Shown here: positions 1 through 64,000 of the stretch, in pieces | Numbering within the stretch: the first letter of the stretch is position 1 | Layout: the number at the start of each line of letters is the position of its first letter | Origin: Clostridium sp. 1001271st1 H5 | Lineage (GTDB): Bacteria > Bacillota > Clostridia > Lachnospirales > Lachnospiraceae | Assembly (NCBI RefSeq): GCF_005845215.1 | Contig: NZ_SPHO01000003.1 | Coordinates: forward strand, 186,001 to 250,000 | DNA length: 64,000 nt | Reading direction: 5' to 3' | Program-made: the position numbers and the translations under genes | The notes under the pieces: generated by a model | What the model was told of the DNA's origin: nothing | Databases searched by the model: none | The model's input: only the letters and a program-made list of their open reading frames with translations

Positions 1-587
1 ATGAGCTTGCCCAGGATACCGTCCACCCGTCTGCCCAGGAGGGGACGGCATGCCTCGGAATACTTTTGCTTGCTCCGCCTGCGCACATGGAGCATGAAAC
101 CAAAGGACACGGCCAGAATGATGTAAAAGCTCCAGGGAATAGGACCCCAGTGGAACAGCGGATAGGCGGACGCCCAGTCCTGCATGGCTCCCATGTCCGT
201 AATGTGCGGCTCGCCGGCGTAGAGCATCCACTCGCACAGGGAGTAAAACAGTATGTCCGCTGCCAGTCCCGCCGTAAACATCATGGAACCCCACTGGAAG
301 GAGGAGTACTGGGGCTTCTCCAGATTTCCCAGTTTTATGTTTCCATACCGGGAAAACGCCATGTACAGGGAACAGATTAAGGCGCCCAGTCCAAGGAGCA
401 GATAATAGCTTCCAAACTGGTCTCCCAGGAAAAAACGCACGGACCCAAGTACCTGGGAGGAGGCATCCGGGAATAGCATGAACAGGGAACACAGGGCCAG
501 TATGGTTACAAAGGGAATGATGGTGGTGACCCAGTCCAGCCTTTTCTTTAACGGGGTATCTGTGCTGATGTTTTCATTTTGTTTCAT
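1..587 (-). CDS. BCCT-family transporter, N-terminal part (cut by window edge)
   Basis: The minus strand from an ATG at 587, preceded by a GGAGGAT ribosome binding site, stays open for 195 codons and runs off the left edge, so the C-terminal two thirds are missing. Three hydrophobic segments are visible (about residues 19-38, 52-72 and 98-120). The stretch FQWGSMMFTAGLAADILFY followed by SLCEW matches the conserved early-helix region of betaine/carnitine/choline transporters, where W-G/A-x-M-x-F-x-A-G is typical. Such proteins take up quaternary ammonium compounds using a sodium or proton gradient or by exchange. The substrate cannot be told because the diagnostic central helix lies outside the window. 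In gut clostridia these transporters often feed choline, carnitine or betaine metabolism, but no such gene is adjacent here. Confidence 0.8.
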   Translation of the reverse strand, partial: MKQNENISTDTPLKKRLDWVTTIIPFVTILALCSLFMLFPDASSQVLGSVRFFLGDQFGSYYLLLGLGALICSLYMAFSRYGNIKLGNLEKPQYSSFQWGSMMFTAGLAADILFYSLCEWMLYAGEPHITDMGAMQDWASAYPLFHWGPIPWSFYIILAVSFGFMLHVRRRSKQKYSEACRPLLGRRVDGILGKL

Positions 588-712
588 GGCTGTATCCTCC
601 TGGATGTTCAAAAAATAGTTAAAATAAAGTATATTGAACATATTATCATCAGTTACTGGAAAAATCAAGAGGAACTTGTAAAAACATCAATAATTTTGTA
701 AGAAAAAAGGAC

Positions 713-741
713 TGTTAAATTATTGTAATGTTAGCTATAAT
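713..741 (+). promoter_or_regulatory. Putative promoter for the lipoprotein gene at 775
   Basis: TGTTAA at 713-718 is separated by 17 bases from a perfect TATAAT at 736-741. The -35 box is weak. The start codon lies 34 bases downstream with AAGGAGG between. Confidence 0.4.
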
Positions 742-774
742 AGTAGCGTTGACAAAAAGGAGGATTATTATATC

Positions 775-1323
775 ATGCGGAATTTAAAGAAGTTATCATT
801 GATATTATTAGCTTCAGCGGCCCTGCTTTGCGGTTGTACCCAGAGTAACATTGTTTCTCCCAGTAACGGTGTGGTTCAGGGGGACGGACAGCCGGACCTG
901 GAGGTTGATAAAAATATTAACATCGACTGGCAGGAGGTAAGGGAAGACCTCAGGGACCAGTTCCTGGACCCTTACGGCGAGTTTGCTGATTATGTGCTGG
1001 ACCTGGACGCCAAGTATGACGCAGGCAGCAGCCGGGTGGTGGTCCTGCTTCCTGTGACCCACAAGACCACAGGGGACATTGCTGTGATTTATGCGCAGGA
1101 TGTGCTGAAGGCAGTGGGCACCTATGTTGCGGAGCAAAACTTCTATTATGAAGCGCCTGACCCGCAGGATATTGACGGCACCTACTACGGCAGCTATTTT
1201 GACGAGCACGATGTGCTGGTACAGGTGTTCCCTTATGACAAAGAAGGGGATGAAAGCGCATATCTTGTGAATGACGTGGTGAAGGCGGGGGAGCAGAGAG
1301 CCCTGACAGCTCAGCTTCAGTAA
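775..1323 (+). CDS. Hypothetical lipoprotein
   Basis: A 182-residue protein with a type II signal peptide: basic start (MRNLKK), hydrophobic core and lipobox LCGC with the acylated cysteine at about residue 21. It is therefore expected on the outer face of the membrane. The mature part is acidic, shows no repeats, and I recognise no enzyme motif. An AAGGAGG ribosome binding site precedes the ATG. It ends 23 bases before a secreted metallo-beta-lactamase-fold protein on the same strand, so the two are probably one transcript and both act outside the cytoplasm. Function unknown. Confidence 0.75.
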   Translation: MRNLKKLSLILLASAALLCGCTQSNIVSPSNGVVQGDGQPDLEVDKNINIDWQEVREDLRDQFLDPYGEFADYVLDLDAKYDAGSSRVVVLLPVTHKTTGDIAVIYAQDVLKAVGTYVAEQNFYYEAPDPQDIDGTYYGSYFDEHDVLVQVFPYDKEGDESAYLVNDVVKAGEQRALTAQLQ

Positions 1324-1346
1324 AAAAGGATTAAGGAGATATTGGG

Positions 1347-2447
1347 ATGAGGATTGACAGATACTGGAAACAGGCGGCCGCCGGGCTGCTGGCCATCATG
1401 ACACTGACAATGACCGGAGGGAACCTGGACAGCTTAGCCATGACCAACTCCCAACCGTTAAAGGCCCAGGGGCAGATGCTGTCCTCACCGGACAAGATTA
1501 TCATCAGGGACGAAGGGGAGAATGCACAGTCATCCCAGGCAGCGGCAGCCAGCCAGCCGGTGATTCAGGCCAAGGCCCAGATTGCCGCATTTGGTGAGGT
1601 TACCACGCCCAAGACAGATTCCACCTCCCTGTTTGGGGCCGGCCGTCTCACCATGCTGGCCAACCATGACACGTCAGCCCAGCTTCTGTCGGTTATCATT
1701 GAAACCGGGGAAGGCGGACTCATTGTAGTGGACGGAGGCTGGACCAATAATGCGGATTATCTTCTGAACCAGATTAAGCAGAAGGGCGGTCATGTTCAGG
1801 CATGGCTCCTGACCCATCCGGATTCCGACCATGCGGGAGCGCTGGCAGACATCCTGTACAAGCATAACGGGGAGATTACCATTGACGGTATCTATTACTC
1901 CTTTGCTGAGGACAGCTGGTATGCTGAGAAGGACCCTGAGGTTGCCAAGATGGTGGCCTATATCAAGGGAGCCTTCGGCCTGGTTCCCCAGAATATCCTT
2001 CACGGGGATATTGTATCGGGACAGGTCATCCAGGCAGGACCTGCCAGGATTCAGGTGCTGAACCAGGCATATAAGATGAACAATGACTTTGTCAACAACA
2101 GCAGCGTAGCCTACATGGTATCCCTGAACGGGACAAACACAGTGTTCCTTGGGGATTTGGCCAAGTCGGGCGGCGAGCAGCTGATGGCTGACCATGACCT
2201 GAGCGCCCTTAAGTGTGATATTGTACAGGTTGCCCACCATGGTCAGAACGGCGTGGGCTACGAGGTATACAAGGCGTTAAGGCCCAGCGTTGCACTGTGG
2301 CCCACTCCCCAGTGGCTGTGGGACAATGACAACGGCGGCGGAGCCGGTAGCGGTATATGGGTGACGCAGGAGACAAAGAACTGGATGGTCCGCCTTGGGG
2401 TGAATGCAAATTACTGCATCAAGGACGGAGACCAGGTGATTGAATAA
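1347..2447 (+). CDS. Secreted metallo-beta-lactamase-fold hydrolase (ComEC/Rec2-like domain)
   Basis: 366 residues. The N-terminus has a signal peptide-like segment (about residues 1-31), followed by a low-complexity linker rich in Q, A and S to about residue 85. The catalytic domain carries THPDSDHAG near residue 157, the metal-binding H-x-x-x-D-H motif in the form typical of the soluble domain of ComEC and related MBL proteins, then FLGDL near 268 and VAHHGQNG near 297, which supply further metal ligands. The protein probably hydrolyses a phosphoester or similar bond outside the cytoplasm; the substrate cannot be inferred. AAGGAGA precedes the ATG. It appears to form a two-gene unit with the upstream lipoprotein and is followed by a strong terminator. 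Confidence 0.8.
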   Translation: MRIDRYWKQAAAGLLAIMTLTMTGGNLDSLAMTNSQPLKAQGQMLSSPDKIIIRDEGENAQSSQAAAASQPVIQAKAQIAAFGEVTTPKTDSTSLFGAGRLTMLANHDTSAQLLSVIIETGEGGLIVVDGGWTNNADYLLNQIKQKGGHVQAWLLTHPDSDHAGALADILYKHNGEITIDGIYYSFAEDSWYAEKDPEVAKMVAYIKGAFGLVPQNILHGDIVSGQVIQAGPARIQVLNQAYKMNNDFVNNSSVAYMVSLNGTNTVFLGDLAKSGGEQLMADHDLSALKCDIVQVAHHGQNGVGYEVYKALRPSVALWPTPQWLWDNDNGGGAGSGIWVTQETKNWMVRLGVNANYCIKDGDQVIE

Positions 2448-2483
2448 AGGGTATCATGAATACGGCGTGAAATAAAAAAAGAA

Positions 2484-2532
2484 CAGCGGCCCCTTTTCCG
2501 GAGGATTCAGGAATAGGGGCCGCTGCTTTTTT
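2484..2532. terminator. Bidirectional intrinsic terminator
   Basis: Perfect inverted repeat CAGCGGCCCC (2484-2493) / GGGGCCGCTG (2516-2525), with A-run before and T-run after. It serves the convergent genes ending at 2447 and 2537. Confidence 0.9.
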
Positions 2533-2536
2533 GTGT

Positions 2537-3520
2537 TCAGTCATCTGCGCAGGGAAGTCCGCTGTGGTAGGAATAGTTGCCCAGCTCGGACAGCAGGTTT
2601 TCAAGGGCGTTCAGCTTCAAGGGCTGTCCTGTTTCCAGCATGGAGTTAATCATGTAAAAGATGGTGCTCAGCTTCCCCAGGGACTGTCTGAACAGGTCGG
2701 GGAAGGAGGATTTGGAGGCAATGCTCTTGTCCCATGGGTTGCACCATGTCTCATGGTGCAGGTTCAGGCTCCAGGCCGGGTTCTCCACCGTGTCCGTAAC
2801 CAGCTTGCTGGAAGCCACGGGATTCTTAAGGAACAGGGATTCAAAAAATGCAATCCTGTCCTTTTTCCTGCTGTTGGGGTCCGACAGGGTCCTGCATCCA
2901 AAACGGAGGGCCAGGATGGAACGGTGTATCATGGGCGCCGTGACCTGGTAGCGGTTTTTGTAGCTCAATGGATAGAATGCCTCGTTGATGCAGTCTGACA
3001 GGAACTGGGAAATAAATTGGGTTTCCATCCCATTCAGACAGATGGTTGCTGCCTGGTTAAACTGGGACGGCTTCTTCCTCTTATACTTCTGGAGGAGAAG
3101 GGCGTCGATGTCGTTCTCCAGCTTGGCATGGAGCCCGTGGTAATAGGAACCCGGGTTATTGACATCGTATTCAATACGTCCGTATACATAGGGGTGGCAT
3201 ATGGAGTCACCGATATAATGGCAGATAAAGCCGCACATGTAGGCCAGGCCTTCCTCGCGCTGCTGCCTGGAACCGATTCGGGTAAGCTGCATGAAACAGC
3301 AACGGAAAAAGTCATTGACATGGTGTTCATGCATATAGGAACCTACATTGCGGTGGTCTCGATGGCGCAGGATGGGCAGATTATAAAAAAACATGTCCGG
3401 TCCCTGGAGACCCAGCTGATAGAGCCACCGATACTTGGCAATGATAAACTTCAGATTATTCTGAGGCATATCATTGTATGCTTTCATGCCCAAGACGTAG
3501 TGTGTTGTGAAACCTGGCAT
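2537..3520 (-). CDS. Zinc-dependent phospholipase C family protein
   Basis: 327 residues from the second of two close ATGs. The upstream ATG at 3526 sits only one base after the AGAGG ribosome binding site, whereas the ATG at 3520 has a spacing of about seven, and MPGFTTHY is the usual start of this clostridial family. The protein is rich in histidines placed as in zinc-dependent phospholipase C/S1-P1-like folds: TTHY near the start, HRDHRN, MHEHHVNDFF, FICHYIGDSICHPY near residue 90 and YYHGLHAKLEND. It probably binds a trinuclear zinc centre and acts on phosphoesters. There is no signal peptide, so it may be cytoplasmic, unlike the secreted toxin members. It stands alone between two terminator or promoter regions. 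Confidence 0.8.
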   Translation of the reverse strand: MPGFTTHYVLGMKAYNDMPQNNLKFIIAKYRWLYQLGLQGPDMFFYNLPILRHRDHRNVGSYMHEHHVNDFFRCCFMQLTRIGSRQQREEGLAYMCGFICHYIGDSICHPYVYGRIEYDVNNPGSYYHGLHAKLENDIDALLLQKYKRKKPSQFNQAATICLNGMETQFISQFLSDCINEAFYPLSYKNRYQVTAPMIHRSILALRFGCRTLSDPNSRKKDRIAFFESLFLKNPVASSKLVTDTVENPAWSLNLHHETWCNPWDKSIASKSSFPDLFRQSLGKLSTIFYMINSMLETGQPLKLNALENLLSELGNYSYHSGLPCADD

Positions 3521-3690
3521 CGGCATACCTCTTTTCTATTGGATTCTTGCAGTTGTTCCTATCTCATATTCTATCATAAACAACTGTGAATTGCGAGCCG
3601 GAAACAAAGAAAATTCCTTCCAGCGGTCATAGTCAGGGGAACTTTGGAATAAGACATTTATAAGAAGCAAGCAGGGCAGGTTTAACTGGG

Positions 3691-5091
3691 ATGATGAATG
3701 TATTAGAGCAGGTCCACCAGATGGTGTGGGGACCGTGGACCCTTGTCATATTCCTTGGGGTGGGGATATTCTTTACCCTGAAATGTCATTTTTTCCAAAT
3801 CAAAGGTTTTTTATTCTGGTGGAGCCACACGGCAGGACGGCTCATATCAGGGGAAGCATCCAAAAAAGAAGGCGGGGACGGGACCGGAAAAGGAAAGGGA
3901 ATCAGCCAGTTCCAGTCGGTCTGCACCGCCCTGGCGGCAACAGTGGGCACAGGCAATATAGCAGGCGTGGCAACCGCGCTAACGGCAGGAGGGCCCGGAG
4001 CCCTGTTCTGGATGTGGGTGTCGGCCCTGATTGGCATGATAACCGCCTATGCGGAAACCATGCTGGGTATACGGTACCGTTACAAGGATAAGGAGGGACA
4101 CTACGTATGCGGTCCCTTTGTGTACATGGAACGGGGGCTGGGGCTCAGAGGGATGGGAGTGCTCTACAGCTTCCTGTGTCTGATGAGCTCCCTTGGAATG
4201 GGAAGCATGGTCCAGGCCAACTCAGCCATCAGCACCATGGAATACACCTGGCATGTGCCGGCCCTGACAGGAGGACTAGTATTTACCGGGCTTCTGGTGC
4301 TGGTCACCTGGGGCGGAATCCGAAGAATCGGAAATGTGGCTGAAAAGCTGGTGCCGGCCGCCTCCGGAATCTACATTGTATTTTCCATGATTGTGATTTT
4401 GTCCTGTTTGGACCAGATACCCGGAGCCCTGGCCTCCATGGTGTCCTCAGCCTTCCGGCCGGAGGCAGCGGCAGGAGGGACCGCCGGATATGTAATCAGC
4501 CGCAGTGTGCGTTACGGCATCTCCCGGGGCGTGTTCTCCAATGAGGCAGGTCTTGGAACACTGGCAGTGCTCCACGGGCCTGCCGAGGGCACCACGCCTC
4601 ATGAACAGGGAATGTGGGCCATGTTTGAAGTGTTTTTTGACACGGTGGTCCTGTGTACCCTGACGGCCCTGGTAATCCTGTGTATGACCGGTTCCAATCC
4701 CGAGAGCATACCCTATGAGGGGGCGGCTCTTGCCGCCTGGTGTTTCAGCGGCCGTCTGGGAATCGTGGGGGAATATCTGGTCAGCGGCTCCATGGTGGTA
4801 TTTGCCTTTGCCACCATTATGGCCTGGTTTTATCTGGGAAGGCAGGCTGCCGCCTATTTTATTAAGGGCTGCGGCATGGGAGAGGGCGCCCAGCGCCTGT
4901 TTGCATCCAAGGTATATCCTCTGCTGTTTATTGCAGCTGTATTTTTAGGAAGCGAGGCCAGGCTGGCCCTGGTATGGCTGCTGTCGGATATATGGAACGG
5001 TCTTATGGCATTTCCCAATCTTACGGCCCTGCTGTTTTTGTCAAAGGAGGTCACGGTGCCGGAGGGATACGGGAAATCAGGAGGAAGATAG
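3691..5091 (+). CDS. Sodium:alanine symporter family protein (AGCS)
   Basis: 466 residues with about ten hydrophobic segments. Family signatures are present: ALAATVGTGNIAGVATAL at about residues 80-97 and the motif GVFSNEAGLGTLAVLHG at about 280, equivalent to the SNEAGLG motif of amino-acid/sodium symporters. The protein imports alanine, glycine or a similar small amino acid with sodium. A possible GCAGGG lies upstream of the ATG-ATG start; either methionine could be used. The gene is monocistronic, with stem-loops after its stop. The sodium gradient it uses may be supported by the decarboxylase operon at 59-64 kb. Confidence 0.9.
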   Translation: MMNVLEQVHQMVWGPWTLVIFLGVGIFFTLKCHFFQIKGFLFWWSHTAGRLISGEASKKEGGDGTGKGKGISQFQSVCTALAATVGTGNIAGVATALTAGGPGALFWMWVSALIGMITAYAETMLGIRYRYKDKEGHYVCGPFVYMERGLGLRGMGVLYSFLCLMSSLGMGSMVQANSAISTMEYTWHVPALTGGLVFTGLLVLVTWGGIRRIGNVAEKLVPAASGIYIVFSMIVILSCLDQIPGALASMVSSAFRPEAAAGGTAGYVISRSVRYGISRGVFSNEAGLGTLAVLHGPAEGTTPHEQGMWAMFEVFFDTVVLCTLTALVILCMTGSNPESIPYEGAALAAWCFSGRLGIVGEYLVSGSMVVFAFATIMAWFYLGRQAAAYFIKGCGMGEGAQRLFASKVYPLLFIAAVFLGSEARLALVWLLSDIWNGLMAFPNLTALLFLSKEVTVPEGYGKSGGR

Positions 5092-5251
5092 CAGCTTCTT
5101 TCCGGCATTCACACTTCGTTCATAATTCATTCAAAAACCTTTTACACAATCAACATTATTTCTTCATGTTTGGCTTATATACTGTAAACATAGCAAGTTA
5201 GTAATAACTGCAAAGCCAAATAATGCTTACAAGATTTTTTTCATAATACTC

Positions 5252-5275
5252 GAGCTGATAAGTATTTATCAGCTC
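5252..5275 (+). terminator. Stem-loop after the symporter gene
   Basis: GAGCTGATAA (5252-5261) pairs perfectly with TTATCAGCTC (5266-5275). The following sequence is TCCTCCCTTTTAAT, so the U-tract is poor; it may be a weak terminator or mRNA-stabilising hairpin. Confidence 0.55.
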
Positions 5276-5302
5276 TCCTCCCTTTTAATAATACTTTTTT
5301 CC

Positions 5303-5337
5303 AAAAAACGTACCATCCGCCGGATGATACGTTTTTT
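5303..5337. terminator. Bidirectional intrinsic terminator
   Basis: A hairpin with arms ACGTA / TACGT and ATCC / GGAT, flanked by six A on the left and six T on the right. It separates the symporter gene from the convergent EAL-protein gene. The stretch 5092-5387 holds only this and the preceding hairpin. Confidence 0.8.
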
Positions 5338-5387
5338 ATTTGGCCTTAATATTTAACACGCGGGCGCATGTTCAGTTTTGACTTGGT

Positions 5388-7691
5388 CTATGAACGGGCG
5401 GGCGCCGTATCTGAGCCCTGACGGTACAGATAACGCGTTTCAAATTCAGCCATGGGCAGCGGCGCGGAAAAGACATAGCCCTGGACCATGTCGCAGCCCA
5501 TGGACCGGAGAAGGTCCACCTGGTCCATGGACTCGATGCCCTCGGCCACGGTCTTTGCCTTCAAATGCCTGGCCAAATCAATCAGGCATGCTATAACATC
5601 CTTTGCCTTCCGGCCCGACATGTTCAGGAAGAAGGAGCGGTCCAGCTTCAGGGAATCCACATCAAATTCCTTCAGCAGCCCCAGAGAAGAAAAGCCGGAA
5701 CCAAAGTCATCCAGGGAACACAGAAAACCCATGCTGTGCATTTCCTGGATGGCCTGTCTGACGGTTCTGATTTGCTGGTTGTCAAAGAAAATGGACTCCG
5801 TCAGCTCAAATTCCAGGACATTGTCAGGTATACTGAAGCGGGAGGCGATTCCGGCAAAGGTATCCAAAAAGCCGGCGTCCCGGAAATGCTGGCGGGACAG
5901 GTTGACAGAAACCGGCACAAGCGGCAGACCGGCCTGTTTCCATCGCTCCATGGCAGCGCATACCTCTTCAAACACATAGAGGTCCAGCCTGCATATTTTT
6001 CCATTGCTCTCAAAAAGGGGTATGAATTCAGATGGGAAGATGATTCCCCTTTGAGGATGGTTCCAGCGCACCAGGGCTTCGGCTCCTTCCAGCAGGTTGC
6101 TCTTAAGGCCGATTTTCGGCTGCAGATAAACCTGGAAATGCCGGTTTTCAATGGAATCCTCAAACAGTGCGTTTAACTCCTGCTCCAATTTCAGGTGCCT
6201 GGTCAGGCTTTCATTATAGAAGGAACACTCATGGCGTATATCGGTCCCGGAGTTTTGCAGCGCCAGCCGGGCGTGGTCCTGGAGCAGGGTAATCTCCTGG
6301 TCCGGGTCATTTACAAGACAGGCCCCCTGCTTAAAGGACAGGGCCAGAAAGGGAAGGTCCGTGTCTTGGAAGGTATTGATATCATGAATCATTTCATTCA
6401 GACGGCACTGCAGGGCTGCCTGGGTGTACTCCTTCAGGCAGAGAAAGAAATGGTCTGATTCGCCTCTGGCAACGAATTCGTCCTGGGCCTGCCGCACATG
6501 CTGCTTCAGCACCCTGTATATATAGGAGAGGGTCTGATTGCCGGTCGGGATGCCAAACTGTTCATTGACCAGCTTAAATCCGCGGACATTCAGCAGCACA
6601 ATGGAATAGGAGCAGGGCTCCATGGTCTTTGAGAGCTCCCTGTATCTAGCCTGGAAGGCGGCGTTGTTGAGCCCGCCTGTGAGCGGGTCGCTGTAAGCAA
6701 TCAGCTCCAGCTGCCTTTTGTGGGCATTATAGAACCGGAATACTGCAAATAAAAAGAGGGAAAATATAAGTATGGTAGCCCCTATGATAACAAAGGACTG
6801 CAGGATGTACCGGCTCAGACCGCCGGATATGATATCCGCCGGAATAATGGTCAGCAGGAACCAGTTGTTCAGGTTCAGGGCATTATAGGAGAGGACCAGT
6901 TCCTCCTTTGTGACGGCAGTGAATCTCAGTATGCCGTCCCGGTTTTCCGCCATATCCTTCTGCATCTGCCGGATATCTGCAATCACCTGTTTGTTTTTTT
7001 CGTTTTTAAAAATATCGTCCAGCTGTAAAAACGGCTTTAAGTCCGTAGGAGCTATGACCACCTGCCCCCGGCTGTCCACGATGCAGCTCAGCATCTGGCC
7101 GCTGAAGCTTTTGGAGGAAATCAGGGACTGCATGTTTTCTTTGCTGCGCATTCCCACCAGCACCCCGCCTACCTGGCCGCCGCGGTACACGGGCACGGAA
7201 TAAAAAATGCTTTTGCCTCCCATGTAGCTGGCCTGTATATTGCCCTGGAAGGAGGACTGGATACTGGGAAGGCTGAGAAAGTCCTCGGGATGGGCCGGGA
7301 CTTTGCCTGACTCTGTTTCAGAGGCTACAAACCGCTGCTCTTTGTCAAACAGAATCAGAGGGTCAAATTCCAGTATCTGCGCTTTGCGGGTCAGAAAGCC
7401 GGATACCGCGCCCATATCCTGGGTTTCCGTGAACTGTGACAGACTGTCTGCCGTCATGACCAGGTTGATTATTTTGTGGTTAATGGCGTCCCGGATGTCC
7501 CGGGAGAGCTGGGATGTCACATCCGTCAAATATTCCTGGGTCGTGCTGTCCAGCGCCACTTGCAGCTTTGCGGCATTCCAGATAGAGAGCGCAAAAACTG
7601 AAATCAGTACCAGGGACAGGAATCCTATGCTCCATCCCCTGCTGAATATTGGTTTGTGATAATCGGATATAAAATCATCTGCTTTTTTCAT
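5388..7691 (-). CDS. Membrane c-di-GMP phosphodiesterase with extracellular sensor, degenerate GGDEF and EAL domains
   Basis: 767 residues. Transmembrane segments at about 20-40 and 285-310 enclose an extracellular region of about 240 residues that looks like a dCache sensor. A GGDEF-type domain follows (about 335-500), but the signature is replaced by ARGESDHF, so cyclase activity is unlikely. The C-terminal EAL domain (about 515-755) keeps the catalytic set: EALVRW near residue 538, SVNLSRQHF, FELTES, DDFGSGFSS, LKLDRSF, AEGIES and QGYVFS. The protein should therefore degrade c-di-GMP, perhaps with the degenerate GGDEF domain binding GTP as an activator. No neighbour shares the strand, so it is probably transcribed alone. 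Confidence 0.9.
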   Translation of the reverse strand: MKKADDFISDYHKPIFSRGWSIGFLSLVLISVFALSIWNAAKLQVALDSTTQEYLTDVTSQLSRDIRDAINHKIINLVMTADSLSQFTETQDMGAVSGFLTRKAQILEFDPLILFDKEQRFVASETESGKVPAHPEDFLSLPSIQSSFQGNIQASYMGGKSIFYSVPVYRGGQVGGVLVGMRSKENMQSLISSKSFSGQMLSCIVDSRGQVVIAPTDLKPFLQLDDIFKNEKNKQVIADIRQMQKDMAENRDGILRFTAVTKEELVLSYNALNLNNWFLLTIIPADIISGGLSRYILQSFVIIGATILIFSLFLFAVFRFYNAHKRQLELIAYSDPLTGGLNNAAFQARYRELSKTMEPCSYSIVLLNVRGFKLVNEQFGIPTGNQTLSYIYRVLKQHVRQAQDEFVARGESDHFFLCLKEYTQAALQCRLNEMIHDINTFQDTDLPFLALSFKQGACLVNDPDQEITLLQDHARLALQNSGTDIRHECSFYNESLTRHLKLEQELNALFEDSIENRHFQVYLQPKIGLKSNLLEGAEALVRWNHPQRGIIFPSEFIPLFESNGKICRLDLYVFEEVCAAMERWKQAGLPLVPVSVNLSRQHFRDAGFLDTFAGIASRFSIPDNVLEFELTESIFFDNQQIRTVRQAIQEMHSMGFLCSLDDFGSGFSSLGLLKEFDVDSLKLDRSFFLNMSGRKAKDVIACLIDLARHLKAKTVAEGIESMDQVDLLRSMGCDMVQGYVFSAPLPMAEFETRYLYRQGSDTAPARS

Positions 7692-7887
7692 TTCCAGGTA
7701 TACTCCGTAATTCTATGAATGTGTAATAGAAAGAAGGCTTGATGGTTTCATTTTAAGTGACTGTACCTGATAAATCAACGCAATATTTGTGTACATATGC
7801 ATATAGTATCGGAATAAATTTGTGGTATAATACAGTCAAACGGCACAGGCGGACATATGGGCAAAATAAGGCCGGGGAGGGCGGTAT

Positions 7888-9390
7888 ATGGAAGGGAAAA
7901 AGACGCTGCATGATTATTTATATGAGAATCTGAAGGAACAGATTCTGACCGGGTATTATAAATACGGCGGAACCCTGCCATCCATGAACCAGCTGTGCGA
8001 GACCTACCATGTGGGTATCCGGACAGTGAGGGACGTACTCGGGGAACTGAGGGACCAGGGAATGATACGGACAGAGGAACGAAAGCCTTCGGTGATAGTG
8101 TACCGTAAACCGGAGAAAGGGGATGCCGGGTCCGATGTACTGTCAGTGCTTCAGCGGAAGACCTCGGTTCTGGCGGTATATGAGACAATGGAGCATGTGA
8201 TGCCCAGGCTGTTTGCGTGTTCCGTCCAGGCCTGCGGCACGCAGACAGCCATGGAGCTTTTCAGGCATCTGAAAAGGAGCAGGAGGAAGGAGGTATATAC
8301 CAGATGGAAGTCCTCCTCCAATGTACTCTACAACCTGCTGGATGCATCCCGCAACCTGCTGTTCAGGGATATATTTACCAGCCTTGAGATTGGGGCCAGA
8401 ATTCCCTTTTTCCTAGAGCCGGAGTACAGGCCTCCCTTTCCATCCTGCTGCAGTGAATACGATGACCCCATGTGGATGGCCCAGGCAGTGGCCACAGGCG
8501 ACATCCAGGTGATTCAGGAACGGTTCGCGCGCATGTACCGGTCCCTTAGGCATGACATAAAGCTGTATCTGGAATGGATTGAGTCCGGGATTGGAACAGG
8601 GAATATAGAGCAGAAGAGCAGCTATTCCTGGAATGCGGAACGGGGAAGGGACCACTACTATATGCAGATTACCCGCGACCTGATTGACCGCATTGGCCTG
8701 GGCATTTATCCGGACGGCTCCTTTCTTCCGCCGGAAGCTGCGCTGGCCCGGGAATACGGAGTATCGCTGGCCACCATACGCAGGTCCATGTCCATGCTGA
8801 ACCGGCTGGGCTTCTGCCGTACGTACAATGTAAAAGGAACCCAGGTGACCCTGTTTAATGACCAGGCCACCCTCCTGTCCATGAAGAATAAGGTCCATAA
8901 AAAGGATAACCTTTTGTACCTGAGCGGCCTGCAGTTCATGGCGCTGGCCTCCGGTCCGGCTGCATTGATGGCCGTGCCTTTAATCGGGAAGGGGGAGATA
9001 GGGTGTATGGAACAGGAGCTTGCCGGTCCCTATGCGGTTCCCATCAGCATCCTGATGCGCCATATCATTGCCGCCCTGCCCCTGGAGCCATACAGGATTA
9101 TACTGCAGCAGGTGGGCAGCATACTTCATTGGGGGTATTATTATTCCTTTTATGAGGAGGGAATCAAGGCAGGCAATGAGCTGAATCAAATCAGCCATGA
9201 GGCGTTTCTGTGCCTGAAGGCCGGAAAAGCAGAAGAATTTGCCCGCCTGGTGCCGCAGTGCTACTGCCATGCACTGGAGCTTGTGCGCGATTCCATGGCG
9301 GTCTGGGGGATTTCGGAGGCAGGGCTGCTTGTGACCCCGGATGAGAGCCTGAGACTGGCAGGAGGACCGGGGGAAGGACAGCAGGTGTGA
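7888..9390 (+). CDS. GntR-type regulator with two winged-helix domains
   Basis: 500 residues. The N-terminus (about 5-75) is a GntR winged helix: LYENLKEQILTGYYKYGG, SMNQLCETYHVGIRTVRDVL. A second copy with the same layout lies at about 255-325: ITRDLIDRIGLGIYPDG, PPEAALAREYGVSLATIRRS. The regions between and after the two copies have no aminotransferase, UTRA or FCD features that I can recognise. A regulator carrying two GntR winged helices in one chain could bind two sites or a tandem operator as a monomer. It starts at an ATG after GGGGAGGGCGG. A perfect TATAAT at 7826-7831, without a clear -35 box, lies 56 bases upstream. The gene is divergent from the EAL gene, which is a candidate target. 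Confidence 0.75.
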   Translation: MEGKKTLHDYLYENLKEQILTGYYKYGGTLPSMNQLCETYHVGIRTVRDVLGELRDQGMIRTEERKPSVIVYRKPEKGDAGSDVLSVLQRKTSVLAVYETMEHVMPRLFACSVQACGTQTAMELFRHLKRSRRKEVYTRWKSSSNVLYNLLDASRNLLFRDIFTSLEIGARIPFFLEPEYRPPFPSCCSEYDDPMWMAQAVATGDIQVIQERFARMYRSLRHDIKLYLEWIESGIGTGNIEQKSSYSWNAERGRDHYYMQITRDLIDRIGLGIYPDGSFLPPEAALAREYGVSLATIRRSMSMLNRLGFCRTYNVKGTQVTLFNDQATLLSMKNKVHKKDNLLYLSGLQFMALASGPAALMAVPLIGKGEIGCMEQELAGPYAVPISILMRHIIAALPLEPYRIILQQVGSILHWGYYYSFYEEGIKAGNELNQISHEAFLCLKAGKAEEFARLVPQCYCHALELVRDSMAVWGISEAGLLVTPDESLRLAGGPGEGQQV

Positions 9391-9482
9391 GATAAAGGCG
9401 GACAGAGATAAGCCGTGCTGGACAAAGCCGCCGGAATTTGCTATAGTGGATAAAGATTCTAATTGAAAAAGGAGAAAGAAAA

Positions 9483-10001
9483 ATGGCAAATCCTATAGTT
9501 ACCATAACCATGGAAAATGGAGATGTAATGAAAGCAGAGTTATACCCGGATATAGCTCCCAATACAGTAAACAATTTTATCAGCCTTGTTAAAAAGGGAT
9601 ACTATGACGGACTGATTTTCCACAGGGTCATCAATGGCTTTATGATTCAGGGAGGCTGTCCTGAGGGTACCGGAATGGGAGGCCCGGGCTACTCCATCAA
9701 GGGAGAGTTCGCCCAGAACGGCGTAAAGAACGACCTGGCGCATACAGAGGGCGTACTTTCCATGGCAAGGGCCATGCACCCCAATTCAGGCGGTTCCCAG
9801 TTCTTCATCATGCACAAGGTATCACCCCATCTGGATGGTGCCTATGCAGCCTTTGGAAAGGTTACAGAGGGTATGGATGTGGTGAATAAAATCGCGGATG
9901 TCCAGACGGATTACAGCGACCGCCCCCTGCAGGAGCAGAAGATTAAGTCCATGACAGTGGAAACCTTTGGGGTGGACTATCCGGAGCCTGAGAAGTGCTG
10001 A
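9483..10001 (+). CDS. Peptidyl-prolyl cis-trans isomerase, cyclophilin type
   Basis: 172 residues, the size of a compact bacterial cyclophilin. Family motifs are clear: NTVNNFISLVKKGYYDGLIF, FHRVINGFMIQGG, GPGYSIKGEF, LSMARAMHPNSGGSQFFIM and LDGAYAAFGKV. The catalytic arginine is in FHR and the substrate-pocket residues are in the SGGSQFF segment. No signal peptide, so it is cytoplasmic and assists proline isomerisation in protein folding. AAAGGAG precedes the ATG at good spacing. It is followed 87 bases later by an acetyltransferase gene on the same strand; a functional link is not evident. Confidence 0.95.
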   Translation: MANPIVTITMENGDVMKAELYPDIAPNTVNNFISLVKKGYYDGLIFHRVINGFMIQGGCPEGTGMGGPGYSIKGEFAQNGVKNDLAHTEGVLSMARAMHPNSGGSQFFIMHKVSPHLDGAYAAFGKVTEGMDVVNKIADVQTDYSDRPLQEQKIKSMTVETFGVDYPEPEKC

Positions 10002-10088
10002 CAGAGAGATGACCCTTGCCGTGCATGCTATTACACGGTATCGGGCCGGCAATATGCGGGAACAGCAATGTGACAAAGAGGCGGTAAT

Positions 10089-10838
10089 ATGGTAACAGAG
10101 CGGAGCATCCGTTTAAACGGGACTACCTGTACAGCAGTCATATCAGACCAACCAGAGGCCCTTCTGGCAGCGAAAGCTGCCGGAAGGGCCGTTGTGGGCG
10201 TTGAGAGCGGGAACTCAGAAATCTGGGCCATGAAGGGCATACCCTATGTGATTCCGGACATAGAGGATGCCACGGATGAGCTGCTGGAGCTGGTGATACG
10301 CCGCCACCTGGGACTTCCGTGGAATATCTGCCGCACTTCCAGGCTGCTCATACGGGAGCTGACAGCAGAGGATGCAGACTGTATTCCTGAGGAGGAGTAC
10401 GGACCCCAGGAAGCCATATTCCGTTCAAGGGAGGCATTGGAGATGTACTGTAAAAACCAGTATGGCTTCTATGAGTACGGCACATGGGCCCTGGTGCGCA
10501 GGGAAGACGGGATTCTGGTGGGGCTGGCAGGCGTATCCAATCCCAGGCTCATGAGGGAGATGGAGAAATGTCTGGACTCCTTGGGCCAATCTGTTCCCTG
10601 GCTGGAACTGGGGTACCATATTTTCCTGCCTTACCGGCATCAGGGGTACTGCGGGGAGGCCCTCAGGGCCATTGCCGGCTACAGCCATGAGGTGCTGGGA
10701 GCGCGTCTCTGCGCCCTGATTTACAGAGAAAACCAGGCCTCCCGCAAAGCGGCGGAGGGCCTGGGAATGATGTGTCTTATGGAAACAGGTACTCAATCAT
10801 CCGGAGGGCAGCTTCTTTATGGGGAGAGCCCTGTATGA
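10089..10838 (+). CDS. GNAT-like acetyltransferase with HAD-like N-terminal segment
   Basis: 249 residues. The first 80 or so (SDQPEALLAAKAAGRAVVGV, then IPYVIPDIEDATDELLELV) resemble the part of a HAD hydrolase where a small molecule or phosphate is bound, but catalytic aspartates are not seen, so this segment may be only a fold relic. From about residue 93 the sequence is GNAT: TSRLLIRELTAEDAD, WLELGYHIFLPYRHQGYCGE with the acetyl-CoA loop near 182, and ENQASRKAAEGLGM near 220. It probably N-acetylates a small molecule or protein. The last 62 bases overlap the end of the convergent gene at 10777. Ribosome binding site AAGAGGCGG is moderate. Confidence 0.7.
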   Translation: MVTERSIRLNGTTCTAVISDQPEALLAAKAAGRAVVGVESGNSEIWAMKGIPYVIPDIEDATDELLELVIRRHLGLPWNICRTSRLLIRELTAEDADCIPEEEYGPQEAIFRSREALEMYCKNQYGFYEYGTWALVRREDGILVGLAGVSNPRLMREMEKCLDSLGQSVPWLELGYHIFLPYRHQGYCGEALRAIAGYSHEVLGARLCALIYRENQASRKAAEGLGMMCLMETGTQSSGGQLLYGESPV

Positions 10839-11448
10839 CGGCCAGATAAGGCGGGTCCATGATGATGCCTGTCTTTTCGCCGAAGGCAGTATCCTTCAGG
10901 GAGAGAGCTGCCGGAGTAAGGTTTCCTGCACCGTCCTCTGCCCGGTAAATATGTTCCTTTACACGCTCATAAAGGGCCGGGGGCAGCAATTCCTCCAGGT
11001 TCTGGTAGGCGGATATGGTTTCGTAATGGTCAATGGCGGACTGGTCCCCGATAACCACATCCAGGCTTTTACTGGCCACCAGGGCGGAAATTTTGGCCAG
11101 GGTGGCATATCCGTACTGGGAGGTGGATTCCTCATCAAAATCCACCATCAGGCCCTCGTTGAATTCAATCAGGTCCTTTTTGCCGCATCCCAGGTATTGC
11201 CTCAGCTCTGATTCCAGCAATTCGCTGGAGCCGGCACCGCCGGAGCGGTCATTGATAATGGCCACGGACAGGCGGGTGGTAAAGGTCTGGCGGTATATCA
11301 TGGTGCCGATGGTGCTTAATACGCCGATGGCAAGAATCACGGCCAGCAGGTGGAACTTATAATACTCCCACACATACCAGGCACGGTCCTTCCAGGTCAT
11401 GTTTTTCAGTTTCTGCCGTTCTTGTTCTGCTTCTTCTCTGATGGACAT
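10777..11448 (-). CDS. Hypothetical membrane-anchored protein
   Basis: 223 residues with one transmembrane helix at about 32-51 (HLLAVILAIGVLSTIGTMIY), a short amphipathic cytoplasmic start, and about 170 residues outside. The outer part has no recognised motif; its alternation of beta and alpha (VVIGDQSAIDHYETISAY) hints at a periplasmic-binding-like alpha/beta fold, an inference only. Its end overlaps the acetyltransferase gene tail to tail by 62 bases, and its start faces the YesL-like gene at 11633. Proteins of this appearance often accompany YesL-like genes in Lachnospiraceae, as far as I recall. Function unknown. Confidence 0.65.
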   Translation of the reverse strand: MSIREEAEQERQKLKNMTWKDRAWYVWEYYKFHLLAVILAIGVLSTIGTMIYRQTFTTRLSVAIINDRSGGAGSSELLESELRQYLGCGKKDLIEFNEGLMVDFDEESTSQYGYATLAKISALVASKSLDVVIGDQSAIDHYETISAYQNLEELLPPALYERVKEHIYRAEDGAGNLTPAALSLKDTAFGEKTGIIMDPPYLAVIQGSPHKEAALRMIEYLFP

Positions 11449-11632
11449 AATTTATGTATTCCTTCCGTTTCTCTCTGCTGTTTTTGCACGGACAGGCCGT
11501 TTCCTGTTAGTATACCACATCCGGACCGGAGGAGAATATAAAAATTTCATGAAATCCCGGCAGCTCTTTGCATTTTCCGCTTAATATGATAAAATATCAC
11601 CAGGCGCAGTTACAGAAAGAAGAGGAAGACTT

Positions 11633-12364
11633 ATGTTACAAGGTATATTTAATTATGATAATCCGGTGTGGCGGTTCATAGGAAAGCTGGGAGACTTAAT
11701 CATACTGAACATCCTGTGGATTGTCTGCTCCATTCCCGTGTTTACAGCGGGCGCATCCACCACAGCCGTCTATTACGTGACGTTAAAGCTGGTGCGGGAT
11801 GAGGAGGATTCCACCATACGGTCCTTTTTCCGGTCTTTTAAGAGTAATTTCAGGCAGGCCACAGGCATCTGGCTTATTATGCTGGCTGCCGGCATAGTGC
11901 TGGGCTTTGATTTCTGGTTTTTTGTATCAGGACAGATGCCCATCAACGGAGCGTTGAGAACCGTCCTGACAGCTGCCTCCGGCGGTCTGCTGCTGATTTA
12001 CCTGTTTATACTCACCTATGTGTTCGCGCTCCAGTCCCGGTTTTATAATCCGGTGAAGCGGACCCTGTTCAATGCATTTTTTATGTCTGTGCGCCATCTG
12101 TTCCAGACCATCGGAATATTGGCCACGGATTTGGGAATCGTGGCGGCAACCTATTTCGGGCTGTTTTATTTTCCGCAGTTTGCCATGCTGCTGTTCCTGT
12201 TCGGCATGCCCCTCATTGCTTTTGTGAACTCATACTTTTTCACAGCTATTTTCAGGAAGTACATGCCCAAGGAAGAAGGGCAGGGGCACACGGATGCCAC
12301 CCCGATGCTGGGAGAAGAGGATGAAGAGATGAAGGAAGCGATTCGGAATCTGAGGGGGAAATAA
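11633..12364 (+). CDS. YesL-family (DUF624) membrane protein
   Basis: 243 residues with five to six predicted helices: about 20-45, 80-105, 115-137, 150-185 and 185-205. The start MLQGIFNYDNPVWRFIGKLGDLI and the following LNILWIVCSIPVFTAGAST are characteristic of YesL/DUF624 proteins, which in Bacillus lie beside rhamnogalacturonan and other sugar uptake genes. The molecular role is unknown. The acidic C-terminal tail (GEEDEEMKEAI) is cytoplasmic. Here there is no adjacent sugar transporter; the divergent membrane-anchored protein at 10777 is the only likely partner. GAGGA precedes the ATG. Confidence 0.8.
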   Translation: MLQGIFNYDNPVWRFIGKLGDLIILNILWIVCSIPVFTAGASTTAVYYVTLKLVRDEEDSTIRSFFRSFKSNFRQATGIWLIMLAAGIVLGFDFWFFVSGQMPINGALRTVLTAASGGLLLIYLFILTYVFALQSRFYNPVKRTLFNAFFMSVRHLFQTIGILATDLGIVAATYFGLFYFPQFAMLLFLFGMPLIAFVNSYFFTAIFRKYMPKEEGQGHTDATPMLGEEDEEMKEAIRNLRGK

Positions 12365-12383
12365 TCCAATTATTACCAATATC

Positions 12384-12414
12384 AAAACCGGCCGGAACAT
12401 TTCTGCCGGTTTTC
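12384..12414 (+). terminator. Intrinsic terminator after the YesL-like gene
   Basis: AAAACCGGC (12384-12392) pairs perfectly with GCCGGTTTT (12405-12413), 12-base loop, short T-run. Confidence 0.75.
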
Positions 12415-12426
12415 TGCAATTTCCTC

Positions 12427-12455
12427 TTGCAAATAGAGTGAAAGTAATGTATACA
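12427..12455 (+). promoter_or_regulatory. Putative promoter of ispE
   Basis: TTGCAA (12427-12432), 17 bases, TATACA (12450-12455). A perfect TATAAT at 12457-12462 has no -35 box at usable distance. Confidence 0.45.
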
Positions 12456-12512
12456 ATATAATGTATTATAAAAACAGAAATACAAACAATGTACATAGAG
12501 GGGAGTCCGCGG

Positions 12513-13409
12513 ATGATAAAACACTTACGCTTAAAAGCATATGGAAAGATTAACCTGGCCCTGGATGTGCTGGGGCGGAGGGAGGACGGCTACCATGAGG
12601 TGCGGATGATTATGCAGACCGTGGGGCTTCACGACCGGATTGACCTCTACGCCACCCAGGAGCCGGGCATCAAAATAGAAACCAATCTGTTTTATCTGCC
12701 GGACAATGAGCAGAATCTGGCCCATAAGGCGGCCAGGCTGCTGATGGAGGAGTTCGGTATACGCCAGGGGCTGTCCATCCATCTGCGCAAGTTTATACCC
12801 GTGTCGGCAGGTATGGCCGGCGGCAGTACGGATGCAGCCTCCGTACTCTTTGGAGTCAACAAGATGTTCGGCCTGGGCCTGTCCACCGAGGAACTGATGG
12901 AACGGGGCGTGACCCTGGGAGCGGACATACCTTACTGTCTCATGCGGGGAACCGCCCTGTCAGAGGGTATCGGCGAGAAGCTGTCGCCGCTGCCTCCCAT
13001 GCCCCAGTGCCAGGTGCTTATAGCCAAGCCCGGCATCAGCGTGTCCACCAAGGCGGTGTATGAGAGCCTGGACGCCATGACGCTTGCGGCCTCAGACCAT
13101 CCCGACATAGACGGCATGATAGAAGCCATCCGCAGCCAGAATCTGCTGGAAGTGGCCGGCCGGTTCGGGAACGTGCTGGAGCTGGTTACGGGAGAAAAGT
13201 ATCCGGCCATTGCCAGGATTGAACAGGTCATGCGTGACTATGGGGCATTGGGGGCAATGATGAGCGGAAGCGGTCCGACGGTTTTCGGGCTTTTCGCCAA
13301 TCCAAGGGCAGCCCAGGCAGCCTATGAGGACCTGCGGTTCGGCAAGGCGTCGGAGCTGGCAAAACAGGTGTATCTGACCAATTTCTTTAATGTGAGAAGG
13401 AATGGATAA
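12513..13409 (+). CDS. ispE: 4-diphosphocytidyl-2-C-methyl-D-erythritol kinase
   Basis: 298 residues, usual for IspE. It phosphorylates the 2-hydroxyl of CDP-methylerythritol with ATP, the fourth step of the MEP route to isoprenoids. Seen in the sequence: the AYGKINLALDVLGRREDGYH start typical of the family, the GHMP-kinase ATP loop PVSAGMAGGSTDAAS near residue 95, and the C-terminal GSGPTVFGLF motif near 255. I chose the ATG at 12513 because GAGGGGAG lies seven bases upstream; an in-frame ATG at 12489 has no ribosome binding site and would add eight unrelated residues. A GntR regulator gene follows 11 bases later. Confidence 0.95.
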   Translation: MIKHLRLKAYGKINLALDVLGRREDGYHEVRMIMQTVGLHDRIDLYATQEPGIKIETNLFYLPDNEQNLAHKAARLLMEEFGIRQGLSIHLRKFIPVSAGMAGGSTDAASVLFGVNKMFGLGLSTEELMERGVTLGADIPYCLMRGTALSEGIGEKLSPLPPMPQCQVLIAKPGISVSTKAVYESLDAMTLAASDHPDIDGMIEAIRSQNLLEVAGRFGNVLELVTGEKYPAIARIEQVMRDYGALGAMMSGSGPTVFGLFANPRAAQAAYEDLRFGKASELAKQVYLTNFFNVRRNG

Positions 13410-13420
13410 GGAAGAGTATA

Positions 13421-14152
13421 ATGCAGGAAAGGGGTCATTTTTATATGGAAAATAATTTCAAGGTTAATATGAACGAGTATCTTCCCCTCCGGGACGTGGT
13501 GTTCAACACCCTGCGCCAGGCCATACTGAAAGGGGAGCTGGCTCCGGGGGAGAGGCTGATGGAAATACAGCTGGCTGAAAAATTGGGCGTCAGCAGGACT
13601 CCTATCAGGGAAGCCATCCGCAAGCTGGAGCTGGAGGGCCTGGTACTTATGATTCCCAGGAAGGGCGCCGAGGTGGCCAAGATATCTGAAAAGAGCCTGC
13701 GGGATGTGCTGGAGGTACGCCGTTCCCTGGAGGAGCTGGCCATTGAGCTGGCCTGCCAGCGGATGTCGGATGACGACATGGCTGAGCTGGAACGGGTCCA
13801 GGGCAACTTCAGAAGCGCCATTGACAGAGGGGAGGCCATGAGCATTGCCCAGTCAGATGAGCAGTACCACGATGTCATTTACCAGGGGACTGGCAACGAC
13901 AAACTGGTGCAGATGCTTAACAATCTGCGGGAGCAGATGTACCGCTACCGTCTGGAATATATAAAGGACGAGGACAAGAGACAGGTGCTTCTGGTGGAAC
14001 ACGAACACATACTGAGCGCTCTTAAGAGCCGCAACATAGCAGAGGCAAAGAAGGCTGCCAGGGAACACATCGACAACCAGGAAATCACGGTATCGCGCAA
14101 CATTAAGGAGCAGGAGCAGGAGCCGGCCTTACCGGCCCGGGGGAGGAAATAA
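13421..14152 (+). CDS. GntR-family transcriptional regulator, FCD (FadR) subfamily
   Basis: 243 residues. A winged helix occupies about 20-90: LRDVVFNTLRQAILKGELAP, then EIQLAEKLGVSRTPIREAI as the recognition helix region, and the wing IPRKGAEVAKI. The FCD ligand domain follows (about 100-225), with the metal-binding histidines expected in QSDEQYHDVIY and LLVEHEHILSAL plus the later AREHIDNQ. Such regulators usually sense carboxylic acids. It is 11 bases after ispE and probably cotranscribed. Two starts are possible: 13421 with AAGGAAG and 13445 with AAAGGGG; the latter would drop eight residues. The stop overlaps the next gene's ATG. Confidence 0.85.
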   Translation: MQERGHFYMENNFKVNMNEYLPLRDVVFNTLRQAILKGELAPGERLMEIQLAEKLGVSRTPIREAIRKLELEGLVLMIPRKGAEVAKISEKSLRDVLEVRRSLEELAIELACQRMSDDDMAELERVQGNFRSAIDRGEAMSIAQSDEQYHDVIYQGTGNDKLVQMLNNLREQMYRYRLEYIKDEDKRQVLLVEHEHILSALKSRNIAEAKKAAREHIDNQEITVSRNIKEQEQEPALPARGRK

Positions 14153-14355
14153 TGGAGGAAGGAACCTTTAAGGAACGGTATCTGGCAGGGGAGATTCCCT
14201 TTGAAGAGATTGACCGGTATGTAAGCCGCTGGAATAACAGCGACGACCCCCGCACCCTGGCCCGGTATCTGGGTCTGAATGCGGAGGAAGAGGATGTGTG
14301 GATTGACGTCAGCGACCAGGCCCTTCAGGAGATGCTGGACAGCCAGAAAAAATAG
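14152..14355 (+). CDS. Small acidic hypothetical protein translationally coupled to the GntR gene
   Basis: 67 residues, strongly acidic (many E and D), no membrane segment, no motif I recognise. Its ATG overlaps the preceding stop as TAATG, and GAGGAAAT lies just upstream inside the regulator gene, both signs of translational coupling. Codon use is like the neighbours, so I take it as real. It may be an accessory protein of the regulator; that is a guess from position alone. Confidence 0.65.
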   Translation: MEEGTFKERYLAGEIPFEEIDRYVSRWNNSDDPRTLARYLGLNAEEEDVWIDVSDQALQEMLDSQKK

Positions 14356-14378
14356 TGTCCCAGAGGACCGCATCCATT

Positions 14379-15023
14379 TTAATGAAATAAATCCATGAGC
14401 CGGAACCGCACGCGGACCTCCGGCTTTTGCTGCGGCTGCTTTAACCTGTCCCGGGGGGACAGCAGGGCATCGTAGTCGTCTTCCGGCAAAAGGGATGCCA
14501 GGGTCTTTCTGGAGGAATCCGGCACAACTGCGTGGATGGCGTCGGTATAGCAGAGGGAGGGATAGAGGACGCACCACCAGTTATGGCCTTTTCCGCTGCC
14601 AATGGTGATGCGGACCGCGTCATAGGTGCCGCAGGGAAATACCATGTCCCCGTAAGCCTTGGTGGGGAAATAATCCCTTGTCAGCTCCAGCTTTACGGGA
14701 TAGGAGGCCCCCTGGTCTGCCAGCCAGTCCTGGGCCATGGTTTCAATGCTGGTCTTATTTCCCTCTATCCACTGCTCAAGCTGTGCCTTGTCTGTGTCTT
14801 CGGGAACCTGGCTGTGAATATAGTCCAGAACCAGGCCCTTTACCCCCAGCTTCAGGTTCTGGTCCCTGGTGCTGTCGCTTTCCGCCAGCACGTGGAACCG
14901 GAGAATTTCCGGCGCAATGCGTGATGCCAGGGCTTCCTCGCCGGTGGTGCGGGACGCCATGAGAATGAGGAATGCAGTAAAGAAACAAAGTGCGGATATG
15001 CACAGGCTTATTTTATATTTCAT
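14379..15023 (-). CDS. spoIIR: Stage II sporulation protein R
   Basis: 214 residues. SpoIIR is made in the forespore, secreted into the intermembrane space, and triggers SpoIIGA to process pro-sigma-E in the mother cell. Family features: an N-terminal hydrophobic signal/anchor (about residues 5-23), RFHVLAESDSTRDQNLKLGV near 43-62, FPTKAYGDMVFPCGTYDAV near 122, and GHNWWCVLYPSLCYTDA near 150. AAGGAGG precedes the ATG. It is monocistronic and convergent with the small acidic gene, leaving only 23 bases between stops. It is the most direct evidence in the window that the organism forms endospores. Confidence 0.92.
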   Translation of the reverse strand: MKYKISLCISALCFFTAFLILMASRTTGEEALASRIAPEILRFHVLAESDSTRDQNLKLGVKGLVLDYIHSQVPEDTDKAQLEQWIEGNKTSIETMAQDWLADQGASYPVKLELTRDYFPTKAYGDMVFPCGTYDAVRITIGSGKGHNWWCVLYPSLCYTDAIHAVVPDSSRKTLASLLPEDDYDALLSPRDRLKQPQQKPEVRVRFRLMDLFH

Positions 15024-15068
15024 ATGATGTAAGACCTCCTTGGCCGTTGATGCTGTTTTAATTTCTGT

Positions 15069-15096
15069 TTGTAATTATTGCCACATATGTTATACT
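15069..15096 (+). promoter_or_regulatory. Putative promoter of ddl
   Basis: TTGTAA (15069-15074), 16 bases, TATACT (15091-15096), 48 bases before the ddl start. Confidence 0.5.
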
Positions 15097-15143
15097 ATAA
15101 ACGTAGAACAATCACTAAAATAAGTGAGTTTAAGGAGACTAGC

Positions 15144-16205
15144 ATGGGTAAACTTCAGGCTGCAGTCATATTTGGCGGCCAGTCATCAGAACATATTGTG
15201 TCCTGCATGTCGGCCGTCAATGTCATTGAGCATATAGACAGGACGCGATACGATGTATTACTTGTCGGAATTACAGAAGATGGACACTGGATTAAGGCGG
15301 AATCACTGGAAGATGTAAAAAACGGTACGTGGAGGGACGGGACAGTATCAGCCGTCCTGCTGCCGGATGCAACAAAGAAGTGCATCCTTCTCATGGACGG
15401 CAGTTCGGTCCGCGAGGTCAGGGTGGATGTGGTGTTCCCGGTCCTTCATGGGCTTTACGGGGAGGACGGGACCATCCAGGGGCTTTTGGAACTGGCTAAG
15501 ATTCCCTATGTGGGCTGCGGGGTCCTTTCTTCCGCAGTGGCCATGGATAAACTGTACACCAAGATTATTGTGGATGACCTGGGCGTGCGCCAGGCAGCCT
15601 ACGAGGCAGTGTACAGGGAGCAGCTGGCTCATATGGAAGAGGTGGCAGAACGGGTGGAAAAGCATTTTGCCTATCCCGTATTTATCAAGCCGTCCAATGC
15701 AGGCTCCTCCAGGGGCGTTACCAAGGCGGAGGACCGCAGGGCCCTGGAAGCAGGACTTTTAGAGGCAGCACGGCACGACCGTAAGATATTAGTAGAGGAA
15801 ACCATCGTAGGCAGGGAGATTGAGTGCGCGGTATTCGGAGGCGGACTTAAGGAGGTGGTGGCATCCGGCGTAGGAGAGATACTGGCCGCAGCAGAGTTCT
15901 ATGACTTTGAGGCCAAGTATTACAACGAAGAATCCAGGACCGTGACGGACCCGGAACTGCCGGCAGGGGCGGCGGAAAAGGTACGTCAGGCAGCCATGGC
16001 CATATTCCGTGCAGTGGACGGCTATGGACTGGCGAGAGTGGATTTCTTTGTGAAGGATGACGGAGAAGTGGTATTCAACGAGATTAATACCATGCCAGGT
16101 TTTACGGCCATCAGCATGTATCCCATGCTGTGGGAAGCCAGAGGGATTACAAAGGACCAGCTGGTGGATATGCTGATGGAACATGGGATGGAACGATACA
16201 CTTAA
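15144..16205 (+). CDS. ddl: D-alanine--D-alanine ligase family protein
   Basis: 353 residues with an ATP-grasp fold. It joins two D-amino acids for peptidoglycan precursors. Seen: AVIFGGQSSEHIVSCMSAVN at the N-terminus (the S-x-E-H-x-V-S motif), VVFPVLHGLYGEDGTIQG near 98, VGCGVLSSAVAMDKLYTK near 130, FIKPSNAGSSRGVTK near 180, and VFNEINTMPGFTAISMYP near 310 with metal-binding E and N. I chose the ATG at 15144, seven bases after AAGGAGA; an in-frame ATG at 15078 lies upstream of the promoter's transcript and adds 22 residues unlike the family. A VanG-type D-Ala-D-Ser ligase cannot be excluded from sequence alone, but no other van genes are present. Confidence 0.88.
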   Translation: MGKLQAAVIFGGQSSEHIVSCMSAVNVIEHIDRTRYDVLLVGITEDGHWIKAESLEDVKNGTWRDGTVSAVLLPDATKKCILLMDGSSVREVRVDVVFPVLHGLYGEDGTIQGLLELAKIPYVGCGVLSSAVAMDKLYTKIIVDDLGVRQAAYEAVYREQLAHMEEVAERVEKHFAYPVFIKPSNAGSSRGVTKAEDRRALEAGLLEAARHDRKILVEETIVGREIECAVFGGGLKEVVASGVGEILAAAEFYDFEAKYYNEESRTVTDPELPAGAAEKVRQAAMAIFRAVDGYGLARVDFFVKDDGEVVFNEINTMPGFTAISMYPMLWEARGITKDQLVDMLMEHGMERYT

Positions 16206-16222
16206 GGGAAAGAGGAAGGAAT

Positions 16223-16648
16223 ATGACAAAAGACGTGCTGATTACAATCAGTGGCATCCAGATGATAGACGAAGAGGACTCCGATGTGGAAATGATAGTA
16301 AGGGGAGATTATTATCAGAAGAATGGAAAGCATTACATCCTCTACGAAGAGATGATGGAAGGCTTTACAGGCAAAGTCAAGAACGTAATCAAGATATCCC
16401 CTTCCGGAATGGACATAATTAAAAAGGGAATCGCCAACACCCATATGCAGTTTGAGAAGAACAAGAAGAATCTTTCATGCTACACCACTCCCCTGGGCGA
16501 TATGGTGGTGGGCATTCAGGCTAACCGGATTAAGATTAATGAAGAACCGGACAGTCTGATGGTAAATGTGGATTATTCCCTGGATATCAATTATGAGCAT
16601 TTGTCCGATTGCAGTATCCGTCTGGATGTCCAGTCCTGCCCGCAGTGA
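16223..16648 (+). CDS. DUF1934 family beta-barrel protein
   Basis: 141 residues, a small calycin-like beta-barrel protein of the DUF1934 (YwiB-like) family. The pattern of short beta strands is visible: DVLITISGIQ, VEMIVRGDYYQKNGKHYILY, VIKISPSGMDIIKKG, GDMVVGIQANRIKI and LMVNVDYSLDINYEHLS. No catalytic residues are known to me. It starts at ATG 16223, just after AGAGGAAGGA; the longer frame from 16130 overlaps ddl and is rejected. It is 17 bases after ddl and probably in the same transcript, ending at the terminator at 16705. Confidence 0.8.
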   Translation: MTKDVLITISGIQMIDEEDSDVEMIVRGDYYQKNGKHYILYEEMMEGFTGKVKNVIKISPSGMDIIKKGIANTHMQFEKNKKNLSCYTTPLGDMVVGIQANRIKINEEPDSLMVNVDYSLDINYEHLSDCSIRLDVQSCPQ

Positions 16649-16704
16649 CAAGGTACGGAATACACCGTGCAGCGACGTGGAATGAGATACAATCGGGAAT
16701 AAAA

Positions 16705-16735
16705 AAGAAGCGGCGTGACTGCCGCTTCTTTTTAT
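16705..16735. terminator. Bidirectional intrinsic terminator
   Basis: AAGAAGCGGC (16705-16714) pairs perfectly with GCCGCTTCTT (16721-16730), with A-run before and T-run after. Serves the DUF1934 gene and the convergent gene ending at 16732. Confidence 0.9.
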
Positions 16736-17193
16736 TTCTTATCTTTCTTATTTTTTTTAAATCTTGCGAAGAATCCCTTCTTCTTTGGCGGAGCCGGAAT
16801 CGCGCCGCCTCTCACGCTTTTAATCTCAGTGATGTAGATACCGCTGATGACTACCTTGGCCTCGGTCTTCACTGGCAGGGAGTCAAAAACACGTCCGTCT
16901 GCAATGAGGGTCATGACCTTGGGGCCAATCTTGGCTTTGACCACAGGGACCTTTGCCCAGCGCATGTACTTGGGCGTCTGGTCAGTCACTACCTTGGGAA
17001 GCCCGGCCTGTGTGATTTTCATCTTCTTCTTGTCAATGACAAGTATGGATGCGGTCTGTGCGGCTGCATCTAACAGCTGCTGCTGTTCCACCTGGCGCTT
17101 CTGGAGCTTGTTTCCCAGAAAGTAGAGAACAGCCAGGGCAACCAGGGCAATGATAAGAATGACAATCAGTACACTTAAAATTGTCTGAGCCAT
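16732..17193 (-). CDS. Hypothetical single-pass membrane protein
   Basis: 153 residues from ATG 17193, seven bases after GGAGGT; an in-frame ATG at 17208 precedes that ribosome binding site and is rejected. One N-terminal transmembrane helix (about 5-27: ILSVLIVILIIALVALAVLY) is followed by a basic region, a beta-rich middle (GPKVMTLIADGRVFDSLPVK) and a very basic tail (KKKGFFARFKKNKKDKK), suggesting a cytoplasmic domain that may touch nucleic acid or phospholipid. No family recognised. It is divergent from rpoB. Confidence 0.7.
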   Translation of the reverse strand: MAQTILSVLIVILIIALVALAVLYFLGNKLQKRQVEQQQLLDAAAQTASILVIDKKKMKITQAGLPKVVTDQTPKYMRWAKVPVVKAKIGPKVMTLIADGRVFDSLPVKTEAKVVISGIYITEIKSVRGGAIPAPPKKKGFFARFKKNKKDKK

Positions 17194-17312
17194 GGGGTTT
17201 ACCTCCAACCTATGTAATTATAGTACCATTCCCCTCGTTAAACTATCTACAACCCCAGGGGACATTCTATAATAGTATATCATTTTCAACAACAAATTGC
17301 AAGCAAAAATCC

Positions 17313-17341
17313 TTGACACCTTGACAGGTCTGTGTTATTAT
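17313..17341 (+). promoter_or_regulatory. rpoBC promoter with duplicated TTGACA
   Basis: TTGACA (17313-17318), exactly 17 bases, TATTAT (17336-17341). A second TTGACA follows at 17321-17326 but is only 9 bases from the -10 box. The transcript would have a leader of about 170 bases before rpoB. The 325-base gap 17194-17518 otherwise holds the start region of the divergent gene and an in-frame but unsupported upstream extension of rpoB. Confidence 0.8.
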
Positions 17342-17518
17342 GGAGTGTGCACTATTGTGGCGACGTGGGCTTTTTGCGCCCTCTCGTACGGTTTTAGGCT
17401 GTATGGCGCCCAATTACAGAGAACGACAGTGATATTTTGCTGCATCCGGCGTCCGGTTCGGCGTTGGATTGAGATGGAAATATTGCGAACCAAATTAGAA
17501 AACAGGGGTGAAACGTCA

Positions 17519-20500
17519 ATGGAGAAAAGCAGAATACGTCCGGTACCGGCCGGGAAAAGCGTAAGAATGAGCTATTCAAGACAGAAAGAAGTTCTTGAAA
17601 TGCCTAACTTGATTGAGATTCAAAAAGACTCCTACCAGTGGTTCTTAAAAGAAGGACTGAAGGAGGCATTTGATGATATCTCTCCCATAGCGGACTTTGC
17701 AGGCCATCTGAGTCTGGAATTCGTTGACTTTACATTGTGCAGGGATGATATAAAGTATACCATCGAAGAGTGTAAAGAACGGGACGCAACTTACGCCGCA
17801 CCACTTAAGGTAAAGGTAAGACTGTACAATAAAGATAAAGATGAAATGAATGAACACGAGATTTTCATGGGCGACCTGCCCCTGATGACAGATACCGGTT
17901 CCTTTGTGATTAACGGTGCTGAGCGTGTTATTGTCAGCCAGCTGGTACGTTCCCCTGGTATCTACTACGGTATTGGCCATGATAAAGTGGGTAAGGAACT
18001 GTATACCTGTACTGTCATCCCCAACCGTGGCGCATGGCTGGAGTATGAGACAGATTCCAATGACGTATTTTATGTACGTGTAGACAGGACCCGTAAGGTG
18101 CCTGTGACTGTGTTAATCCGTGCCCTGGGATTCGGAACCAATGCGGAAATCCTGGAACTCTTCGGCGAGGAGCCAAAGCTCTTAGCCAGCTTCGGAAAGG
18201 ACACCTCGGATAATTACCAGGATGGCCTTCTGGAATTATATAAGAAGATTCGTCCCGGTGAGCCGTTATCTGTTGACAGTGCCGAAAGTCTCCTTAACAG
18301 CATGTTCTTTGACCCCAGAAGATATGACCTTGCAAAAGTCGGCAGATATAAATTCAATAAGAAGCTGTCCTTTAAGTACCGCCTGAACGGACAGGTACTG
18401 GCAGAGGATGTGGTGGATACCGCCACAGGCGAAATCCTGGCAGAGGCAGGCACCAAGCTGAACAAGGAATCCGCCATGCAGATTCAGAACGCGGCAGTTC
18501 CCTATGTATGGGTGGATGGTCCTGACAGAAAGCAGAAGGTCCTCTCCAACATGATGGTGGAGCTTTCCGCCCATGTGTCCTTTGACCCGGAGGAAGCAGG
18601 CGTTACGGAGTTAGTATATTACCCCGCCCTGGCTTCTATCCTGGAAGAAGCTGGCACCGATGAGGAGGCCCTTAAGGAGGCTGTCCGCAGGAATATCCAC
18701 GACCTGATTCCAAAGCACATTACAAAGGAAGATATCCTTGCTTCCATTAACTATAATATGCATCTGGAGGAGCAGGTGGGCAATGCAGATGACATCGACC
18801 ATCTGGGCAACCGCCGTATCCGCGCCGTAGGCGAACTTCTTCAGAACCAGTACCGCATCGGTCTGTCCCGTATGGAGCGTGTGGTGAGAGAGCGTATGAC
18901 CACCCAGGATATGGATGGCATCACGCCCCAGTCCTTAATCAACATCAAGCCCGTGACCGCGGCTGTAAAGGAGTTCTTCGGAAGCTCCCAGCTGTCCCAG
19001 TTCATGGACCAGAACAACCCCCTGGCTGAGCTGACCCATAAGCGCCGTCTCTCCGCCCTGGGCCCCGGCGGTCTGTCCAGGGACCGTGCCGGATTCGAGG
19101 TTCGAGATGTACACTACACCCACTATGGACGTATGTGCCCCATTGAGACGCCTGAAGGTCCTAACATCGGTCTGATTAACTCTCTGGCAACCTATGCCAG
19201 AGTGAACCAGTACGGCTTTATTGAGGCTCCTTACCGCGTGGTGGATAAGACCACTGACCCGGCGAGCCCGAGGGTAACGGATGAGGTGGTGTACCTGACT
19301 GCTGACGAGGAAGATAACTTCGTTGTGGCACAGGCAAATGAGGCCCTGGATGAGGAAGGCCACTTCATACACAACAATGTATCCGGACGTTTCCGTACAG
19401 AGACATCCGAGTTCCAGAAAAAGACCATTGACCTGATGGACGTATCTCCCAAGATGGTATTCTCCGTTGCTACGGCCATGATTCCTTTCCTGGAGAACGA
19501 CGATGCCAACCGGGCCCTGATGGGTTCCAACATGCAGCGTCAGGCAGTGCCCCTTCTGACCACAGAGGCTCCTGCCGTTGGTACTGGTATCGAGGCCAAG
19601 GCGGCTGTTGACTCCGGCGTGTGTGTGGTAGCCAGGAATGCAGGGGTGGTAGAGCGCTCCGCATCCAATGAAATCATCATCCGCAGGGACAGCGACGGCA
19701 ACCGCGATGTGTACCATCTGACCAAGTTTAAGAGAAGCAACCAGAGCAACTGTTACAACCAGAAGCCGATTGTATATAAGAACGACCACGTGGAGGCCGG
19801 AGAGGTAATCGCAGACGGTCCGTCCACTGATAACGGCGAGATTGCCCTTGGCAAGAACCCGCTCATCGGATTCATGACATGGGAAGGCTACAATTACGAG
19901 GATGCGGTTCTTCTGTCCGAGCGTCTGGTTCAGGAAGACGTCTACACCTCCGTCCATATTGAGGAGTATGAGGCGGAAGCCCGTGACACCAAGCTGGGAC
20001 CGGAAGAAATCACCCGCGACGTACCGGGCGTGGGCGAGGATGCCCTGAAAGACCTGGATGAGCGCGGTATTATCCGTATCGGCGCAGAAGTCCGCGCAGG
20101 AGATATCCTGGTAGGAAAGGTTACTCCCAAGGGCGAGACTGAGCTGACCGCAGAGGAGCGCCTGCTGCGCGCTATTTTCGGCGAGAAGGCAAGAGAAGTC
20201 CGCGATACCTCCCTTAAGGTGCCTCACGGCGCATACGGAATCATCGTGGATGCAAAGGTATTTACCAGGGAGAACGGAGACGAGCTGTCGCCGGGCGTGA
20301 ACCAGACCGTGCGTATTTACATTGCCCAGAAGCGTAAGATTTCTGTTGGTGATAAGATGGCAGGACGTCACGGCAACAAGGGTGTTGTTTCCCGTGTGCT
20401 TCCTGTTGAGGATATGCCTTTCCTGCCCAACGGACGCCCTCTTGACATCGTGCTTAACCCGCTGGGCGTGCCTTCCCGTATGAATATCGGACAGGTGCTG

Positions 20501-21403
20501 GAGATTCACTTAAGCCTTGCTGCCAAGGCTCTGGGCTTCAACGTATCCACTCCGATTTTTGACGGTGCAAACGAGAATGACATTATGGATACCCTGGAAG
20601 TGGCCAATGATTACGTGAACACGACCTGGGATGAATTTAAAGCAAAATACGAGGACCTGCTGAAGCCTTCCGTTATCGACTACCTGGGCGCCCACCTGGA
20701 GCACAGGGAGCTTTGGAAGGGTGTGCCCATCAGCCGGGACGGTAAGGTGCGTCTGAGGGACGGCCGTACCGGCGAGTACTTTGACGGCGCTGTTACCATT
20801 GGGCACATGCATTACCTGAAGCTGCACCATCTGGTTGACGATAAGATTCATGCCCGTTCAACCGGCCCATACTCCCTGGTTACACAGCAGCCTCTGGGCG
20901 GTAAAGCCCAGTTCGGCGGACAGCGTTTCGGAGAGATGGAGGTTTGGGCACTGGAGGCATATGGCGCTTCCTATACCCTGCAGGAAATTATGACCGTTAA
21001 ATCCGACGACGTTGTGGGCCGTGTGAAGACCTACGAGGCCATCATCAAGGGAGAGAATATCCCTGAGCCGGGCGTACCCGAGTCCTTTAAGGTACTCCTT
21101 AAGGAGATGCAGTCCCTTGGCCTGGATGTACAGGTACTGAGGGATGACGGCACCGAGGTCGAGATGAACGAGAATATTGATTACGGCGATACAGAGCTGC
21201 GGGCCATGTTAGAGGGCGACCGCCGCTTCGAAGAGAAAGAGTCCTATGCCGAATTCGGCTATCAGGAGCAGGAGTTTAAGAATGACGAGCTTGTGACTGT
21301 GGACGAGGAAGAGGAAGTAAGCGCCGATGATTACACCGAAGAGGCTGATGACGAGGATGAGTTATTCCTGGATGAAGCTGCTGACGGTGAAGACGAAGAA
21401 TAG
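17519..21403 (+). CDS. rpoB: DNA-directed RNA polymerase subunit beta
   Basis: 1294 residues. Forms, with beta-prime, the catalytic core of RNA polymerase. Conserved segments appear in order: [48 protein letters not shown] followed by [11 protein letters not shown] (the rifampicin region, apparently wild type with S, Q, D, H, R and S at the usual positions), [34 protein letters not shown] and [19 protein letters not shown] chose ATG 17519 after AGGGGTG because the frame back to 17297 adds 74 non-conserved residues. The last 35 or so residues form an acidic tail. rpoC follows after 16 bases. The gene is not next to rplJL here. Confidence 0.98.
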
Positions 21404-21419
21404 AAGGGAGTAAATGCTC

Positions 21420-24400
21420 ATGCCAGAAACTAATGAAACTTATCATCCAATGACATTTGATGCCATTAAGATTGGTCTGGCCTCCCCTGATAAGATTCTG
21501 GAGTGGTCCCACGGTGAGGTGAAGAAGCCGGAAACCATCAACTACAGGACATTGAAGCCTGAGAAGGACGGTCTGTTCTGTGAGAGAATCTTCGGGCCTA
21601 GTAAGGACTGGGAGTGTCATTGCGGTAAATATAAAAAGATTCGTTATAAAGGTGTTATCTGCGACCGCTGCGGCGTAGAGGTGACAAAGGCAAGTGTCCG
21701 TAGAGAGCGTATGGGCCACATCAAGCTGGCTGCTCCCGTATCCCATATATGGTATTTTAAGGGGATTCCCAGCCGTATGGGCCTGATTCTGGACATCTCC
21801 CCCAGGACACTGGAGAAGGTGCTGTACTTTGCATCCTATATTGTTCTGGACCCAGGCTCCACCAGCCTGCAGTATAAGCAGGTCCTGTCCGAGAAGGAGT
21901 ACAGGGAGGAAGTGGAGAAGTACGGCGGCACCGGCGGTTTCCGTGTGGGAATGGGCGCCGAGGCCATCCAGGAGCTGCTTAAGGCCATTGACCTGGAGAA
22001 GGATTCCGCTGACCTCAGAAGGGCCCTGGCGGATTCCACCGGACAGAAGCGCGCAAGAATCATCAAGAGGCTGGAGGTAGTGGAGGCATTCCTTACCTCT
22101 GGCAACCGTCCTGAGTGGATGATTATGGATGTGATTCCCGTTATCCCGCCGGATATCCGTCCCATGGTACAGCTGGACGGCGGACGTTTCGCCACCTCTG
22201 ACTTAAATGACTTATACAGAAGAATCATCAACAGGAACAACCGTCTGGCAAGACTGCTGGAGCTTGGCGCGCCGGATATCATTGTCCGCAACGAGAAGCG
22301 TATGCTCCAGGAGGCAGTGGACGCCCTGATTGACAACGGACGCCGCGGCAGGCCTGTAACCGGCCCGGGCAACAGGGCTCTTAAGTCCCTTTCCGATATG
22401 CTAAAGGGTAAGCAGGGCCGTTTCCGCCAGAACCTGTTAGGCAAGCGTGTGGACTATTCCGGACGTTCCGTTATCGTGGTTGGACCTGAACTTAAGATAT
22501 ACCAGTGCGGTCTTCCAAAGGAAATGGCCATTGAGCTGTTCAAGCCCTTTGTAATGAAGGAGCTGGTTTCCAACGGAACCGCCCATAATATAAAGAACGC
22601 CAAGAAAATGGTAGAGAGGCTGCAGCCCGAGGTGTGGGATGTGCTGGAGGATGTTATCAAGGAGCATCCCGTTATGCTGAACCGCGCCCCTACGCTCCAC
22701 AGACTTGGTATCCAGGCATTTGAGCCTATTCTGGTAGAGGGCAAGGCCATCAAGCTGCATCCCCTGGTGTGTACGGCCTTCAACGCTGACTTTGACGGCG
22801 ACCAGATGGCTGTCCATCTGCCCCTGTCCGTAGAGGCCCAGGCAGAGTGCCGTTTCCTGCTCTTAAGCCCTAACAACCTGTTAAAGCCTTCTGACGGCGG
22901 CCCTGTGGCTGTTCCTTCCCAGGATATGGTGCTGGGTATCTACTACCTGACCCAGGAACGTCCGGGAGCAAAGGGCGAGGGCATGGTATTTAAGAGTGTC
23001 AACGAGGCAATCCTGGCATATGAGAACCAGGAGGCAACCCTGCATTCACGGGTTAAGGTAAGGGTCAGCAAGACCATGCCGGACGGCACGGTGAAGACGG
23101 GAACCATTGAATCCACCATTGGACGTTTTATCTTCAATGAAATCATTCCCCAGGACCTGGGATTTGTGGACAGAAGCATTCCGGAGAACGAGCTGAAGCT
23201 GGAAGTGGATTTCCACGTTGCAAAGAAGCAGTTAAAGCAGATTCTTGAAAAAGTCATCAACGTACACGGCGCAACCCAGACAGCCGTTACCCTGGATGAC
23301 ATCAAGGCCATTGGATATAAATATTCCACCAGGGCGGCCATGACCGTATCCATTTCCGACATGACCGTGCCTGAGAGCAAACCCAAGCTGATTGAGGAAG
23401 CACAGGCAACCGTGGACCGTATTGCGAAGAACTACCGCCGCGGACTCATCACCGAGGAAGAGCGCTACAAAGAAGTTATCGAGACCTGGAAGACCACCGA
23501 TGACCAGCTGACACACGACCTGCTGACCGGCCTGGATAAGTACAACAACATCTACATGATGGCTGACTCCGGAGCCCGTGGTTCTGATAAGCAGATTAAG
23601 CAGCTGGCAGGTATGCGGGGACTGATGGCAGATACCACCGGCCATACCATTGAGCTTCCTATCAAGTCCAACTTCCGTGAGGGACTGGACGTATTGGAGT
23701 ACTTTATCTCGGCTCATGGAGCACGTAAGGGTCTGTCTGATACGGCTCTGCGTACGGCTGACTCAGGTTACCTGACCAGACGTCTGGTAGACGTATCACA
23801 GGATTTGATTATCCGTGAAGTGGACTGCTGCGAGGGCAGGGATATCCCATACATGGAAATCAAGGCTTTCATGGATGGAAACGAAGTAATCGAGGACCTG
23901 GAAGAGAGAATCACAGGACGCTATATCGCTGAGACCATCACTGACCCGGATACGGGAGAGGTTGTGGTCAAGGCTAACCATATGTGTACGCCGAAGCGCG
24001 CAGCAGCTGTCATGAAGGTGCTGAATAAGACAGGACGAAAGTCTGTAAAGATTCGTACCGTCCTCAGCTGCAAGTCCCATATCGGTGTGTGCGCCAAGTG
24101 TTACGGCGCCAACATGGCAACGGGCCAGCCTGTACAGGTGGGCGAGGCTGTCGGCATCATCGCGGCACAGTCCATCGGCGAGCCCGGTACACAGCTTACC
24201 ATGCGTACCTTCCATACGGGCGGCGTGGCCGGCGGCGATATCACACAGGGTCTTCCCCGTGTGGAGGAGCTTTTCGAGGCCCGTAAGCCAAAGGGCCTTG
24301 CCATCATCACCGAGTTCGGCGGCGTAGTGCAGATTAAGGATACAAAGAAGAAGCGCGAGATTACGGTAACCGACAATGAAACCGGCAATGCCAAGACCTA

Positions 24401-25127
24401 TCTGATTCCTTATGGTTCCAGAATCAAGGTAATGGACGGCCAGGTGCTGGAAGCCGGCGACGAGCTGACAGAGGGCAGCATTAACCCCCATGATATCCTT
24501 AAAATCAAGGGTGTCCGTGCGGTGCAGGATTACATGCTCCAGGAAGTACAGCGTGTATACCGTCTCCAGGGCGTGGAAATCAACGACAAGCATATTGAGA
24601 TGATTGTTCACCAGATGCTTAAGAAAATCAAGATTGAGGAGAGCGGCGACAGCGATGTGCTGCCGGGCGTATCCATGGATGTTCTGGATTATAACGAGAT
24701 GAATGAGGCATTGATTGCCGACGGCAAGAAGCCGGCTGAAGGCAGACAGGTCATGCTGGGTATCACCAAGGCATCCCTGGCAACGGATTCCTTCCTGTCA
24801 GCAGCATCCTTCCAGGAGACCACCAAGGTTCTGACCGAGGCAGCCATCAACGGCAAGGTGGACCACCTGATTGGCCTTAAGGAGAACGTAATCATCGGCA
24901 AGCCGATTCCGGCAGGTACGGGCATGAAGCGTTACCGCAAGGTGAAGCTGGACACAGACGATTTGATTTCCGATGAAATCATGCTGTCTGAGGACGACGA
25001 ACTGGTACTCTCCTCTGAGGATGAGAGCGGCAGCGGGCTCACTGAGGACAATGTTGCCGAGGAAGTGCTGGGAATGGACGATATGGCGGATGTGGATGAG
25101 GAAGACGCTGTCATAGAGGAAGAATAA
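21420..25127 (+). CDS. rpoC: DNA-directed RNA polymerase subunit beta-prime
   Basis: 1235 residues. Carries the N-terminal zinc finger CHCGKY / CDRCGVE (about residues 65-90), the catalytic [12 protein letters not shown] with three aspartates near 460, the bridge-helix region and the second zinc site with [12 protein letters not shown] near 890. [19 protein letters not shown] is the normal start; ATG 21420 lies nine bases after GGGAG, whereas ATG 21414 is only three bases away, so I prefer 21420. The C-terminus after about residue 1180 is an acidic, serine-containing tail. Cotranscribed with rpoB and closed by a strong terminator. Confidence 0.98.
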
Positions 25128-25131
25128 TCAT

Positions 25132-25180
25132 AATGCTCTGGGAAGGGACATAAAATGTTTCTTCCCGGAGCATTTTTTTT
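25132..25180 (+). terminator. Intrinsic terminator of rpoBC
   Basis: AATGCTCTGGGAAG (25132-25145) pairs with CTTCCCGGAGCATT (25161-25174) with one mismatch, followed by eight T. Confidence 0.92.
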
Positions 25181-25287
25181 GTGTGCGGATTCTGCTGTTT
25201 TTTGCTGTTATTAAGGCATATACTGCCCTGCCAGGCGTGTTTCAAGGGGATTGGAGCTGGAAATTGCGAAAAAAATAAAGAAATTCC

Positions 25288-25316
25288 TTGACAGAATTTT
25301 TTTGCATGTATATAAT
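25288..25316 (+). promoter_or_regulatory. rpsL promoter
   Basis: Consensus TTGACA (25288-25293), 17 bases, consensus TATAAT (25311-25316). Leader of about 80 bases with a short stem around ACACGTAATGTTTTCGTG. Confidence 0.88.
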
Positions 25317-25403
25317 GATATGGCGTGCTGAAACACGTAATGTTTTCGTGCGCAAAAAGCTGATATACAGCAACCGCAGACAATATCACAGGAGGTGAAA
25401 AGA

Positions 25404-25823
25404 ATGCCAACATTTAACCAGTTAGTGAGAAAGGGAAGACAGACCAGCGTTAAGAAGTCTACTGCACCTGCTCTGCAGAGGGGTTACAACTCCTTACAGA
25501 AAAAGGCTACAGAGGTTTCCGCTCCACAGAAGCGTGGTGTTTGTACAGCTGTTAAGACAGCTACCCCTAAGAAGCCTAACTCAGCACTCAGAAAGATTGC
25601 CAGAGTACGTCTTTCCAATGGCATCGAAGTTACAAGCTACATCCCAGGAGAGGGTCACAACCTTCAGGAGCATAGCGTTGTACTGATTCGTGGAGGAAGA
25701 GTAAAGGACCTTCCAGGTACCAGATATCATATCGTAAGAGGTACCCTGGATACAGCAGGTGTTGCAAACAGAAGGCAGGCCCGTTCCAAGTACGGCGCTA
25801 AGAGGCCAAAAGAGAAGAAATAA
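25404..25823 (+). CDS. rpsL: 30S ribosomal protein S12
   Basis: 139 residues, near-universal sequence: [13 protein letters not shown] start, [19 protein letters not shown] near 43-61 (the streptomycin-resistance region, with lysine in TPKKPNS as in sensitive strains), [20 protein letters not shown] near 80-100 and [15 protein letters not shown]12 lies at the decoding site of the small ribosomal subunit. The ATG at 25404 sits seven bases after AGGAGGT; the in-frame GTG at 25395 is part of that ribosome binding site and is not the start. First gene of the str block, but separated from rpsG by an unusually long gap. Confidence 0.98.
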
Positions 25824-25874
25824 TTTAGTTAGACCGCAAATTTAACTTGTAGGAATTATGCCGGAATGATGATA

Positions 25875-25903
25875 TTGACCTGTAGGTTGCAGGATTATAT
25901 ATT
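25875..25903 (+). promoter_or_regulatory. Putative separate promoter for rpsG
   Basis: TTGACC (25875-25880), 17 bases, TATATT (25898-25903), inside the rpsL-rpsG gap and about 220 bases before rpsG. Confidence 0.6.
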
Positions 25904-25909
25904 GTAGTA

Positions 25910-26110
25910 CCGTGCATGAGACACATAAGTGGGCCAGGCGGGAGATACAAGGAAGCACCATGCGTGGTGTCGCGCAAAAAGACGCGTCCGTTTCGCAGGT
26001 GCACTTGATCGCTGGACTCGTGAGAGACCTCGTCAGGCGCTCAATGTGAGTACCTATGATTTAATGAAACGCTGTTAGGAATCTGCAGCGCAGGTTTTAA
26101 CAGTTCTATT
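25910..26110 (+). promoter_or_regulatory. Structured leader region before rpsG
   Basis: The 302-base rpsL-rpsG gap has no credible gene. After the promoter it contains several potential stems, including CACCATGCGTGGTG around 25957, and CTGTTA / TAACAG enclosing CGCTG / CAGCG between about 26070 and 26103, just before the AAGGAGG of rpsG. In E. coli, S7 represses its own operon by binding the short rpsL-rpsG spacer; a comparable S7-binding element is possible here but is inference. Confidence 0.4.
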
Positions 26111-26125
26111 AAGGAGGGAAGTAAC

Positions 26126-26596
26126 GTGCCACGTAAAGGACATACTCAGAAAAGAGACGTTCTGGCAGACCCAATCTACAATAACAAGGTTGTTACCAAG
26201 CTGATTAACAACATTATGTTAGATGGTAAGAAGGGTGTTGCACAGAAAATTGTATACGGCGCATTTGACCGTGTTGCAGAGACAACCGGCAAGGACGCTA
26301 TGGAAGTTTTTGAAGAAGCAATGAACAACATCATGCCTGTTCTGGAAGTTAAGGCAAAACGTATCGGTGGAGCTACCTACCAGGTGCCAATCGAGGTTAG
26401 GCCTGAGAGAAGGCAGACACTGGCTCTTCGCTGGATTACCCTCTACTCCCGTAAGAGAGGCGAGAAGACCCAGAAGGACAGACTGGCAAATGAAATCATG
26501 GATGCTGCCAACAACACAGGTGCGTCTGTAAAGAAGAAAGAAGACATGCACAAGATGGCAGAAGCAAACAAGGCATTTTCACATTTCCGTTTCTAA
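26126..26596 (+). CDS. rpsG: 30S ribosomal protein S7
   Basis: 156 residues, the standard length. Conserved [18 protein letters not shown] start, [20 protein letters not shown] near 22-42, VEVRP-type [17 protein letters not shown] near 78-95, and AMRW-equivalent LALRWI. S7 nucleates assembly of the head of the small subunit and touches the E-site tRNA. AAGGAGGGAAG lies just before what reads as a GTG codon at 26126 (AACGTGCCACGT), so the initiator is GTG rather than ATG. fusA follows after 48 bases. Confidence 0.97.
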
Positions 26597-26644
26597 TCTC
26601 TGGAATGTGTTTAACCTGTTTGATTATTTAAGGAGGAAAATCCC

Positions 26645-28762
26645 TTGGCTGGAAGAGAATATCCATTGGAGAGAACCAGGAATATCGGAATCATGGCCCA
26701 TATCGATGCTGGTAAGACCACAACGACTGAGCGTATTCTGTATTACACTGGTGTAAACTATAAAATTGGCGATACCCATGAAGGTACTGCTACCATGGAC
26801 TGGATGGCTCAGGAGCAGGAGAGAGGTATCACCATTACTTCCGCTGCAACCACTTGTCACTGGACCCTGCAGGAAAACTGCAAGCCGAAGCCAGGTGCAT
26901 TAGAGCATCGTATCAACATCATTGATACTCCAGGACACGTTGACTTCACTGTTGAGGTTGAGCGTTCCCTGCGTGTACTGGACGGCGCTGTAGGCGTGTT
27001 CTGTGCAAAGGGCGGTGTAGAGCCACAGTCTGAGAATGTATGGCGTCAGGCAGACACCTACAATGTACCCCGTATGGCCTTCATCAACAAGATGGACATT
27101 CTGGGTGCGAATTTCTACGGCGCAGTAGACCAGATTAAGACCAGACTTGGCAAGAATGCAATCTGCATTCAGCTGCCAATCGGCAAGGAAGATGATTTCA
27201 AAGGAATCATTGACCTGTTTGAAATGAAAGCCTACATCTATAATGATGATAAGGGCGACGATATATCCATCATTGATATCCCTGAGGATATGAAGGATGA
27301 TGCCGAGTTATACCGTTCCGAGTTAGTAGAGAAAATCTGCGAGCTGGATGACGATTTAATGATGACATATCTGGAGGGCGAGGAGCCTGACAATGATGAC
27401 CTTAAGAAAGCCTTAAGGAAAGCTACCTGTGAGTGTGCCGCTATTCCGGTATGCTGTGGTACTGCTTACAGAAATAAGGGCGTTCAGAAGTTACTGGATG
27501 CAGTTATCGAATTTATGCCTTCACCGTTGGATATCCCTTCTATAAAGGGTACTGACCTGGACGGCAACGAGGTTGAGCGTCATTCCTCTGATGATGAGCC
27601 ATTTGCTGCTCTTGCATTCAAAATCATGACCGACCCATTTGTTGGTAAGCTGGCATTCTTCCGCGTGTATTCAGGAAGCCTGAACTCCGGTTCCTATGTA
27701 CTGAATGCAACAAAGGGCAAGAAGGAGCGTGTTGGACGTATCCTTCAGATGCACGCCAACAAGAGAAACGAGCTGGACAGGGTTTACTCCGGTGATATCG
27801 CAGCAGCAGTTGGCTTTAAGGTGACTTCCACCGGTGATACCATCTGTGATGAGAAGAATCCGGTTATCCTGGAGTCCATGGAATTCCCAGAGCCGGTTAT
27901 CGATATCGCTATCGAGCCTAAGACCAAAGCAAGCCAGGATAAGATGGGCGATGCGCTGGTTAAGCTGGCTGAGGAGGACCCGACCTTCCGCGTACGTACC
28001 GATGAAGAGACTGGCCAGACCATTATCTCCGGTATGGGCGAGCTCCATCTGGATATTATTGTTGACCGTCTGCTCCGTGAGTTTAACGTTGAGGCAAACG
28101 TAGGCGCGCCTCAGGTTGCTTACAAGGAGACATTTACCAAGGCTGTTGATGTTGACAGCAAGTATGCGAAGCAGTCCGGCGGACGTGGACAGTACGGTCA
28201 CTGTAAGGTTCACTTCACACCAATGGAAGCAAACGCAGAAGAAACCTTCAAGTTCACTTCCTCCGTTGTGGGCGGTGCTATTCCGAAGGAATACATCCCT
28301 GCTGTAGGAGAAGGTATTGAAGAGGCATGCAAGACCGGTATCCTTGGCGGATTCCCAGTGCTGGGCGTTCACGCTGATGTATACGATGGTTCTTACCATG
28401 AGGTTGACTCCTCTGAGATGGCATTCCATATTGCCGGTTCCATGGCATTCAAGGAAGCTATGCACAAGGGCAACCCAATCCTGCTTGAGCCTATCATGAA
28501 GGTGGAAGTAACCATGCCGGAAGACTACATGGGTGATGTTATCGGTGATATCAACTCACGCCGTGGACGTATTGAGGGTATGGAAGACATCGGAGGCGGC
28601 AAGATGGTCCGCGCATACGTTCCGCTGTCAGAAATGTTCGGATATTCTACGGATCTTCGTTCCAGAACACAGGGACGCGGAAACTATTCCATGTTCTTTG
28701 ATAAGTATGAACCGGTTCCGAAGAATGTACAGGAAAAAGTACTTTCCGACCACAAGAAATAA
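26645..28762 (+). CDS. fusA: Translation elongation factor G
   Basis: 705 residues. A GTPase that drives translocation of tRNA and mRNA on the ribosome. Motifs: [18 protein letters not shown] (P-loop, about 16-33), [15 protein letters not shown] (switch I), [19 protein letters not shown], and the domain IV segment [13 protein letters not shown] near 510. The initiator is TTG at 26645, seven to eight bases after AAGGAGG; no ATG fits the conserved start [15 protein letters not shown]. In str order after rpsG. Confidence 0.97.
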
Positions 28763-28783
28763 GATAGATTCTTGATAAAAGGC

Positions 28784-28812
28784 TTGTAAACTAAAGGAAA
28801 ATAGAATATAAT
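28784..28812 (+). promoter_or_regulatory. tuf promoter
   Basis: TTGTAA (28784-28789), 17 bases, TATAAT (28807-28812), in the 118-base gap between fusA and tuf; allows extra expression of EF-Tu. Confidence 0.75.
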
Positions 28813-28880
28813 GGTTGATAGCCTGACATTAACTATAATAGCCCACTATACAGGGCGCAAATTAAGGAGGACGTTATAAA

Positions 28881-30074
28881 ATGGCTAAAGCTAAGTTTGA
28901 AAGAAACAAACCTCATTGTAACATTGGTACCATCGGACACGTTGACCATGGTAAAACAACTTTAACCGCAGCAATCACAAAGACTCTTCATGAGAGATTA
29001 GGTACCGGCGAGGCTGTTGCTTTCGAGAATATCGATAAGGCTCCAGAAGAGAGAGAGCGTGGAATCACTATCTCTACTGCACACGTTGAGTATGAGACAG
29101 AGAACAGGCATTACGCACACGTTGACTGCCCAGGACATGCTGACTACGTTAAGAACATGATTACTGGTGCTGCTCAGATGGACGGCGCTATCCTGGTTGT
29201 AGCTGCTACCGATGGTGTTATGGCTCAGACAAGAGAGCACATCCTGCTGTCCCGTCAGGTAGGCGTTCCTTATATCGTTGTATTTATGAATAAGTGCGAC
29301 ATGGTTGATGACCCAGAGCTGCTTGAATTAGTAGAGATGGAAATCAGAGACCTGCTGAATGAATATGAGTTCCCAGGCGATGACACTCCTGTAGTTCAGG
29401 GTTCTGCTCTGAAAGCACTGGAAGATCCCAAGAGCGAGTGGGGCGACAAGATTCTTGAGCTCATGAAGGCTGTTGACGAGTGGGTACCAGACCCAGTTCG
29501 TGAGACAGACAAGCCATTCCTGATGCCTGTAGAGGACGTATTTACCATTACCGGCCGTGGTACTGTTGCTACCGGTAGAGTAGAGCGTGGAACTCTGCAC
29601 CTGAATGACGAAGTTGAAATCATCGGTATCCATGAGGATGTTCGCAAGAGCGTTGTTACTGGTATCGAGATGTTCCGTAAGCTGCTTGACGAGGCTCAGG
29701 CCGGCGATAACATCGGCGCTCTGCTGCGTGGCGTTCAGAGAACTGAAATCGAAAGAGGACAGTGTCTGTGCAAGCCAGGTTCCGTTAAGTGCCACAACAA
29801 GTTTACCGCTCAGGTTTACGTTCTGACCAAGGACGAGGGCGGCCGTCATACTCCTTTCTTCAACAACTACCGTCCACAGTTCTACTTCAGAACAACTGAC
29901 GTTACTGGCGTTTGCGATTTGCCAGAGGGTGTTGAGATGTGTATGCCTGGCGATAACGTAGAGATGACCGTAGAGCTGATTCATCCAGTAGCTATGGAGC
30001 AGGGTCTTCGTTTCGCTATCCGTGAAGGCGGAAGAACCGTTGGTTCCGGCAGAGTTGTAAGCATCATCGAATAA
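28881..30074 (+). CDS. tuf: Translation elongation factor Tu
   Basis: 397 residues, standard for EF-Tu, the GTPase that brings aminoacyl-tRNA to the ribosome. Motifs: [15 protein letters not shown] (P-loop, near 18-32), [15 protein letters not shown] (switch I), [20 protein letters not shown] near 81-100, NKCDMVDD, and [16 protein letters not shown] precedes the ATG. It ends the str block and is followed by a strong terminator. Only one tuf copy is in the window. Confidence 0.98.
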
Positions 30075-30148
30075 TCCCGGTAAGCTTATACCTTTATTTA
30101 TCATAAATTGATATATCTGAATTGATATTATGCCCAAACAGTAAGATT

Positions 30149-30178
30149 CCCCCGGAAGATAATCTTCCGGGGGTTTTT
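30149..30178 (+). terminator. Intrinsic terminator of the str block
   Basis: CCCCCGGAAGAT (30149-30160) pairs perfectly with ATCTTCCGGGGG (30162-30173), followed by TTTTT. Confidence 0.95.
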
Positions 30179-30239
30179 GTGATGCATGGGGTGAAGGCTG
30201 TCCCCAAGCAGTTATCAGTTTACCAAAATGTGAACCAAA

Positions 30240-31484
30240 TCATCCCAGGCACAGGTCCGTGTCCCATGTATAGGCTCCTTTTGAGGTGTCAAAGCCATAG
30301 AAGTCAGCAAATGACAGTCTGAAGATGCTCCGGCCGTCTGTTGGCAGCTTAATCTGGTTTTTAATCAGATACTGGTAAATGCCGCTGCCGGATATATTTC
30401 CCACCAACAGTATGCTTTTCAGTACGCCGTCCTCCACCAGGGCTTTCCTGTAGTTTTTGCTGTCCTCCTCTGTTATGGTCATGGTGGTGCTGTCCAGCCG
30501 GTTAATGTCCCCGATGCAGAGAGCCGGCAGGCCGAAAAAGTTCATGGTGTTCTTCATGGCATATGTGTCCTCATAGGGAGTGGAGATGCCGTACATGTTT
30601 TTGGCGGCAATAACGCCCTGCTTCATGGCATTGGGCCAGATGCCGGACAGGCCGCATACATCCCCGGCTCCATAGATTCCTGGAACAGAGGTAGCAAGAT
30701 ACCGGTCCACCGTGACGGCCCTGCCTGTCTCCACGCCGCAGTGCTCCAGAAAACGGATTTCCGGGCGGACCCCTGCGGCTGCAATGATAAAGTCGCAGGC
30801 CAGCTCTTCCCCGTCTTCCAGAACCAGGGCGCTTACATTGCCCTGGGAATCCAGGCGGGTCCGGGCTGCCCTGGCTGACAGCCGGAAGCTGCATCCGTGG
30901 TCTTCAAAGAGCCTCTGGTACTCAGCGGCAGCTTTGGCATCCAGCTGCAAGGGAAGGATGCGGTCAGCCATTTCCACGATTACAGGGGAGATTCCACGCT
31001 CCATAAGGGCGTAGGCTGCGTCCATGCCCACCAGGCCGGAGCCGATTATCACCGCCTTGGTCCCGGGCTTTACAGCCTTGTCAATGGCCTGGGCGTCGGA
31101 TAAATCACGGAAGCCATAGACATTTCCCGCCTCCTTAAGACCAGGTACGGGCGGAAGAAGGTAATAGGCGCCGCTGGCCAGGAGGAGCCTGTCATAGGAG
31201 AGGGAAGAGCCGTCGTCAAGACGGATGCAGCTTTCACCGCAGTCCAGCCCCACCATGGCCTTACCGGGGTGCCAGGTGATGTTATTTTCTTCAAAAAAGC
31301 CGGGAGAGATAAAGCTGATTCCCTCTGCATCCCGTTGGCCGCTCACGTATTTGTGGAGCATACAGCGGGAGTGGACCTGGCTGTCCTTTGATACCAGGAT
31401 GATTTCACCGTCCCTGTCCAGCTGGCGCAGTGTCCTGGCTGCGCTGATGCCGGCAGGGCCGGCTCCTACGATAACATATCTCAT
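30240..31484 (-). CDS. NAD(P)/FAD-dependent oxidoreductase of the CO dehydrogenase module
   Basis: 414 residues. Two Rossmann nucleotide sites: YVIVGAGPAGISAARTLRQL at the N-terminus for FAD, and KAVIIGSGLVGMDAAYALME near 145-165 for NAD(P)H. VPGIYGAGDVCGLSG near 270 is the second FAD motif. About 70 C-terminal residues form a dimerisation domain. It resembles the FAD oxidoreductase (FNOR) that accompanies cooS and cooF in several anaerobes, where it passes electrons from CO-derived reduced ferredoxin to NAD(P)+. Its ATG overlaps the ferredoxin stop as ATGA. Last gene of the Rrf2-cooS-cooF-like series. Confidence 0.85.
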   Translation of the reverse strand: MRYVIVGAGPAGISAARTLRQLDRDGEIILVSKDSQVHSRCMLHKYVSGQRDAEGISFISPGFFEENNITWHPGKAMVGLDCGESCIRLDDGSSLSYDRLLLASGAYYLLPPVPGLKEAGNVYGFRDLSDAQAIDKAVKPGTKAVIIGSGLVGMDAAYALMERGISPVIVEMADRILPLQLDAKAAAEYQRLFEDHGCSFRLSARAARTRLDSQGNVSALVLEDGEELACDFIIAAAGVRPEIRFLEHCGVETGRAVTVDRYLATSVPGIYGAGDVCGLSGIWPNAMKQGVIAAKNMYGISTPYEDTYAMKNTMNFFGLPALCIGDINRLDSTTMTITEEDSKNYRKALVEDGVLKSILLVGNISGSGIYQYLIKNQIKLPTDGRSIFRLSFADFYGFDTSKGAYTWDTDLCLG

Positions 31485-31933
31485 GACTGCACCTCCTCAA
31501 TCCAGATTGCTTTTTTGGGACAGGCCTTTACACAGCTGGGTTCGCCGCCGCTGTCTTTACAAAAGTCGCATTTGATGATGCGGCTTCTGGTGGAGGTGTC
31601 AGGCTTAAGGACACCAAAGGGGCAGTTCATCACACACATAAAACAGCCGGCGCATCGTTTTTCATCGTATTCCACCATTCCTGTTTCCGGGTTTTTTGAT
31701 AGAGCGCCGCTCATGCAGGAGCTGGCGCATTCCGGTTCATCGCAGTGGCGGCAGAAGATTGGGCGGTAGGAACCGTCCGGCTGCCGCCGTATGAAGCAGC
31801 GGCTTTCATTGGAAGGGTCTGTCAGGTCCAAATCATATATACTGCCTTTGTCCGCCCTGTGGGCATTCATACAGGCAAGTGTGCAGTTCAGGCAGCCGTC
31901 GCACTTGCCGGCGTCAATCCATATCCGTTTCAT
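31481..31933 (-). CDS. CooF-like 4Fe-4S ferredoxin
   Basis: 150 residues. Four cysteine clusters suit four [4Fe-4S] centres: CDGCLNCTLAC near residue 12, CRHCDEPECASSC near 63, CAGCFMCVMNC near 95, and CDFCKDSGGEPSCVKAC near 125. This HycB/CooF arrangement marks electron-transfer subunits. Position between the CO dehydrogenase catalytic gene and a flavoprotein oxidoreductase indicates that it carries electrons from the one to the other. I chose ATG 31933, five bases after GGAGGGG; the in-frame GTG at 31939 lies within that ribosome binding site. Confidence 0.88.
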   Translation of the reverse strand: MKRIWIDAGKCDGCLNCTLACMNAHRADKGSIYDLDLTDPSNESRCFIRRQPDGSYRPIFCRHCDEPECASSCMSGALSKNPETGMVEYDEKRCAGCFMCVMNCPFGVLKPDTSTRSRIIKCDFCKDSGGEPSCVKACPKKAIWIEEVQS

Positions 31934-31944
31934 AGCCACCCCTC

Positions 31945-33828
31945 CTATAGGTTTAATGCCTGTCTTTTCTCAATGATAATCTGTTCAAGGATATCCGCGG
32001 ACCGGACAGCGTCGCTGTTTACGATTACCTGTCCGCCTGTAAGGGACTTCATGTCTTCGGTGAGGACCTTTGTCACCAGGCTGCTGCCGGTGATAAACGG
32101 AGGAAGTCCCAGATGGAGGGGCAGGCCCAGGGCCAGTCCGAAAGCGCCGTCTGCCAGTGCCTGTTCCTCCAGCCACTGGGCGGCTGAGAGCACCAGGGGG
32201 AGCTGAGGAATATCGATGTTAAGGGCCTGGGCCAGTTCCGTGGCAACCATTTCCAGCCTTCCGATGGCCAGACAGGGGCCGAAATTCAGCACCGGAGGAA
32301 TTCCAAGGGATTCACAGACCGCCCGGAGTCTGGGACCTGCCAGGCTGGCTGCCTCAGGTGTCATGAGACCGCAGTTTTCCAGGCCCCCTGAGGAACATCC
32401 CGCTGTCAGCACCAGAATATCCCTGGCAATCAGCTCCTTTGTCAGTTCCACGGTCAGCACGTCATGGCCGCCTGCTGTCAGGTTGGAACATCCGACCACC
32501 CCGGCGATTCCCTTGATATCCCCGGATGCAATAAGGTCAATAAGAGGTTTCCAGCTGCCGCCCAGGAACTTTTTCAGGGATACTTCGCTGACGCCGGTGA
32601 TGGTGTTGGCATTGCCGTGCTCCGGGAAAAGGTTTAAAGGAACCTCCGCTCTGCGGGTTTTATAGGATTCCAGTATCTCATCCAGGATTTCACGGCTGAT
32701 GCGTTCGCGGTCCTCAAACACAAAGGGCTTTAACTGGGCATTCTGCTTCTTGGCCACGTCGTCCAGGCAGATTTGCTTTATATTCAGACGGTCGCAGATT
32801 GGCTCAATGCCCGGAAGGGTGCAGTTGAACTCGCTGAGTACAGCGTCAATGGCGCCTGTGGCCAGGACAGCCTCGCTGGTGTAGTTGTTGCCTGCATGTC
32901 CGCTGAATATATCCTGATAGTGGACGCCCCGCAGCTGCAGGTCCTGGCCCACGCAGGTGCATCCCACCAGACGGAATCCCCTGGCTCCCGCTTCCTTCGC
33001 CATCTCCTGGATTTTGGGGTCCTTAAGCTGTTCCTGGAGATGGACAAAGATGGAGTGCTGGTGTCCGGTAATCATGATGTTGATGTAGTCCGGGTCAATG
33101 ACTCCAAGGCCTACCGGGGCAGGGATGATTTCGGGCTCGCCCAGCATAACGTCATTGATCAGGTTGGTCAGCATCAGCCCGTATACGCCGGTGGAAATGC
33201 CCAGCTTAAGGCAGTGCAGCAGCATGTCCGTTGGGTCTGAATTCAGGTTGGTGGAGCATTTTACCACACCTGCGCAGACCTCGGACTTGGCGCCTCCGGG
33301 CAGGATTCCCAGCTCCTTCCATCTGGCCAGCCGGGGGGCATAGGCCAGCTTCTGCTGGAGCTTCATGGGGATGTAGTCAGGAAGATATAAGTCGTCTAAA
33401 ACTGCCTGGGCCACGGCTGCGGCACGGGTGTGCGGGTCGCCCTGGGGGATTCCGAAGAGTCCGCAGAGATGCTCTAAGGCATTCATTCCCTTTATGGGGC
33501 CTTTGGACAGGGCTGTCTGCTTTAAATTCAGGGCGGTTGTCTCCACTACGTGGATATAGCAGCCTGAACCTGCAGCCACGGCGCGGAGAAAATTCCTGGC
33601 CACAATTACGTCGGCGGAAGCGCCGCAGATTCCATGAGGCGCTTCAGGCGTGATGCGGCAGGGACCGTTGGAACAGAGGCGGCAGCATACGCCCTGCAGG
33701 CCGAAGCCGCATTTGACGGACTGTCCTTCAACCCTGTGGTGGGATGTTTCCATGGGAAGACCTGCTATGTAACCTTCCAGTGGTTTGTCTGCGCTTTTGC
33801 AGGTGGTGCAGCTGTAACAATGATTCAT
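31945..33828 (-). CDS. cooS: Anaerobic carbon-monoxide dehydrogenase catalytic subunit
   Basis: 627 residues, normal for CooS. Oxidises CO to CO2 at a Ni-Fe-S C-cluster. N-terminal cysteines for the D and B clusters are seen in CYSCTTCKSADK and VKCGFGLQGVCCRLCSNGPC, then HGICGASADVIVARNFLRA near 65-83. Likely C-cluster ligands lie in TGHQHSIF, GCTCVGQDL, EFNCTLPG, GVVGCSN, TAGCSSGGLENCG and NFGPCLA. A GGAGGT site precedes the ATG. No acetyl-CoA synthase gene is near, so this looks like a monofunctional CODH. Nickel insertion gene cooC is absent from the window. Expression is probably controlled by the Rrf2 protein encoded upstream. Confidence 0.92.
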   Translation of the reverse strand: MNHCYSCTTCKSADKPLEGYIAGLPMETSHHRVEGQSVKCGFGLQGVCCRLCSNGPCRITPEAPHGICGASADVIVARNFLRAVAAGSGCYIHVVETTALNLKQTALSKGPIKGMNALEHLCGLFGIPQGDPHTRAAAVAQAVLDDLYLPDYIPMKLQQKLAYAPRLARWKELGILPGGAKSEVCAGVVKCSTNLNSDPTDMLLHCLKLGISTGVYGLMLTNLINDVMLGEPEIIPAPVGLGVIDPDYINIMITGHQHSIFVHLQEQLKDPKIQEMAKEAGARGFRLVGCTCVGQDLQLRGVHYQDIFSGHAGNNYTSEAVLATGAIDAVLSEFNCTLPGIEPICDRLNIKQICLDDVAKKQNAQLKPFVFEDRERISREILDEILESYKTRRAEVPLNLFPEHGNANTITGVSEVSLKKFLGGSWKPLIDLIASGDIKGIAGVVGCSNLTAGGHDVLTVELTKELIARDILVLTAGCSSGGLENCGLMTPEAASLAGPRLRAVCESLGIPPVLNFGPCLAIGRLEMVATELAQALNIDIPQLPLVLSAAQWLEEQALADGAFGLALGLPLHLGLPPFITGSSLVTKVLTEDMKSLTGGQVIVNSDAVRSADILEQIIIEKRQALNL

Positions 33829-33876
33829 GATGGATACCTCCTGTTTAACTGTATGGTTTGGTGGGTTAATATATTG

Positions 33877-33903
33877 TAAAGTGGATAAAAATTATCTACT
33901 TTA
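33877..33903. promoter_or_regulatory. Palindromic operator upstream of cooS
   Basis: A 27-base palindrome centred on 33890: left arm TAAAGTGGATAA, right arm TTATCTACTTTA, with 11 of 13 positions paired. It lies 49 bases before the cooS start and covers the expected promoter. The right 26 bases match the site at 34453-34478 in 21 positions. Confidence 0.65.
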
Positions 33904-33991
33904 GAAACGAATAAAAAGGCTGTACTGGCCGGGAATAGCTGAGACAGCCGGGGAAGGTGGGAAAGCCGGGAACAGATGGAGCAGCCGGATA

Positions 33992-34399
33992 TCAGCACGG
34001 TCCGTTGAAAAGCTGTTCCAGAGATGTGCGCCGCAGTTCCTCCTCCAGCACATGCTGCACCCTGGCCAGTTCCCAGTGGACACTGCAGCCGTTGGAATTG
34101 GCGGCATAGCCGCACTGGAATTGACCGCCCAGGCAGGGGTTGAGAAAAAATTCCTCGTCCGCAGCCTGTATAATGTCCAGAAGGGTCAGGCCCTCCAGGC
34201 TCCGGCTCAGCATACACCCGCCACCGGCGCCCCTGCGTATGGACACCAGGCCGGACCGCTCCAGCTTTTTCAGTATCTTGTATGCAAACTGCTTCGGCAC
34301 CTTTTCGCGCAGGCATATCTGCTCAATGGTAAGCTGTTCCCCATCCTTCAGGGCGCGGATGATGCGGATTGCATAGTCGGATTCACGTGTTATCATCAT
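33992..34399 (-). CDS. Rrf2-family transcriptional regulator, probably Fe-S binding
   Basis: 135 residues. The start MITRESDYAIRIIRAL and the winged helix EQICLREKVPKQFAYKILKK with RRGAGGGCMLSR are typical Rrf2. Three cysteines in the usual cluster-binding region (NPCLGGQFQCGYAANSNGCSVHW cut here into NPCLGG, FQCGYA and NGCSVHW, about residues 88-108) suggest a redox- or gas-sensing [Fe-S] centre, as in IscR and NsrR. It lies directly upstream of cooS on the same strand. A near-identical operator sequence lies in both its own promoter and the cooS promoter, so autoregulation together with control of the CO dehydrogenase genes is likely. Confidence 0.88.
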   Translation of the reverse strand: MMITRESDYAIRIIRALKDGEQLTIEQICLREKVPKQFAYKILKKLERSGLVSIRRGAGGGCMLSRSLEGLTLLDIIQAADEEFFLNPCLGGQFQCGYAANSNGCSVHWELARVQHVLEEELRRTSLEQLFNGPC

Positions 34400-34444
34400 A
34401 GTAAGGCCACCTTATTGTTAAAAATGTAACAAATCATATATACT

Positions 34445-34478
34445 ATTATAACAAAGTTGACAAAAATTATCAAGTATA
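34445..34478 (-). promoter_or_regulatory. rrf2 promoter and overlapping operator
   Basis: On the minus strand TTGATA (34473-34468), 17 bases, TATAAT (34450-34445). The operator-like sequence 34453-34478 (AAAGTTGACAAAAATTATC and so on) covers the -35 box and spacer and matches the cooS operator at 21 of 26 positions. Confidence 0.65.
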
Positions 34479-34500
34479 AAAATGGTTTTTATACAAATTG

Positions 34501-34529
34501 TTGACACTGCAGGGGCAATGTGGTATGCT
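34501..34529 (+). promoter_or_regulatory. Promoter of the MATE gene
   Basis: TTGACA (34501-34506), 17 bases, TATGCT (34524-34529), with an upstream TGG close to an extended -10. Confidence 0.72.
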
Positions 34530-34637
34530 AATTCTCCATCCGGCTTTTACGCCAAAAGCACACTGTTTTTGGGGATAAAGCCCATTTGGTATAACAGGAT
34601 TGTGGATAAAACGGATTGTGGATAAACAGGGGGTATC

Positions 34638-36017
34638 ATGAGCAGAGAGCACAGCTTGACAGAGGGAAACATTCTTACATCTCTGATGGGATTTGCGCTG
34701 CCGGTTTTGGCGGCGCTGTTTTTGCAGACCATGTACGGGGCAGTGGATATGATGATTGTGGGGCAGTTCAGCCATGCCGCGGAGGTGTCTGCTGTGTCCA
34801 CGGGCAGCTGGATTATGCAGACCATAACAACGGCCATTGTGGGGCTGGCCATGGGTACCACCATTCTTCTGGGAAGGAGGATTGGGGAGGGGCAGCCTGA
34901 GGAAGCCGGCCGGGTCATGGGCGCCAGCATATGGATATTCGCAGTTATCGGCATCCTGGTCACCGGGGCCATGCAGTTTTTGGCGGTTCCCTGCACTGCA
35001 TGGATGCGGGCGCCCAGGGAGGCCTTTGACAGTACGGCGGTGTATGTGAAGATATGTTCCGCGGGCTCGCTGTTCATCGTGGCCTACAATCTGCTGGGCA
35101 GTATATTCAGGGGACTGGGAAATTCCAGGCTTCCCCTTATATCCGTGTCCATTGCCTGTCTGGTAAATATCGCAGGGGACCTGCTGCTGGTGGGAGTATT
35201 CCACATGGCCTCCGCCGGAGCGGCCATAGCCACGGTCTTTGCCCAGGCAGTCAGCGTGGTGCTGTCAGTTATGATTATAAAGAAACAAAAGCTCCCCTTT
35301 GCCTTTCGCAAGGAGAGCATCCGCTATGACAGACAGCTGGCCGGCCGGGTGGTAAAACTGGGATTCCCCATTGCCTTCCAGGATGTGCTGGTGTCCATAT
35401 CTTTCCTGGTCATATCCGCCATTGTCAATACGCTGGGAGTGATTCCGTCCGCCGGTGTGGGCGTGGCTGAAAAACTCTGCGGTTTCGTACTGCTGGTGCC
35501 GTCTGCCTACGGACAGGCCATGTCGGCGTTTGTAGCCCAGAATATCGGCGCCAGAAGGCCGGACCGGGCCAAACGGGCCCTGGCGTACGGCATACTCACC
35601 TCCCTGGGGGTAGGGGTGTTCCTGGCATATTTTGCATTTTTCCATGGGGATGTGCTGGCAGGCGTTTTCTCCAGGGACCGGCAGGTGGTGCTGGCGGCAG
35701 CGGACTATCTGCGGGCATATGCCATTGACTGTCTGCTGGTGTCCTTCATGTTCTGCATGACAGGCTTCTTTAACGGGTGCGGAAGGACTGCCTTTGTCAT
35801 GTTTCAGGGAATCGCAGGGGCCTTTGGGGTCCGCATACCGGTATCCTATCTCATGAGCCGCCTGGTACCGGTGTCCCTGTTTAAAATCGGGCTGGCCACA
35901 CCTGCCTCCACCCTGCTCCAAATCCTGCTCTGCGGCATATATCTGAAGGTGCTGAACCGGGACCCGCTGCTGCGGGGAAAGGGGGATTCTACCAGTCTCC
36001 CTCGTCAGACCGGATAA
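34638..36017 (+). CDS. MATE-family efflux transporter
   Basis: 459 residues, about twelve hydrophobic segments in two related halves, as in multidrug and toxic-compound extrusion proteins. Typical elements: LTEGNILTSLMGFALPVLAA at the start, YGAVDMMIVGQFSHAAEVSA near 35-55, LLGSIFRGLGNSR near 150 and its second-half counterpart FFNGCGRTAFVMF near 375. It exports drugs or metabolites using a sodium or proton gradient; the substrate is unknown. GGGGGT lies five bases before the ATG. Its last 29 bases overlap a small convergent gene. Confidence 0.9.
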   Translation: MSREHSLTEGNILTSLMGFALPVLAALFLQTMYGAVDMMIVGQFSHAAEVSAVSTGSWIMQTITTAIVGLAMGTTILLGRRIGEGQPEEAGRVMGASIWIFAVIGILVTGAMQFLAVPCTAWMRAPREAFDSTAVYVKICSAGSLFIVAYNLLGSIFRGLGNSRLPLISVSIACLVNIAGDLLLVGVFHMASAGAAIATVFAQAVSVVLSVMIIKKQKLPFAFRKESIRYDRQLAGRVVKLGFPIAFQDVLVSISFLVISAIVNTLGVIPSAGVGVAEKLCGFVLLVPSAYGQAMSAFVAQNIGARRPDRAKRALAYGILTSLGVGVFLAYFAFFHGDVLAGVFSRDRQVVLAAADYLRAYAIDCLLVSFMFCMTGFFNGCGRTAFVMFQGIAGAFGVRIPVSYLMSRLVPVSLFKIGLATPASTLLQILLCGIYLKVLNRDPLLRGKGDSTSLPRQTG

Positions 36018-36219
36018 TCCGGATGAACCTGGCTGTAAGCGGTATATAACTTATGACAAAAGATAGGAAGACGGCTCGCAGGACCGTCTTTTTCTTTTCC
36101 GCAGGCACGGTCATGCCGATGCAGATGCCCAGGGACAGGAGACAGAATTTTAACAGTCCGATGGTTTTCCAGTCGGACTCCCAGATGTACTGGTTGGCGC
36201 AGCGAATCAGTTTTTTCAT
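35989..36219 (-). CDS. Small membrane protein (often labelled phosphate ABC permease-like)
   Basis: 76 residues from ATG 36219, which follows GGAGG; the longer frame from 36279 lacks a ribosome binding site. Two hydrophobic segments (about 22-37 and 48-66) with MKKLIRCANQYIWESDWK in front. Small clostridial proteins of this pattern are annotated as permease of phosphate ABC transporter, but the length and lack of a permease domain make that label doubtful. Ends by overlapping the MATE gene by 29 bases. Confidence 0.7.
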   Translation of the reverse strand: MKKLIRCANQYIWESDWKTIGLLKFCLLSLGICIGMTVPAEKKKTVLRAVFLSFVISYIPLTARFIRIIRSDEGDW

Positions 36220-36305
36220 AGGTGTTCCTCCTTCTTTTGAGCGCTTATTATATGGTTTCTTATACCTACAGTTTAGCACAAGGAAGGGCCGGATGGAAGG
36301 GGTCC

Positions 36306-36334
36306 TTGACAGGTTCGAAAAAACATGCTACCAT
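36306..36334 (+). promoter_or_regulatory. Putative promoter of the YitT gene
   Basis: TTGACA (36306-36311), 17 bases, TACCAT (36329-36334) with TG one base before the -10 box (extended -10). Confidence 0.6.
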
Positions 36335-36452
36335 AAAATGCAGGATTTACTATACGGAACAGAGAACGGACAGAACATAATGGTACTGAAAGCATACAGG
36401 GAAGGGCCCGGGCAGAAACGGGAGCCTATATATAGAAGAATCGGAGCATCAG

Positions 36453-36478
36453 GACGGCAGAGAAATCTGCCGTCTTTT
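36453..36478 (+). terminator. Terminator-like hairpin in the YitT leader
   Basis: GACGGCAGA (36453-36461) pairs perfectly with TCTGCCGTC (36466-36474), then TTTTAATTT. It lies between the putative promoter and the gene start at 36522, so it may attenuate transcription. Confidence 0.7.
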
Positions 36479-36521
36479 AATTTGCGAATTTATTCCGATG
36501 CAGTGAGAAAGGACTAAAATC

Positions 36522-37403
36522 ATGGAAAAGAAAAAAACAACGGCCAGGATTGCATTCAGCCTGGGAGAGATTGTGCTGGGAAATGTGATGTACGCAGCGG
36601 CAGTGGTGCTGTTTATCGTGCCAAACGGGCTGATTACCGGGGGGACCACGGGACTGGCCCTCTTTGTGAACCATACCCTGGGCATCCCCATCAGTCTCTT
36701 TGTCAGCGTGTTCAACGCGGCCATGTTCCTTCTGGGCGCATGGGTGCTGGGGAAGCAGTTCGCCCTGACGACCGTACTCAGCACCATTATATACCCGGTC
36801 ATCCTGGGCGTGCTGGAGGGAAGCGGATTCGGTGGCTTTGTGCTGGAGGAGAAGCTGGTGGCAGTGCTATATGCGGGCCTGCTCATTGGCGGAGGAATCG
36901 GTATTGTGATGCGGGCCGGAGCATCCACCGGAGGCATGGACATACCTGCCCTGGTGCTCAAGAAAAAGCTGGATGTAAATGTGTCCATGACCCTGTATCT
37001 TATGGACTGTGTGGTTCTGGGGCTCCAGCTGATTGCGGCTGATTCCCACGCCATTCTCTACGGAATCATACTGATTATTGTATACACCATGGTGCTTAAC
37101 CAGGTCCTAATGTCGGGTAATGCCAGGATACAGGTGAAGATTGTCAGCAGAAAGCATGAGGAAATCAACCGCCTCATAGCGGAGCGCATTGACTGCGGAA
37201 CCTCCCTTCTGCACATGGAGACCGGTTATCTCCACAGGGAGCAGGAAATGATACTGGCAGTCATTTCCAGGAGGGACTTGCCCAGACTTAACAATCTGGT
37301 TATGGATGAGGACCCGGAAGCCTTCATGATTATCAACCAGATTAATGAAGTAAGGGGAAGAGGATTTACCCTGAAAAGGGTGTATAAGGATGCCCGGCAG
37401 TAA
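36522..37403 (+). CDS. YitT family membrane protein
   Basis: 293 residues. Five or six transmembrane segments in the first 195 residues (YitT_membrane type) with GLITGGTTGLALFVNHTLGI near 33-52 and GGGIGIVMRAGASTGGMD near 125-143, both typical of the family. The remaining 90 residues form a cytoplasmic DUF2179 domain, VSRKHEEINRLIAER and FTLKRVYKDA, a small ligand-binding-like fold. Function unknown; proposed roles of relatives include transport. No classical ribosome binding site is obvious before the ATG; GTGAGAAAGGAC is the nearest. Confidence 0.85.
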   Translation: MEKKKTTARIAFSLGEIVLGNVMYAAAVVLFIVPNGLITGGTTGLALFVNHTLGIPISLFVSVFNAAMFLLGAWVLGKQFALTTVLSTIIYPVILGVLEGSGFGGFVLEEKLVAVLYAGLLIGGGIGIVMRAGASTGGMDIPALVLKKKLDVNVSMTLYLMDCVVLGLQLIAADSHAILYGIILIIVYTMVLNQVLMSGNARIQVKIVSRKHEEINRLIAERIDCGTSLLHMETGYLHREQEMILAVISRRDLPRLNNLVMDEDPEAFMIINQINEVRGRGFTLKRVYKDARQ

Positions 37404-37420
37404 AGCACATGCAGCCTGCA

Positions 37421-37969
37421 TCACATGCTGCGGAATACGGGTATGTAGAGCAGCAGGGTAATGGCCATGGCTGCCGCGCACAGCAGAATCAGCGCATTGA
37501 CCGCAATTAAGGACATATGGGGGAAGAGCAGCAGGAGGAACAGCACCACAAAGAGCAGTGCGGTACAGCACTTGCCGAACCATTTGGCGCCGTTCAGCTT
37601 CTTGCCTTCCCTGAGCTTGATGGCTCCCATGACCAGCATAAAGCCTTCCTTCAGTACAAAGAGTACCAGAAGGAGCAGAATCAGGGGATAACGGCTCCAC
37701 AGGCAGAGCAGGATGGCCCCGTGGGTCAGCTTATCCGCAAGCGGGTCCAGAAATTTGCCGAACTCTGTAATCATGTTGAATTTTCTGGCAATCATTCCGT
37801 CGAACATGTCGGTGATTGAGGAGACGCCCATGACAATGGCAGCCCTGTAATAGTCTGCGTCTGTGGAGGCTTTCAGGTACAGCCACACAAATACAGGAAT
37901 CATGATTAAACGGAAATACCCCATCAGGTTGGGGATGGACAAAAGCTCTTTTTTCGAAATACGCCTCAT
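37421..37969 (-). CDS. CDP-alcohol phosphatidyltransferase family protein
   Basis: 182 residues with several membrane helices. The catalytic signature D-x2-D-G-x2-A-R-x8-G-x3-D-x3-D is complete: SITDMFDGMIARKFN, then FGKFLDPLADK (about residues 52-82). It joins a CDP-diacylglycerol-type donor to an alcohol, most likely glycerol phosphate (PgsA-like), making phosphatidylglycerol phosphate, though cardiolipin synthesis or another head group is possible. ISKKELLSIPNLMGYFRLIM at the start is usual for this group. It is convergent with the YitT gene, 17 bases away. Confidence 0.85.
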   Translation of the reverse strand: MRRISKKELLSIPNLMGYFRLIMIPVFVWLYLKASTDADYYRAAIVMGVSSITDMFDGMIARKFNMITEFGKFLDPLADKLTHGAILLCLWSRYPLILLLLVLFVLKEGFMLVMGAIKLREGKKLNGAKWFGKCCTALLFVVLFLLLLFPHMSLIAVNALILLCAAAMAITLLLYIPVFRSM

Positions 37970-38000
37970 AATACAGCCCCCCTCTTTGAAAATGGCAATT

Positions 38001-38069
38001 ATTTAATTTAATTTTACTACATTTCTTGCTAAAAGAAATATTTTTTTTTATAATAAGATTAAATTAAAT
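38001..38069. repeat. Perfect 12-base inverted repeats flanking the RpiR promoter
   Basis: ATTTAATTTAAT (38001-38012) and its exact complement ATTAAATTAAAT (38058-38069) enclose the promoter at 38026-38054. Possible paired operators, but the sequence is AT-rich and chance is not excluded. Confidence 0.5.
38026..38054 (+). promoter_or_regulatory. Promoter of the RpiR regulator gene
   Basis: TTGCTA (38026-38031), 17 bases, TATAAT (38049-38054). Confidence 0.7.
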
Positions 38070-38103
38070 TTTCATAGGGCGGGCGGCATAAGGAGGAAGG
38101 AAA

Positions 38104-38958
38104 ATGGCAGAAGATTTTTTGTTGAAAATAAGAGGCGGGTATAACCAGTTTACAAAAGCGGAGAAAAAGGTGGCTGATTATATCCTGGGCAGCCCCAGGA
38201 AAGTTCTGTTCATGTCCATCACGGAGCTGGCTGAGGCCTGCGGGGTAGGGGATACCAGTGTGTTCCGCTTTTGCAAAACCATGAACTGCAAAGGATACCA
38301 GGAGTTTAAGATGCTTCTGTCCCTGAGCCTCCATGAAGGAAAGCAGGGGTTCGGACAGATGGAGAGCGACATAAGCCTGGAGGACTCCTTCTCACAGGTG
38401 GCGGAGAAGGTGCTGAATTCCAATATAAAGGCCCTTAAGGAGACTCAGTCCCTGTTAAAGGAGGCCGTGTTCAGACGGGTTATCGAGTCCTTCCACAAGG
38501 CCGGACGCATCTGCTTTTACGGAGTGGGCACCAGCATGACAACGGCCATGAAGGCGGCGGATAAGTTCCTTAAGATTGAGCCGAAGGTTTACTGCTCGCC
38601 TGATTCCCATATGCAGGCCATGATGGCATCCACCATGTCCAGGGGCGAGGTGGCTGTTATTTTCTCCTATTCCGGGGCGACCAAGGATACCATCCATGTG
38701 GCCCAGCTGGCCAGGCAGGCAGGGGCGGCCATTGTCTGCGTAACGCGGTTCATCAAATCCCCGCTTACGGCCTATGCGGACCTGACGCTCCTGTGCGGCG
38801 CCAACGAAAGCCCCCTGCAGGCAGGCTCGTCCTCGGCGGAAATCAGCCAGCTCTTTCTGATTGACATGCTGTATACGGAATATTACAGGACCTACTACGA
38901 CCGGTGCAGCGTGAACAATGAAAAGACCTCGGCATCTGTCATGGCAAAGCTGTGCTGA
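38104..38958 (+). CDS. MurR/RpiR family transcriptional regulator
   Basis: 284 residues. An N-terminal helix-turn-helix (about 1-78) shows FTKAEKKVADYILGSPRKVL and ITELAEACGVGDTSVFRFCK, then NCKGYQEFKMLLSLSL. A SIS phosphosugar-binding domain fills about 125-260: ICFYGVGTSMTTAMKAADKF and VAVIFSYSGATKDTIHVAQL. Such proteins bind a sugar phosphate and control sugar catabolism or cell-wall recycling genes. AAGGAGGAAGG precedes the ATG. No sugar gene lies immediately downstream on the strand, so the target is unclear; the ABC locus at 39-45 kb is the nearest sugar system but has its own LacI-type regulator. Confidence 0.9.
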   Translation: MAEDFLLKIRGGYNQFTKAEKKVADYILGSPRKVLFMSITELAEACGVGDTSVFRFCKTMNCKGYQEFKMLLSLSLHEGKQGFGQMESDISLEDSFSQVAEKVLNSNIKALKETQSLLKEAVFRRVIESFHKAGRICFYGVGTSMTTAMKAADKFLKIEPKVYCSPDSHMQAMMASTMSRGEVAVIFSYSGATKDTIHVAQLARQAGAAIVCVTRFIKSPLTAYADLTLLCGANESPLQAGSSSAEISQLFLIDMLYTEYYRTYYDRCSVNNEKTSASVMAKLC

Positions 38959-39003
38959 GAGGGGGAAGGTACGAAGCCCGCGGAAACCAAACGGAAAATT
39001 ATT

Positions 39004-39039
39004 CAGGAAACCAATCAGGAAACCAATCAGAAAACCAAT
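39004..39039 (+). repeat. Three tandem 12-base repeats
   Basis: CAGGAAACCAAT twice, then CAGAAAACCAAT, directly before the terminator hairpin of the RpiR gene. Noncoding. Confidence 0.8.
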
Positions 39040-39045
39040 CAGATA

Positions 39046-39125
39046 CGTGTCTAAACACAGATGTTCCAGGCCGCGCCCCATAATCAGGGAGTCTGCCTGG
39101 AACCTTTGGTTTAAGACACGCTTTT
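39046..39125 (+). terminator. Long terminator hairpin after the RpiR gene
   Basis: Outer arms CGTGTCTAAAC (39046-39056) and GTTTAAGACACG (39109-39120), inner arms GTTCCAGGC and GCCTGGAAC, then CTTTTTATT. Confidence 0.75.
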
Positions 39126-39127
39126 TA

Positions 39128-41389
39128 TTATAAATCAGTATGGAGGAATTGCTCATCGTACAGCTTCTGGGCATAATTCAGTGCGTCCTCTGGCGTCATG
39201 ACCTGGCTGTAGGCATTTTTTACTGCCATGCCTATGATGCTCAGGAAGCTGCGCTCATCAAAGGGCTGGGTGGAGAATTCAGGAGTGCGGCGCCCGTGCG
39301 CCAGGCCGAACCCGTCCTTGGCCAGGTTCAGCCAGGGGAAGGTATTGAGTATCTCGTAATTGTCATAGGACTTGCGGCAGGGAGACACGCTGCCCAGCAG
39401 AGTGGCTGCAGAGGCCACCGGCTCGCTGCACATCCATTTGATGAAGGAAAGGGCGTCTTCGGGCCGTCTGGTATACTTGGCCACGCCCAGGGAACCGCCT
39501 CCAATGACAGGATTGCTGCCCGGCGTCAGGGCGTACCCGATGTTTCCCGCCACACGGGAGGAGTGGCTTAAAAGGTCCGAGGCATAGTTGCTGTACAGGA
39601 TGGCCATGGCCACATTGCCTCCGGCAAAGGTGGTGGCTGTGTTGGTCCACCAGGAACAGTACTTGGGGTCCGAGTATTCCTTCAGGGCAATGAGCTCCTT
39701 CAGGGAGCCGATGGCTGCAGGGGAATTAAGCGTGACCCGGCAGTCCCCGCCGTACAGATTCTCCTGGTGGCTGAACAGGCGGGCCAGGTATTCGGAACCA
39801 GCCACTCCGGTGGAGCCAAGGGTCATGGTGGCCCCATATTCCACCGGGGAGGATGGGGTACAGGCCTTAGTGAAGAACCGTGCAATCTGGTTGAACTCCT
39901 TGAAATCCTGGGGCGGCCTCAGCTCCTGGCGGTAGGTTTCGTGGTACATCCTGCGGTAGATGGGACTTTCGAACAGATCCTTGCGGTAATAAAGCAGCTG
40001 TACGCTGGGGGTGGACGGCAGGGCGTATACCCTTCCTCTGACAATGGAATACTGGTTGATGGTCCCGTCCAGGAAGGTGTCCAGGCAGCTGGAGATGTGG
40101 GGGTCAATCTGGTCCAGGGGCTGCAGAATTTTGTCCGCAAACCAGGACAGCCACGTCACATCCAGACGCAGCACGTCAAAGACCGAGTCGTGGCGCATGT
40201 GGTTGAATGCCTCGTATATCTCCTCATAGGAATAGATGGTGATGTTCACGGGAACCCCTGTCTTTTTTGTGTAAATGCGGGACAGGTTGCGCATGGTGTA
40301 AGCGCTGGGACTGTCCAGGGTCAGTACATTTAGGGGCTTCTTGGAGGAAGGGATAAGGATGCCTGCAAACCAGTCCCTGAAACCGGAATTTTCCAGCAGC
40401 AGACAGGGATGACTGCTGTGGGGCCTTGCCCGGCGGCCTGGTTCCTCCTGTTCTCCGGCGGCCTCCGTTTTTGCCTTTTTTTCCTGTCCTATGTCCTCAA
40501 TCAGGCATTCTGCCGCAATCTTTCCCAGCTGCCGGTAGTTCAGCTCATATTTCTGGAAGTCATTTTCCGGCATGGTGAACATGGGGGAAACCGTGTAAAT
40601 CTCAGGGCTGTCCCCGGAATAAAAGGTGTTCCATATATCCTTGACACTCTCGGCAAAGCCGTAATTGGAAATAAAAATGGCCTGGGGCGCAGCGCCGCCG
40701 AACATCTGCATGATATTCTGCAGCTTGCGGTACGGGTCTGTCTGAATGTGGTTTACCCGGCAGCCGGCTGAACCCATGACTCCCATGAATCCGTTGCAGA
40801 AGTCGGATTCATGGGGCAGCTGGAGACTGCCTGTAAGAAGACACAGGCTGGAAAAGCCGCGCTCCAGCGCCCTTGACGCCAGTTCGCTTCCGGCCTTGTG
40901 GTAGTCAAAGCCCACATAGGGGGCCGGAAAGGGAGGACGGCGTTCTGCAAACACCACATGGTCTGCCAGCATGCCCTGCTCGTCCAGGTAAGGATTTACG
41001 TCGGTGAAGGAACAGCAGGAAACAGCGGCCATGCCCTGGGCCATGGAGGAACGGACCTCCTGGATGGCTGCGTATTCCGCTTCCCGGTTGTCATCGCTGG
41101 TCAGGTACTGGGACACGCTGTAGCCGTGGCTTTCAGCATACGCCTTAAAACTCAGATAAAAGTCTATATATTGTTTGGAACGGATGTTGGGTAGAATGAC
41201 CGCAAGGGTATTGGAATGGCCTTTCCTCAGCAGCTTGGCCCGTTCATTGGGCACATAGCCAAGGGCGGCGGCGGCGTCCATGACCTGCCTTATTTTTTCG
41301 CTGCTCACATTTCCCTTTCCGTTGAGAACGTTGGACACAGTGCCCTGGGCCACCCCGGCCGCCTTTGCAATGTCTTTGATGGTAGTCAT
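39128..41389 (-). CDS. LacI-type regulator fused to a family 1 solute-binding-protein domain
   Basis: 753 residues, about twice a normal LacI protein. Residues 1-50 are a LacI helix-turn-helix (TIKDIAKAAGVAQGTVSNVL, hinge region through GYVPNERAKLLRKG). Residues 60-295 form the usual periplasmic-binding-like effector domain (LAVILPNIRSKQYIDFYLSF; GFDYHKAGSELASRAL). A charged linker (300-345) leads to about 400 residues of extracellular solute-binding protein type: YALPSTPSVQLLYYRKDLFE, GNVAMAILYSNYASDLLS and ALSFIKWMCSEPVASAA. There is no signal peptide or membrane helix, so the binding-protein domain must be cytoplasmic and sense an imported ligand. Divergent from the ABC locus it presumably regulates. 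Promoter TTTACA-17-TAAAAT at 41454-41426; GAAAGGAG before the ATG. Confidence 0.85.
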   Translation of the reverse strand: MTTIKDIAKAAGVAQGTVSNVLNGKGNVSSEKIRQVMDAAAALGYVPNERAKLLRKGHSNTLAVILPNIRSKQYIDFYLSFKAYAESHGYSVSQYLTSDDNREAEYAAIQEVRSSMAQGMAAVSCCSFTDVNPYLDEQGMLADHVVFAERRPPFPAPYVGFDYHKAGSELASRALERGFSSLCLLTGSLQLPHESDFCNGFMGVMGSAGCRVNHIQTDPYRKLQNIMQMFGGAAPQAIFISNYGFAESVKDIWNTFYSGDSPEIYTVSPMFTMPENDFQKYELNYRQLGKIAAECLIEDIGQEKKAKTEAAGEQEEPGRRARPHSSHPCLLLENSGFRDWFAGILIPSSKKPLNVLTLDSPSAYTMRNLSRIYTKKTGVPVNITIYSYEEIYEAFNHMRHDSVFDVLRLDVTWLSWFADKILQPLDQIDPHISSCLDTFLDGTINQYSIVRGRVYALPSTPSVQLLYYRKDLFESPIYRRMYHETYRQELRPPQDFKEFNQIARFFTKACTPSSPVEYGATMTLGSTGVAGSEYLARLFSHQENLYGGDCRVTLNSPAAIGSLKELIALKEYSDPKYCSWWTNTATTFAGGNVAMAILYSNYASDLLSHSSRVAGNIGYALTPGSNPVIGGGSLGVAKYTRRPEDALSFIKWMCSEPVASAATLLGSVSPCRKSYDNYEILNTFPWLNLAKDGFGLAHGRRTPEFSTQPFDERSFLSIIGMAVKNAYSQVMTPEDALNYAQKLYDEQFLHTDL

Positions 41390-41425
41390 CTGCCGGCTCT
41401 CCTTTCGAGTAATACGTTTGGTTCA

Positions 41426-41454
41426 ATTTTACCATATGTCGGAGAATTTGTAAA
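41426..41454 (-). promoter_or_regulatory. Promoter of the LacI/SBP regulator gene
   Basis: On the minus strand TTTACA (41454-41449), 17 bases, TAAAAT (41431-41426). Confidence 0.6.
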
Positions 41455-41610
41455 ACTGTTGTAACTACGATTCAATAAAAATGGGCAATCACATATAGGA
41501 TGGATTGATTAAAATACGTTAAAATGTAAAAAACATGCAAAAAGTAGAAAAAGTTAATGTAAAATCCGTTTAAAACATAAATTAAATGTGCAAAATGCCT
41601 TAAAATAATA
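41455..41610. other. AT-rich divergent regulatory region
   Basis: Between the two divergent promoters there is no gene. CGTT-containing half-sites (ACGTTAAAAT at 41516, CCGTTTAAAA at 41566, ACGTTTCAAA at 41616) have their CG steps at 41517, 41567 and 41617, an exact 50-base interval. Only the last is part of a full palindrome. Confidence 0.3.
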
Positions 41611-41639
41611 TTGACACGTTTCAAATACAATGCTATGAT
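41611..41639 (+). promoter_or_regulatory. Promoter of the binding-protein gene with LacI-type operator
   Basis: TTGACA (41611-41616), 17 bases, TATGAT (41634-41639) with TG one base upstream of the -10. The sequence TTGACACGTTTCAA at 41611-41624 is a palindrome about a central CG with a single mismatch, the form of LacI-family operators, and covers the -35 box. Confidence 0.8.
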
Positions 41640-41692
41640 GAAATTACAGAACTGATGACAAATTCCCAATAGTATAAGAGGAGGTATGTATT

Positions 41693-43091
41693 GTGAAAAA
41701 AACAAAGAAGATTGCAGCAGCAGTCCTGGCCATGACCATGGCAGCAGGCCTTGCCGTCACAGGATGTTCCGGAAAGGGAGGAAGTACCGGGACTGACGGG
41801 GCGCCGGCAGAGCAGTCTAAGGAAACCGGGGGGGGGCACGAATGACTCCAAGGATGATGCAGCCAAGGCTGACGACGGCGCGCTGCACCTTACCTTTTAT
41901 TACCCGGTCAATGTGGGCGGTTCCGCGGCGCAGCTGATTGAGAAAATCTGTGCGGATTTCAATGCAGAGAACCCTGATATTTTCGTGGAGCCTGTTTATA
42001 CGGGCAATTATGACGATACAGTGACAAAGATTCAGACAGCCATGCAGGGCGGCACGCCTCCGGATGTGTTTGTAAGCCTTGCCACCCAGCGCTTCACCAT
42101 GGCTTCCACCGGCATGGCCATGCCTCTTGACGAACTGATTGAGGCTGACGGAGATGAGGGAAAGGCTTATATCGATGATTTCCTTCCGGGCTTCATGGAA
42201 GACTCCTATGTGGACGGAAAGATTTACTCCATACCGTTCCAGAGAAGCACCATGGTGCTGTATTACAACAAGGACGCGTTCAAGGAAGTGGGGCTGGATC
42301 CGGAAGCGCCTCCCACCACCTGGGAAGAGCTGGCTGAGTACGGCCAGAAGCTGACGGACGACGGACGCTACGGCGTGGGAATCGCTCTGAACTCAGGTTC
42401 CGCACAGTGGGCGTTTACAGGCTTCTGCCTGCAGAACAGCACCGACGGACAGAACCTGATGAGCGAGGACGGGAAGAGCGTGTATTTCAACACGCCTGAG
42501 AATGTGGAGGCGCTTCAGTTCTGGCTGGACCTTCAGAATGAGTACAAATGCATGGCGGAGGGTATTGTACAGTGGACCGACCTGCCCACCCAGTTCCTTG
42601 CAGGGGAGGTGGCCATGATTTACCACACCACAGGCAATATGGCGAATATCCATGACAATGCGGACTTTGATTTCGGGACAGCCTTCCTTCCGGCCCACAA
42701 GAGAGTGGGAGCGCCTACAGGAGGCGGCAACTTCTATATCTCCAGCGGCATTTCCGAGGACAGGGTGCAGGCTGCCTGGAAGTTCATCAAGTTCGCGACC
42801 TCTACGGACAGGGCGGCGCAGTGGAGCCTGGATACTGGTTATGTGGCCACAAGGCAGTCCTGCTTTGACACGGACCTGATTAAGGATTATTATGCAGAGG
42901 TTCCCCAGGCATCTGTTGCTTACGAGCAGCTTCCCTACGCAAAGCCTGAGCTTACTACATACAATGCAGCTGAAATCTGGAGGGTGTTAAATGATAACAT
43001 CCAGGCAGCCGTGGTCGGCGATATGTCTGCCCAGGAGGCCCTGGATGCAGCCCAGGAACAGGCAGAGGAGGTTCTGTCCGAGTATCAATAG
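41693..43091 (+). CDS. Extracellular solute-binding lipoprotein, frameshifted at a G9 tract
   Basis: A GTG at 41693 after GAGGAGGT opens a lipoprotein signal (KKTKKIAAAVLAM, lipobox VTGC with cysteine at about residue 25), but the frame meets TGA at 41843 just after nine G (41828-41836). The rest of the protein continues one base ahead to 43091, and is a complete sugar-binding protein: FYYPVNVGGSAAQLIEKICA, GGTPPDVFVSLATQRF, PFQRSTMVLYYNKDAFKEVG and GEVAMIYHTTGN. With eight G the whole 465-residue lipoprotein would be one frame. The long open frame also has an internal ATG at 41751, but a product from it would lack export. So the gene is off as written, phase-variable, or carries a sequencing error. 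First gene of a CUT1-type sugar import operon. Confidence 0.85.
41828..41836 (+). repeat. Run of nine G inside the binding-protein gene
   Basis: Nine G in a row, 20 codons after the lipobox cysteine. Loss of one G joins the signal peptide to the mature protein. Confidence 0.9.
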
Positions 43092-43130
43092 ACCGGATGA
43101 AACATGAACGTAATACCTGTTAGGAACAAG

Positions 43131-43207
43131 TAAGGCGCTGTGGCCCGGTGCCATGTGGGGCGGAGGCAAGGTTTCCGCCTCCATGACCGGGCATACACAG
43201 CGCCTTA
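43131..43207 (+). other. Large stem-loop between binding protein and permease genes
   Basis: TAAGGCGCTG (43131-43140) pairs with CAGCGCCTTA (43198-43207), with inner stems CCCGGT/ACCGGG and GGCGGA/TCCGCC. No T-run follows. Such hairpins usually stabilise the binding-protein message and lower read-through to the permeases. Confidence 0.75.
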
Positions 43208-43270
43208 AGAGACCGGGGTGTGTCACAAAACCCGGCCCGGCAGGCGGAATATGAAAAGGCTGGTGAGAGG

Positions 43271-44167
43271 ATGAAAACCAAGACAAAGAAGCAGCGTGAA
43301 ATCAGGAATAATGCGACGGCCTGGGCCCTGATGGCCCCGGCGCTTATATTTATGCTGGCATTTACAGTGTTCCCCATATTCAGGAGCCTGTATTTAAGCC
43401 TTTCAAAGTACAAGCTTGGTATGGACAGCGCCGAGTTCATCGGCCTTGAGAATTATGTGAAGCTGGCCGGTTCCAAGCTGTTCTGGAAGGTGATGAAAAA
43501 TACCATCGTATTCGCCCTTATGACGGTGATTCCCAGTATGGCGGTGGGCCTCGGCCTGGCGGTTCTGGTAAACCGCAAGGGCAAACGGGTGGGATTTATC
43601 CGCACGGCTTATTTCTACCCGGTGGTCATGCCCATGATTGCCATTGCCAGCGTGTGGATGTTTATTTACATGGCAAAGAACGGACTCTTTGACCAGCTGC
43701 TGATAGCCATGGGGTTAAAACCCATGAATGTGCTGTCCAGCAAGAATACGGTGCTCCCGGCCATGGCGGTGATGTATGTATGGAAGGAGGCCGGATACCT
43801 GATGGTATTCTTCCTGTCCGGTATCCAGAGCATATCCGACGAGGTGATGGAGGCTGCCAGGATTGACGGGGCAGGCAACTGGACCGTGTTCAGGCGCATC
43901 ACCATTCCCCTGCTGGCGCCCACCTTCCTGTTTGTGTCCACCATCGCCTTCACCAACTGCTTTAAGCTGGTGGACCATGTGGTCATCATGACAGAGGGAG
44001 CGCCCAACAATGCAAGCACCCTGCTTCTGTACTATATTTACCAGCAGGGCTTCACCAATTTCAACTACGGCGTATCATCGGCCCTGACCGTAATCATGCT
44101 GGGACTTCTTCTTGTGGTGTCCCTGCCAAGGTTCATCAGCCAGGATAAGAAGATACATTATAATTAA
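43271..44167 (+). CDS. Sugar ABC transporter permease (MalF-like)
   Basis: 298 residues, six transmembrane segments. The cytoplasmic ATPase-contact loop EAARIDGAGNWTVFRRITIP (near 198-217) carries the E-A-A-x3-G signature of CUT1 permeases. With the next gene it forms the membrane channel of a carbohydrate importer. ATG 43271 is chosen over the in-frame GTG 43220, which has no ribosome binding site and adds a polar stretch lying in the intergenic hairpin end; the site AAAAGG is weak and 11 bases away. No ATPase gene is present, which is usual for CUT1 systems sharing an MsmX-type ATPase. Confidence 0.9.
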   Translation: MKTKTKKQREIRNNATAWALMAPALIFMLAFTVFPIFRSLYLSLSKYKLGMDSAEFIGLENYVKLAGSKLFWKVMKNTIVFALMTVIPSMAVGLGLAVLVNRKGKRVGFIRTAYFYPVVMPMIAIASVWMFIYMAKNGLFDQLLIAMGLKPMNVLSSKNTVLPAMAVMYVWKEAGYLMVFFLSGIQSISDEVMEAARIDGAGNWTVFRRITIPLLAPTFLFVSTIAFTNCFKLVDHVVIMTEGAPNNASTLLLYYIYQQGFTNFNYGVSSALTVIMLGLLLVVSLPRFISQDKKIHYN

Positions 44168-44181
44168 AGGAGGGAGCCGGT

Positions 44182-44997
44182 ATGAAACAAGTTAAAAGTA
44201 CTGCAATTTCTGTTTTCGCCCTGGCCCTGGCGCTTATGTGGCTGGCTCCCCTGGTATGGCTGGTGGGGACTGCCTTCAGCGAACCCACCTTCCACATGAC
44301 CTTTCTTCCCAACAGCAGCTTTACCTTTGGGAACCTGGCCTATGTGTGGAATGCCATTCCTTTTGCCCAGTATTACCTGAACACGCTGATTCTGGTGGCA
44401 GTGACCTTCTGTGTGCAGTTCGTCACCTCCACCCTGGCCGCCTATGCGCTGGCTGTCATGGATTTTAAGGGGCAGACCCTGGTGTTTGCAGTCATTTTTA
44501 TGCAGATTATCATTCCCAATGACGTGCTCATCACCCCTAACTTCATGACCCTGGCTGACCTGGGACTCACCGATACCAAGGTGGGCATCATGCTGCCGTT
44601 CTTTGGAAGCGCCCTGGCCATTTTCCTGCTGAGACAGCATTTTAAATCCATACCAAAGGCCCTGGCCGAGGCTGCCAGGATTGACGGGGCCAACACATGG
44701 CAGACCATCTGGAGGGTGTATATGCCCTGCGCAAAGCCCGCCTATATGTCCTTTGCGGTCATTTCCGTCAGCTATCACTGGAATAATTACCTGTGGCCTC
44801 TGATTGTGACCAATTCACCCTCCAACCGTACACTGACCGTGGGACTTGCCATCTTCGCAAAGTCCAAGGAGGCCAACATGCAGTGGGCCAATGTCTGTGC
44901 AGCCACCTTCATCATTATCCTGCCGCTGCTTATAGCGTTCTTCTTCCTGCAAAAGCAGTTTATGAACAGCTTTGTCAGCGCCGGAATCAAAGAGTGA
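44182..44997 (+). CDS. Carbohydrate ABC transporter permease (MalG-like)
   Basis: 271 residues, six membrane segments; the second half of the permease pair. The loop EAARIDGANTWQTIWRVYMP near 177-196 is the EAA motif and GIMLPFFGSALAIFLLRQHF precedes it, as in MalG relatives. The start ATG is seven bases after AAAGGAGGG, 14 bases beyond the preceding stop. The frame ends just before the metallo-hydrolase gene. Confidence 0.93.
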   Translation: MKQVKSTAISVFALALALMWLAPLVWLVGTAFSEPTFHMTFLPNSSFTFGNLAYVWNAIPFAQYYLNTLILVAVTFCVQFVTSTLAAYALAVMDFKGQTLVFAVIFMQIIIPNDVLITPNFMTLADLGLTDTKVGIMLPFFGSALAIFLLRQHFKSIPKALAEAARIDGANTWQTIWRVYMPCAKPAYMSFAVISVSYHWNNYLWPLIVTNSPSNRTLTVGLAIFAKSKEANMQWANVCAATFIIILPLLIAFFFLQKQFMNSFVSAGIKE

Positions 44998-45043
44998 TGA
45001 AGGAATAAAGGAGGGCATGAGAGAGCATAAGAGGAGGAGCGTT

Positions 45044-45742
45044 ATGGAACAATATTTAGACCTGCATTTTTTCGGATGCGGCAGCGCCTTTAATCCTGCC
45101 ATGGGAAATACATCCGCCTGGTTTGAGGCGGAGGGATGCCTGTTTCTGGTGGACTGCGGCGAAACGGTTTACGAGCTTCTGATGAAACGCAGCAATCTCA
45201 GGGAATACAGGCAGATATATGTGCTGCTGACCCATTTGCACGCAGACCACGTGGGAAGCCTGGGCTCCCTGATTTCTTACAATTATTGTATTCTGGGAAG
45301 AAAAATCAGCGTCATTCATCCCAGGGACACCGTGGTGGAGCTGCTGCGGCTTATGGGCATCAAGGATGGATTTTACGATTATTACCGGGAGCTTCCGGGT
45401 GAAGTGGACTGTGTCAGGGCAGAGCCGGTGCCGGTGGAGCATGCGGACAACATGGACTGCTTCGGATATCTTCTGGAGGCGGAAGGAAGGCGTATTTATT
45501 ACAGCGGTGATTCCGCCCGGATGCCGGAGCGGATTGCCGGAATGCTTAAGGAGGGGAAGCTGGACGCCGTGTACCACGACACATCCCTTCACAATCCGCC
45601 CCATCCCAGCCACTGTTACGTGGGCGTCCTGGAAGAAACGGTTCCAAAGGAGCTGAGACACAAAGTATACTGCATGCACCTGGATGGGGAGTGCAGGGAT
45701 ATGCTGGAGTCCAAGGGCTTCCGGGTGGCGGAGGCCGGATGA
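45044..45742 (+). CDS. Metallo-beta-lactamase-fold hydrolase in the sugar ABC operon
   Basis: 232 residues. THLHADHVGSLGSL near residue 67 is the H-x-H-x-D-H zinc motif, and YYSGDSARMPERIAG near 150 and the C-terminal HLDGECRDML give further ligands, the layout of RNase Z-like and phosphodiesterase-type members. I chose ATG 45044 after GAGGAGG at six to seven bases; ATG 45017 is only two bases after its AAAGGAGG. It follows the permease by 46 bases and is closed by a terminator, so it belongs to the sugar import operon and may hydrolyse the imported compound, for instance a cyclic phosphodiester or lactone. That is inference from position. Confidence 0.85.
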   Translation: MEQYLDLHFFGCGSAFNPAMGNTSAWFEAEGCLFLVDCGETVYELLMKRSNLREYRQIYVLLTHLHADHVGSLGSLISYNYCILGRKISVIHPRDTVVELLRLMGIKDGFYDYYRELPGEVDCVRAEPVPVEHADNMDCFGYLLEAEGRRIYYSGDSARMPERIAGMLKEGKLDAVYHDTSLHNPPHPSHCYVGVLEETVPKELRHKVYCMHLDGECRDMLESKGFRVAEAG

Positions 45743-45758
45743 GGCATTGTGAAATATG

Positions 45759-45806
45759 AAAAAGCTCCGGCGGAGGATGAGAGAATCCTCTGCCGGGGCT
45801 TTTTTT
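45759..45806 (+). terminator. Intrinsic terminator of the sugar ABC operon
   Basis: AAAGCTCCGGCGGAGGAT pairs, with two mismatches, with ATCCTCTGCCGGGGCTTT, six-base loop, then a T-run. Confidence 0.92.
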
Positions 45807-45960
45807 GTGCGGGAACGGATGCGCTGCTGTGCGGTCTTGCCGTGAACCGCAGATGACCGGAAATATGCAATCCATGCCAACTATGGGCGCCCGGGGCGGC
45901 ATCCGGGTTATACTGGGTTCAGAAAAGCTTTTCTAAATAAAATATAAGGAGCAGGATATA

Positions 45961-47016
45961 ATGAGTGGAAAATACAGCAGCCATAAAGAATGGACCTTTG
46001 GCATGGAGTGCGAACTGCCTTATAAGGTATGTTTCGACCTGAAAAAATCACCGGACAGCATGACCTTTTTAGAAGTAATGCATGGGGCAGATACGGTAAT
46101 CCGTCTGTTCTCAGATATGGGAGATACAACCAGGACCATTGAAATGATTACAGAGCCTCTCAAAATAGGACAGGATAAAGAACGGAACCAGAATCTCAGA
46201 ATCATGGCGTTTCTGGAGGACTTTCTGGAGCGTTACTCCTCAGAGCAGGGAGCGGTTCTGTACCAGGTGACTGCAAAACAGGTCAATGGTGGATTTTCTG
46301 TTTACACGGACCTGGAGGAGAATGCTGATTTGAAGGAATTTAAAATAAAAGTACTGCACAGCTTTTTTGCATTAAAGGACGCCGGCAGAAGCAACCAGAT
46401 ATCCTTCGGCATGGGGTTTGATGAAATCCGGGCTTTCTTTGAGGAATACGGAAGAAGTCTGTGGTGGACTTATGACGCTTCCTATATACCTTCCGAAGGC
46501 GTGGCGAGTGAGCTGGATAAGGAGATATATAACTATATCCTGTGTGCCATTACCCATCTGGCCGGTATTTACATGGCTGACGCCAGGGCGGATATTACAG
46601 GGCCTCAGGTAAAGAACACCTGGGGTTTGATGCCAAGGATGGCTCCGGCAGAACTTCTGGCCTATGCCTCCAACCGTACAGTCATGATGAAAGACCTGGA
46701 AACGGCGGTGCGCAGGCTGCCGGGAATGACAGATGAAATCTTTAAAAATACATATACATATCTGGTGTATTCAAGGCTGACCGTGGGCGGGCATACGGGA
46801 AGTATACAAAGGACCATTAAGGAAGCAGGCAGAATTCCGGTGGTATTCGAAGTCAGAAGCCCGGGAGGTGAATTTGATTCATATTTTGATTATTCATCCT
46901 ACAGAGGAAAATGGGTGCCTGACAGCGGCCGGGATTACAGTTTTATGTTCAACATGCATCCGGGCGGAGAGGAAAGCGAATCCGACAGCGGGGATGAGTC
47001 GGACAGCAGCTGGTAA
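45961..47016 (+). CDS. Hypothetical protein with amidoligase-like pattern
   Basis: 351 residues, no signal peptide or membrane helix. I do not recognise it securely. The N-terminus WTFGMECELPY, then TIEMITEPLKI near residue 60, NRTVMMKDL near 240 and VVFEVRSPGGEF near 298 follow the order of glutamate, E-x-x-x-x-P and R/E-F-R motifs of the COOH-NH2 amidoligase (glutamate-cysteine ligase-like) superfamily, so a peptide-bond-forming enzyme is possible. The C-terminus is a short acidic serine-rich tail (ESESDSGDESDSSW). It stands alone between two ABC loci; TATAAGGAGCAGG precedes the ATG. Usual partners of amidoligases, such as ATP-grasp or glutamine amidotransferase genes, are absent. Confidence 0.6.
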   Translation: MSGKYSSHKEWTFGMECELPYKVCFDLKKSPDSMTFLEVMHGADTVIRLFSDMGDTTRTIEMITEPLKIGQDKERNQNLRIMAFLEDFLERYSSEQGAVLYQVTAKQVNGGFSVYTDLEENADLKEFKIKVLHSFFALKDAGRSNQISFGMGFDEIRAFFEEYGRSLWWTYDASYIPSEGVASELDKEIYNYILCAITHLAGIYMADARADITGPQVKNTWGLMPRMAPAELLAYASNRTVMMKDLETAVRRLPGMTDEIFKNTYTYLVYSRLTVGGHTGSIQRTIKEAGRIPVVFEVRSPGGEFDSYFDYSSYRGKWVPDSGRDYSFMFNMHPGGEESESDSGDESDSSW

Positions 47017-47085
47017 AATACGGCGCAGTGACTTCGGAGTGTCCAAACATCTAAAAACACCCCACAAAATATAAAAATCACCTCA

Positions 47086-47114
47086 TTGAAAGACAACTGT
47101 GCATAATGTATGAT
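47086..47114 (+). promoter_or_regulatory. Promoter of the ribose-type ABC locus
   Basis: TTGAAA (47086-47091), 17 bases, TATGAT (47109-47114), 56 bases before the binding-protein start. Confidence 0.6.
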
Positions 47115-47169
47115 TGGTGTGTAGAAAATAACTAAGAGTTGTATAAAATGTACAGGAGGAGAAAACGGG

Positions 47170-48288
47170 ATGAAACGAAGACTAGCATTGCTGCTTGCAG
47201 CAGCAACCACAATCTCTCTGATGGGGTGCGCCACTTCCAACCAGAAGCCGGCAGAGACTGCCGCTGCAGCCCAGACACAGGAGGCCAAGGAGGAGACAAA
47301 GCAGACAGAGAAGGCGGAGGAAACCAAGGCGGAGGAGAGCCGGGAAACTGAGACGGAAAGCACGGAAGGCGTAGGGTATGCTGTCCAGCCGCGCTCCATC
47401 AAGGACAGGACCCTGAAGGTGGGGCTGATTCCGGTTACTATGAACACAGCCTATACCATGACCATAAACGGAGCAAAGAAACAGATAGAGGATAAGGGGC
47501 TGGATATAGAACTGCTGGTACAGGCTCCCTCCAGCAACACAAGCACCATCACGGAGCAGGGCAACATCATGGAGAGCATGATACAGCAGGGAGTGGATGC
47601 CATTGCCCTGGCAACGGAGAGTGATAATTCCATGCTCCCCTATCTGAGGGCGGCGGCAGAGGCGGATATTCCGGTATTCCTGTTTAATATGACGGAGCTG
47701 GACAAGGACAATATTTACTATGTATCCAGCATTGGATACGACCAGTACAACGCCGGACTGGAAATCGGCAAATACGTGGCAGAGCATTACGGGGACAAGG
47801 ATGTGAAGCTGGCGGTTCTGGAGGGTTATGCAGGCATTGTAAACACCATGAGAATCGACGGCTTTAAGGAGGGAATCCAGGGCAGGGACAATATACAGAT
47901 TGTGGCTTCCCAGACAGCTGACTGGACAAGGGAAAAGGGACAGAGCGTCACCGAGAGTATCCTTACCTCCAACCCTGACATCAACCTGATTTTCGGCGAT
48001 TACGATGAAATGGTGCTGGGCGGCCTGGTATCCATCAAGGAGAGAGGGCTGTTAGACCAGATTGACACCATCGGATACGGATGCACCAAGGACGGCGTGG
48101 CAGCAATTGAAAACAATGAGATGACCGCCACCATCGACGTAGGTGAGTACGGAACGGGCATGGATATCATTGACGCCGTAAACGACTTCTGCATCGAGGG
48201 CAAGAACGTGGAAAAGGTAATCAACCGGCCTTCCAAGGTATATGACAAGAACAACATAGGCGAGCTGGACCGGGTAATATTTGAATAA
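47170..48288 (+). CDS. Ribose-type ABC transporter substrate-binding lipoprotein
   Basis: 372 residues. Signal peptide with lipobox LMGC (cysteine near 19), then a glutamate- and alanine-rich linker of about 45 residues that spaces the domain from the membrane. The domain is the Peripla_BP_4 type used with RbsA/RbsC transporters: TLKVGLIPVTMNTAYTMTIN, MIQQGVDAIALATESDNSM, VFLFNMTELDKDNIYYVSSI and NPDINLIFGDYDEMVLGGL. The ligand is probably a pentose, a sugar derivative or an autoinducer-2-like compound. CAGGAGG precedes the ATG. It is followed by a stem-loop and the lactonase-family gene. Confidence 0.92.
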   Translation: MKRRLALLLAAATTISLMGCATSNQKPAETAAAAQTQEAKEETKQTEKAEETKAEESRETETESTEGVGYAVQPRSIKDRTLKVGLIPVTMNTAYTMTINGAKKQIEDKGLDIELLVQAPSSNTSTITEQGNIMESMIQQGVDAIALATESDNSMLPYLRAAAEADIPVFLFNMTELDKDNIYYVSSIGYDQYNAGLEIGKYVAEHYGDKDVKLAVLEGYAGIVNTMRIDGFKEGIQGRDNIQIVASQTADWTREKGQSVTESILTSNPDINLIFGDYDEMVLGGLVSIKERGLLDQIDTIGYGCTKDGVAAIENNEMTATIDVGEYGTGMDIIDAVNDFCIEGKNVEKVINRPSKVYDKNNIGELDRVIFE

Positions 48289-48300
48289 TCAGGGACTCAT

Positions 48301-48328
48301 GGGCACAGCAGGGATGATTGCTGTGCCC
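48301..48328 (+). other. Stem-loop after the binding-protein gene
   Basis: GGGCACAGC (48301-48309) pairs perfectly with GCTGTGCCC (48320-48328); no T-run. Comparable in position to the hairpin at 43131. Confidence 0.75.
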
Positions 48329-48351
48329 GTCTTATATCAGGAGGAATCTGT

Positions 48352-49173
48352 ATGGGGAATAAGAGGATGTTTATTATACCGGGAGGTATGATTGAATGCG
48401 ACCTGGCCAATATGGTGGCCATGCCCACACTGGCGGATGCAGAGCACAGGGAGACAATGAGCCGCTGGGTAAAATCGCCGGTCTACTATGTGCTCATAGA
48501 AAATGAGGAGGGACCTGTCCTGTTTGATACGGGCTGTCATCCCGGGGCCATGACAGAACGGTGGGATATGGGAAACAGGAAACGGACCCCGGTGGCCCTG
48601 GAGGAAAGCCATTTTGTGGTAAATGCCCTGGAGAGTCTGGGATACAGGCCTGACGATATTATGTGGGTGGTGGTATCCCATCTCCATGAGGACCATGCAG
48701 GGGGACTGGAATTTTTCAGAAAGTCCAGGATTCTGGTAAGCGACCAGGAATTCACCCAGACCATGCGCATGTACGGACTGGGAAGGACCTCGGGCGGCTA
48801 CATAAAAAAGGACATTGAGGCCTGGCTGGCAGCGGAACTTAACTGGGAAACCATGGACGAGGAGGAAATGGAGCTGTATCCGGGCATCCGCGTCCTGAAT
48901 TTCGGACCGGGCCATGCCTATGGGATGATGGGGCTGCTGGTGACCCTGCCGGGAAGCGGGAACTATATTGTGGCATCGGACGCTGTCAATACCGCCATGA
49001 ACTACGGTCCGCCCATGCAGTACCCGGGGCTGGCCTATGATACAAGAGGATTTGAGCGGACCATTGACCGCATACGGAAGCTGGAAAACAGGTATCACGC
49101 CCAGGTGCTTTTCAGTCATGACATAGACCAGTACGGGACATACAGGAAGGCGCCCTTTGAGTGGTATGAATAG
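48352..49173 (+). CDS. AHL-lactonase-family metallo-hydrolase
   Basis: 273 residues. VVSHLHEDHAGGLEFF near residue 105 is the dinuclear-zinc motif H-x-H-x-D-H, GPGHAYGMMGLLV near 185 gives the next histidine, IVASDAVNTAMNYG near 207 the bridging aspartate and LFSHDIDQYGTY near 253 the last histidine. The start, FIIPGGMIECDLANMVAMPT, and FDTGCHPGAM fit N-acyl-homoserine lactonase (AttM/AiiA-type) family members. Many of these open lactones other than AHLs. Placement between a binding protein and its ATPase suggests that it hydrolyses the imported compound. CAGGAGG precedes the ATG. Confidence 0.85.
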   Translation: MGNKRMFIIPGGMIECDLANMVAMPTLADAEHRETMSRWVKSPVYYVLIENEEGPVLFDTGCHPGAMTERWDMGNRKRTPVALEESHFVVNALESLGYRPDDIMWVVVSHLHEDHAGGLEFFRKSRILVSDQEFTQTMRMYGLGRTSGGYIKKDIEAWLAAELNWETMDEEEMELYPGIRVLNFGPGHAYGMMGLLVTLPGSGNYIVASDAVNTAMNYGPPMQYPGLAYDTRGFERTIDRIRKLENRYHAQVLFSHDIDQYGTYRKAPFEWYE

Positions 49174-49191
49174 TAAGAGCGAGGTGGATGG

Positions 49192-50694
49192 ATGTTTTCA
49201 GAAAAAGATGTTATTTTAAAAATGGAGGGTGTCTATAAATCCTTTGGAAGCGTAAGGGTGCTGGAGGGAGTGGACCTGACTCTTCACAGAGGCGAGGTCC
49301 TGGGGCTTATCGGTGAAAACGGGGCCGGTAAATCCACCCTGATAAAGATACTGTGCGGAATCCACAGGATGGATAAGGGTTCCGTTATTCTGGGCGGAAA
49401 TAAGGTGGATATCCAGAATGCATCCCATGCCCAGAGATTGGGAATCAGCACCATATACCAGGAATTAAGCGTGATGCCGGACCTGAATGCAGTGCAGAAC
49501 ATATTCCTGAACCGGGAACTGACCGACAGGAGGTCCCTGGTATCGCACCTGAAGCAAAAGCAGATGAGGGAGATTGCAGGCAAGGTCCTGAGGGAAAGCC
49601 TGAATGTGGACATGGATTTGGACAGGCCCCTGCGCTATCTGCCCCTGGCCCAGAAACAGATGGTGGAGATAGCCAGAACCGTGTACGCGGATGCGCAGAT
49701 TATCATTATGGACGAACCGACTGCGGCCCTGGAGGCAGGCGACAGGGAGCAGCTGTTCAAGGTTATCAGGCGGCTGAAGGAAGGGGGACACTCCATCATA
49801 TTCATTTCCCATCACCTGGATGAGCTGATGGAAATCTGCGACCGGGTCAGTGTGCTGCGGGACGGCCGGAAGGTGTCGGAGGGGTATGTGAAGGATTATA
49901 CGGTGGACCGAATCATATCGGCCATGGTGGGAAAGGAACTGAAAAACCAGTATCCAAAAACAAAGGTCCCCATGGGGGAAACCCTGCTGGAGGTGAAGGG
50001 GCTTACAAAAAAGGGACTTTTCGAGGACATTTCCTTTGAACTTCACAAAGGGGAAATATTAGGCCTGGCCGGCCTGGAAGGCTGCGGTAAAAACGAGGTC
50101 ATAAGAGCTGTGTTCGGAGCCATGGCCTATGACAGCGGGGCGGTGAGGATACATGGAGGAAGCCTTAAGGCCGGCGCAATCAGGGCGGCCATGGACGCGG
50201 GAATTGCATTTGTTCCGGCGGAACGGAAGGTGGACGGCCTTTTCCTGAAGCAGGACATAGCATGGAATATAACCATCGCGTCCCTGAAGCAGATTTCCAG
50301 AGGCAGGACCCTGACGCGCAGGCTGGAGAACAGGGCCTCTGGGGATTATATGGAAAAGCTGCGGGTAAAGGCAAAGGGAACCAGGCAGTGCATAAGCGCG
50401 CTGAGCGGAGGAAACCAGCAAAAGGTAATGCTGGCCAGGTGGATGATGATGGGAGGGGATGTGTTCCTCCTGGAGGAACCTACCAGGGGAATTGACGTAA
50501 ACGCGAAGACAGAGGTCTATGAAGCCATCGGTGAATGCGTGAAGTCGGGAAACGGCGTTGTCATTGTGTCCTCAGAGGAAGAGGAGGTCCTGGGCATCTG
50601 CGATAAGATTCTTGTGATGAAGCAGGGAAGGGTGACTAAGGCCATGGATGCAGCATCAGCCACAACGGAAGAAATCAAGCATTACTCCGTGTAG
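49192..50694 (+). CDS. Sugar ABC transporter ATP-binding protein (RbsA type)
   Basis: 500 residues with two ABC domains, the form in ribose/galactose-type importers. First domain: GLIGENGAGKSTLIKIL near 40, LPLAQKQMVEIAR as signature and IIIMDEPTAALEAGD near 175. Second domain: GLAGLEGCGKNEVIRAVFG near 290, ISALSGGNQQKVMLARWM near 400 and VFLLEEPTRGIDVN near 425. The first domain appears fully active; the second has a shortened Walker A region, which is normal for this family. It powers import through the RbsC-type permease that follows. GAGGTGG precedes the ATG. Confidence 0.93.
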   Translation: MFSEKDVILKMEGVYKSFGSVRVLEGVDLTLHRGEVLGLIGENGAGKSTLIKILCGIHRMDKGSVILGGNKVDIQNASHAQRLGISTIYQELSVMPDLNAVQNIFLNRELTDRRSLVSHLKQKQMREIAGKVLRESLNVDMDLDRPLRYLPLAQKQMVEIARTVYADAQIIIMDEPTAALEAGDREQLFKVIRRLKEGGHSIIFISHHLDELMEICDRVSVLRDGRKVSEGYVKDYTVDRIISAMVGKELKNQYPKTKVPMGETLLEVKGLTKKGLFEDISFELHKGEILGLAGLEGCGKNEVIRAVFGAMAYDSGAVRIHGGSLKAGAIRAAMDAGIAFVPAERKVDGLFLKQDIAWNITIASLKQISRGRTLTRRLENRASGDYMEKLRVKAKGTRQCISALSGGNQQKVMLARWMMMGGDVFLLEEPTRGIDVNAKTEVYEAIGECVKSGNGVVIVSSEEEEVLGICDKILVMKQGRVTKAMDAASATTEEIKHYSV

Positions 50695-50738
50695 CTGTAT
50701 TTGATTGTAATTCTTATATCTGATATAATGGAGGGCAT

Positions 50739-51701
50739 ATGAAAAATAAAGCATTAAAAAATGTACTCAATGTAAACGGGGTGGGAATCATAGGCATGTA
50801 TCTGGTGGTGTTCATCGGACTCAGCATTGCATGCCCTAATTTCCTGAAATTCTCCAATATCATGATTGGGATACGGCAGGCGGTTTATACGGCCATTGTG
50901 GCTTTTGCAATGACCTTTGTCATTTCCCTGGGAGGAATCGACCTGTCCGTGGGTTCCACGGTGGGAATCAGCGGCATGGTACTGGCGGCCATGATACTGG
51001 GCGGCTACAATATTTATCTGGCCATTGGCGTGGTAATCCTGCTGGGGGCATTCATTGGTCTGATTAACGGCCTTCTGGTGACAAAGCTCAGGATAGCATA
51101 CTTTATTGCCACCCTGGGAACCATGAGCATACTGCGCGGCCTGATTTATGTGTACACAAAGGGAATCCCTCTCTATGGACTGAAATATCCGGAAATCCAG
51201 TTTGTGGGCCAGGGATATATCGGGGTCATCCCATTTCCAATTATTCTCACCCTGATTATTCTTCTGGTATGTTATTATCTTTTCTATAAGACAAAGTTTG
51301 GGAGATATACGGTTTCCATCGGCAGCAACGAGGACGCGGCCAAGCTGGTGGGAATCAATGTGGATAAAATAAAGATTCTGGTATTCATGCTCAGCGGAGT
51401 GCTCTGCGCCATAGTGGGCGTGATACTGGCGTCCAGAAGCGAGGCCGCTGTGCCTGAGGCCGGTAATGCGTATGAGATGGATGCCATTGCAGCCACGGTC
51501 ATAGGCGGAACCAGCATGTCGGGAGGAAAGGGAAATATGGTGGGCACTGCCTTTGGGGCAATACTCATGGCAACCATTAAGAACGGCCTGAGCCTGCTGA
51601 ACGTCAACACCTTCTGGCACCAGGTTGTCATTGGCATCTTTATCCTGTTTGCAGTGGCGCTGGACGGGTATGCATCCAACCGGGCAGCCAAGAATGGATG
51701 A
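50739..51701 (+). CDS. Ribose-type ABC transporter permease (RbsC type)
   Basis: 320 residues with eight to ten hydrophobic segments. Characteristic stretches: FAMTFVISLGGIDLSVGSTV near 47-66, GLINGLLVTKLRIAYFIATL near 105-125 with LGTMSILRGL, and the loop AIAATVIGGTSMSGGKGNMV near 250-270. It forms the membrane channel with RbsA-type ATPase. GGAGGG precedes the ATG. Its TGA overlaps an ATG of the response-regulator frame. Confidence 0.93.
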   Translation: MKNKALKNVLNVNGVGIIGMYLVVFIGLSIACPNFLKFSNIMIGIRQAVYTAIVAFAMTFVISLGGIDLSVGSTVGISGMVLAAMILGGYNIYLAIGVVILLGAFIGLINGLLVTKLRIAYFIATLGTMSILRGLIYVYTKGIPLYGLKYPEIQFVGQGYIGVIPFPIILTLIILLVCYYLFYKTKFGRYTVSIGSNEDAAKLVGINVDKIKILVFMLSGVLCAIVGVILASRSEAAVPEAGNAYEMDAIAATVIGGTSMSGGKGNMVGTAFGAILMATIKNGLSLLNVNTFWHQVVIGIFILFAVALDGYASNRAAKNG

Positions 51702-51724
51702 TGGTCTGGGGAGGGACAAGTCTG

Positions 51725-53323
51725 TTGAAGGTTCTGATTGCTGACGATGAGATTAATATTATATTGCTGATAAAAAGCCTGATTGACCGCCAGAAGACAG
51801 ATGTGGAAATCATAGGGGAGGCAGGGGACGGAATCACTGCCCTGGAAATGGTGCGCCGGCTGAAGCCGGACGTGGTGATAACAGATATCAGGATGCCGGG
51901 AATGAGCGGAATGGACCTGATACGCCATGTGAGGGAAGAGCAGATTCCCGTGGAATTTGTGATTATCAGCGGATACAGTGAATTCGAGTATGCCAGAAGC
52001 GCCATTCAGTACGGCGTGTCGGACTACCTGTTAAAGCCTGTCAGGAAGGATGAGCTGAACGATGTCCTTACCAAGCTGGAGAGCCAGAGGGCCAGCAGGA
52101 AGGAGCAGCAGATGCAGTTTAACCGTATGGAGGACCGGCTGGCGGCCAACAACGGGATACTGCGCAAGAACCTTCTGCAGAATCTTCTGGTGGGGGATGG
52201 AGTGCAGTTTGGCCAGGCGCTGAGGTCTGGGAGAACTAAGGATATCTTTGATTTCAGGGGCAGCTGTTTCACCATGGCGGCAGTCAAGCTGGACTGTGTG
52301 TCGGATTCCGAATACCAGGTGCCTGAACAGGCCGTTGAGACCATAACCGTTAAAATCATGAGGAAGCTGAAGGCCTGCTGCCATGATACGGAGTTCATCA
52401 TCAGCCGGTCCTGGGGCTATATCTGCCTGAACTACGACGGCGGCCAGCCTGCCCTGGACCACATATGCTCCGAACTGGAGGAGATGCTGGAGCGCACGGA
52501 ATACAAGAATGATTTGTTTGAGATGACAGTGGGAATCGGCAGCCGTGTTTCCTCCCCGGAATACCTGCCGGCTTCCCTGGACACGGCTGTGAAATCCGTG
52601 ATGCTGCGCATTGACCTGGGCGTGGGAAATGTTATCCGCCATGACAGGCTGCCGGAGAATTATAAGAAGGATTCTTATGCCCTTCCCAAAGAATTTGAAG
52701 CAAAGCTGGAACGGCAGGTTCCGCTTCTGGCGCCGGGGAAGCTTGTGCTCATAGGGGAGGAGGCCATGAACCGGGCGGTGGAGGGACAGTACCGGTATTA
52801 CAGGCTTTACGGCTTTCTGGAGGAGATGCTAAAGAGGGCCGGCCTTGTATTTTCAGACATTATGAAGGACTATGAGATTCCCGATACCGAGCCGTATATC
52901 AGGCGGCTGGAAAACTGCACTGCCTTGAATCAGCTGAAACAGGTATGGGCGGATTACATCAATGTGAGCTGCCAGCTGTGCCAGCGGCAGAAGGACGGCA
53001 TGGGAAGCCGCCCTGTGCGGATGATTAAGGAGTATATCGGCGAGCATTACAGTGAGAATATCACCCTCAATGACATTGCCGATATCGTGTTTCTGAACCC
53101 CGCCTATCTGAGCGCCATGTTCAAAAAGGAGACAGGCCAGACCCTGACCCAGTACCTGATTGATGTGCGCATTGACAAGGCAAAGGAAATGCTCAGGAGC
53201 CCTGAGAAGTCCATCGGAGAGATTGCCTGTCTGGTGGGGTATCAGGATGAACGGCATTTCAGCAAGCTTTTTTCCAAAATGACCGGTGTGAAACCAACGC
53301 AGTACCGCAGGTTTTATGTTTGA
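51725..53323 (+). CDS. Response regulator, YesN/AraC type
   Basis: 532 residues. A receiver domain (LKVLIADDEINIILLIKSLI start; phosphorylation aspartate in VVITDIRMPGMSGMD near residue 51; lysine in YLLKPVRK near 100) is joined through a middle region of about 300 residues to a C-terminal AraC helix-turn-helix pair (ITLNDIADIVFLNPAYLSAM; IGEIACLVGYQDERHFSKLF). I prefer the TTG at 51725, nine bases after GGGGAGGG; the in-frame ATG at 51698, which overlaps the permease stop as ATGA, would add nine residues. It answers the histidine kinase encoded next and probably controls the ABC locus. Confidence 0.9.
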   Translation: MKVLIADDEINIILLIKSLIDRQKTDVEIIGEAGDGITALEMVRRLKPDVVITDIRMPGMSGMDLIRHVREEQIPVEFVIISGYSEFEYARSAIQYGVSDYLLKPVRKDELNDVLTKLESQRASRKEQQMQFNRMEDRLAANNGILRKNLLQNLLVGDGVQFGQALRSGRTKDIFDFRGSCFTMAAVKLDCVSDSEYQVPEQAVETITVKIMRKLKACCHDTEFIISRSWGYICLNYDGGQPALDHICSELEEMLERTEYKNDLFEMTVGIGSRVSSPEYLPASLDTAVKSVMLRIDLGVGNVIRHDRLPENYKKDSYALPKEFEAKLERQVPLLAPGKLVLIGEEAMNRAVEGQYRYYRLYGFLEEMLKRAGLVFSDIMKDYEIPDTEPYIRRLENCTALNQLKQVWADYINVSCQLCQRQKDGMGSRPVRMIKEYIGEHYSENITLNDIADIVFLNPAYLSAMFKKETGQTLTQYLIDVRIDKAKEMLRSPEKSIGEIACLVGYQDERHFSKLFSKMTGVKPTQYRRFYV

Positions 53324-53335
53324 TGGGTGGTGCCT

Positions 53336-54349
53336 ATGATGAGGAAGCTGCAGACCAACCGTTCCTATTTTTATCTGCTGCTGGCAGACCGTATCGTTGT
53401 GATGCTTCTGTTTCTTTTCCTGTTATTCGGGCCTTTTAGGACCAGGACAGGAATTTTTGTGCTGCTGCTGTTTTTCCTGTACCAGGCAGTGATGCTGGCA
53501 GTGTTCTGCGTTCGGTTCCTGGGCCCTCTGCGGGAGATAGAGAAGATTTCTGAAATGATTGCAGAGCCTGAGAGCCATATGGCGGATTTAAAAGGCGGCA
53601 GGCCCATACACCGTCTGATTCAGTATGTAAAGCAGTCAGTGGAAAATGAATATACCTCCCAGATGCTGGCGTCCCAGGCAGAAATCCACGCCCTGCAAAG
53701 CCAGATTAACCCCCATTTCCTCTACAATACCCTGGATACCATCCGGAGCATGGCCATTATACGGGATTCAGAGGACATAGCCCAGATGGCAGAGTCCCTG
53801 TCCATGCTGTTCCGGTACAGCATAAGCAGGCCCGGGGAGATGGCCACCCTTAAGGATGAGCTGGGCAATGTGAAAAATTATCTGCTGATTCAGGGATACC
53901 GCTTTCCGGGCAAATTCAAATACCAGCAGAAGATAGAGGATGAGGAACTGCTGCAGTACAAGCTTCCTGTGCTCACCATACAGCCTGTGATTGAGAACGC
54001 CATCCACCATGGGCTGGAGACAAAGGTGGGAGGGGGGCAGGTCAGCGTGTACGCTTACAGCACACAGGAACGCTTCATTATCCGCATTGCCGACAACGGC
54101 ATGGGCATGACGGAGCAGCAGGTGGATGATATCAGGGAAAGGCTGGCCAAAGGCAGTCATATTTACCGGCAGGACAGGGACATAAGAAAGCGGGGGAATA
54201 CCGGAATTGCCCTTCCCAATGTGAACCAGAGGATTAAGTTTTATTACGGGGATGACTACGGAATCAAGGTATACAGTACGGCGGGCATTGGCACCATTGT
54301 GGAAATCATTCTTCCCACTGCCGCTGATTCGAAGGGCGGTGAGTCATGA
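53336..54349 (+). CDS. Sensor histidine kinase, YesM/LytS type
   Basis: 337 residues. Two membrane helices (about 13-32 and 35-60) are separated by only a few residues, so there is almost no extracellular sensor. Then a His_kinase domain: LQSQINPHFLYNTLDTIRSM near 118-137 with the phosphorylated histidine in NPHFLYN, and HATPase motifs PVIENAIHHGLE near 218, RIADNGMGM near 248 and GIALPNVNQRIKFYYG near 285. With the preceding gene it forms a two-component system. The frame could start at GTG 53327; ATG 53336 is favoured by GGGTGG five bases upstream. Its TGA overlaps the next ATG. Confidence 0.9.
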   Translation: MMRKLQTNRSYFYLLLADRIVVMLLFLFLLFGPFRTRTGIFVLLLFFLYQAVMLAVFCVRFLGPLREIEKISEMIAEPESHMADLKGGRPIHRLIQYVKQSVENEYTSQMLASQAEIHALQSQINPHFLYNTLDTIRSMAIIRDSEDIAQMAESLSMLFRYSISRPGEMATLKDELGNVKNYLLIQGYRFPGKFKYQQKIEDEELLQYKLPVLTIQPVIENAIHHGLETKVGGGQVSVYAYSTQERFIIRIADNGMGMTEQQVDDIRERLAKGSHIYRQDRDIRKRGNTGIALPNVNQRIKFYYGDDYGIKVYSTAGIGTIVEIILPTAADSKGGES

Positions 54350-55779
54350 GAATCGAAAAGATACGGCTGGATGAGATAAAAAAGGCATATGGGGATATAA
54401 AGGCCCTGGAGGATATCAGTCTCTCCCTGTACAAGGGGGAGCTGCTTTGCGTTGCAGGACTCAGCGGAAGCGGCAAGTCCGTGCTGGCGGATATCATCAG
54501 CGGCAGGACTTCCATGAGCGGGGGAAGGATGTATGTGGACAGCAGACCGGCAGCCTTTGCCTCCATCCGCCAGGCCCAGACCGCCGGAATATTCTGCGTC
54601 CGGTATAAGACATCGGTCATCAATGATATTTCCGTGGAAGAAAACCTGTGTCTGCTGCAGAAACAGGGCTGCCTGGCCTTTCCGGCCAGGCAGGGAACCA
54701 TCCGCATGAGGGAAACCCTTAAGGCGCTGGGGGTGGAGTGCAGGCTCCAGGCCCCTGTGGGCAGCTTAAGCCTGATGGAGCGCCATACCATAGAGATATG
54801 CAGGGCCTGCTGCGCCGGCATGAAGGTGCTGGTGCTGGACGGAATCGCAAGGGATTATACACTGAAGGAAATCCAGTATATGAAGGAGCTTGTTGCGCGG
54901 CTTAAGGAGAGGGGCGTCTCCATTGTGTGGATAGACACAAGACCGGAAATCATGCTGGATGCAGCGGACCGTCTGGCCATCCTGAGAAAAGGGAGCCTTG
55001 CGGCGGTATTGTTCCGGGAGGAATTTGACCGGCAGGTAATTGACCGCATTATAATCGGAGGGAACCGGAAGGCAGGACGGGAAATCACCCGGTCCCAGGC
55101 AGAACGCAGCGGGCGAACAGAGCTTCTCGCGGTACGGGAGGTGCGGGCCAGGGAATTGCGGGACGTGAGTTTTCACGTGTGCCCCGGCGAGGTGGTGGGC
55201 TTCATCCATCCGGAGGAAACATACTGCCGGGAAATTGTGCGGCTTCTCAGCGGGGAACTGAAGGTGGAATCGGGAAGCGCCTGGCTGGCCGGGCGTCAGG
55301 TGGAGCTGTCAGGCGGAAGGAAGAACATGGTCAGATACGGCTTTGGATATATTGAGGATTACAAGAAGAGCCTTTTTCCAAAGCTGGATGTTGCCGAAAA
55401 CCTGACCATTGCCGGTCTGGAATACTTTGCACCCGGAGTGGGGGTGCGGGAGAAGCTGGAGCAGGCGGTTGCCTGTGATTACCTGGCATTGCTGGACATC
55501 CGGGAGGAAGATTTGAAACGTCCCATAGAGACGCTGAGCCACCGGTGCCAGCTGAACGTGGCCCTGTATAAGTGGATTATAGCCAGGGCAAGGCTGATTG
55601 TCATGGACAATCTGTTTTCGGGCACGGATATATTGATGAGGAATTCGGTCAGGGAATTTCTGGAGTTTGCAAAGAGCAGGGGAATCGGAGTTGTATACTG
55701 TTCACCCAATGAAAGTGAGCTGGCGTCGGTGTGCGACAGGCTCTATGAATTGGCGGAAGGAAAGGTTTCCAGCAGATAG
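54346..55779 (+). CDS. Degenerate RbsA-like ABC protein coupled to the two-component system
   Basis: 477 residues with the two-domain plan of RbsA, but altered. Domain 1 keeps Walker A (GLSGSGKSV near 37-45), while the signature is LSLMERHTIEICRA and the Walker B end is VLVLDGIARD, so the catalytic glutamate is missing. Domain 2 has lost Walker A (GFIHPEETYCREI instead of a P-loop), its signature is LSHRCQLNVALYKWI and Walker B is LIVMDNLFSGTD. It may bind but hardly hydrolyse ATP. Its ATG overlaps the kinase stop (ATGA), so it is translated with the kinase; a role as a signal-relay or regulatory subunit between transporter and kinase is likely, but inferred. Confidence 0.85.
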   Translation: MRIEKIRLDEIKKAYGDIKALEDISLSLYKGELLCVAGLSGSGKSVLADIISGRTSMSGGRMYVDSRPAAFASIRQAQTAGIFCVRYKTSVINDISVEENLCLLQKQGCLAFPARQGTIRMRETLKALGVECRLQAPVGSLSLMERHTIEICRACCAGMKVLVLDGIARDYTLKEIQYMKELVARLKERGVSIVWIDTRPEIMLDAADRLAILRKGSLAAVLFREEFDRQVIDRIIIGGNRKAGREITRSQAERSGRTELLAVREVRARELRDVSFHVCPGEVVGFIHPEETYCREIVRLLSGELKVESGSAWLAGRQVELSGGRKNMVRYGFGYIEDYKKSLFPKLDVAENLTIAGLEYFAPGVGVREKLEQAVACDYLALLDIREEDLKRPIETLSHRCQLNVALYKWIIARARLIVMDNLFSGTDILMRNSVREFLEFAKSRGIGVVYCSPNESELASVCDRLYELAEGKVSSR

Positions 55780-55923
55780 AAGCGTATGAGCCGCGTAAAA
55801 GCGTCACTCCCAGCAGATGGAAAATTAAGAGACATGTAATAAAAAGTTCAGTGAAAAAGTAAACTTATTTATGTATGATGTATCATGTATCCTATTTTGG
55901 AGAAAGTTGGGAGGAATTCATAA

Positions 55924-57642
55924 ATGAAGAAACCATTCATTCAAGGAGGTAAGGCCCTGACCCTGGCGGCGGCCCTGTTGTGCGGCGCGGCATTTATGGG
56001 AAGCTTTACGGCCTTTGGAGCCACGGCCCAGGCGGAGAGCCAGGCAGAGGCCCAGGCATTTACGCCGCTGGTGGCGGGACAGATTACTTCCTGTAAGATT
56101 TCAGGAGATAAACAGAACGTAGAGATTGGATTTTCCAGCAGCGGGGATGCGACGGGCACGGACGGCAACGTCTATGTATTTGAGATGCAGCCCTATGAGG
56201 AAGAGCTGGGAAGCCGCAGCGACTTTATTGCTTCCGCCCCGGCCTTAAGCGGCGCCTCGGTAAGCGTGCCCCTGAACCTGGGCACACCCCAGGATAAGCT
56301 CTACAGCCGGTTTGTCCTGGCTGTATTTGACGGGACCAGGTTTACAAAGGTCAGCCAGCCCCACTACATAACCAACCCTGAGCTGATTGCCGGGAACCAG
56401 ACGCCCTTTAACGACCCGCTGACCAAAAAGGGGCTTGTGATTGAGATTGACATGCTCAGCGATGCCTTTGACCTGGGCGTGAAGCATGTCACCACCAACA
56501 TTGCATTTTCCCAGATTATGGGAACGGGAATTGAATACCAGTATGACGGCAAGACCTACCATTTTAACAAAGGCGTGGTGGACGCTTATGACAAGACCAT
56601 CAGCGCGCTGTCAAACAAGGGAATGACTGTAACGGTTATCCTGCTCAATGACTGGAACCCCAATACGCCGGATTTGGTGTATCCCGGCACCCAGAAGAAT
56701 TCCAATGCATTCTACTATATGTTCAATGCTGAAACCGAGGCCGGATTTGACCAGACAAAGGCAATCGCCTCCTTCCTGGCCCAGCATTACAGCGGCGATA
56801 ACCCCAATTACGGGAAGGTGTCGAACTGGATTATCGGCAATGAGATTAACAACCAGCAGTGGAACTACATGGGTCCCATGGACCTGACAAACTATGTGAA
56901 GGCATACCAGAAGGCTTTCCGCGTTATCTACACAGCCATTAAGAGCACCAATGCCAATGACCGGGTATATTTCTCGCTGGACTATAACTGGATGAACGAG
57001 ATTGACGGCAAGCTTAAATACGGAGGCAAGGAGATAGTGGACAGTTTTAACTCCATAGCCAACACCCAGGGGCAGATGGACTGGGGCCTGGCCTATCATC
57101 CCTATCCATGCCCCATGACAGAGCCGGAATTCTGGGATGACCCGCAGTTCACAGGACTGTTTACAAATGACTTCAATTCACCGGTTATCAATTTTGCCAA
57201 CTTAAACGTGCTGACGGATTACTTCGTACAGGATACCCTGAGGGCGCCTGCAGGCAATGTGCGCCACATCATCCTTACGGAGCAGGGCTTTACATCCTAC
57301 AGCCCCACCAGGGGCAATATTCCGGAGATTCAGGCTGCGGCTTACGCCTATTCCTATTACCTGGTGGACAGCAATCCGTATATTGATGCCTACACGGTCA
57401 GCCGTCAGGTGGACGCTCCCTCTGAGGCCAAAGACGGACTGAAGTTTGGTCTGTGGGAGTGCGACATGAACCAGCCCAACCTGATTGTGGCTACCAAGCG
57501 CAAGAAGATATGGCAGGTATTCCGGGATATCGACAAGAAGAACGCCACCCTGGAGGCCACTGAGTTTGCAAAGCCAATTATCGGCATTAATAAGTGGTCG
57601 GATGTGGTTCCGGACTTCAAGTGGAAGAACCTGGAGAAATAG
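55924..57642 (+). CDS. Secreted DUF5722 protein, GH-A glycoside-hydrolase-like
   Basis: 572 residues. A signal peptide ends near 38 (TAFGATAQAES). An N-terminal beta-rich domain (about 45-165) precedes a TIM-barrel-like domain. In it SNWIIGNEINNQQWNYMG near 300 offers the N-E pair expected at the end of strand 4 of GH clan A, and HIILTEQGFTSY near 450 the second glutamate, at strand 7. AYHPYPCPMTEPEFWDD near 397 also suits a substrate cleft. So it is probably an extracellular glycosidase acting on an unknown glycan. GGGAGGAA precedes the ATG. It lies after the ABC/two-component locus on the same strand, 144 bases apart, and may supply its substrate. Confidence 0.78.
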   Translation: MKKPFIQGGKALTLAAALLCGAAFMGSFTAFGATAQAESQAEAQAFTPLVAGQITSCKISGDKQNVEIGFSSSGDATGTDGNVYVFEMQPYEEELGSRSDFIASAPALSGASVSVPLNLGTPQDKLYSRFVLAVFDGTRFTKVSQPHYITNPELIAGNQTPFNDPLTKKGLVIEIDMLSDAFDLGVKHVTTNIAFSQIMGTGIEYQYDGKTYHFNKGVVDAYDKTISALSNKGMTVTVILLNDWNPNTPDLVYPGTQKNSNAFYYMFNAETEAGFDQTKAIASFLAQHYSGDNPNYGKVSNWIIGNEINNQQWNYMGPMDLTNYVKAYQKAFRVIYTAIKSTNANDRVYFSLDYNWMNEIDGKLKYGGKEIVDSFNSIANTQGQMDWGLAYHPYPCPMTEPEFWDDPQFTGLFTNDFNSPVINFANLNVLTDYFVQDTLRAPAGNVRHIILTEQGFTSYSPTRGNIPEIQAAAYAYSYYLVDSNPYIDAYTVSRQVDAPSEAKDGLKFGLWECDMNQPNLIVATKRKKIWQVFRDIDKKNATLEATEFAKPIIGINKWSDVVPDFKWKNLEK

Positions 57643-57661
57643 CAGATAAGGCCGGATTTGG

Positions 57662-57689
57662 TTGACAAACAAAATCCAGCGTGTAAAAT
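57662..57689 (+). promoter_or_regulatory. Possible lysC promoter
   Basis: TTGACA (57662-57667), 16 bases, TAAAAT (57684-57689). A terminator hairpin lies only about 20 bases after it, which is unusual. Confidence 0.45.
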
Positions 57690-57709
57690 ATTTAAATATA
57701 AGCGCTTGC

Positions 57710-57738
57710 TGGCGGCGGCCTTTGGGGCCGCCGCTTTT
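57710..57738 (+). terminator. GC-rich intrinsic terminator between the DUF5722 gene and lysC
   Basis: GGCGGCGGCC (57711-57720) pairs with GGCCGCCGC (57726-57734), then TTTTT. It most simply ends the DUF5722 transcript. Confidence 0.85.
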
Positions 57739-57774
57739 TGGCGGGATACAATGTATGGACGAAAGGAATGACAT

Positions 57775-58989
57775 ATGGGCTTAATTGTACAGAAATTCGG
57801 AGGAACCTCTGTGGCTGATGCCGCCCGGCTGCGCCATGTGGCTGAAATCATCACGGATACATACAAGGCCGGCAACCAGGTGGTGGCGGTGCTGTCCGCC
57901 CAGGGGGATACCACCGACGAGCTGATTGAGAAGGCAAATGAAATCAATCCCCTTGCCTCCAACCGGGAGATGGATATGCTGCTGTCCACCGGGGAGCAGA
58001 TGTCCGTGGCCCTCTGCGCCATGGCGGTGGAGGCGCTGGGATACCCGGTTATTTCCCTGACCGGATGGCAGGCCGGTATGGTTACCAATACCGTTGCCAG
58101 GAATGCCAGAATCAAGAAGGTGGACACGGAGCGCATTGAGACAGAGCTGAATCAGAAGAAAATCGTGATTGTCACAGGATTTCAGGGAGTTAACCGTTAC
58201 GAGGACATCACCACCCTTGGCAGGGGCGGCTCCGATACGTCGGCGGTTGCGCTGGCTGCCTCCCTCCGGGCGGACCTGTGCCAGATATACACGGATGTGG
58301 ACGGGGTGTATACGGCTGACCCAAGAATTGTGAAGGACGCAAGGAAACTGGATGAGGTTACATACAATGAGATGCTGGAGCTGGCTACCCTGGGGGCCCA
58401 GGTGCTCCACAACCGTTCCGTGGAAATGGCAAAGAAATACAATGTAAAGCTGGAGGTGCTCTCAAGCTTTACAGGGCATCCGGGTACAAAGGTGAAGGAG
58501 GTTGCAAAACGCATGGAGAAATCATATATCAGCAGTGTGGCTAAGAATGTAAATATCGCAAGGATAGCCCTGATTGGGGTGCCCAATGAGATTGGCACAT
58601 CCTTTAAGGTGTTCTCCCTGCTGGCCCAGAACCATATTAATGTGGATATCATATTACAGGGAATCGGTCATGAGGAAGGCAAGGACATCTGCTTTACCGT
58701 GGCCCAGTCCGACCTGGAGGCAGCAGCCGTGCTGTTAAGGGAGCATCAGGAGTCCATTGGCTTTGGCCGCCTGGAGACCAACAGCCATATTGCAAAGGTT
58801 TCCGTGGTGGGAGCCGGCATGATTAACCATCCCGGCGTGGCGGCAACCCTGTTTGAGGCGCTTTACGACGCCAACATCAATATCAATATGATATCCACCA
58901 GCGAGATTAAGATATCCGTACTGGTGGATGAAAAGGATGCGGAGAAGGCCGTACAGGTCATTCATGACAAATTTTTTTCCATGGGCTAA
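57775..58989 (+). CDS. lysC: Aspartate kinase
   Basis: 404 residues, the length of a class with two ACT domains and no homoserine dehydrogenase. It phosphorylates aspartate, the first step toward lysine, threonine, methionine and diaminopimelate for the cell wall and spore dipicolinate. Seen: VQKFGGTSVADAARLRHVAE at the start, LSTGEQMSVAL near 70, TLGRGGSDTSAVALAASL near 148-165 and DVDGVYTADPRIVKDARKLD near 175. C-terminal ACT domains (about 265-400) bind allosteric lysine or threonine. GAAAGGAATG-type site before the ATG. No lysine riboswitch can fit in the short leader. Confidence 0.97.
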   Translation: MGLIVQKFGGTSVADAARLRHVAEIITDTYKAGNQVVAVLSAQGDTTDELIEKANEINPLASNREMDMLLSTGEQMSVALCAMAVEALGYPVISLTGWQAGMVTNTVARNARIKKVDTERIETELNQKKIVIVTGFQGVNRYEDITTLGRGGSDTSAVALAASLRADLCQIYTDVDGVYTADPRIVKDARKLDEVTYNEMLELATLGAQVLHNRSVEMAKKYNVKLEVLSSFTGHPGTKVKEVAKRMEKSYISSVAKNVNIARIALIGVPNEIGTSFKVFSLLAQNHINVDIILQGIGHEEGKDICFTVAQSDLEAAAVLLREHQESIGFGRLETNSHIAKVSVVGAGMINHPGVAATLFEALYDANININMISTSEIKISVLVDEKDAEKAVQVIHDKFFSMG

Positions 58990-59011
58990 ATGAATAATGG
59001 GTTTGTAACAA

Positions 59012-59060
59012 AAAAGAGTTGCGGCTGTTCACATATTTTGTGAAAGCCACAGCTCTTTTC
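59012..59060 (+). terminator. Intrinsic terminator of lysC
   Basis: AAAAAGAGTTGCGGCT pairs with AGCCACAGCTCTTTT (two mismatches), followed by a short T-run. Confidence 0.85.
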
Positions 59061-59115
59061 GTATTTACGAATCTTAAAATTCGTTAATATTTTCACCTTT
59101 TTCGAGGAAAAGAGC

Positions 59116-59144
59116 TTGCTATTTGACAAATTTATTATTATAAT
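59116..59144 (+). promoter_or_regulatory. Promoter of the sodium-pump decarboxylase operon
   Basis: TTGCTA (59116-59121), 17 bases, TATAAT (59139-59144). A TTGACA at 59123 is only 10 bases from the -10 box. Confidence 0.65.
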
Positions 59145-59244
59145 TGTATGTGGCAATATTTCTGCTTTTTTTTGCAGCGGGCCTGAGAATGGGTTTTCCG
59201 TTGCTTAGATATTGTTAAACTTATGAATGATGGAGGACTGGAAA

Positions 59245-60696
59245 ATGAGTAATTCAGCACAAACTTCAGCAAGCAGCCGCATAGCAGCCCTGCTTGATGA
59301 GAACAGTTTTGTTGAAGTCGGAGCCTATATAAAGGCCAGAAGCACTGACTTTAACATGACTGAGCAGGAGACCCCCGCTGACGGCGTGGTTACCGGCTAC
59401 GGTACCATAGGCGGATGCCTGGTGTATGTATACAGCCAGGATGCGTCTGTATTAGGCGGCTCCATGGGCGAAATGCATGCAAAGAAAATCTGCAACATCT
59501 ATTCCATGGCAATGAAGATGGGAGCACCTGTAATCGGTTTGGTAGACTGTGCAGGTCTGCGTCTTCAGGAGGCGACCGATGCCCTGGACGGCTTCGGCAA
59601 GCTGTACTTAAGCCAGACCATGGCTTCCGGCGTGATTCCTCAGATAACAGCAATCTTTGGAACCTGCGGCGGCGGCATGGCAGTATCTGCCGGCATCACA
59701 GATTTCACCTTCATGGAAGAGAAGTCCGGCAAACTGTTTGTTAATTCACCTAATGCCATTGACGGCAATTATAAAGAGAAGTGTGATACCTCCAGCGCAG
59801 ATTTCCAGAGCAGGGAATCCGGACTGGCAGATTTCACAGGAGACGAGGATTCCATCATCGCCCAGATACGCGCCCTGGTTTCCATCCTTCCCGCCAACAA
59901 TGAGGACGATATGTCATACGGCGAGTGCCAGGATGATTTAAACCGTATCTGCGATAATATCGAGGGATGCACCGGTGACACGGCCCTGGCCCTGACACTG
60001 ATATCCGATAACAGCTTCTTCATGGAGGTTAAGAAGAATTATGAGCCTTCCATGGTGACCGGTTTCATCCGCCTGAACGGGACAACCATCGGTTGTGTGG
60101 CAAACCGTACGGAACTCTATGAGAACGGCGAAAAGAAGGAGACATTTGAGCCTGTACTGTCCGGCAAGGGCTGTGACAAGGCCACTGATTTCATCAATTT
60201 CTGCGACGCATTCAACATTCCTGTGCTCACACTGGTGAATGTAAAGGGCTACAAGGCCAAGATGTGCAGCGAGAGAAGGATTGCAAAAGCTGCTGCGCGT
60301 CTTACCTATGCATATGCAAATGCCAGCGTTCCCAAGGTAACGGTAGTTGTCAAGGAAGCATTCGGAAGCGCATACCTGACCATGGGCAGCAAGTCCATTG
60401 GCGCTGATGTGGTTTATGCATGGCCAAACGCTGTCATCGGCATGATGAATCCATCCGATGCAGTTAAAATTATGTATGCCAAGGAAATCGCCGCATCCGG
60501 TGATGCCGCCGCACTCATCAATGAAAAGACAGCAGAGTACACTGCACTTCAGTCCAGCGCTGCTGCAGCAGCGGGAAGAGGATATGTAGATGACATAATC
60601 AAGGCAGGTGAGACCCGCCAGCGGGTAATCGCAGCCTTTGAAATGCTGTTCACAAAGAGAGAGGACCGTCCGTCTAAGAAGCATGGCACGGTTTAA
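59245..60696 (+). CDS. Acyl-CoA carboxyltransferase subunit of a biotin-dependent decarboxylase (MmdA-like)
   Basis: 483 residues from ATG 59245, eight bases after GGAGG; the in-frame ATG at 59227 precedes it. The protein has the paired crotonase-like halves of PF01039 carboxyltransferases: TPADGVVTGYGTIGGCLVYV near 40-60, APVIGLVDCAGLRLQEATDA near 95, FGTCGGGMAVSAGITDFTFM near 135, then ILPANNEDDM near 215, and KEAFGSAYLTMGSKSIGADV near 373-393 with AWPNAVIGMM. It moves carboxyl from a CoA ester, such as methylmalonyl-CoA, to biotin. First gene of an operon encoding the membrane sodium pump and a second carboxyltransferase type. Confidence 0.88.
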   Translation: MSNSAQTSASSRIAALLDENSFVEVGAYIKARSTDFNMTEQETPADGVVTGYGTIGGCLVYVYSQDASVLGGSMGEMHAKKICNIYSMAMKMGAPVIGLVDCAGLRLQEATDALDGFGKLYLSQTMASGVIPQITAIFGTCGGGMAVSAGITDFTFMEEKSGKLFVNSPNAIDGNYKEKCDTSSADFQSRESGLADFTGDEDSIIAQIRALVSILPANNEDDMSYGECQDDLNRICDNIEGCTGDTALALTLISDNSFFMEVKKNYEPSMVTGFIRLNGTTIGCVANRTELYENGEKKETFEPVLSGKGCDKATDFINFCDAFNIPVLTLVNVKGYKAKMCSERRIAKAAARLTYAYANASVPKVTVVVKEAFGSAYLTMGSKSIGADVVYAWPNAVIGMMNPSDAVKIMYAKEIAASGDAAALINEKTAEYTALQSSAAAAAGRGYVDDIIKAGETRQRVIAAFEMLFTKREDRPSKKHGTV

Positions 60697-60713
60697 AGAG
60701 AGGTGACAGGTAT

Positions 60714-61529
60714 ATGAGACGATTAATGAAACGAGTGGCAGCAGCAGTTCTGATGGCCGCCTGCCTGTTGAGCCTGTCGGCCTGCTCAGCAAAACAGGAG
60801 GAAACCGCGGCAGCTTCCCGGATTGCCACGGATGGAACTCCTGCAGATGATATGATGGCGGAGTACGCCAAGCTGACAGCAGTCCAGTCACTGGGCGTCA
60901 GCACGGAAGGGCTGATTGCACAGAAGGTTATGGCAGAGGCCCAGGGAAATGCAGTCATGGCAGCCATCTGTGACGAGCAGATTAATGCAAGGAAGGAACT
61001 GGGAGAAGTCAGGAGCATTGATATTGACGACGCAAGCGTGGTACAGATGGCAGATGGTTCATACACCGTTATGCTGCCTGTTGCCTTCACCGAGGGTTCC
61101 ATGCAGTATGTCATGAATCTGAATATGATTTCCCAGCAGATTGTGGACGCTGAGTTTACGGAGCTTGCTTCTAATGAAGAAGAGGGCAAGACCATCGGAC
61201 AGCTGATGGAGACAGCAACGGTATATGCGGTAATCGGCATAGGCACCGTGTTCGCGGTTCTTATCTTTATCAGCCTGCTGATTGCCTGCTTTAAGTTCAT
61301 CCACAAGTGGGAGACAGGAAAGAATACAAAGGCAGAGCCTGCACCGGCGGCACCTGCACCGGTTAAGGCGGCAGCGCCGGCTCCCGCACCAGCCGCAGGC
61401 GGTGACCTGATGGGCGATGCAGAACTGGTGGCAGTGATTTCAGCAGCCATTGCAGTATATGAGGGAACTTCTTCTAACGGACTGGTGGTTCGTTCCATCC
61501 GCCGTGTACAGAGGTCGAAAGGCAGATAA
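60714..61529 (+). CDS. OadG-family gamma subunit with lipoprotein-like extension
   Basis: 271 residues. The N-terminus looks like a lipoprotein signal (VLMAACLLSLSACS, cysteine near 21), followed by about 130 extracytoplasmic residues, one membrane helix near 165-188 (VIGIGTVFAVLIFISLLIAC), then the FIHKWE border, a proline/alanine-rich linker and GDLMGDAELVAVISAAIAVY near the end. The helix and C-terminal part fit the gamma subunit of sodium-translocating decarboxylases, which links the carboxyltransferase and beta subunit. Ordinary OadG is about 85 residues, so the extra extracytoplasmic domain is notable. GAGAGGTGACAGG precedes the ATG. Confidence 0.85.
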   Translation: MRRLMKRVAAAVLMAACLLSLSACSAKQEETAAASRIATDGTPADDMMAEYAKLTAVQSLGVSTEGLIAQKVMAEAQGNAVMAAICDEQINARKELGEVRSIDIDDASVVQMADGSYTVMLPVAFTEGSMQYVMNLNMISQQIVDAEFTELASNEEEGKTIGQLMETATVYAVIGIGTVFAVLIFISLLIACFKFIHKWETGKNTKAEPAPAAPAPVKAAAPAPAPAAGGDLMGDAELVAVISAAIAVYEGTSSNGLVVRSIRRVQRSKGR

Positions 61530-61579
61530 GAGGACGGGAAACGTTCCATAACTATTTTCATTCAGGAGGAATTGAAATC

Positions 61580-61969
61580 ATGAAGAATTATACAATCACA
61601 GTTAATGGTAAAGCATATGCAGTAACCGTAGAAGAAGGCGCTGTATCCGGCATTGCGGCAGCACCTGCAGCACCCGTTGCGGCTCCCGCAGCACCAGCGG
61701 CAGCTCCGGCGCCTGCAGCAGCACCTGCACCCGCAGCATCAGCAGGAACAGCAGGTTCCGTCAGCGTATCCGCACCCATGCCCGGCAAGGTAGTGGCTGT
61801 TAAGGCAGCTGTGGGACAGGCTGTGAAAAAGGGCGACGTAATCCTGGTTCTGGAAGCTATGAAGATGGAAAACGACATCGTAGCTCCTCAGGATGGAACC
61901 ATTGCCAGCATTAATGCGTCCACCGGCGATTCCGTTGAATCTGGCGCGGTATTAGCTACTCTGAACTAA
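61580..61969 (+). CDS. Biotin/lipoyl carrier protein of the decarboxylase
   Basis: 129 residues. An N-terminal strand (KNYTITVNGKAYAVTVEEG) leads to a flexible alanine/proline linker (about 25-58) and a biotinyl domain with EAMKMEND; Lys95 is the biotinylation site. VSVSAPMPGKVVAVKAAVGQ opens the domain. The swinging biotin carries carboxyl between carboxyltransferase and the membrane beta subunit, where decarboxylation drives sodium export. CAGGAGGAA precedes the ATG. It is third in the operon. Confidence 0.95.
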   Translation: MKNYTITVNGKAYAVTVEEGAVSGIAAAPAAPVAAPAAPAAAPAPAAAPAPAASAGTAGSVSVSAPMPGKVVAVKAAVGQAVKKGDVILVLEAMKMENDIVAPQDGTIASINASTGDSVESGAVLATLN

Positions 61970-62019
61970 CTATAGAGATGAGCCCATAGCAATGTGGGAT
62001 TCATTATGGAGGGAACATT

Positions 62020-63165
62020 ATGGATTTTGGCAATATAATTAATAACCTGCTGAATCAGATGGCCTTTTTCCATCTGGAAGCAGGCAACTATGTAATGATA
62101 GCAGTGGCCCTGGTGTTCTTATACCTTGCTATCAGAAAGGGATTTGAACCCCTGCTGCTGATTCCGATTGCATTCGGTATGCTGCTGGTTAATATTTATC
62201 CGGATATCATGTATTCTCCGGAGCAGACGTCCAACGGAACCGGCGGACTTCTGTGGTACTTTTTCCAGCTGGATGAGTGGAGTATCTTACCATCCCTTAT
62301 CTTCCTGGGCGTTGGAGCCATGACAGACTTTGGCCCCCTTATCGCAAACCCAATCAGTTTCCTCATGGGCGCTGCGGCACAGCTGGGCATTTATTCCGCA
62401 TATTTCCTGGCTATCCTGCTGGGATTCTCAGGCAAGGAGTCTGCCGCCATCTCCATTATCGGCGGTGCAGATGGCCCTACATCCCTGTTCCTGTGCAGTA
62501 AGCTGGGGCAGACCCAGATTATGGGCCCCATTGCAGTTGCAGCTTATTCCTACATGGCGCTGGTGCCCATTATCCAGCCGCCGTTCATGAAGCTGCTGAC
62601 AACTGAAAAAGAGCGCAAGATTAAGATGGAGCAGCTTCGTCCCGTATCCAAGCTGGAGAAGATTCTGTTCCCCATCATCGTAACCATCGTGGTTTGTCTG
62701 ATTCTGCCGTCCACAGCGCCCCTTGTAGGTATGCTGATGTTAGGCAACCTGTTCCGCGAGAGCGGTGTTGTAAAGCAGCTGGCTGATACGGCAAGCAACG
62801 CCCTGATGTATATCGTGGTTATCCTGCTGGGTACATCCGTAGGCGCCACCACCAGTGCGGATGCATTCTTAAATGTGACTACCATCAAGATTGTTGCCCT
62901 GGGCCTGACTGCATTCATCTTCGGAACCATTGGCGGCGTTCTTTTAGGCAAGCTCCTCTGCAAGATTACCGGAGGAAAGATTAATCCGCTTATCGGTTCT
63001 GCCGGCGTGTCCGCAGTTCCTATGGCAGCCCGTGTATCCCAGAAAGTGGGAGCTGAAGCAGACCCCACCAACTTCCTGCTGATGCACGCAATGGGACCAA
63101 ACGTTGCAGGCGTTATCGGCACAGCAGTTGCGGCCGGTACTTTCATGGCAATCTTTGGGGTATAA
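62020..63165 (+). CDS. Sodium ion-translocating decarboxylase subunit beta
   Basis: 381 residues with about nine membrane segments. It decarboxylates carboxybiotin and pumps sodium outward (OadB, MmdB and GcdB family). Conserved stretches: GAMTDFGPLIANPISFLMGA near 97, SIIGGADGPTSLFLCSKLG near 146-164 containing the key aspartate, LGTSVGATTSADAFLNVTTI near 270 and GPNVAGVIGTAVAAGTFM near 360. The order after the biotin protein and before an OadA-type gene is typical of the operon. GGAGGGAA precedes the ATG. The sodium gradient produced may serve the symporter at 3.7 kb and the flagellum-free uptake systems. Confidence 0.95.
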   Translation: MDFGNIINNLLNQMAFFHLEAGNYVMIAVALVFLYLAIRKGFEPLLLIPIAFGMLLVNIYPDIMYSPEQTSNGTGGLLWYFFQLDEWSILPSLIFLGVGAMTDFGPLIANPISFLMGAAAQLGIYSAYFLAILLGFSGKESAAISIIGGADGPTSLFLCSKLGQTQIMGPIAVAAYSYMALVPIIQPPFMKLLTTEKERKIKMEQLRPVSKLEKILFPIIVTIVVCLILPSTAPLVGMLMLGNLFRESGVVKQLADTASNALMYIVVILLGTSVGATTSADAFLNVTTIKIVALGLTAFIFGTIGGVLLGKLLCKITGGKINPLIGSAGVSAVPMAARVSQKVGAEADPTNFLLMHAMGPNVAGVIGTAVAAGTFMAIFGV

Positions 63166-63199
63166 TGACATTAGATTTTAAACGAGGAGGATTAGAACT

Positions 63200-64000
63200 A
63201 TGGCAGAGATAGAGAAGAGGCCAGTGAAGATTGTGGAAACCGTCCTTCGTGACGCCCACCAGTCTTTGCTTGCGACCAGAATGTCCACTGAGCAGATGCT
63301 GCCCATTATTGATAAGATGGACAAGGTAGGCTACCATGCGGTTGAGTGCTGGGGCGGAGCTACCTTTGATTCCTGCCTCCGTTTCCTGAAGGAAGACCCA
63401 TGGGAGAGACTGAGGAAACTGAGAGACGGATTTAAGAACACCAAGCTGCAGATGCTGTTCCGCGGACAGAACATCCTGGGATATAACCATTATGCAGACG
63501 ATGTTGTGGAGTACTTTGTACAGAAGTCCATTTCCAACGGTATTGATATTATCCGTATCTTTGACTGTCTGAATGATATCCGCAACCTGGAGACAGCTGT
63601 AAAGGCCACCAACAGGGAAAAAGGACATGCGCAGATTGCACTGTGCTACACCCTGGGCGATGCCTACACCCTGGACTACTGGAAGGATATTGCCAAGAGG
63701 ATTGAGGACATGGGCGCTGATTCCCTGTGTATCAAGGACATGGCAGGACTGCTGACTCCATATGCGGCGGCAGAGCTGGTACAGGCCCTGAAGGAAGGAA
63801 CAAAGCTTCCAATCGACCTGCATACCCACTACACATCAGGCGTTGCTTCAATGACCTACTTAAAGGCAGTGGAGGCAGGATGTGAAATCATTGACTGCGC
63901 CATGTCGCCTCTGGCCCTGGGAACCAGCCAGCCGGCTACCGAGGTTATGGTGGAGACTTTCCGCGGCACACCATATGATACGGGCTATGACCAGTCACTG
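63200..64000 (+). CDS. Oxaloacetate decarboxylase alpha/pyruvate carboxylase subunit B type carboxyltransferase, N-terminal part
   Basis: 267 codons before the right edge; the 3' end lies outside. The HMGL-like TIM barrel is clear: KIVETVLRDAHQSLLATRM near 10-28 with the metal aspartate, VECWGGATFDSCLRFLKEDP near 50-70, MLFRGQNILGYNHYADDVVE near 90, DSLCIKDMAGLLTPYAAAEL near 175, and LHTHYTSGVASMTYLKAVEA with the metal histidines near 210. It transfers carboxyl from oxaloacetate to biotin, or the reverse. Last visible gene of the decarboxylase operon, 34 bases after the beta subunit. GAGGAGG precedes the ATG. Confidence 0.93.
   Translation, partial: MAEIEKRPVKIVETVLRDAHQSLLATRMSTEQMLPIIDKMDKVGYHAVECWGGATFDSCLRFLKEDPWERLRKLRDGFKNTKLQMLFRGQNILGYNHYADDVVEYFVQKSISNGIDIIRIFDCLNDIRNLETAVKATNREKGHAQIALCYTLGDAYTLDYWKDIAKRIEDMGADSLCIKDMAGLLTPYAAAELVQALKEGTKLPIDLHTHYTSGVASMTYLKAVEAGCEIIDCAMSPLALGTSQPATEVMVETFRGTPYDTGYDQSL

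What the first reader, a model, noticed from the sequence alone, without database searches (positions are those of the whole stretch)
41828..41836. G9 tract places a sugar-binding lipoprotein out of frame: possible phase variation
The signal peptide and lipobox (from GTG 41693) and the mature binding protein are both intact but in different frames, meeting exactly at nine G. Eight G would give one 465-residue lipoprotein. Homopolymeric G runs early in surface-protein genes are classic contingency loci; here the effect would be ON/OFF switching of a whole sugar importer. A homopolymer sequencing error is the main alternative.
Basis: partly seen in the sequence, partly recalled or inferred. Interest (0 to 1): 0.8.

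Follow-up and report, generated by a model that had tools for sequence, protein, structure and literature searches.

The report
Poly-G frameshift in sugar-binding lipoprotein
In a gut bacterium related to Clostridium clostridioforme, a run of nine Gs separates the export signal of a sugar-binding protein from the rest of it; it is probably a slippage-prone on/off site in a genus rich in long G runs, but switching here is not shown and a sequencing error is not excluded.

Summary
In detail: nine Gs at 41828-41836; the GTG-41693 signal peptide and lipobox enter the run in one frame and the mature binding protein leaves it in another. At this junction the window is the exception: 79 of 81 related loci are in frame and two cannot be judged. 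The gene is no old wreck: since its split from the nearest relative (G004) the window branch shows 17 synonymous and 0 replacement codon changes in 411 codons. G004 has an interrupted in-frame run; the next relatives have none. New context: this genome has 62 runs of exactly G7, none of G8, and 14 of G9-G15. Across 16 genomes of the genus, 178 runs of nine or more stand against 37 of exactly eight (artefact-suspect G012 left out). Several split genes of classic phase-variable classes. Phase variation is thus credible for the genus and plausible here, but G9 is the shortest long-run class in this genome, the run is not conserved, and no reads or second isolate were seen. Best reading: a recent slippage-made OFF allele, perhaps reversible. 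Main rival: homopolymer error.

The parts
41611..41639 (+). promoter-like site; TTGACACGTTTCAA operator-like palindrome at 41611-41624 overlaps its first hexamer
   Evidence: 11 of 12 consensus positions; the palindrome or a close variant is on the + strand of 20 of 32 loci L003-L034. Consensus match only.
41693..41827 (+). signal peptide, lipobox (..LAVTGC) and Gly/Ser-rich linker of the lipoprotein, 45 codons from GTG
   Evidence: aligned to in-frame relatives
41828..41836 (+). G9 run, the junction of the two frames
41838..43091 (+). mature sugar-binding protein, other frame, to its stop codon
   Evidence: 417 codons open; SBP_bac_8 176.6 bits, piece 41841-43088
43220..44167 (+). ABC permease 1 (ORF as listed from GTG)
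   Evidence: BPD_transp_1 65.2 bits
44182..44997 (+). ABC permease 2
   Evidence: BPD_transp_1 70.5 bits
39128..41389 (-). divergent regulator: LacI HTH joined to a binding-protein-like domain
   Evidence: LacI 52.7 bits, SBP_bac_8 72.2 bits

Best explanation
The G9 is a real allele of a slippage-prone poly-G run that arose recently in the linker behind the lipobox. In the sequenced cells its length puts the mature protein out of frame. Translation from GTG 41693 stops two codons after the run, no anchored binding protein is made, and the ABC importer lacks its capture subunit (OFF). As the change is a slip in a homopolymer and the rest of the gene is pristine, it should be able to slip back; it would then act as a translational phase-variation switch of sugar uptake, one of many poly-G sites in this genus. 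Shown: frames, run, relatives, selection, genus-wide long runs and gene classes. Inferred: that the run varies in living populations, that loss of the binding protein stops import, and that reversal is frequent enough to matter.
For: Frames and run. Window branch 17 synonymous, 0 replacement codon changes over 411 codons. G004 also differs from the next relatives by an insertion at this very site, as GGGGGAGGGGG. Bimodal run lengths: 62 of 7, 0 of 8, 14 of 9-15 in this genome; 178 of 9 or more against 37 of 8 in 16 genomes of the genus. Runs splitting exported proteins right behind the signal peptide also in L142 (G000) and L153 (G004). The PrpR-type regulator has G11, G12 and G13 in three species, split, split and joined. 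No frame break in 29 comparable window ORFs.
Against: No within-species variation could be looked for. G9 is the shortest long-run class in this genome; the only other G9 (L139) is in frame and its run is absent in three aligned relatives. At this junction 79 of 81 related loci are in frame, 2 not judgeable, so this is not a conserved switch. mutS1 is intact, which may hold slippage down. Dinucleotide shuffles would allow such a run by chance. Many long runs in the genus are intergenic, at gene ends or young, so mutation pressure rather than selection may explain them. At the PrpR site neighbouring bases differ too, so run length alone does not set its frame.
Confidence: 0.5

Rival explanations
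1. Homopolymer miscount in the assembly: the cells carry an in-frame run and the gene is normally ON.
For: The site is the longest G/C homopolymer of the window, where errors fall; purifying selection (17 to 0) and in-frame relatives fit a working gene. The sequencing method is unknown.
Against: 29 ORFs with a full-length G004 counterpart hold 70 homopolymers of 5-8 bases without a frame break; but none of these is as long as 9. The other G9 of the genome keeps its gene in frame.
Confidence: 0.3
2. Fixed, recent loss: the frameshift is real but simply a dead gene, without useful reversal.
For: Only this genome is out of frame at the junction; run not conserved; mutS1 intact. A one-base loss elsewhere in the same gene is seen in L009/L085, though that record is a MAG contig at about 8x.
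Against: No replacement change on the window branch, so the loss would have to be very young; a homopolymer slip is the most reversible kind of frameshift.
Confidence: 0.12
3. The G9 is read through by RNA-polymerase or ribosome slippage, so a fraction of full-length lipoprotein is always made from the out-of-frame gene.
For: A nine-G run is a possible slippage template (general knowledge); conservation of both halves would follow.
Against: No relative keeps an out-of-frame arrangement, so no sign of a conserved recoding site. Not tested here.
Confidence: 0.05

Closest known systems
Poly-G/C translational phase variation in Campylobacter (PMC6321876 and PMC4965091; passages seen)
   Same: G runs inside reading frames with length setting the frame; cut-off used there is 7 or more G/C; surface-structure enzymes are a main class; non-variable homologues may have a shorter or interrupted run (passages).
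   Different: There variation is measured in colonies; here nothing was measured. The window's gene is a nutrient-uptake lipoprotein, and mutS1 is present.
Listeria monocytogenes inlA 5' homopolymer alleles A7, A6 and A2GA4 (PMC2831843; passages seen)
   Same: A pure run in and out of frame, and an interrupted in-frame version in other lineages, as with G9 and GGGGGAGGGGG here.
   Different: Poly-A, several isolates, slippage measured with reporter fusions; here poly-G, two species, one genome each.
LacI-controlled ABC sugar importer cluster (family-1 binding protein with two permeases)
   Same: Binding protein, two BPD_transp_1 permeases, divergent LacI-type regulator, operator-like palindrome at the promoter.
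   Different: The regulator carries its own binding-protein-like domain and the binding protein is out of frame in this assembly.

Membership tests
SSR-mediated (poly-G) phase-variable gene | Homopolymer long enough to be hypermutable, inside the reading frame | tested here: met
   G9 at codons 46-48 from GTG; cut-off of 7 or more G/C used for Campylobacter. Hypermutability itself was not measured.
SSR-mediated (poly-G) phase-variable gene | Run length sets whether the full protein is read | tested here: met
   Both halves open, in different frames at G9; in frame in L084 with its own 11-base version
SSR-mediated (poly-G) phase-variable gene | Run length varies between cells or isolates of one species | not testable with these tools
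   one genome per species held; no reads; viral-contig scan 0
SSR-mediated (poly-G) phase-variable gene | Reversible ON/OFF expression | not testable with these tools
   needs colonies and protein assay
SSR-mediated (poly-G) phase-variable gene | Run kept in related species (supporting, not strictly defining) | tested here: not met
   interrupted in G004, absent in L003/L086 and L009/L085
ABC-importer binding lipoprotein | Binding-protein fold family | tested here: met
   SBP_bac_8 176.6 bits, SBP_bac_1 149.5 bits, both over cut-off
ABC-importer binding lipoprotein | Signal peptide with lipobox cysteine read in the same frame as the mature part | tested here: not met
   out of frame at G9 in this assembly

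The most novel reading that the evidence does not exclude
Enterocloster, a mutS1-bearing genus of gut Lachnospiraceae, keeps a large poly-G phasome: genomes hold from a few to more than twenty runs of 9-26 G that switch polysaccharide enzymes, DNA methyltransferases, regulators, surface proteins and even sugar-capture lipoproteins, so that clonal gut populations are mixtures in what they eat as well as in surface. The window's binding protein is one such nutrient-uptake switch.
Probability: 0.35. Interest if true: 0.8.

Novelty: new member of a known kind. Interest (0 to 1): 0.5.

Why it matters
If the run switches, single strains of a common gut anaerobe would hedge sugar uptake by slippage, and cultures typed from one colony would misreport what a strain can eat. 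More broadly, I saw no paper on the genus-wide excess of long G runs in the listings of ten searches (open-licence PubMed Central only; three of the lists were cut short). If it holds up, it would extend poly-G contingency loci, best known to me from Campylobacter, Helicobacter and Neisseria (recalled), to Lachnospiraceae, and it warns that some 'pseudogenes' in these genomes may be OFF states.

Tried and rejected
Other isolates of the species: the genome-contig scan (downstream piece as query; 301 relatives found, best 80 kept) and the genus search (17 genomes) gave only other genomes, one per species; the tools note that records near the window may be left out. One viral contigs pattern scan gave 0. 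The cap for metagenome contigs is 0, so none was run.

Chance run: by dinucleotide shuffle a G9 is not improbable. As a full account I reject it because lengths are bimodal genome-wide. From 62 runs of exactly 7 and an assumed continuation probability of 0.25, about 0.3 runs of 11 or more are expected, at 0.33 about 1.1; 9 are seen (model, runs). The window's own continuation is 0.17 (4 to 5) and 0.10 (5 to 6).

Old pseudogene: rejected by 17 to 0.

General frameshift errors: the DNA alignment lists many gaps not divisible by three between window and G004, in my reading mostly intergenic or in poorly aligned, compensated stretches; I rely on the ORF test instead. Of 51 mechanical ORFs (some antisense), 29 are covered for 95% or more in one frame, 14 have no match above 70% identity, 8 are partial. 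Of the partial ones one is this gene, 63143-63829 is covered to 216 of 228 residues, the others lie, by my reading, at breaks in synteny or on the antisense strand.

Internal start in the mature frame (TTG 41751): it could give only a signal-less protein; no clear ribosome-binding site by eye.

G012 (210 runs of 9 or more, 21 of exactly 8) was dropped from genus sums and G161 (126) set aside as odd; I suspect assembly artefacts, not tested. With G012 the genus sums would be 388 and 58. In one of the 16 kept genomes, G014, runs of 8 (4) outnumber longer ones (3).

Full report
OBSERVATION. The window has nine Gs at 41828-41836, its only run of 8 or more G or C. Upstream, from GTG 41693, 45 codons encode a signal peptide with lipobox and a Gly/Ser-rich linker; past the run this frame ends after 2 codons. 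The frame open for 417 codons downstream is another one. It encodes a binding protein (SBP_bac_8, 176.6 bits).

SETTING. The gene heads an ABC sugar-importer cluster: two BPD_transp_1 permeases follow, and a divergent regulator joins a LacI HTH to a binding-protein-like domain. A promoter-like site (11 of 12 positions; 41611-41639) overlaps TTGACACGTTTCAA; this or a close variant is on the + strand of 20 of 32 related loci, L003-L034. The genome is 6.52 Mb in 75 contigs.

RELATIVES. The closest orthologue, L084 in G004, is 96% identical in DNA. It has GGGGGAGGGGG at the site and reads in one frame. L003/L086 and L009/L085 have no run. I looked at 81 distinct loci: the 80 kept (of 301 found), plus L084; L085-L091 appear to repeat earlier records. 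In 79 the frame of the mature part runs back to a start with, by eye, a signal-like N-terminus; L033 is cut by a contig end and L081 runs open to a contig end without a clear start. L009/L085, in frame at the junction, has a one-base loss further in.

SELECTION. Over 411 codons window and G004 differ by 38 bases in synonymous and 6 in replacement codons. Polarised with G005, the window branch has 17 synonymous and 0 replacement codon changes, the G004 branch 17 and 3. The gene worked until very recently, or still works at times.

ASSEMBLY QUALITY. Of 51 non-overlapping mechanical ORFs of 120 aa or more, 29 have a G004 counterpart covered in one frame for at least 95% of their length, 14 have none above 70% identity, 8 are partial, this gene among them. 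The 29 (33.3 kb) hold 70 homopolymers of 5-8 bases without a frame break. This speaks against a generally error-prone assembly, but no run of 9 is among them.

GENOME-WIDE RUNS. G000 has 62 runs of exactly 7, none of exactly 8, and 14 longer ones: two of 9, three of 10, five of 11, three of 12, one of 15 (read from the overlapping matches). All 17 genomes of the genus searched have runs of 9 or more. Leaving out G012, 16 genomes hold 178 such runs against 37 of exactly 8, not a decaying tail, though G014 alone shows 3 against 4. In 150 genomes drawn from the family (G000 and G001 included) 54 have no run of 9 or more and 11 have ten or more, against 10 of 17 in the genus.

WHAT THE RUNS SIT IN. 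I read all 14 in G000, all 23 in G004, all 17 in G005 and 8 of 20 in G009. Several are intergenic, at gene ends or in no clear gene. Others split genes: in G000 a 29-codon signal peptide from an 875-codon protein with choline-binding repeats (L142), and a PrpR_N half from a Sigma54_activat/HTH_8 half (L144). Two G000 genes are in frame across the run: L139 (G9; YARHG and PBP_like_2) and L143 (G11; no Pfam match in the piece scanned). In G004 the split frames include a C5 methylase, a Dam-type methylase, an alpha/beta hydrolase behind a 30-codon signal peptide, a PRD/EIIA regulator, a BTAD protein, a GH3 enzyme, an acyltransferase (26 G; below Pfam's cut-off), a hexapeptide transferase and an FctA-domain protein; in G005 a polysaccharide pyruvyl transferase is joined. 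Of 20 pieces scanned, chosen by hand, 18 had a Pfam match and 2 none; no test of class enrichment was made. The L144 site is shared: G11, G12 and G13 in G000, G004 and G005, split, split and joined, with small differences beside the run as well. A run in the tail of a CpsD-like kinase (name recalled; Pfam AAA_31) is shared by G000 and G005. By contrast the GH3 run of G004 is absent in four aligned relatives and the L139 run of G000 in three, so many runs are young.

MECHANISM. The window's G9 most likely reflects slippage in a young run. Out of frame, no lipoprotein is made and the importer lacks its capture subunit; a slip back would restore it. The states seen (no run, interrupted run, pure run) resemble the A7, A6 and A2GA4 alleles of Listeria inlA (passages of PMC2831843) and the shorter or interrupted poly-G runs of non-variable Campylobacter homologues (passages of PMC6321876). 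Switching frequencies of 0.004 for G8 and 0.02 for G11 are given for Campylobacter (passage of PMC4965091). The window's genome has an intact mutS1, so rates may be lower here.

LIMITS. No reads and no second isolate were available. Whether the run varies, which sugar is bound, and whether the permeases stay active without the binding protein were not testable. Phase variation is plausible, not shown; error remains the main rival.

VERDICT. Observation confirmed; interpretation partly supported; a candidate new member of a known kind. The wider, less expected result is the genus-wide stock of long G runs.

Noticed in passing
L133-L145 (G000), L146-L165 (G004), L166-L180 (G005), L181-L185 (G009): Long G runs (9 to 26) throughout the genus, several splitting methyltransferases, polysaccharide enzymes, regulators and exported proteins.
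   Followed up: partly
L144:5699-5709, L155:2072-2083, L173:1993-2005: PrpR-type sigma-54 activator with a G run in three species (G11, G12, G13), split, split and joined; the best-supported shared run site.
   Followed up: partly
window 39128-41389 (-): LacI HTH fused to a binding-protein-like domain, divergent from a binding-protein gene: a regulator that may sense the same sugar.
   Followed up: no
window 43092-43222 (+): Very stable hairpin between binding-protein and permease genes (-64.4 kcal/mol, z -5.49), perhaps setting their expression ratio.
   Followed up: no
L009 near 5085 (same record as L085): A one-base loss in a G-rich stretch puts the same binding protein out of frame about 65 codons into the mature part, in a MAG contig named with about 8x coverage.
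   Followed up: partly
L157:2025-2045: GH3 gene of G004 with an A9G12 double run where G000, G012, G008 and G002 have none.
   Followed up: partly
G012 and G161: 210 and 126 runs of nine or more G, far above their relatives; assembly artefact suspected, not tested.
   Followed up: no
L136:5907-5918: By eye, a G12 run within a terminator-like hairpin between two genes; L158 and L180 hold alike G15 and G14 sites.
   Followed up: no
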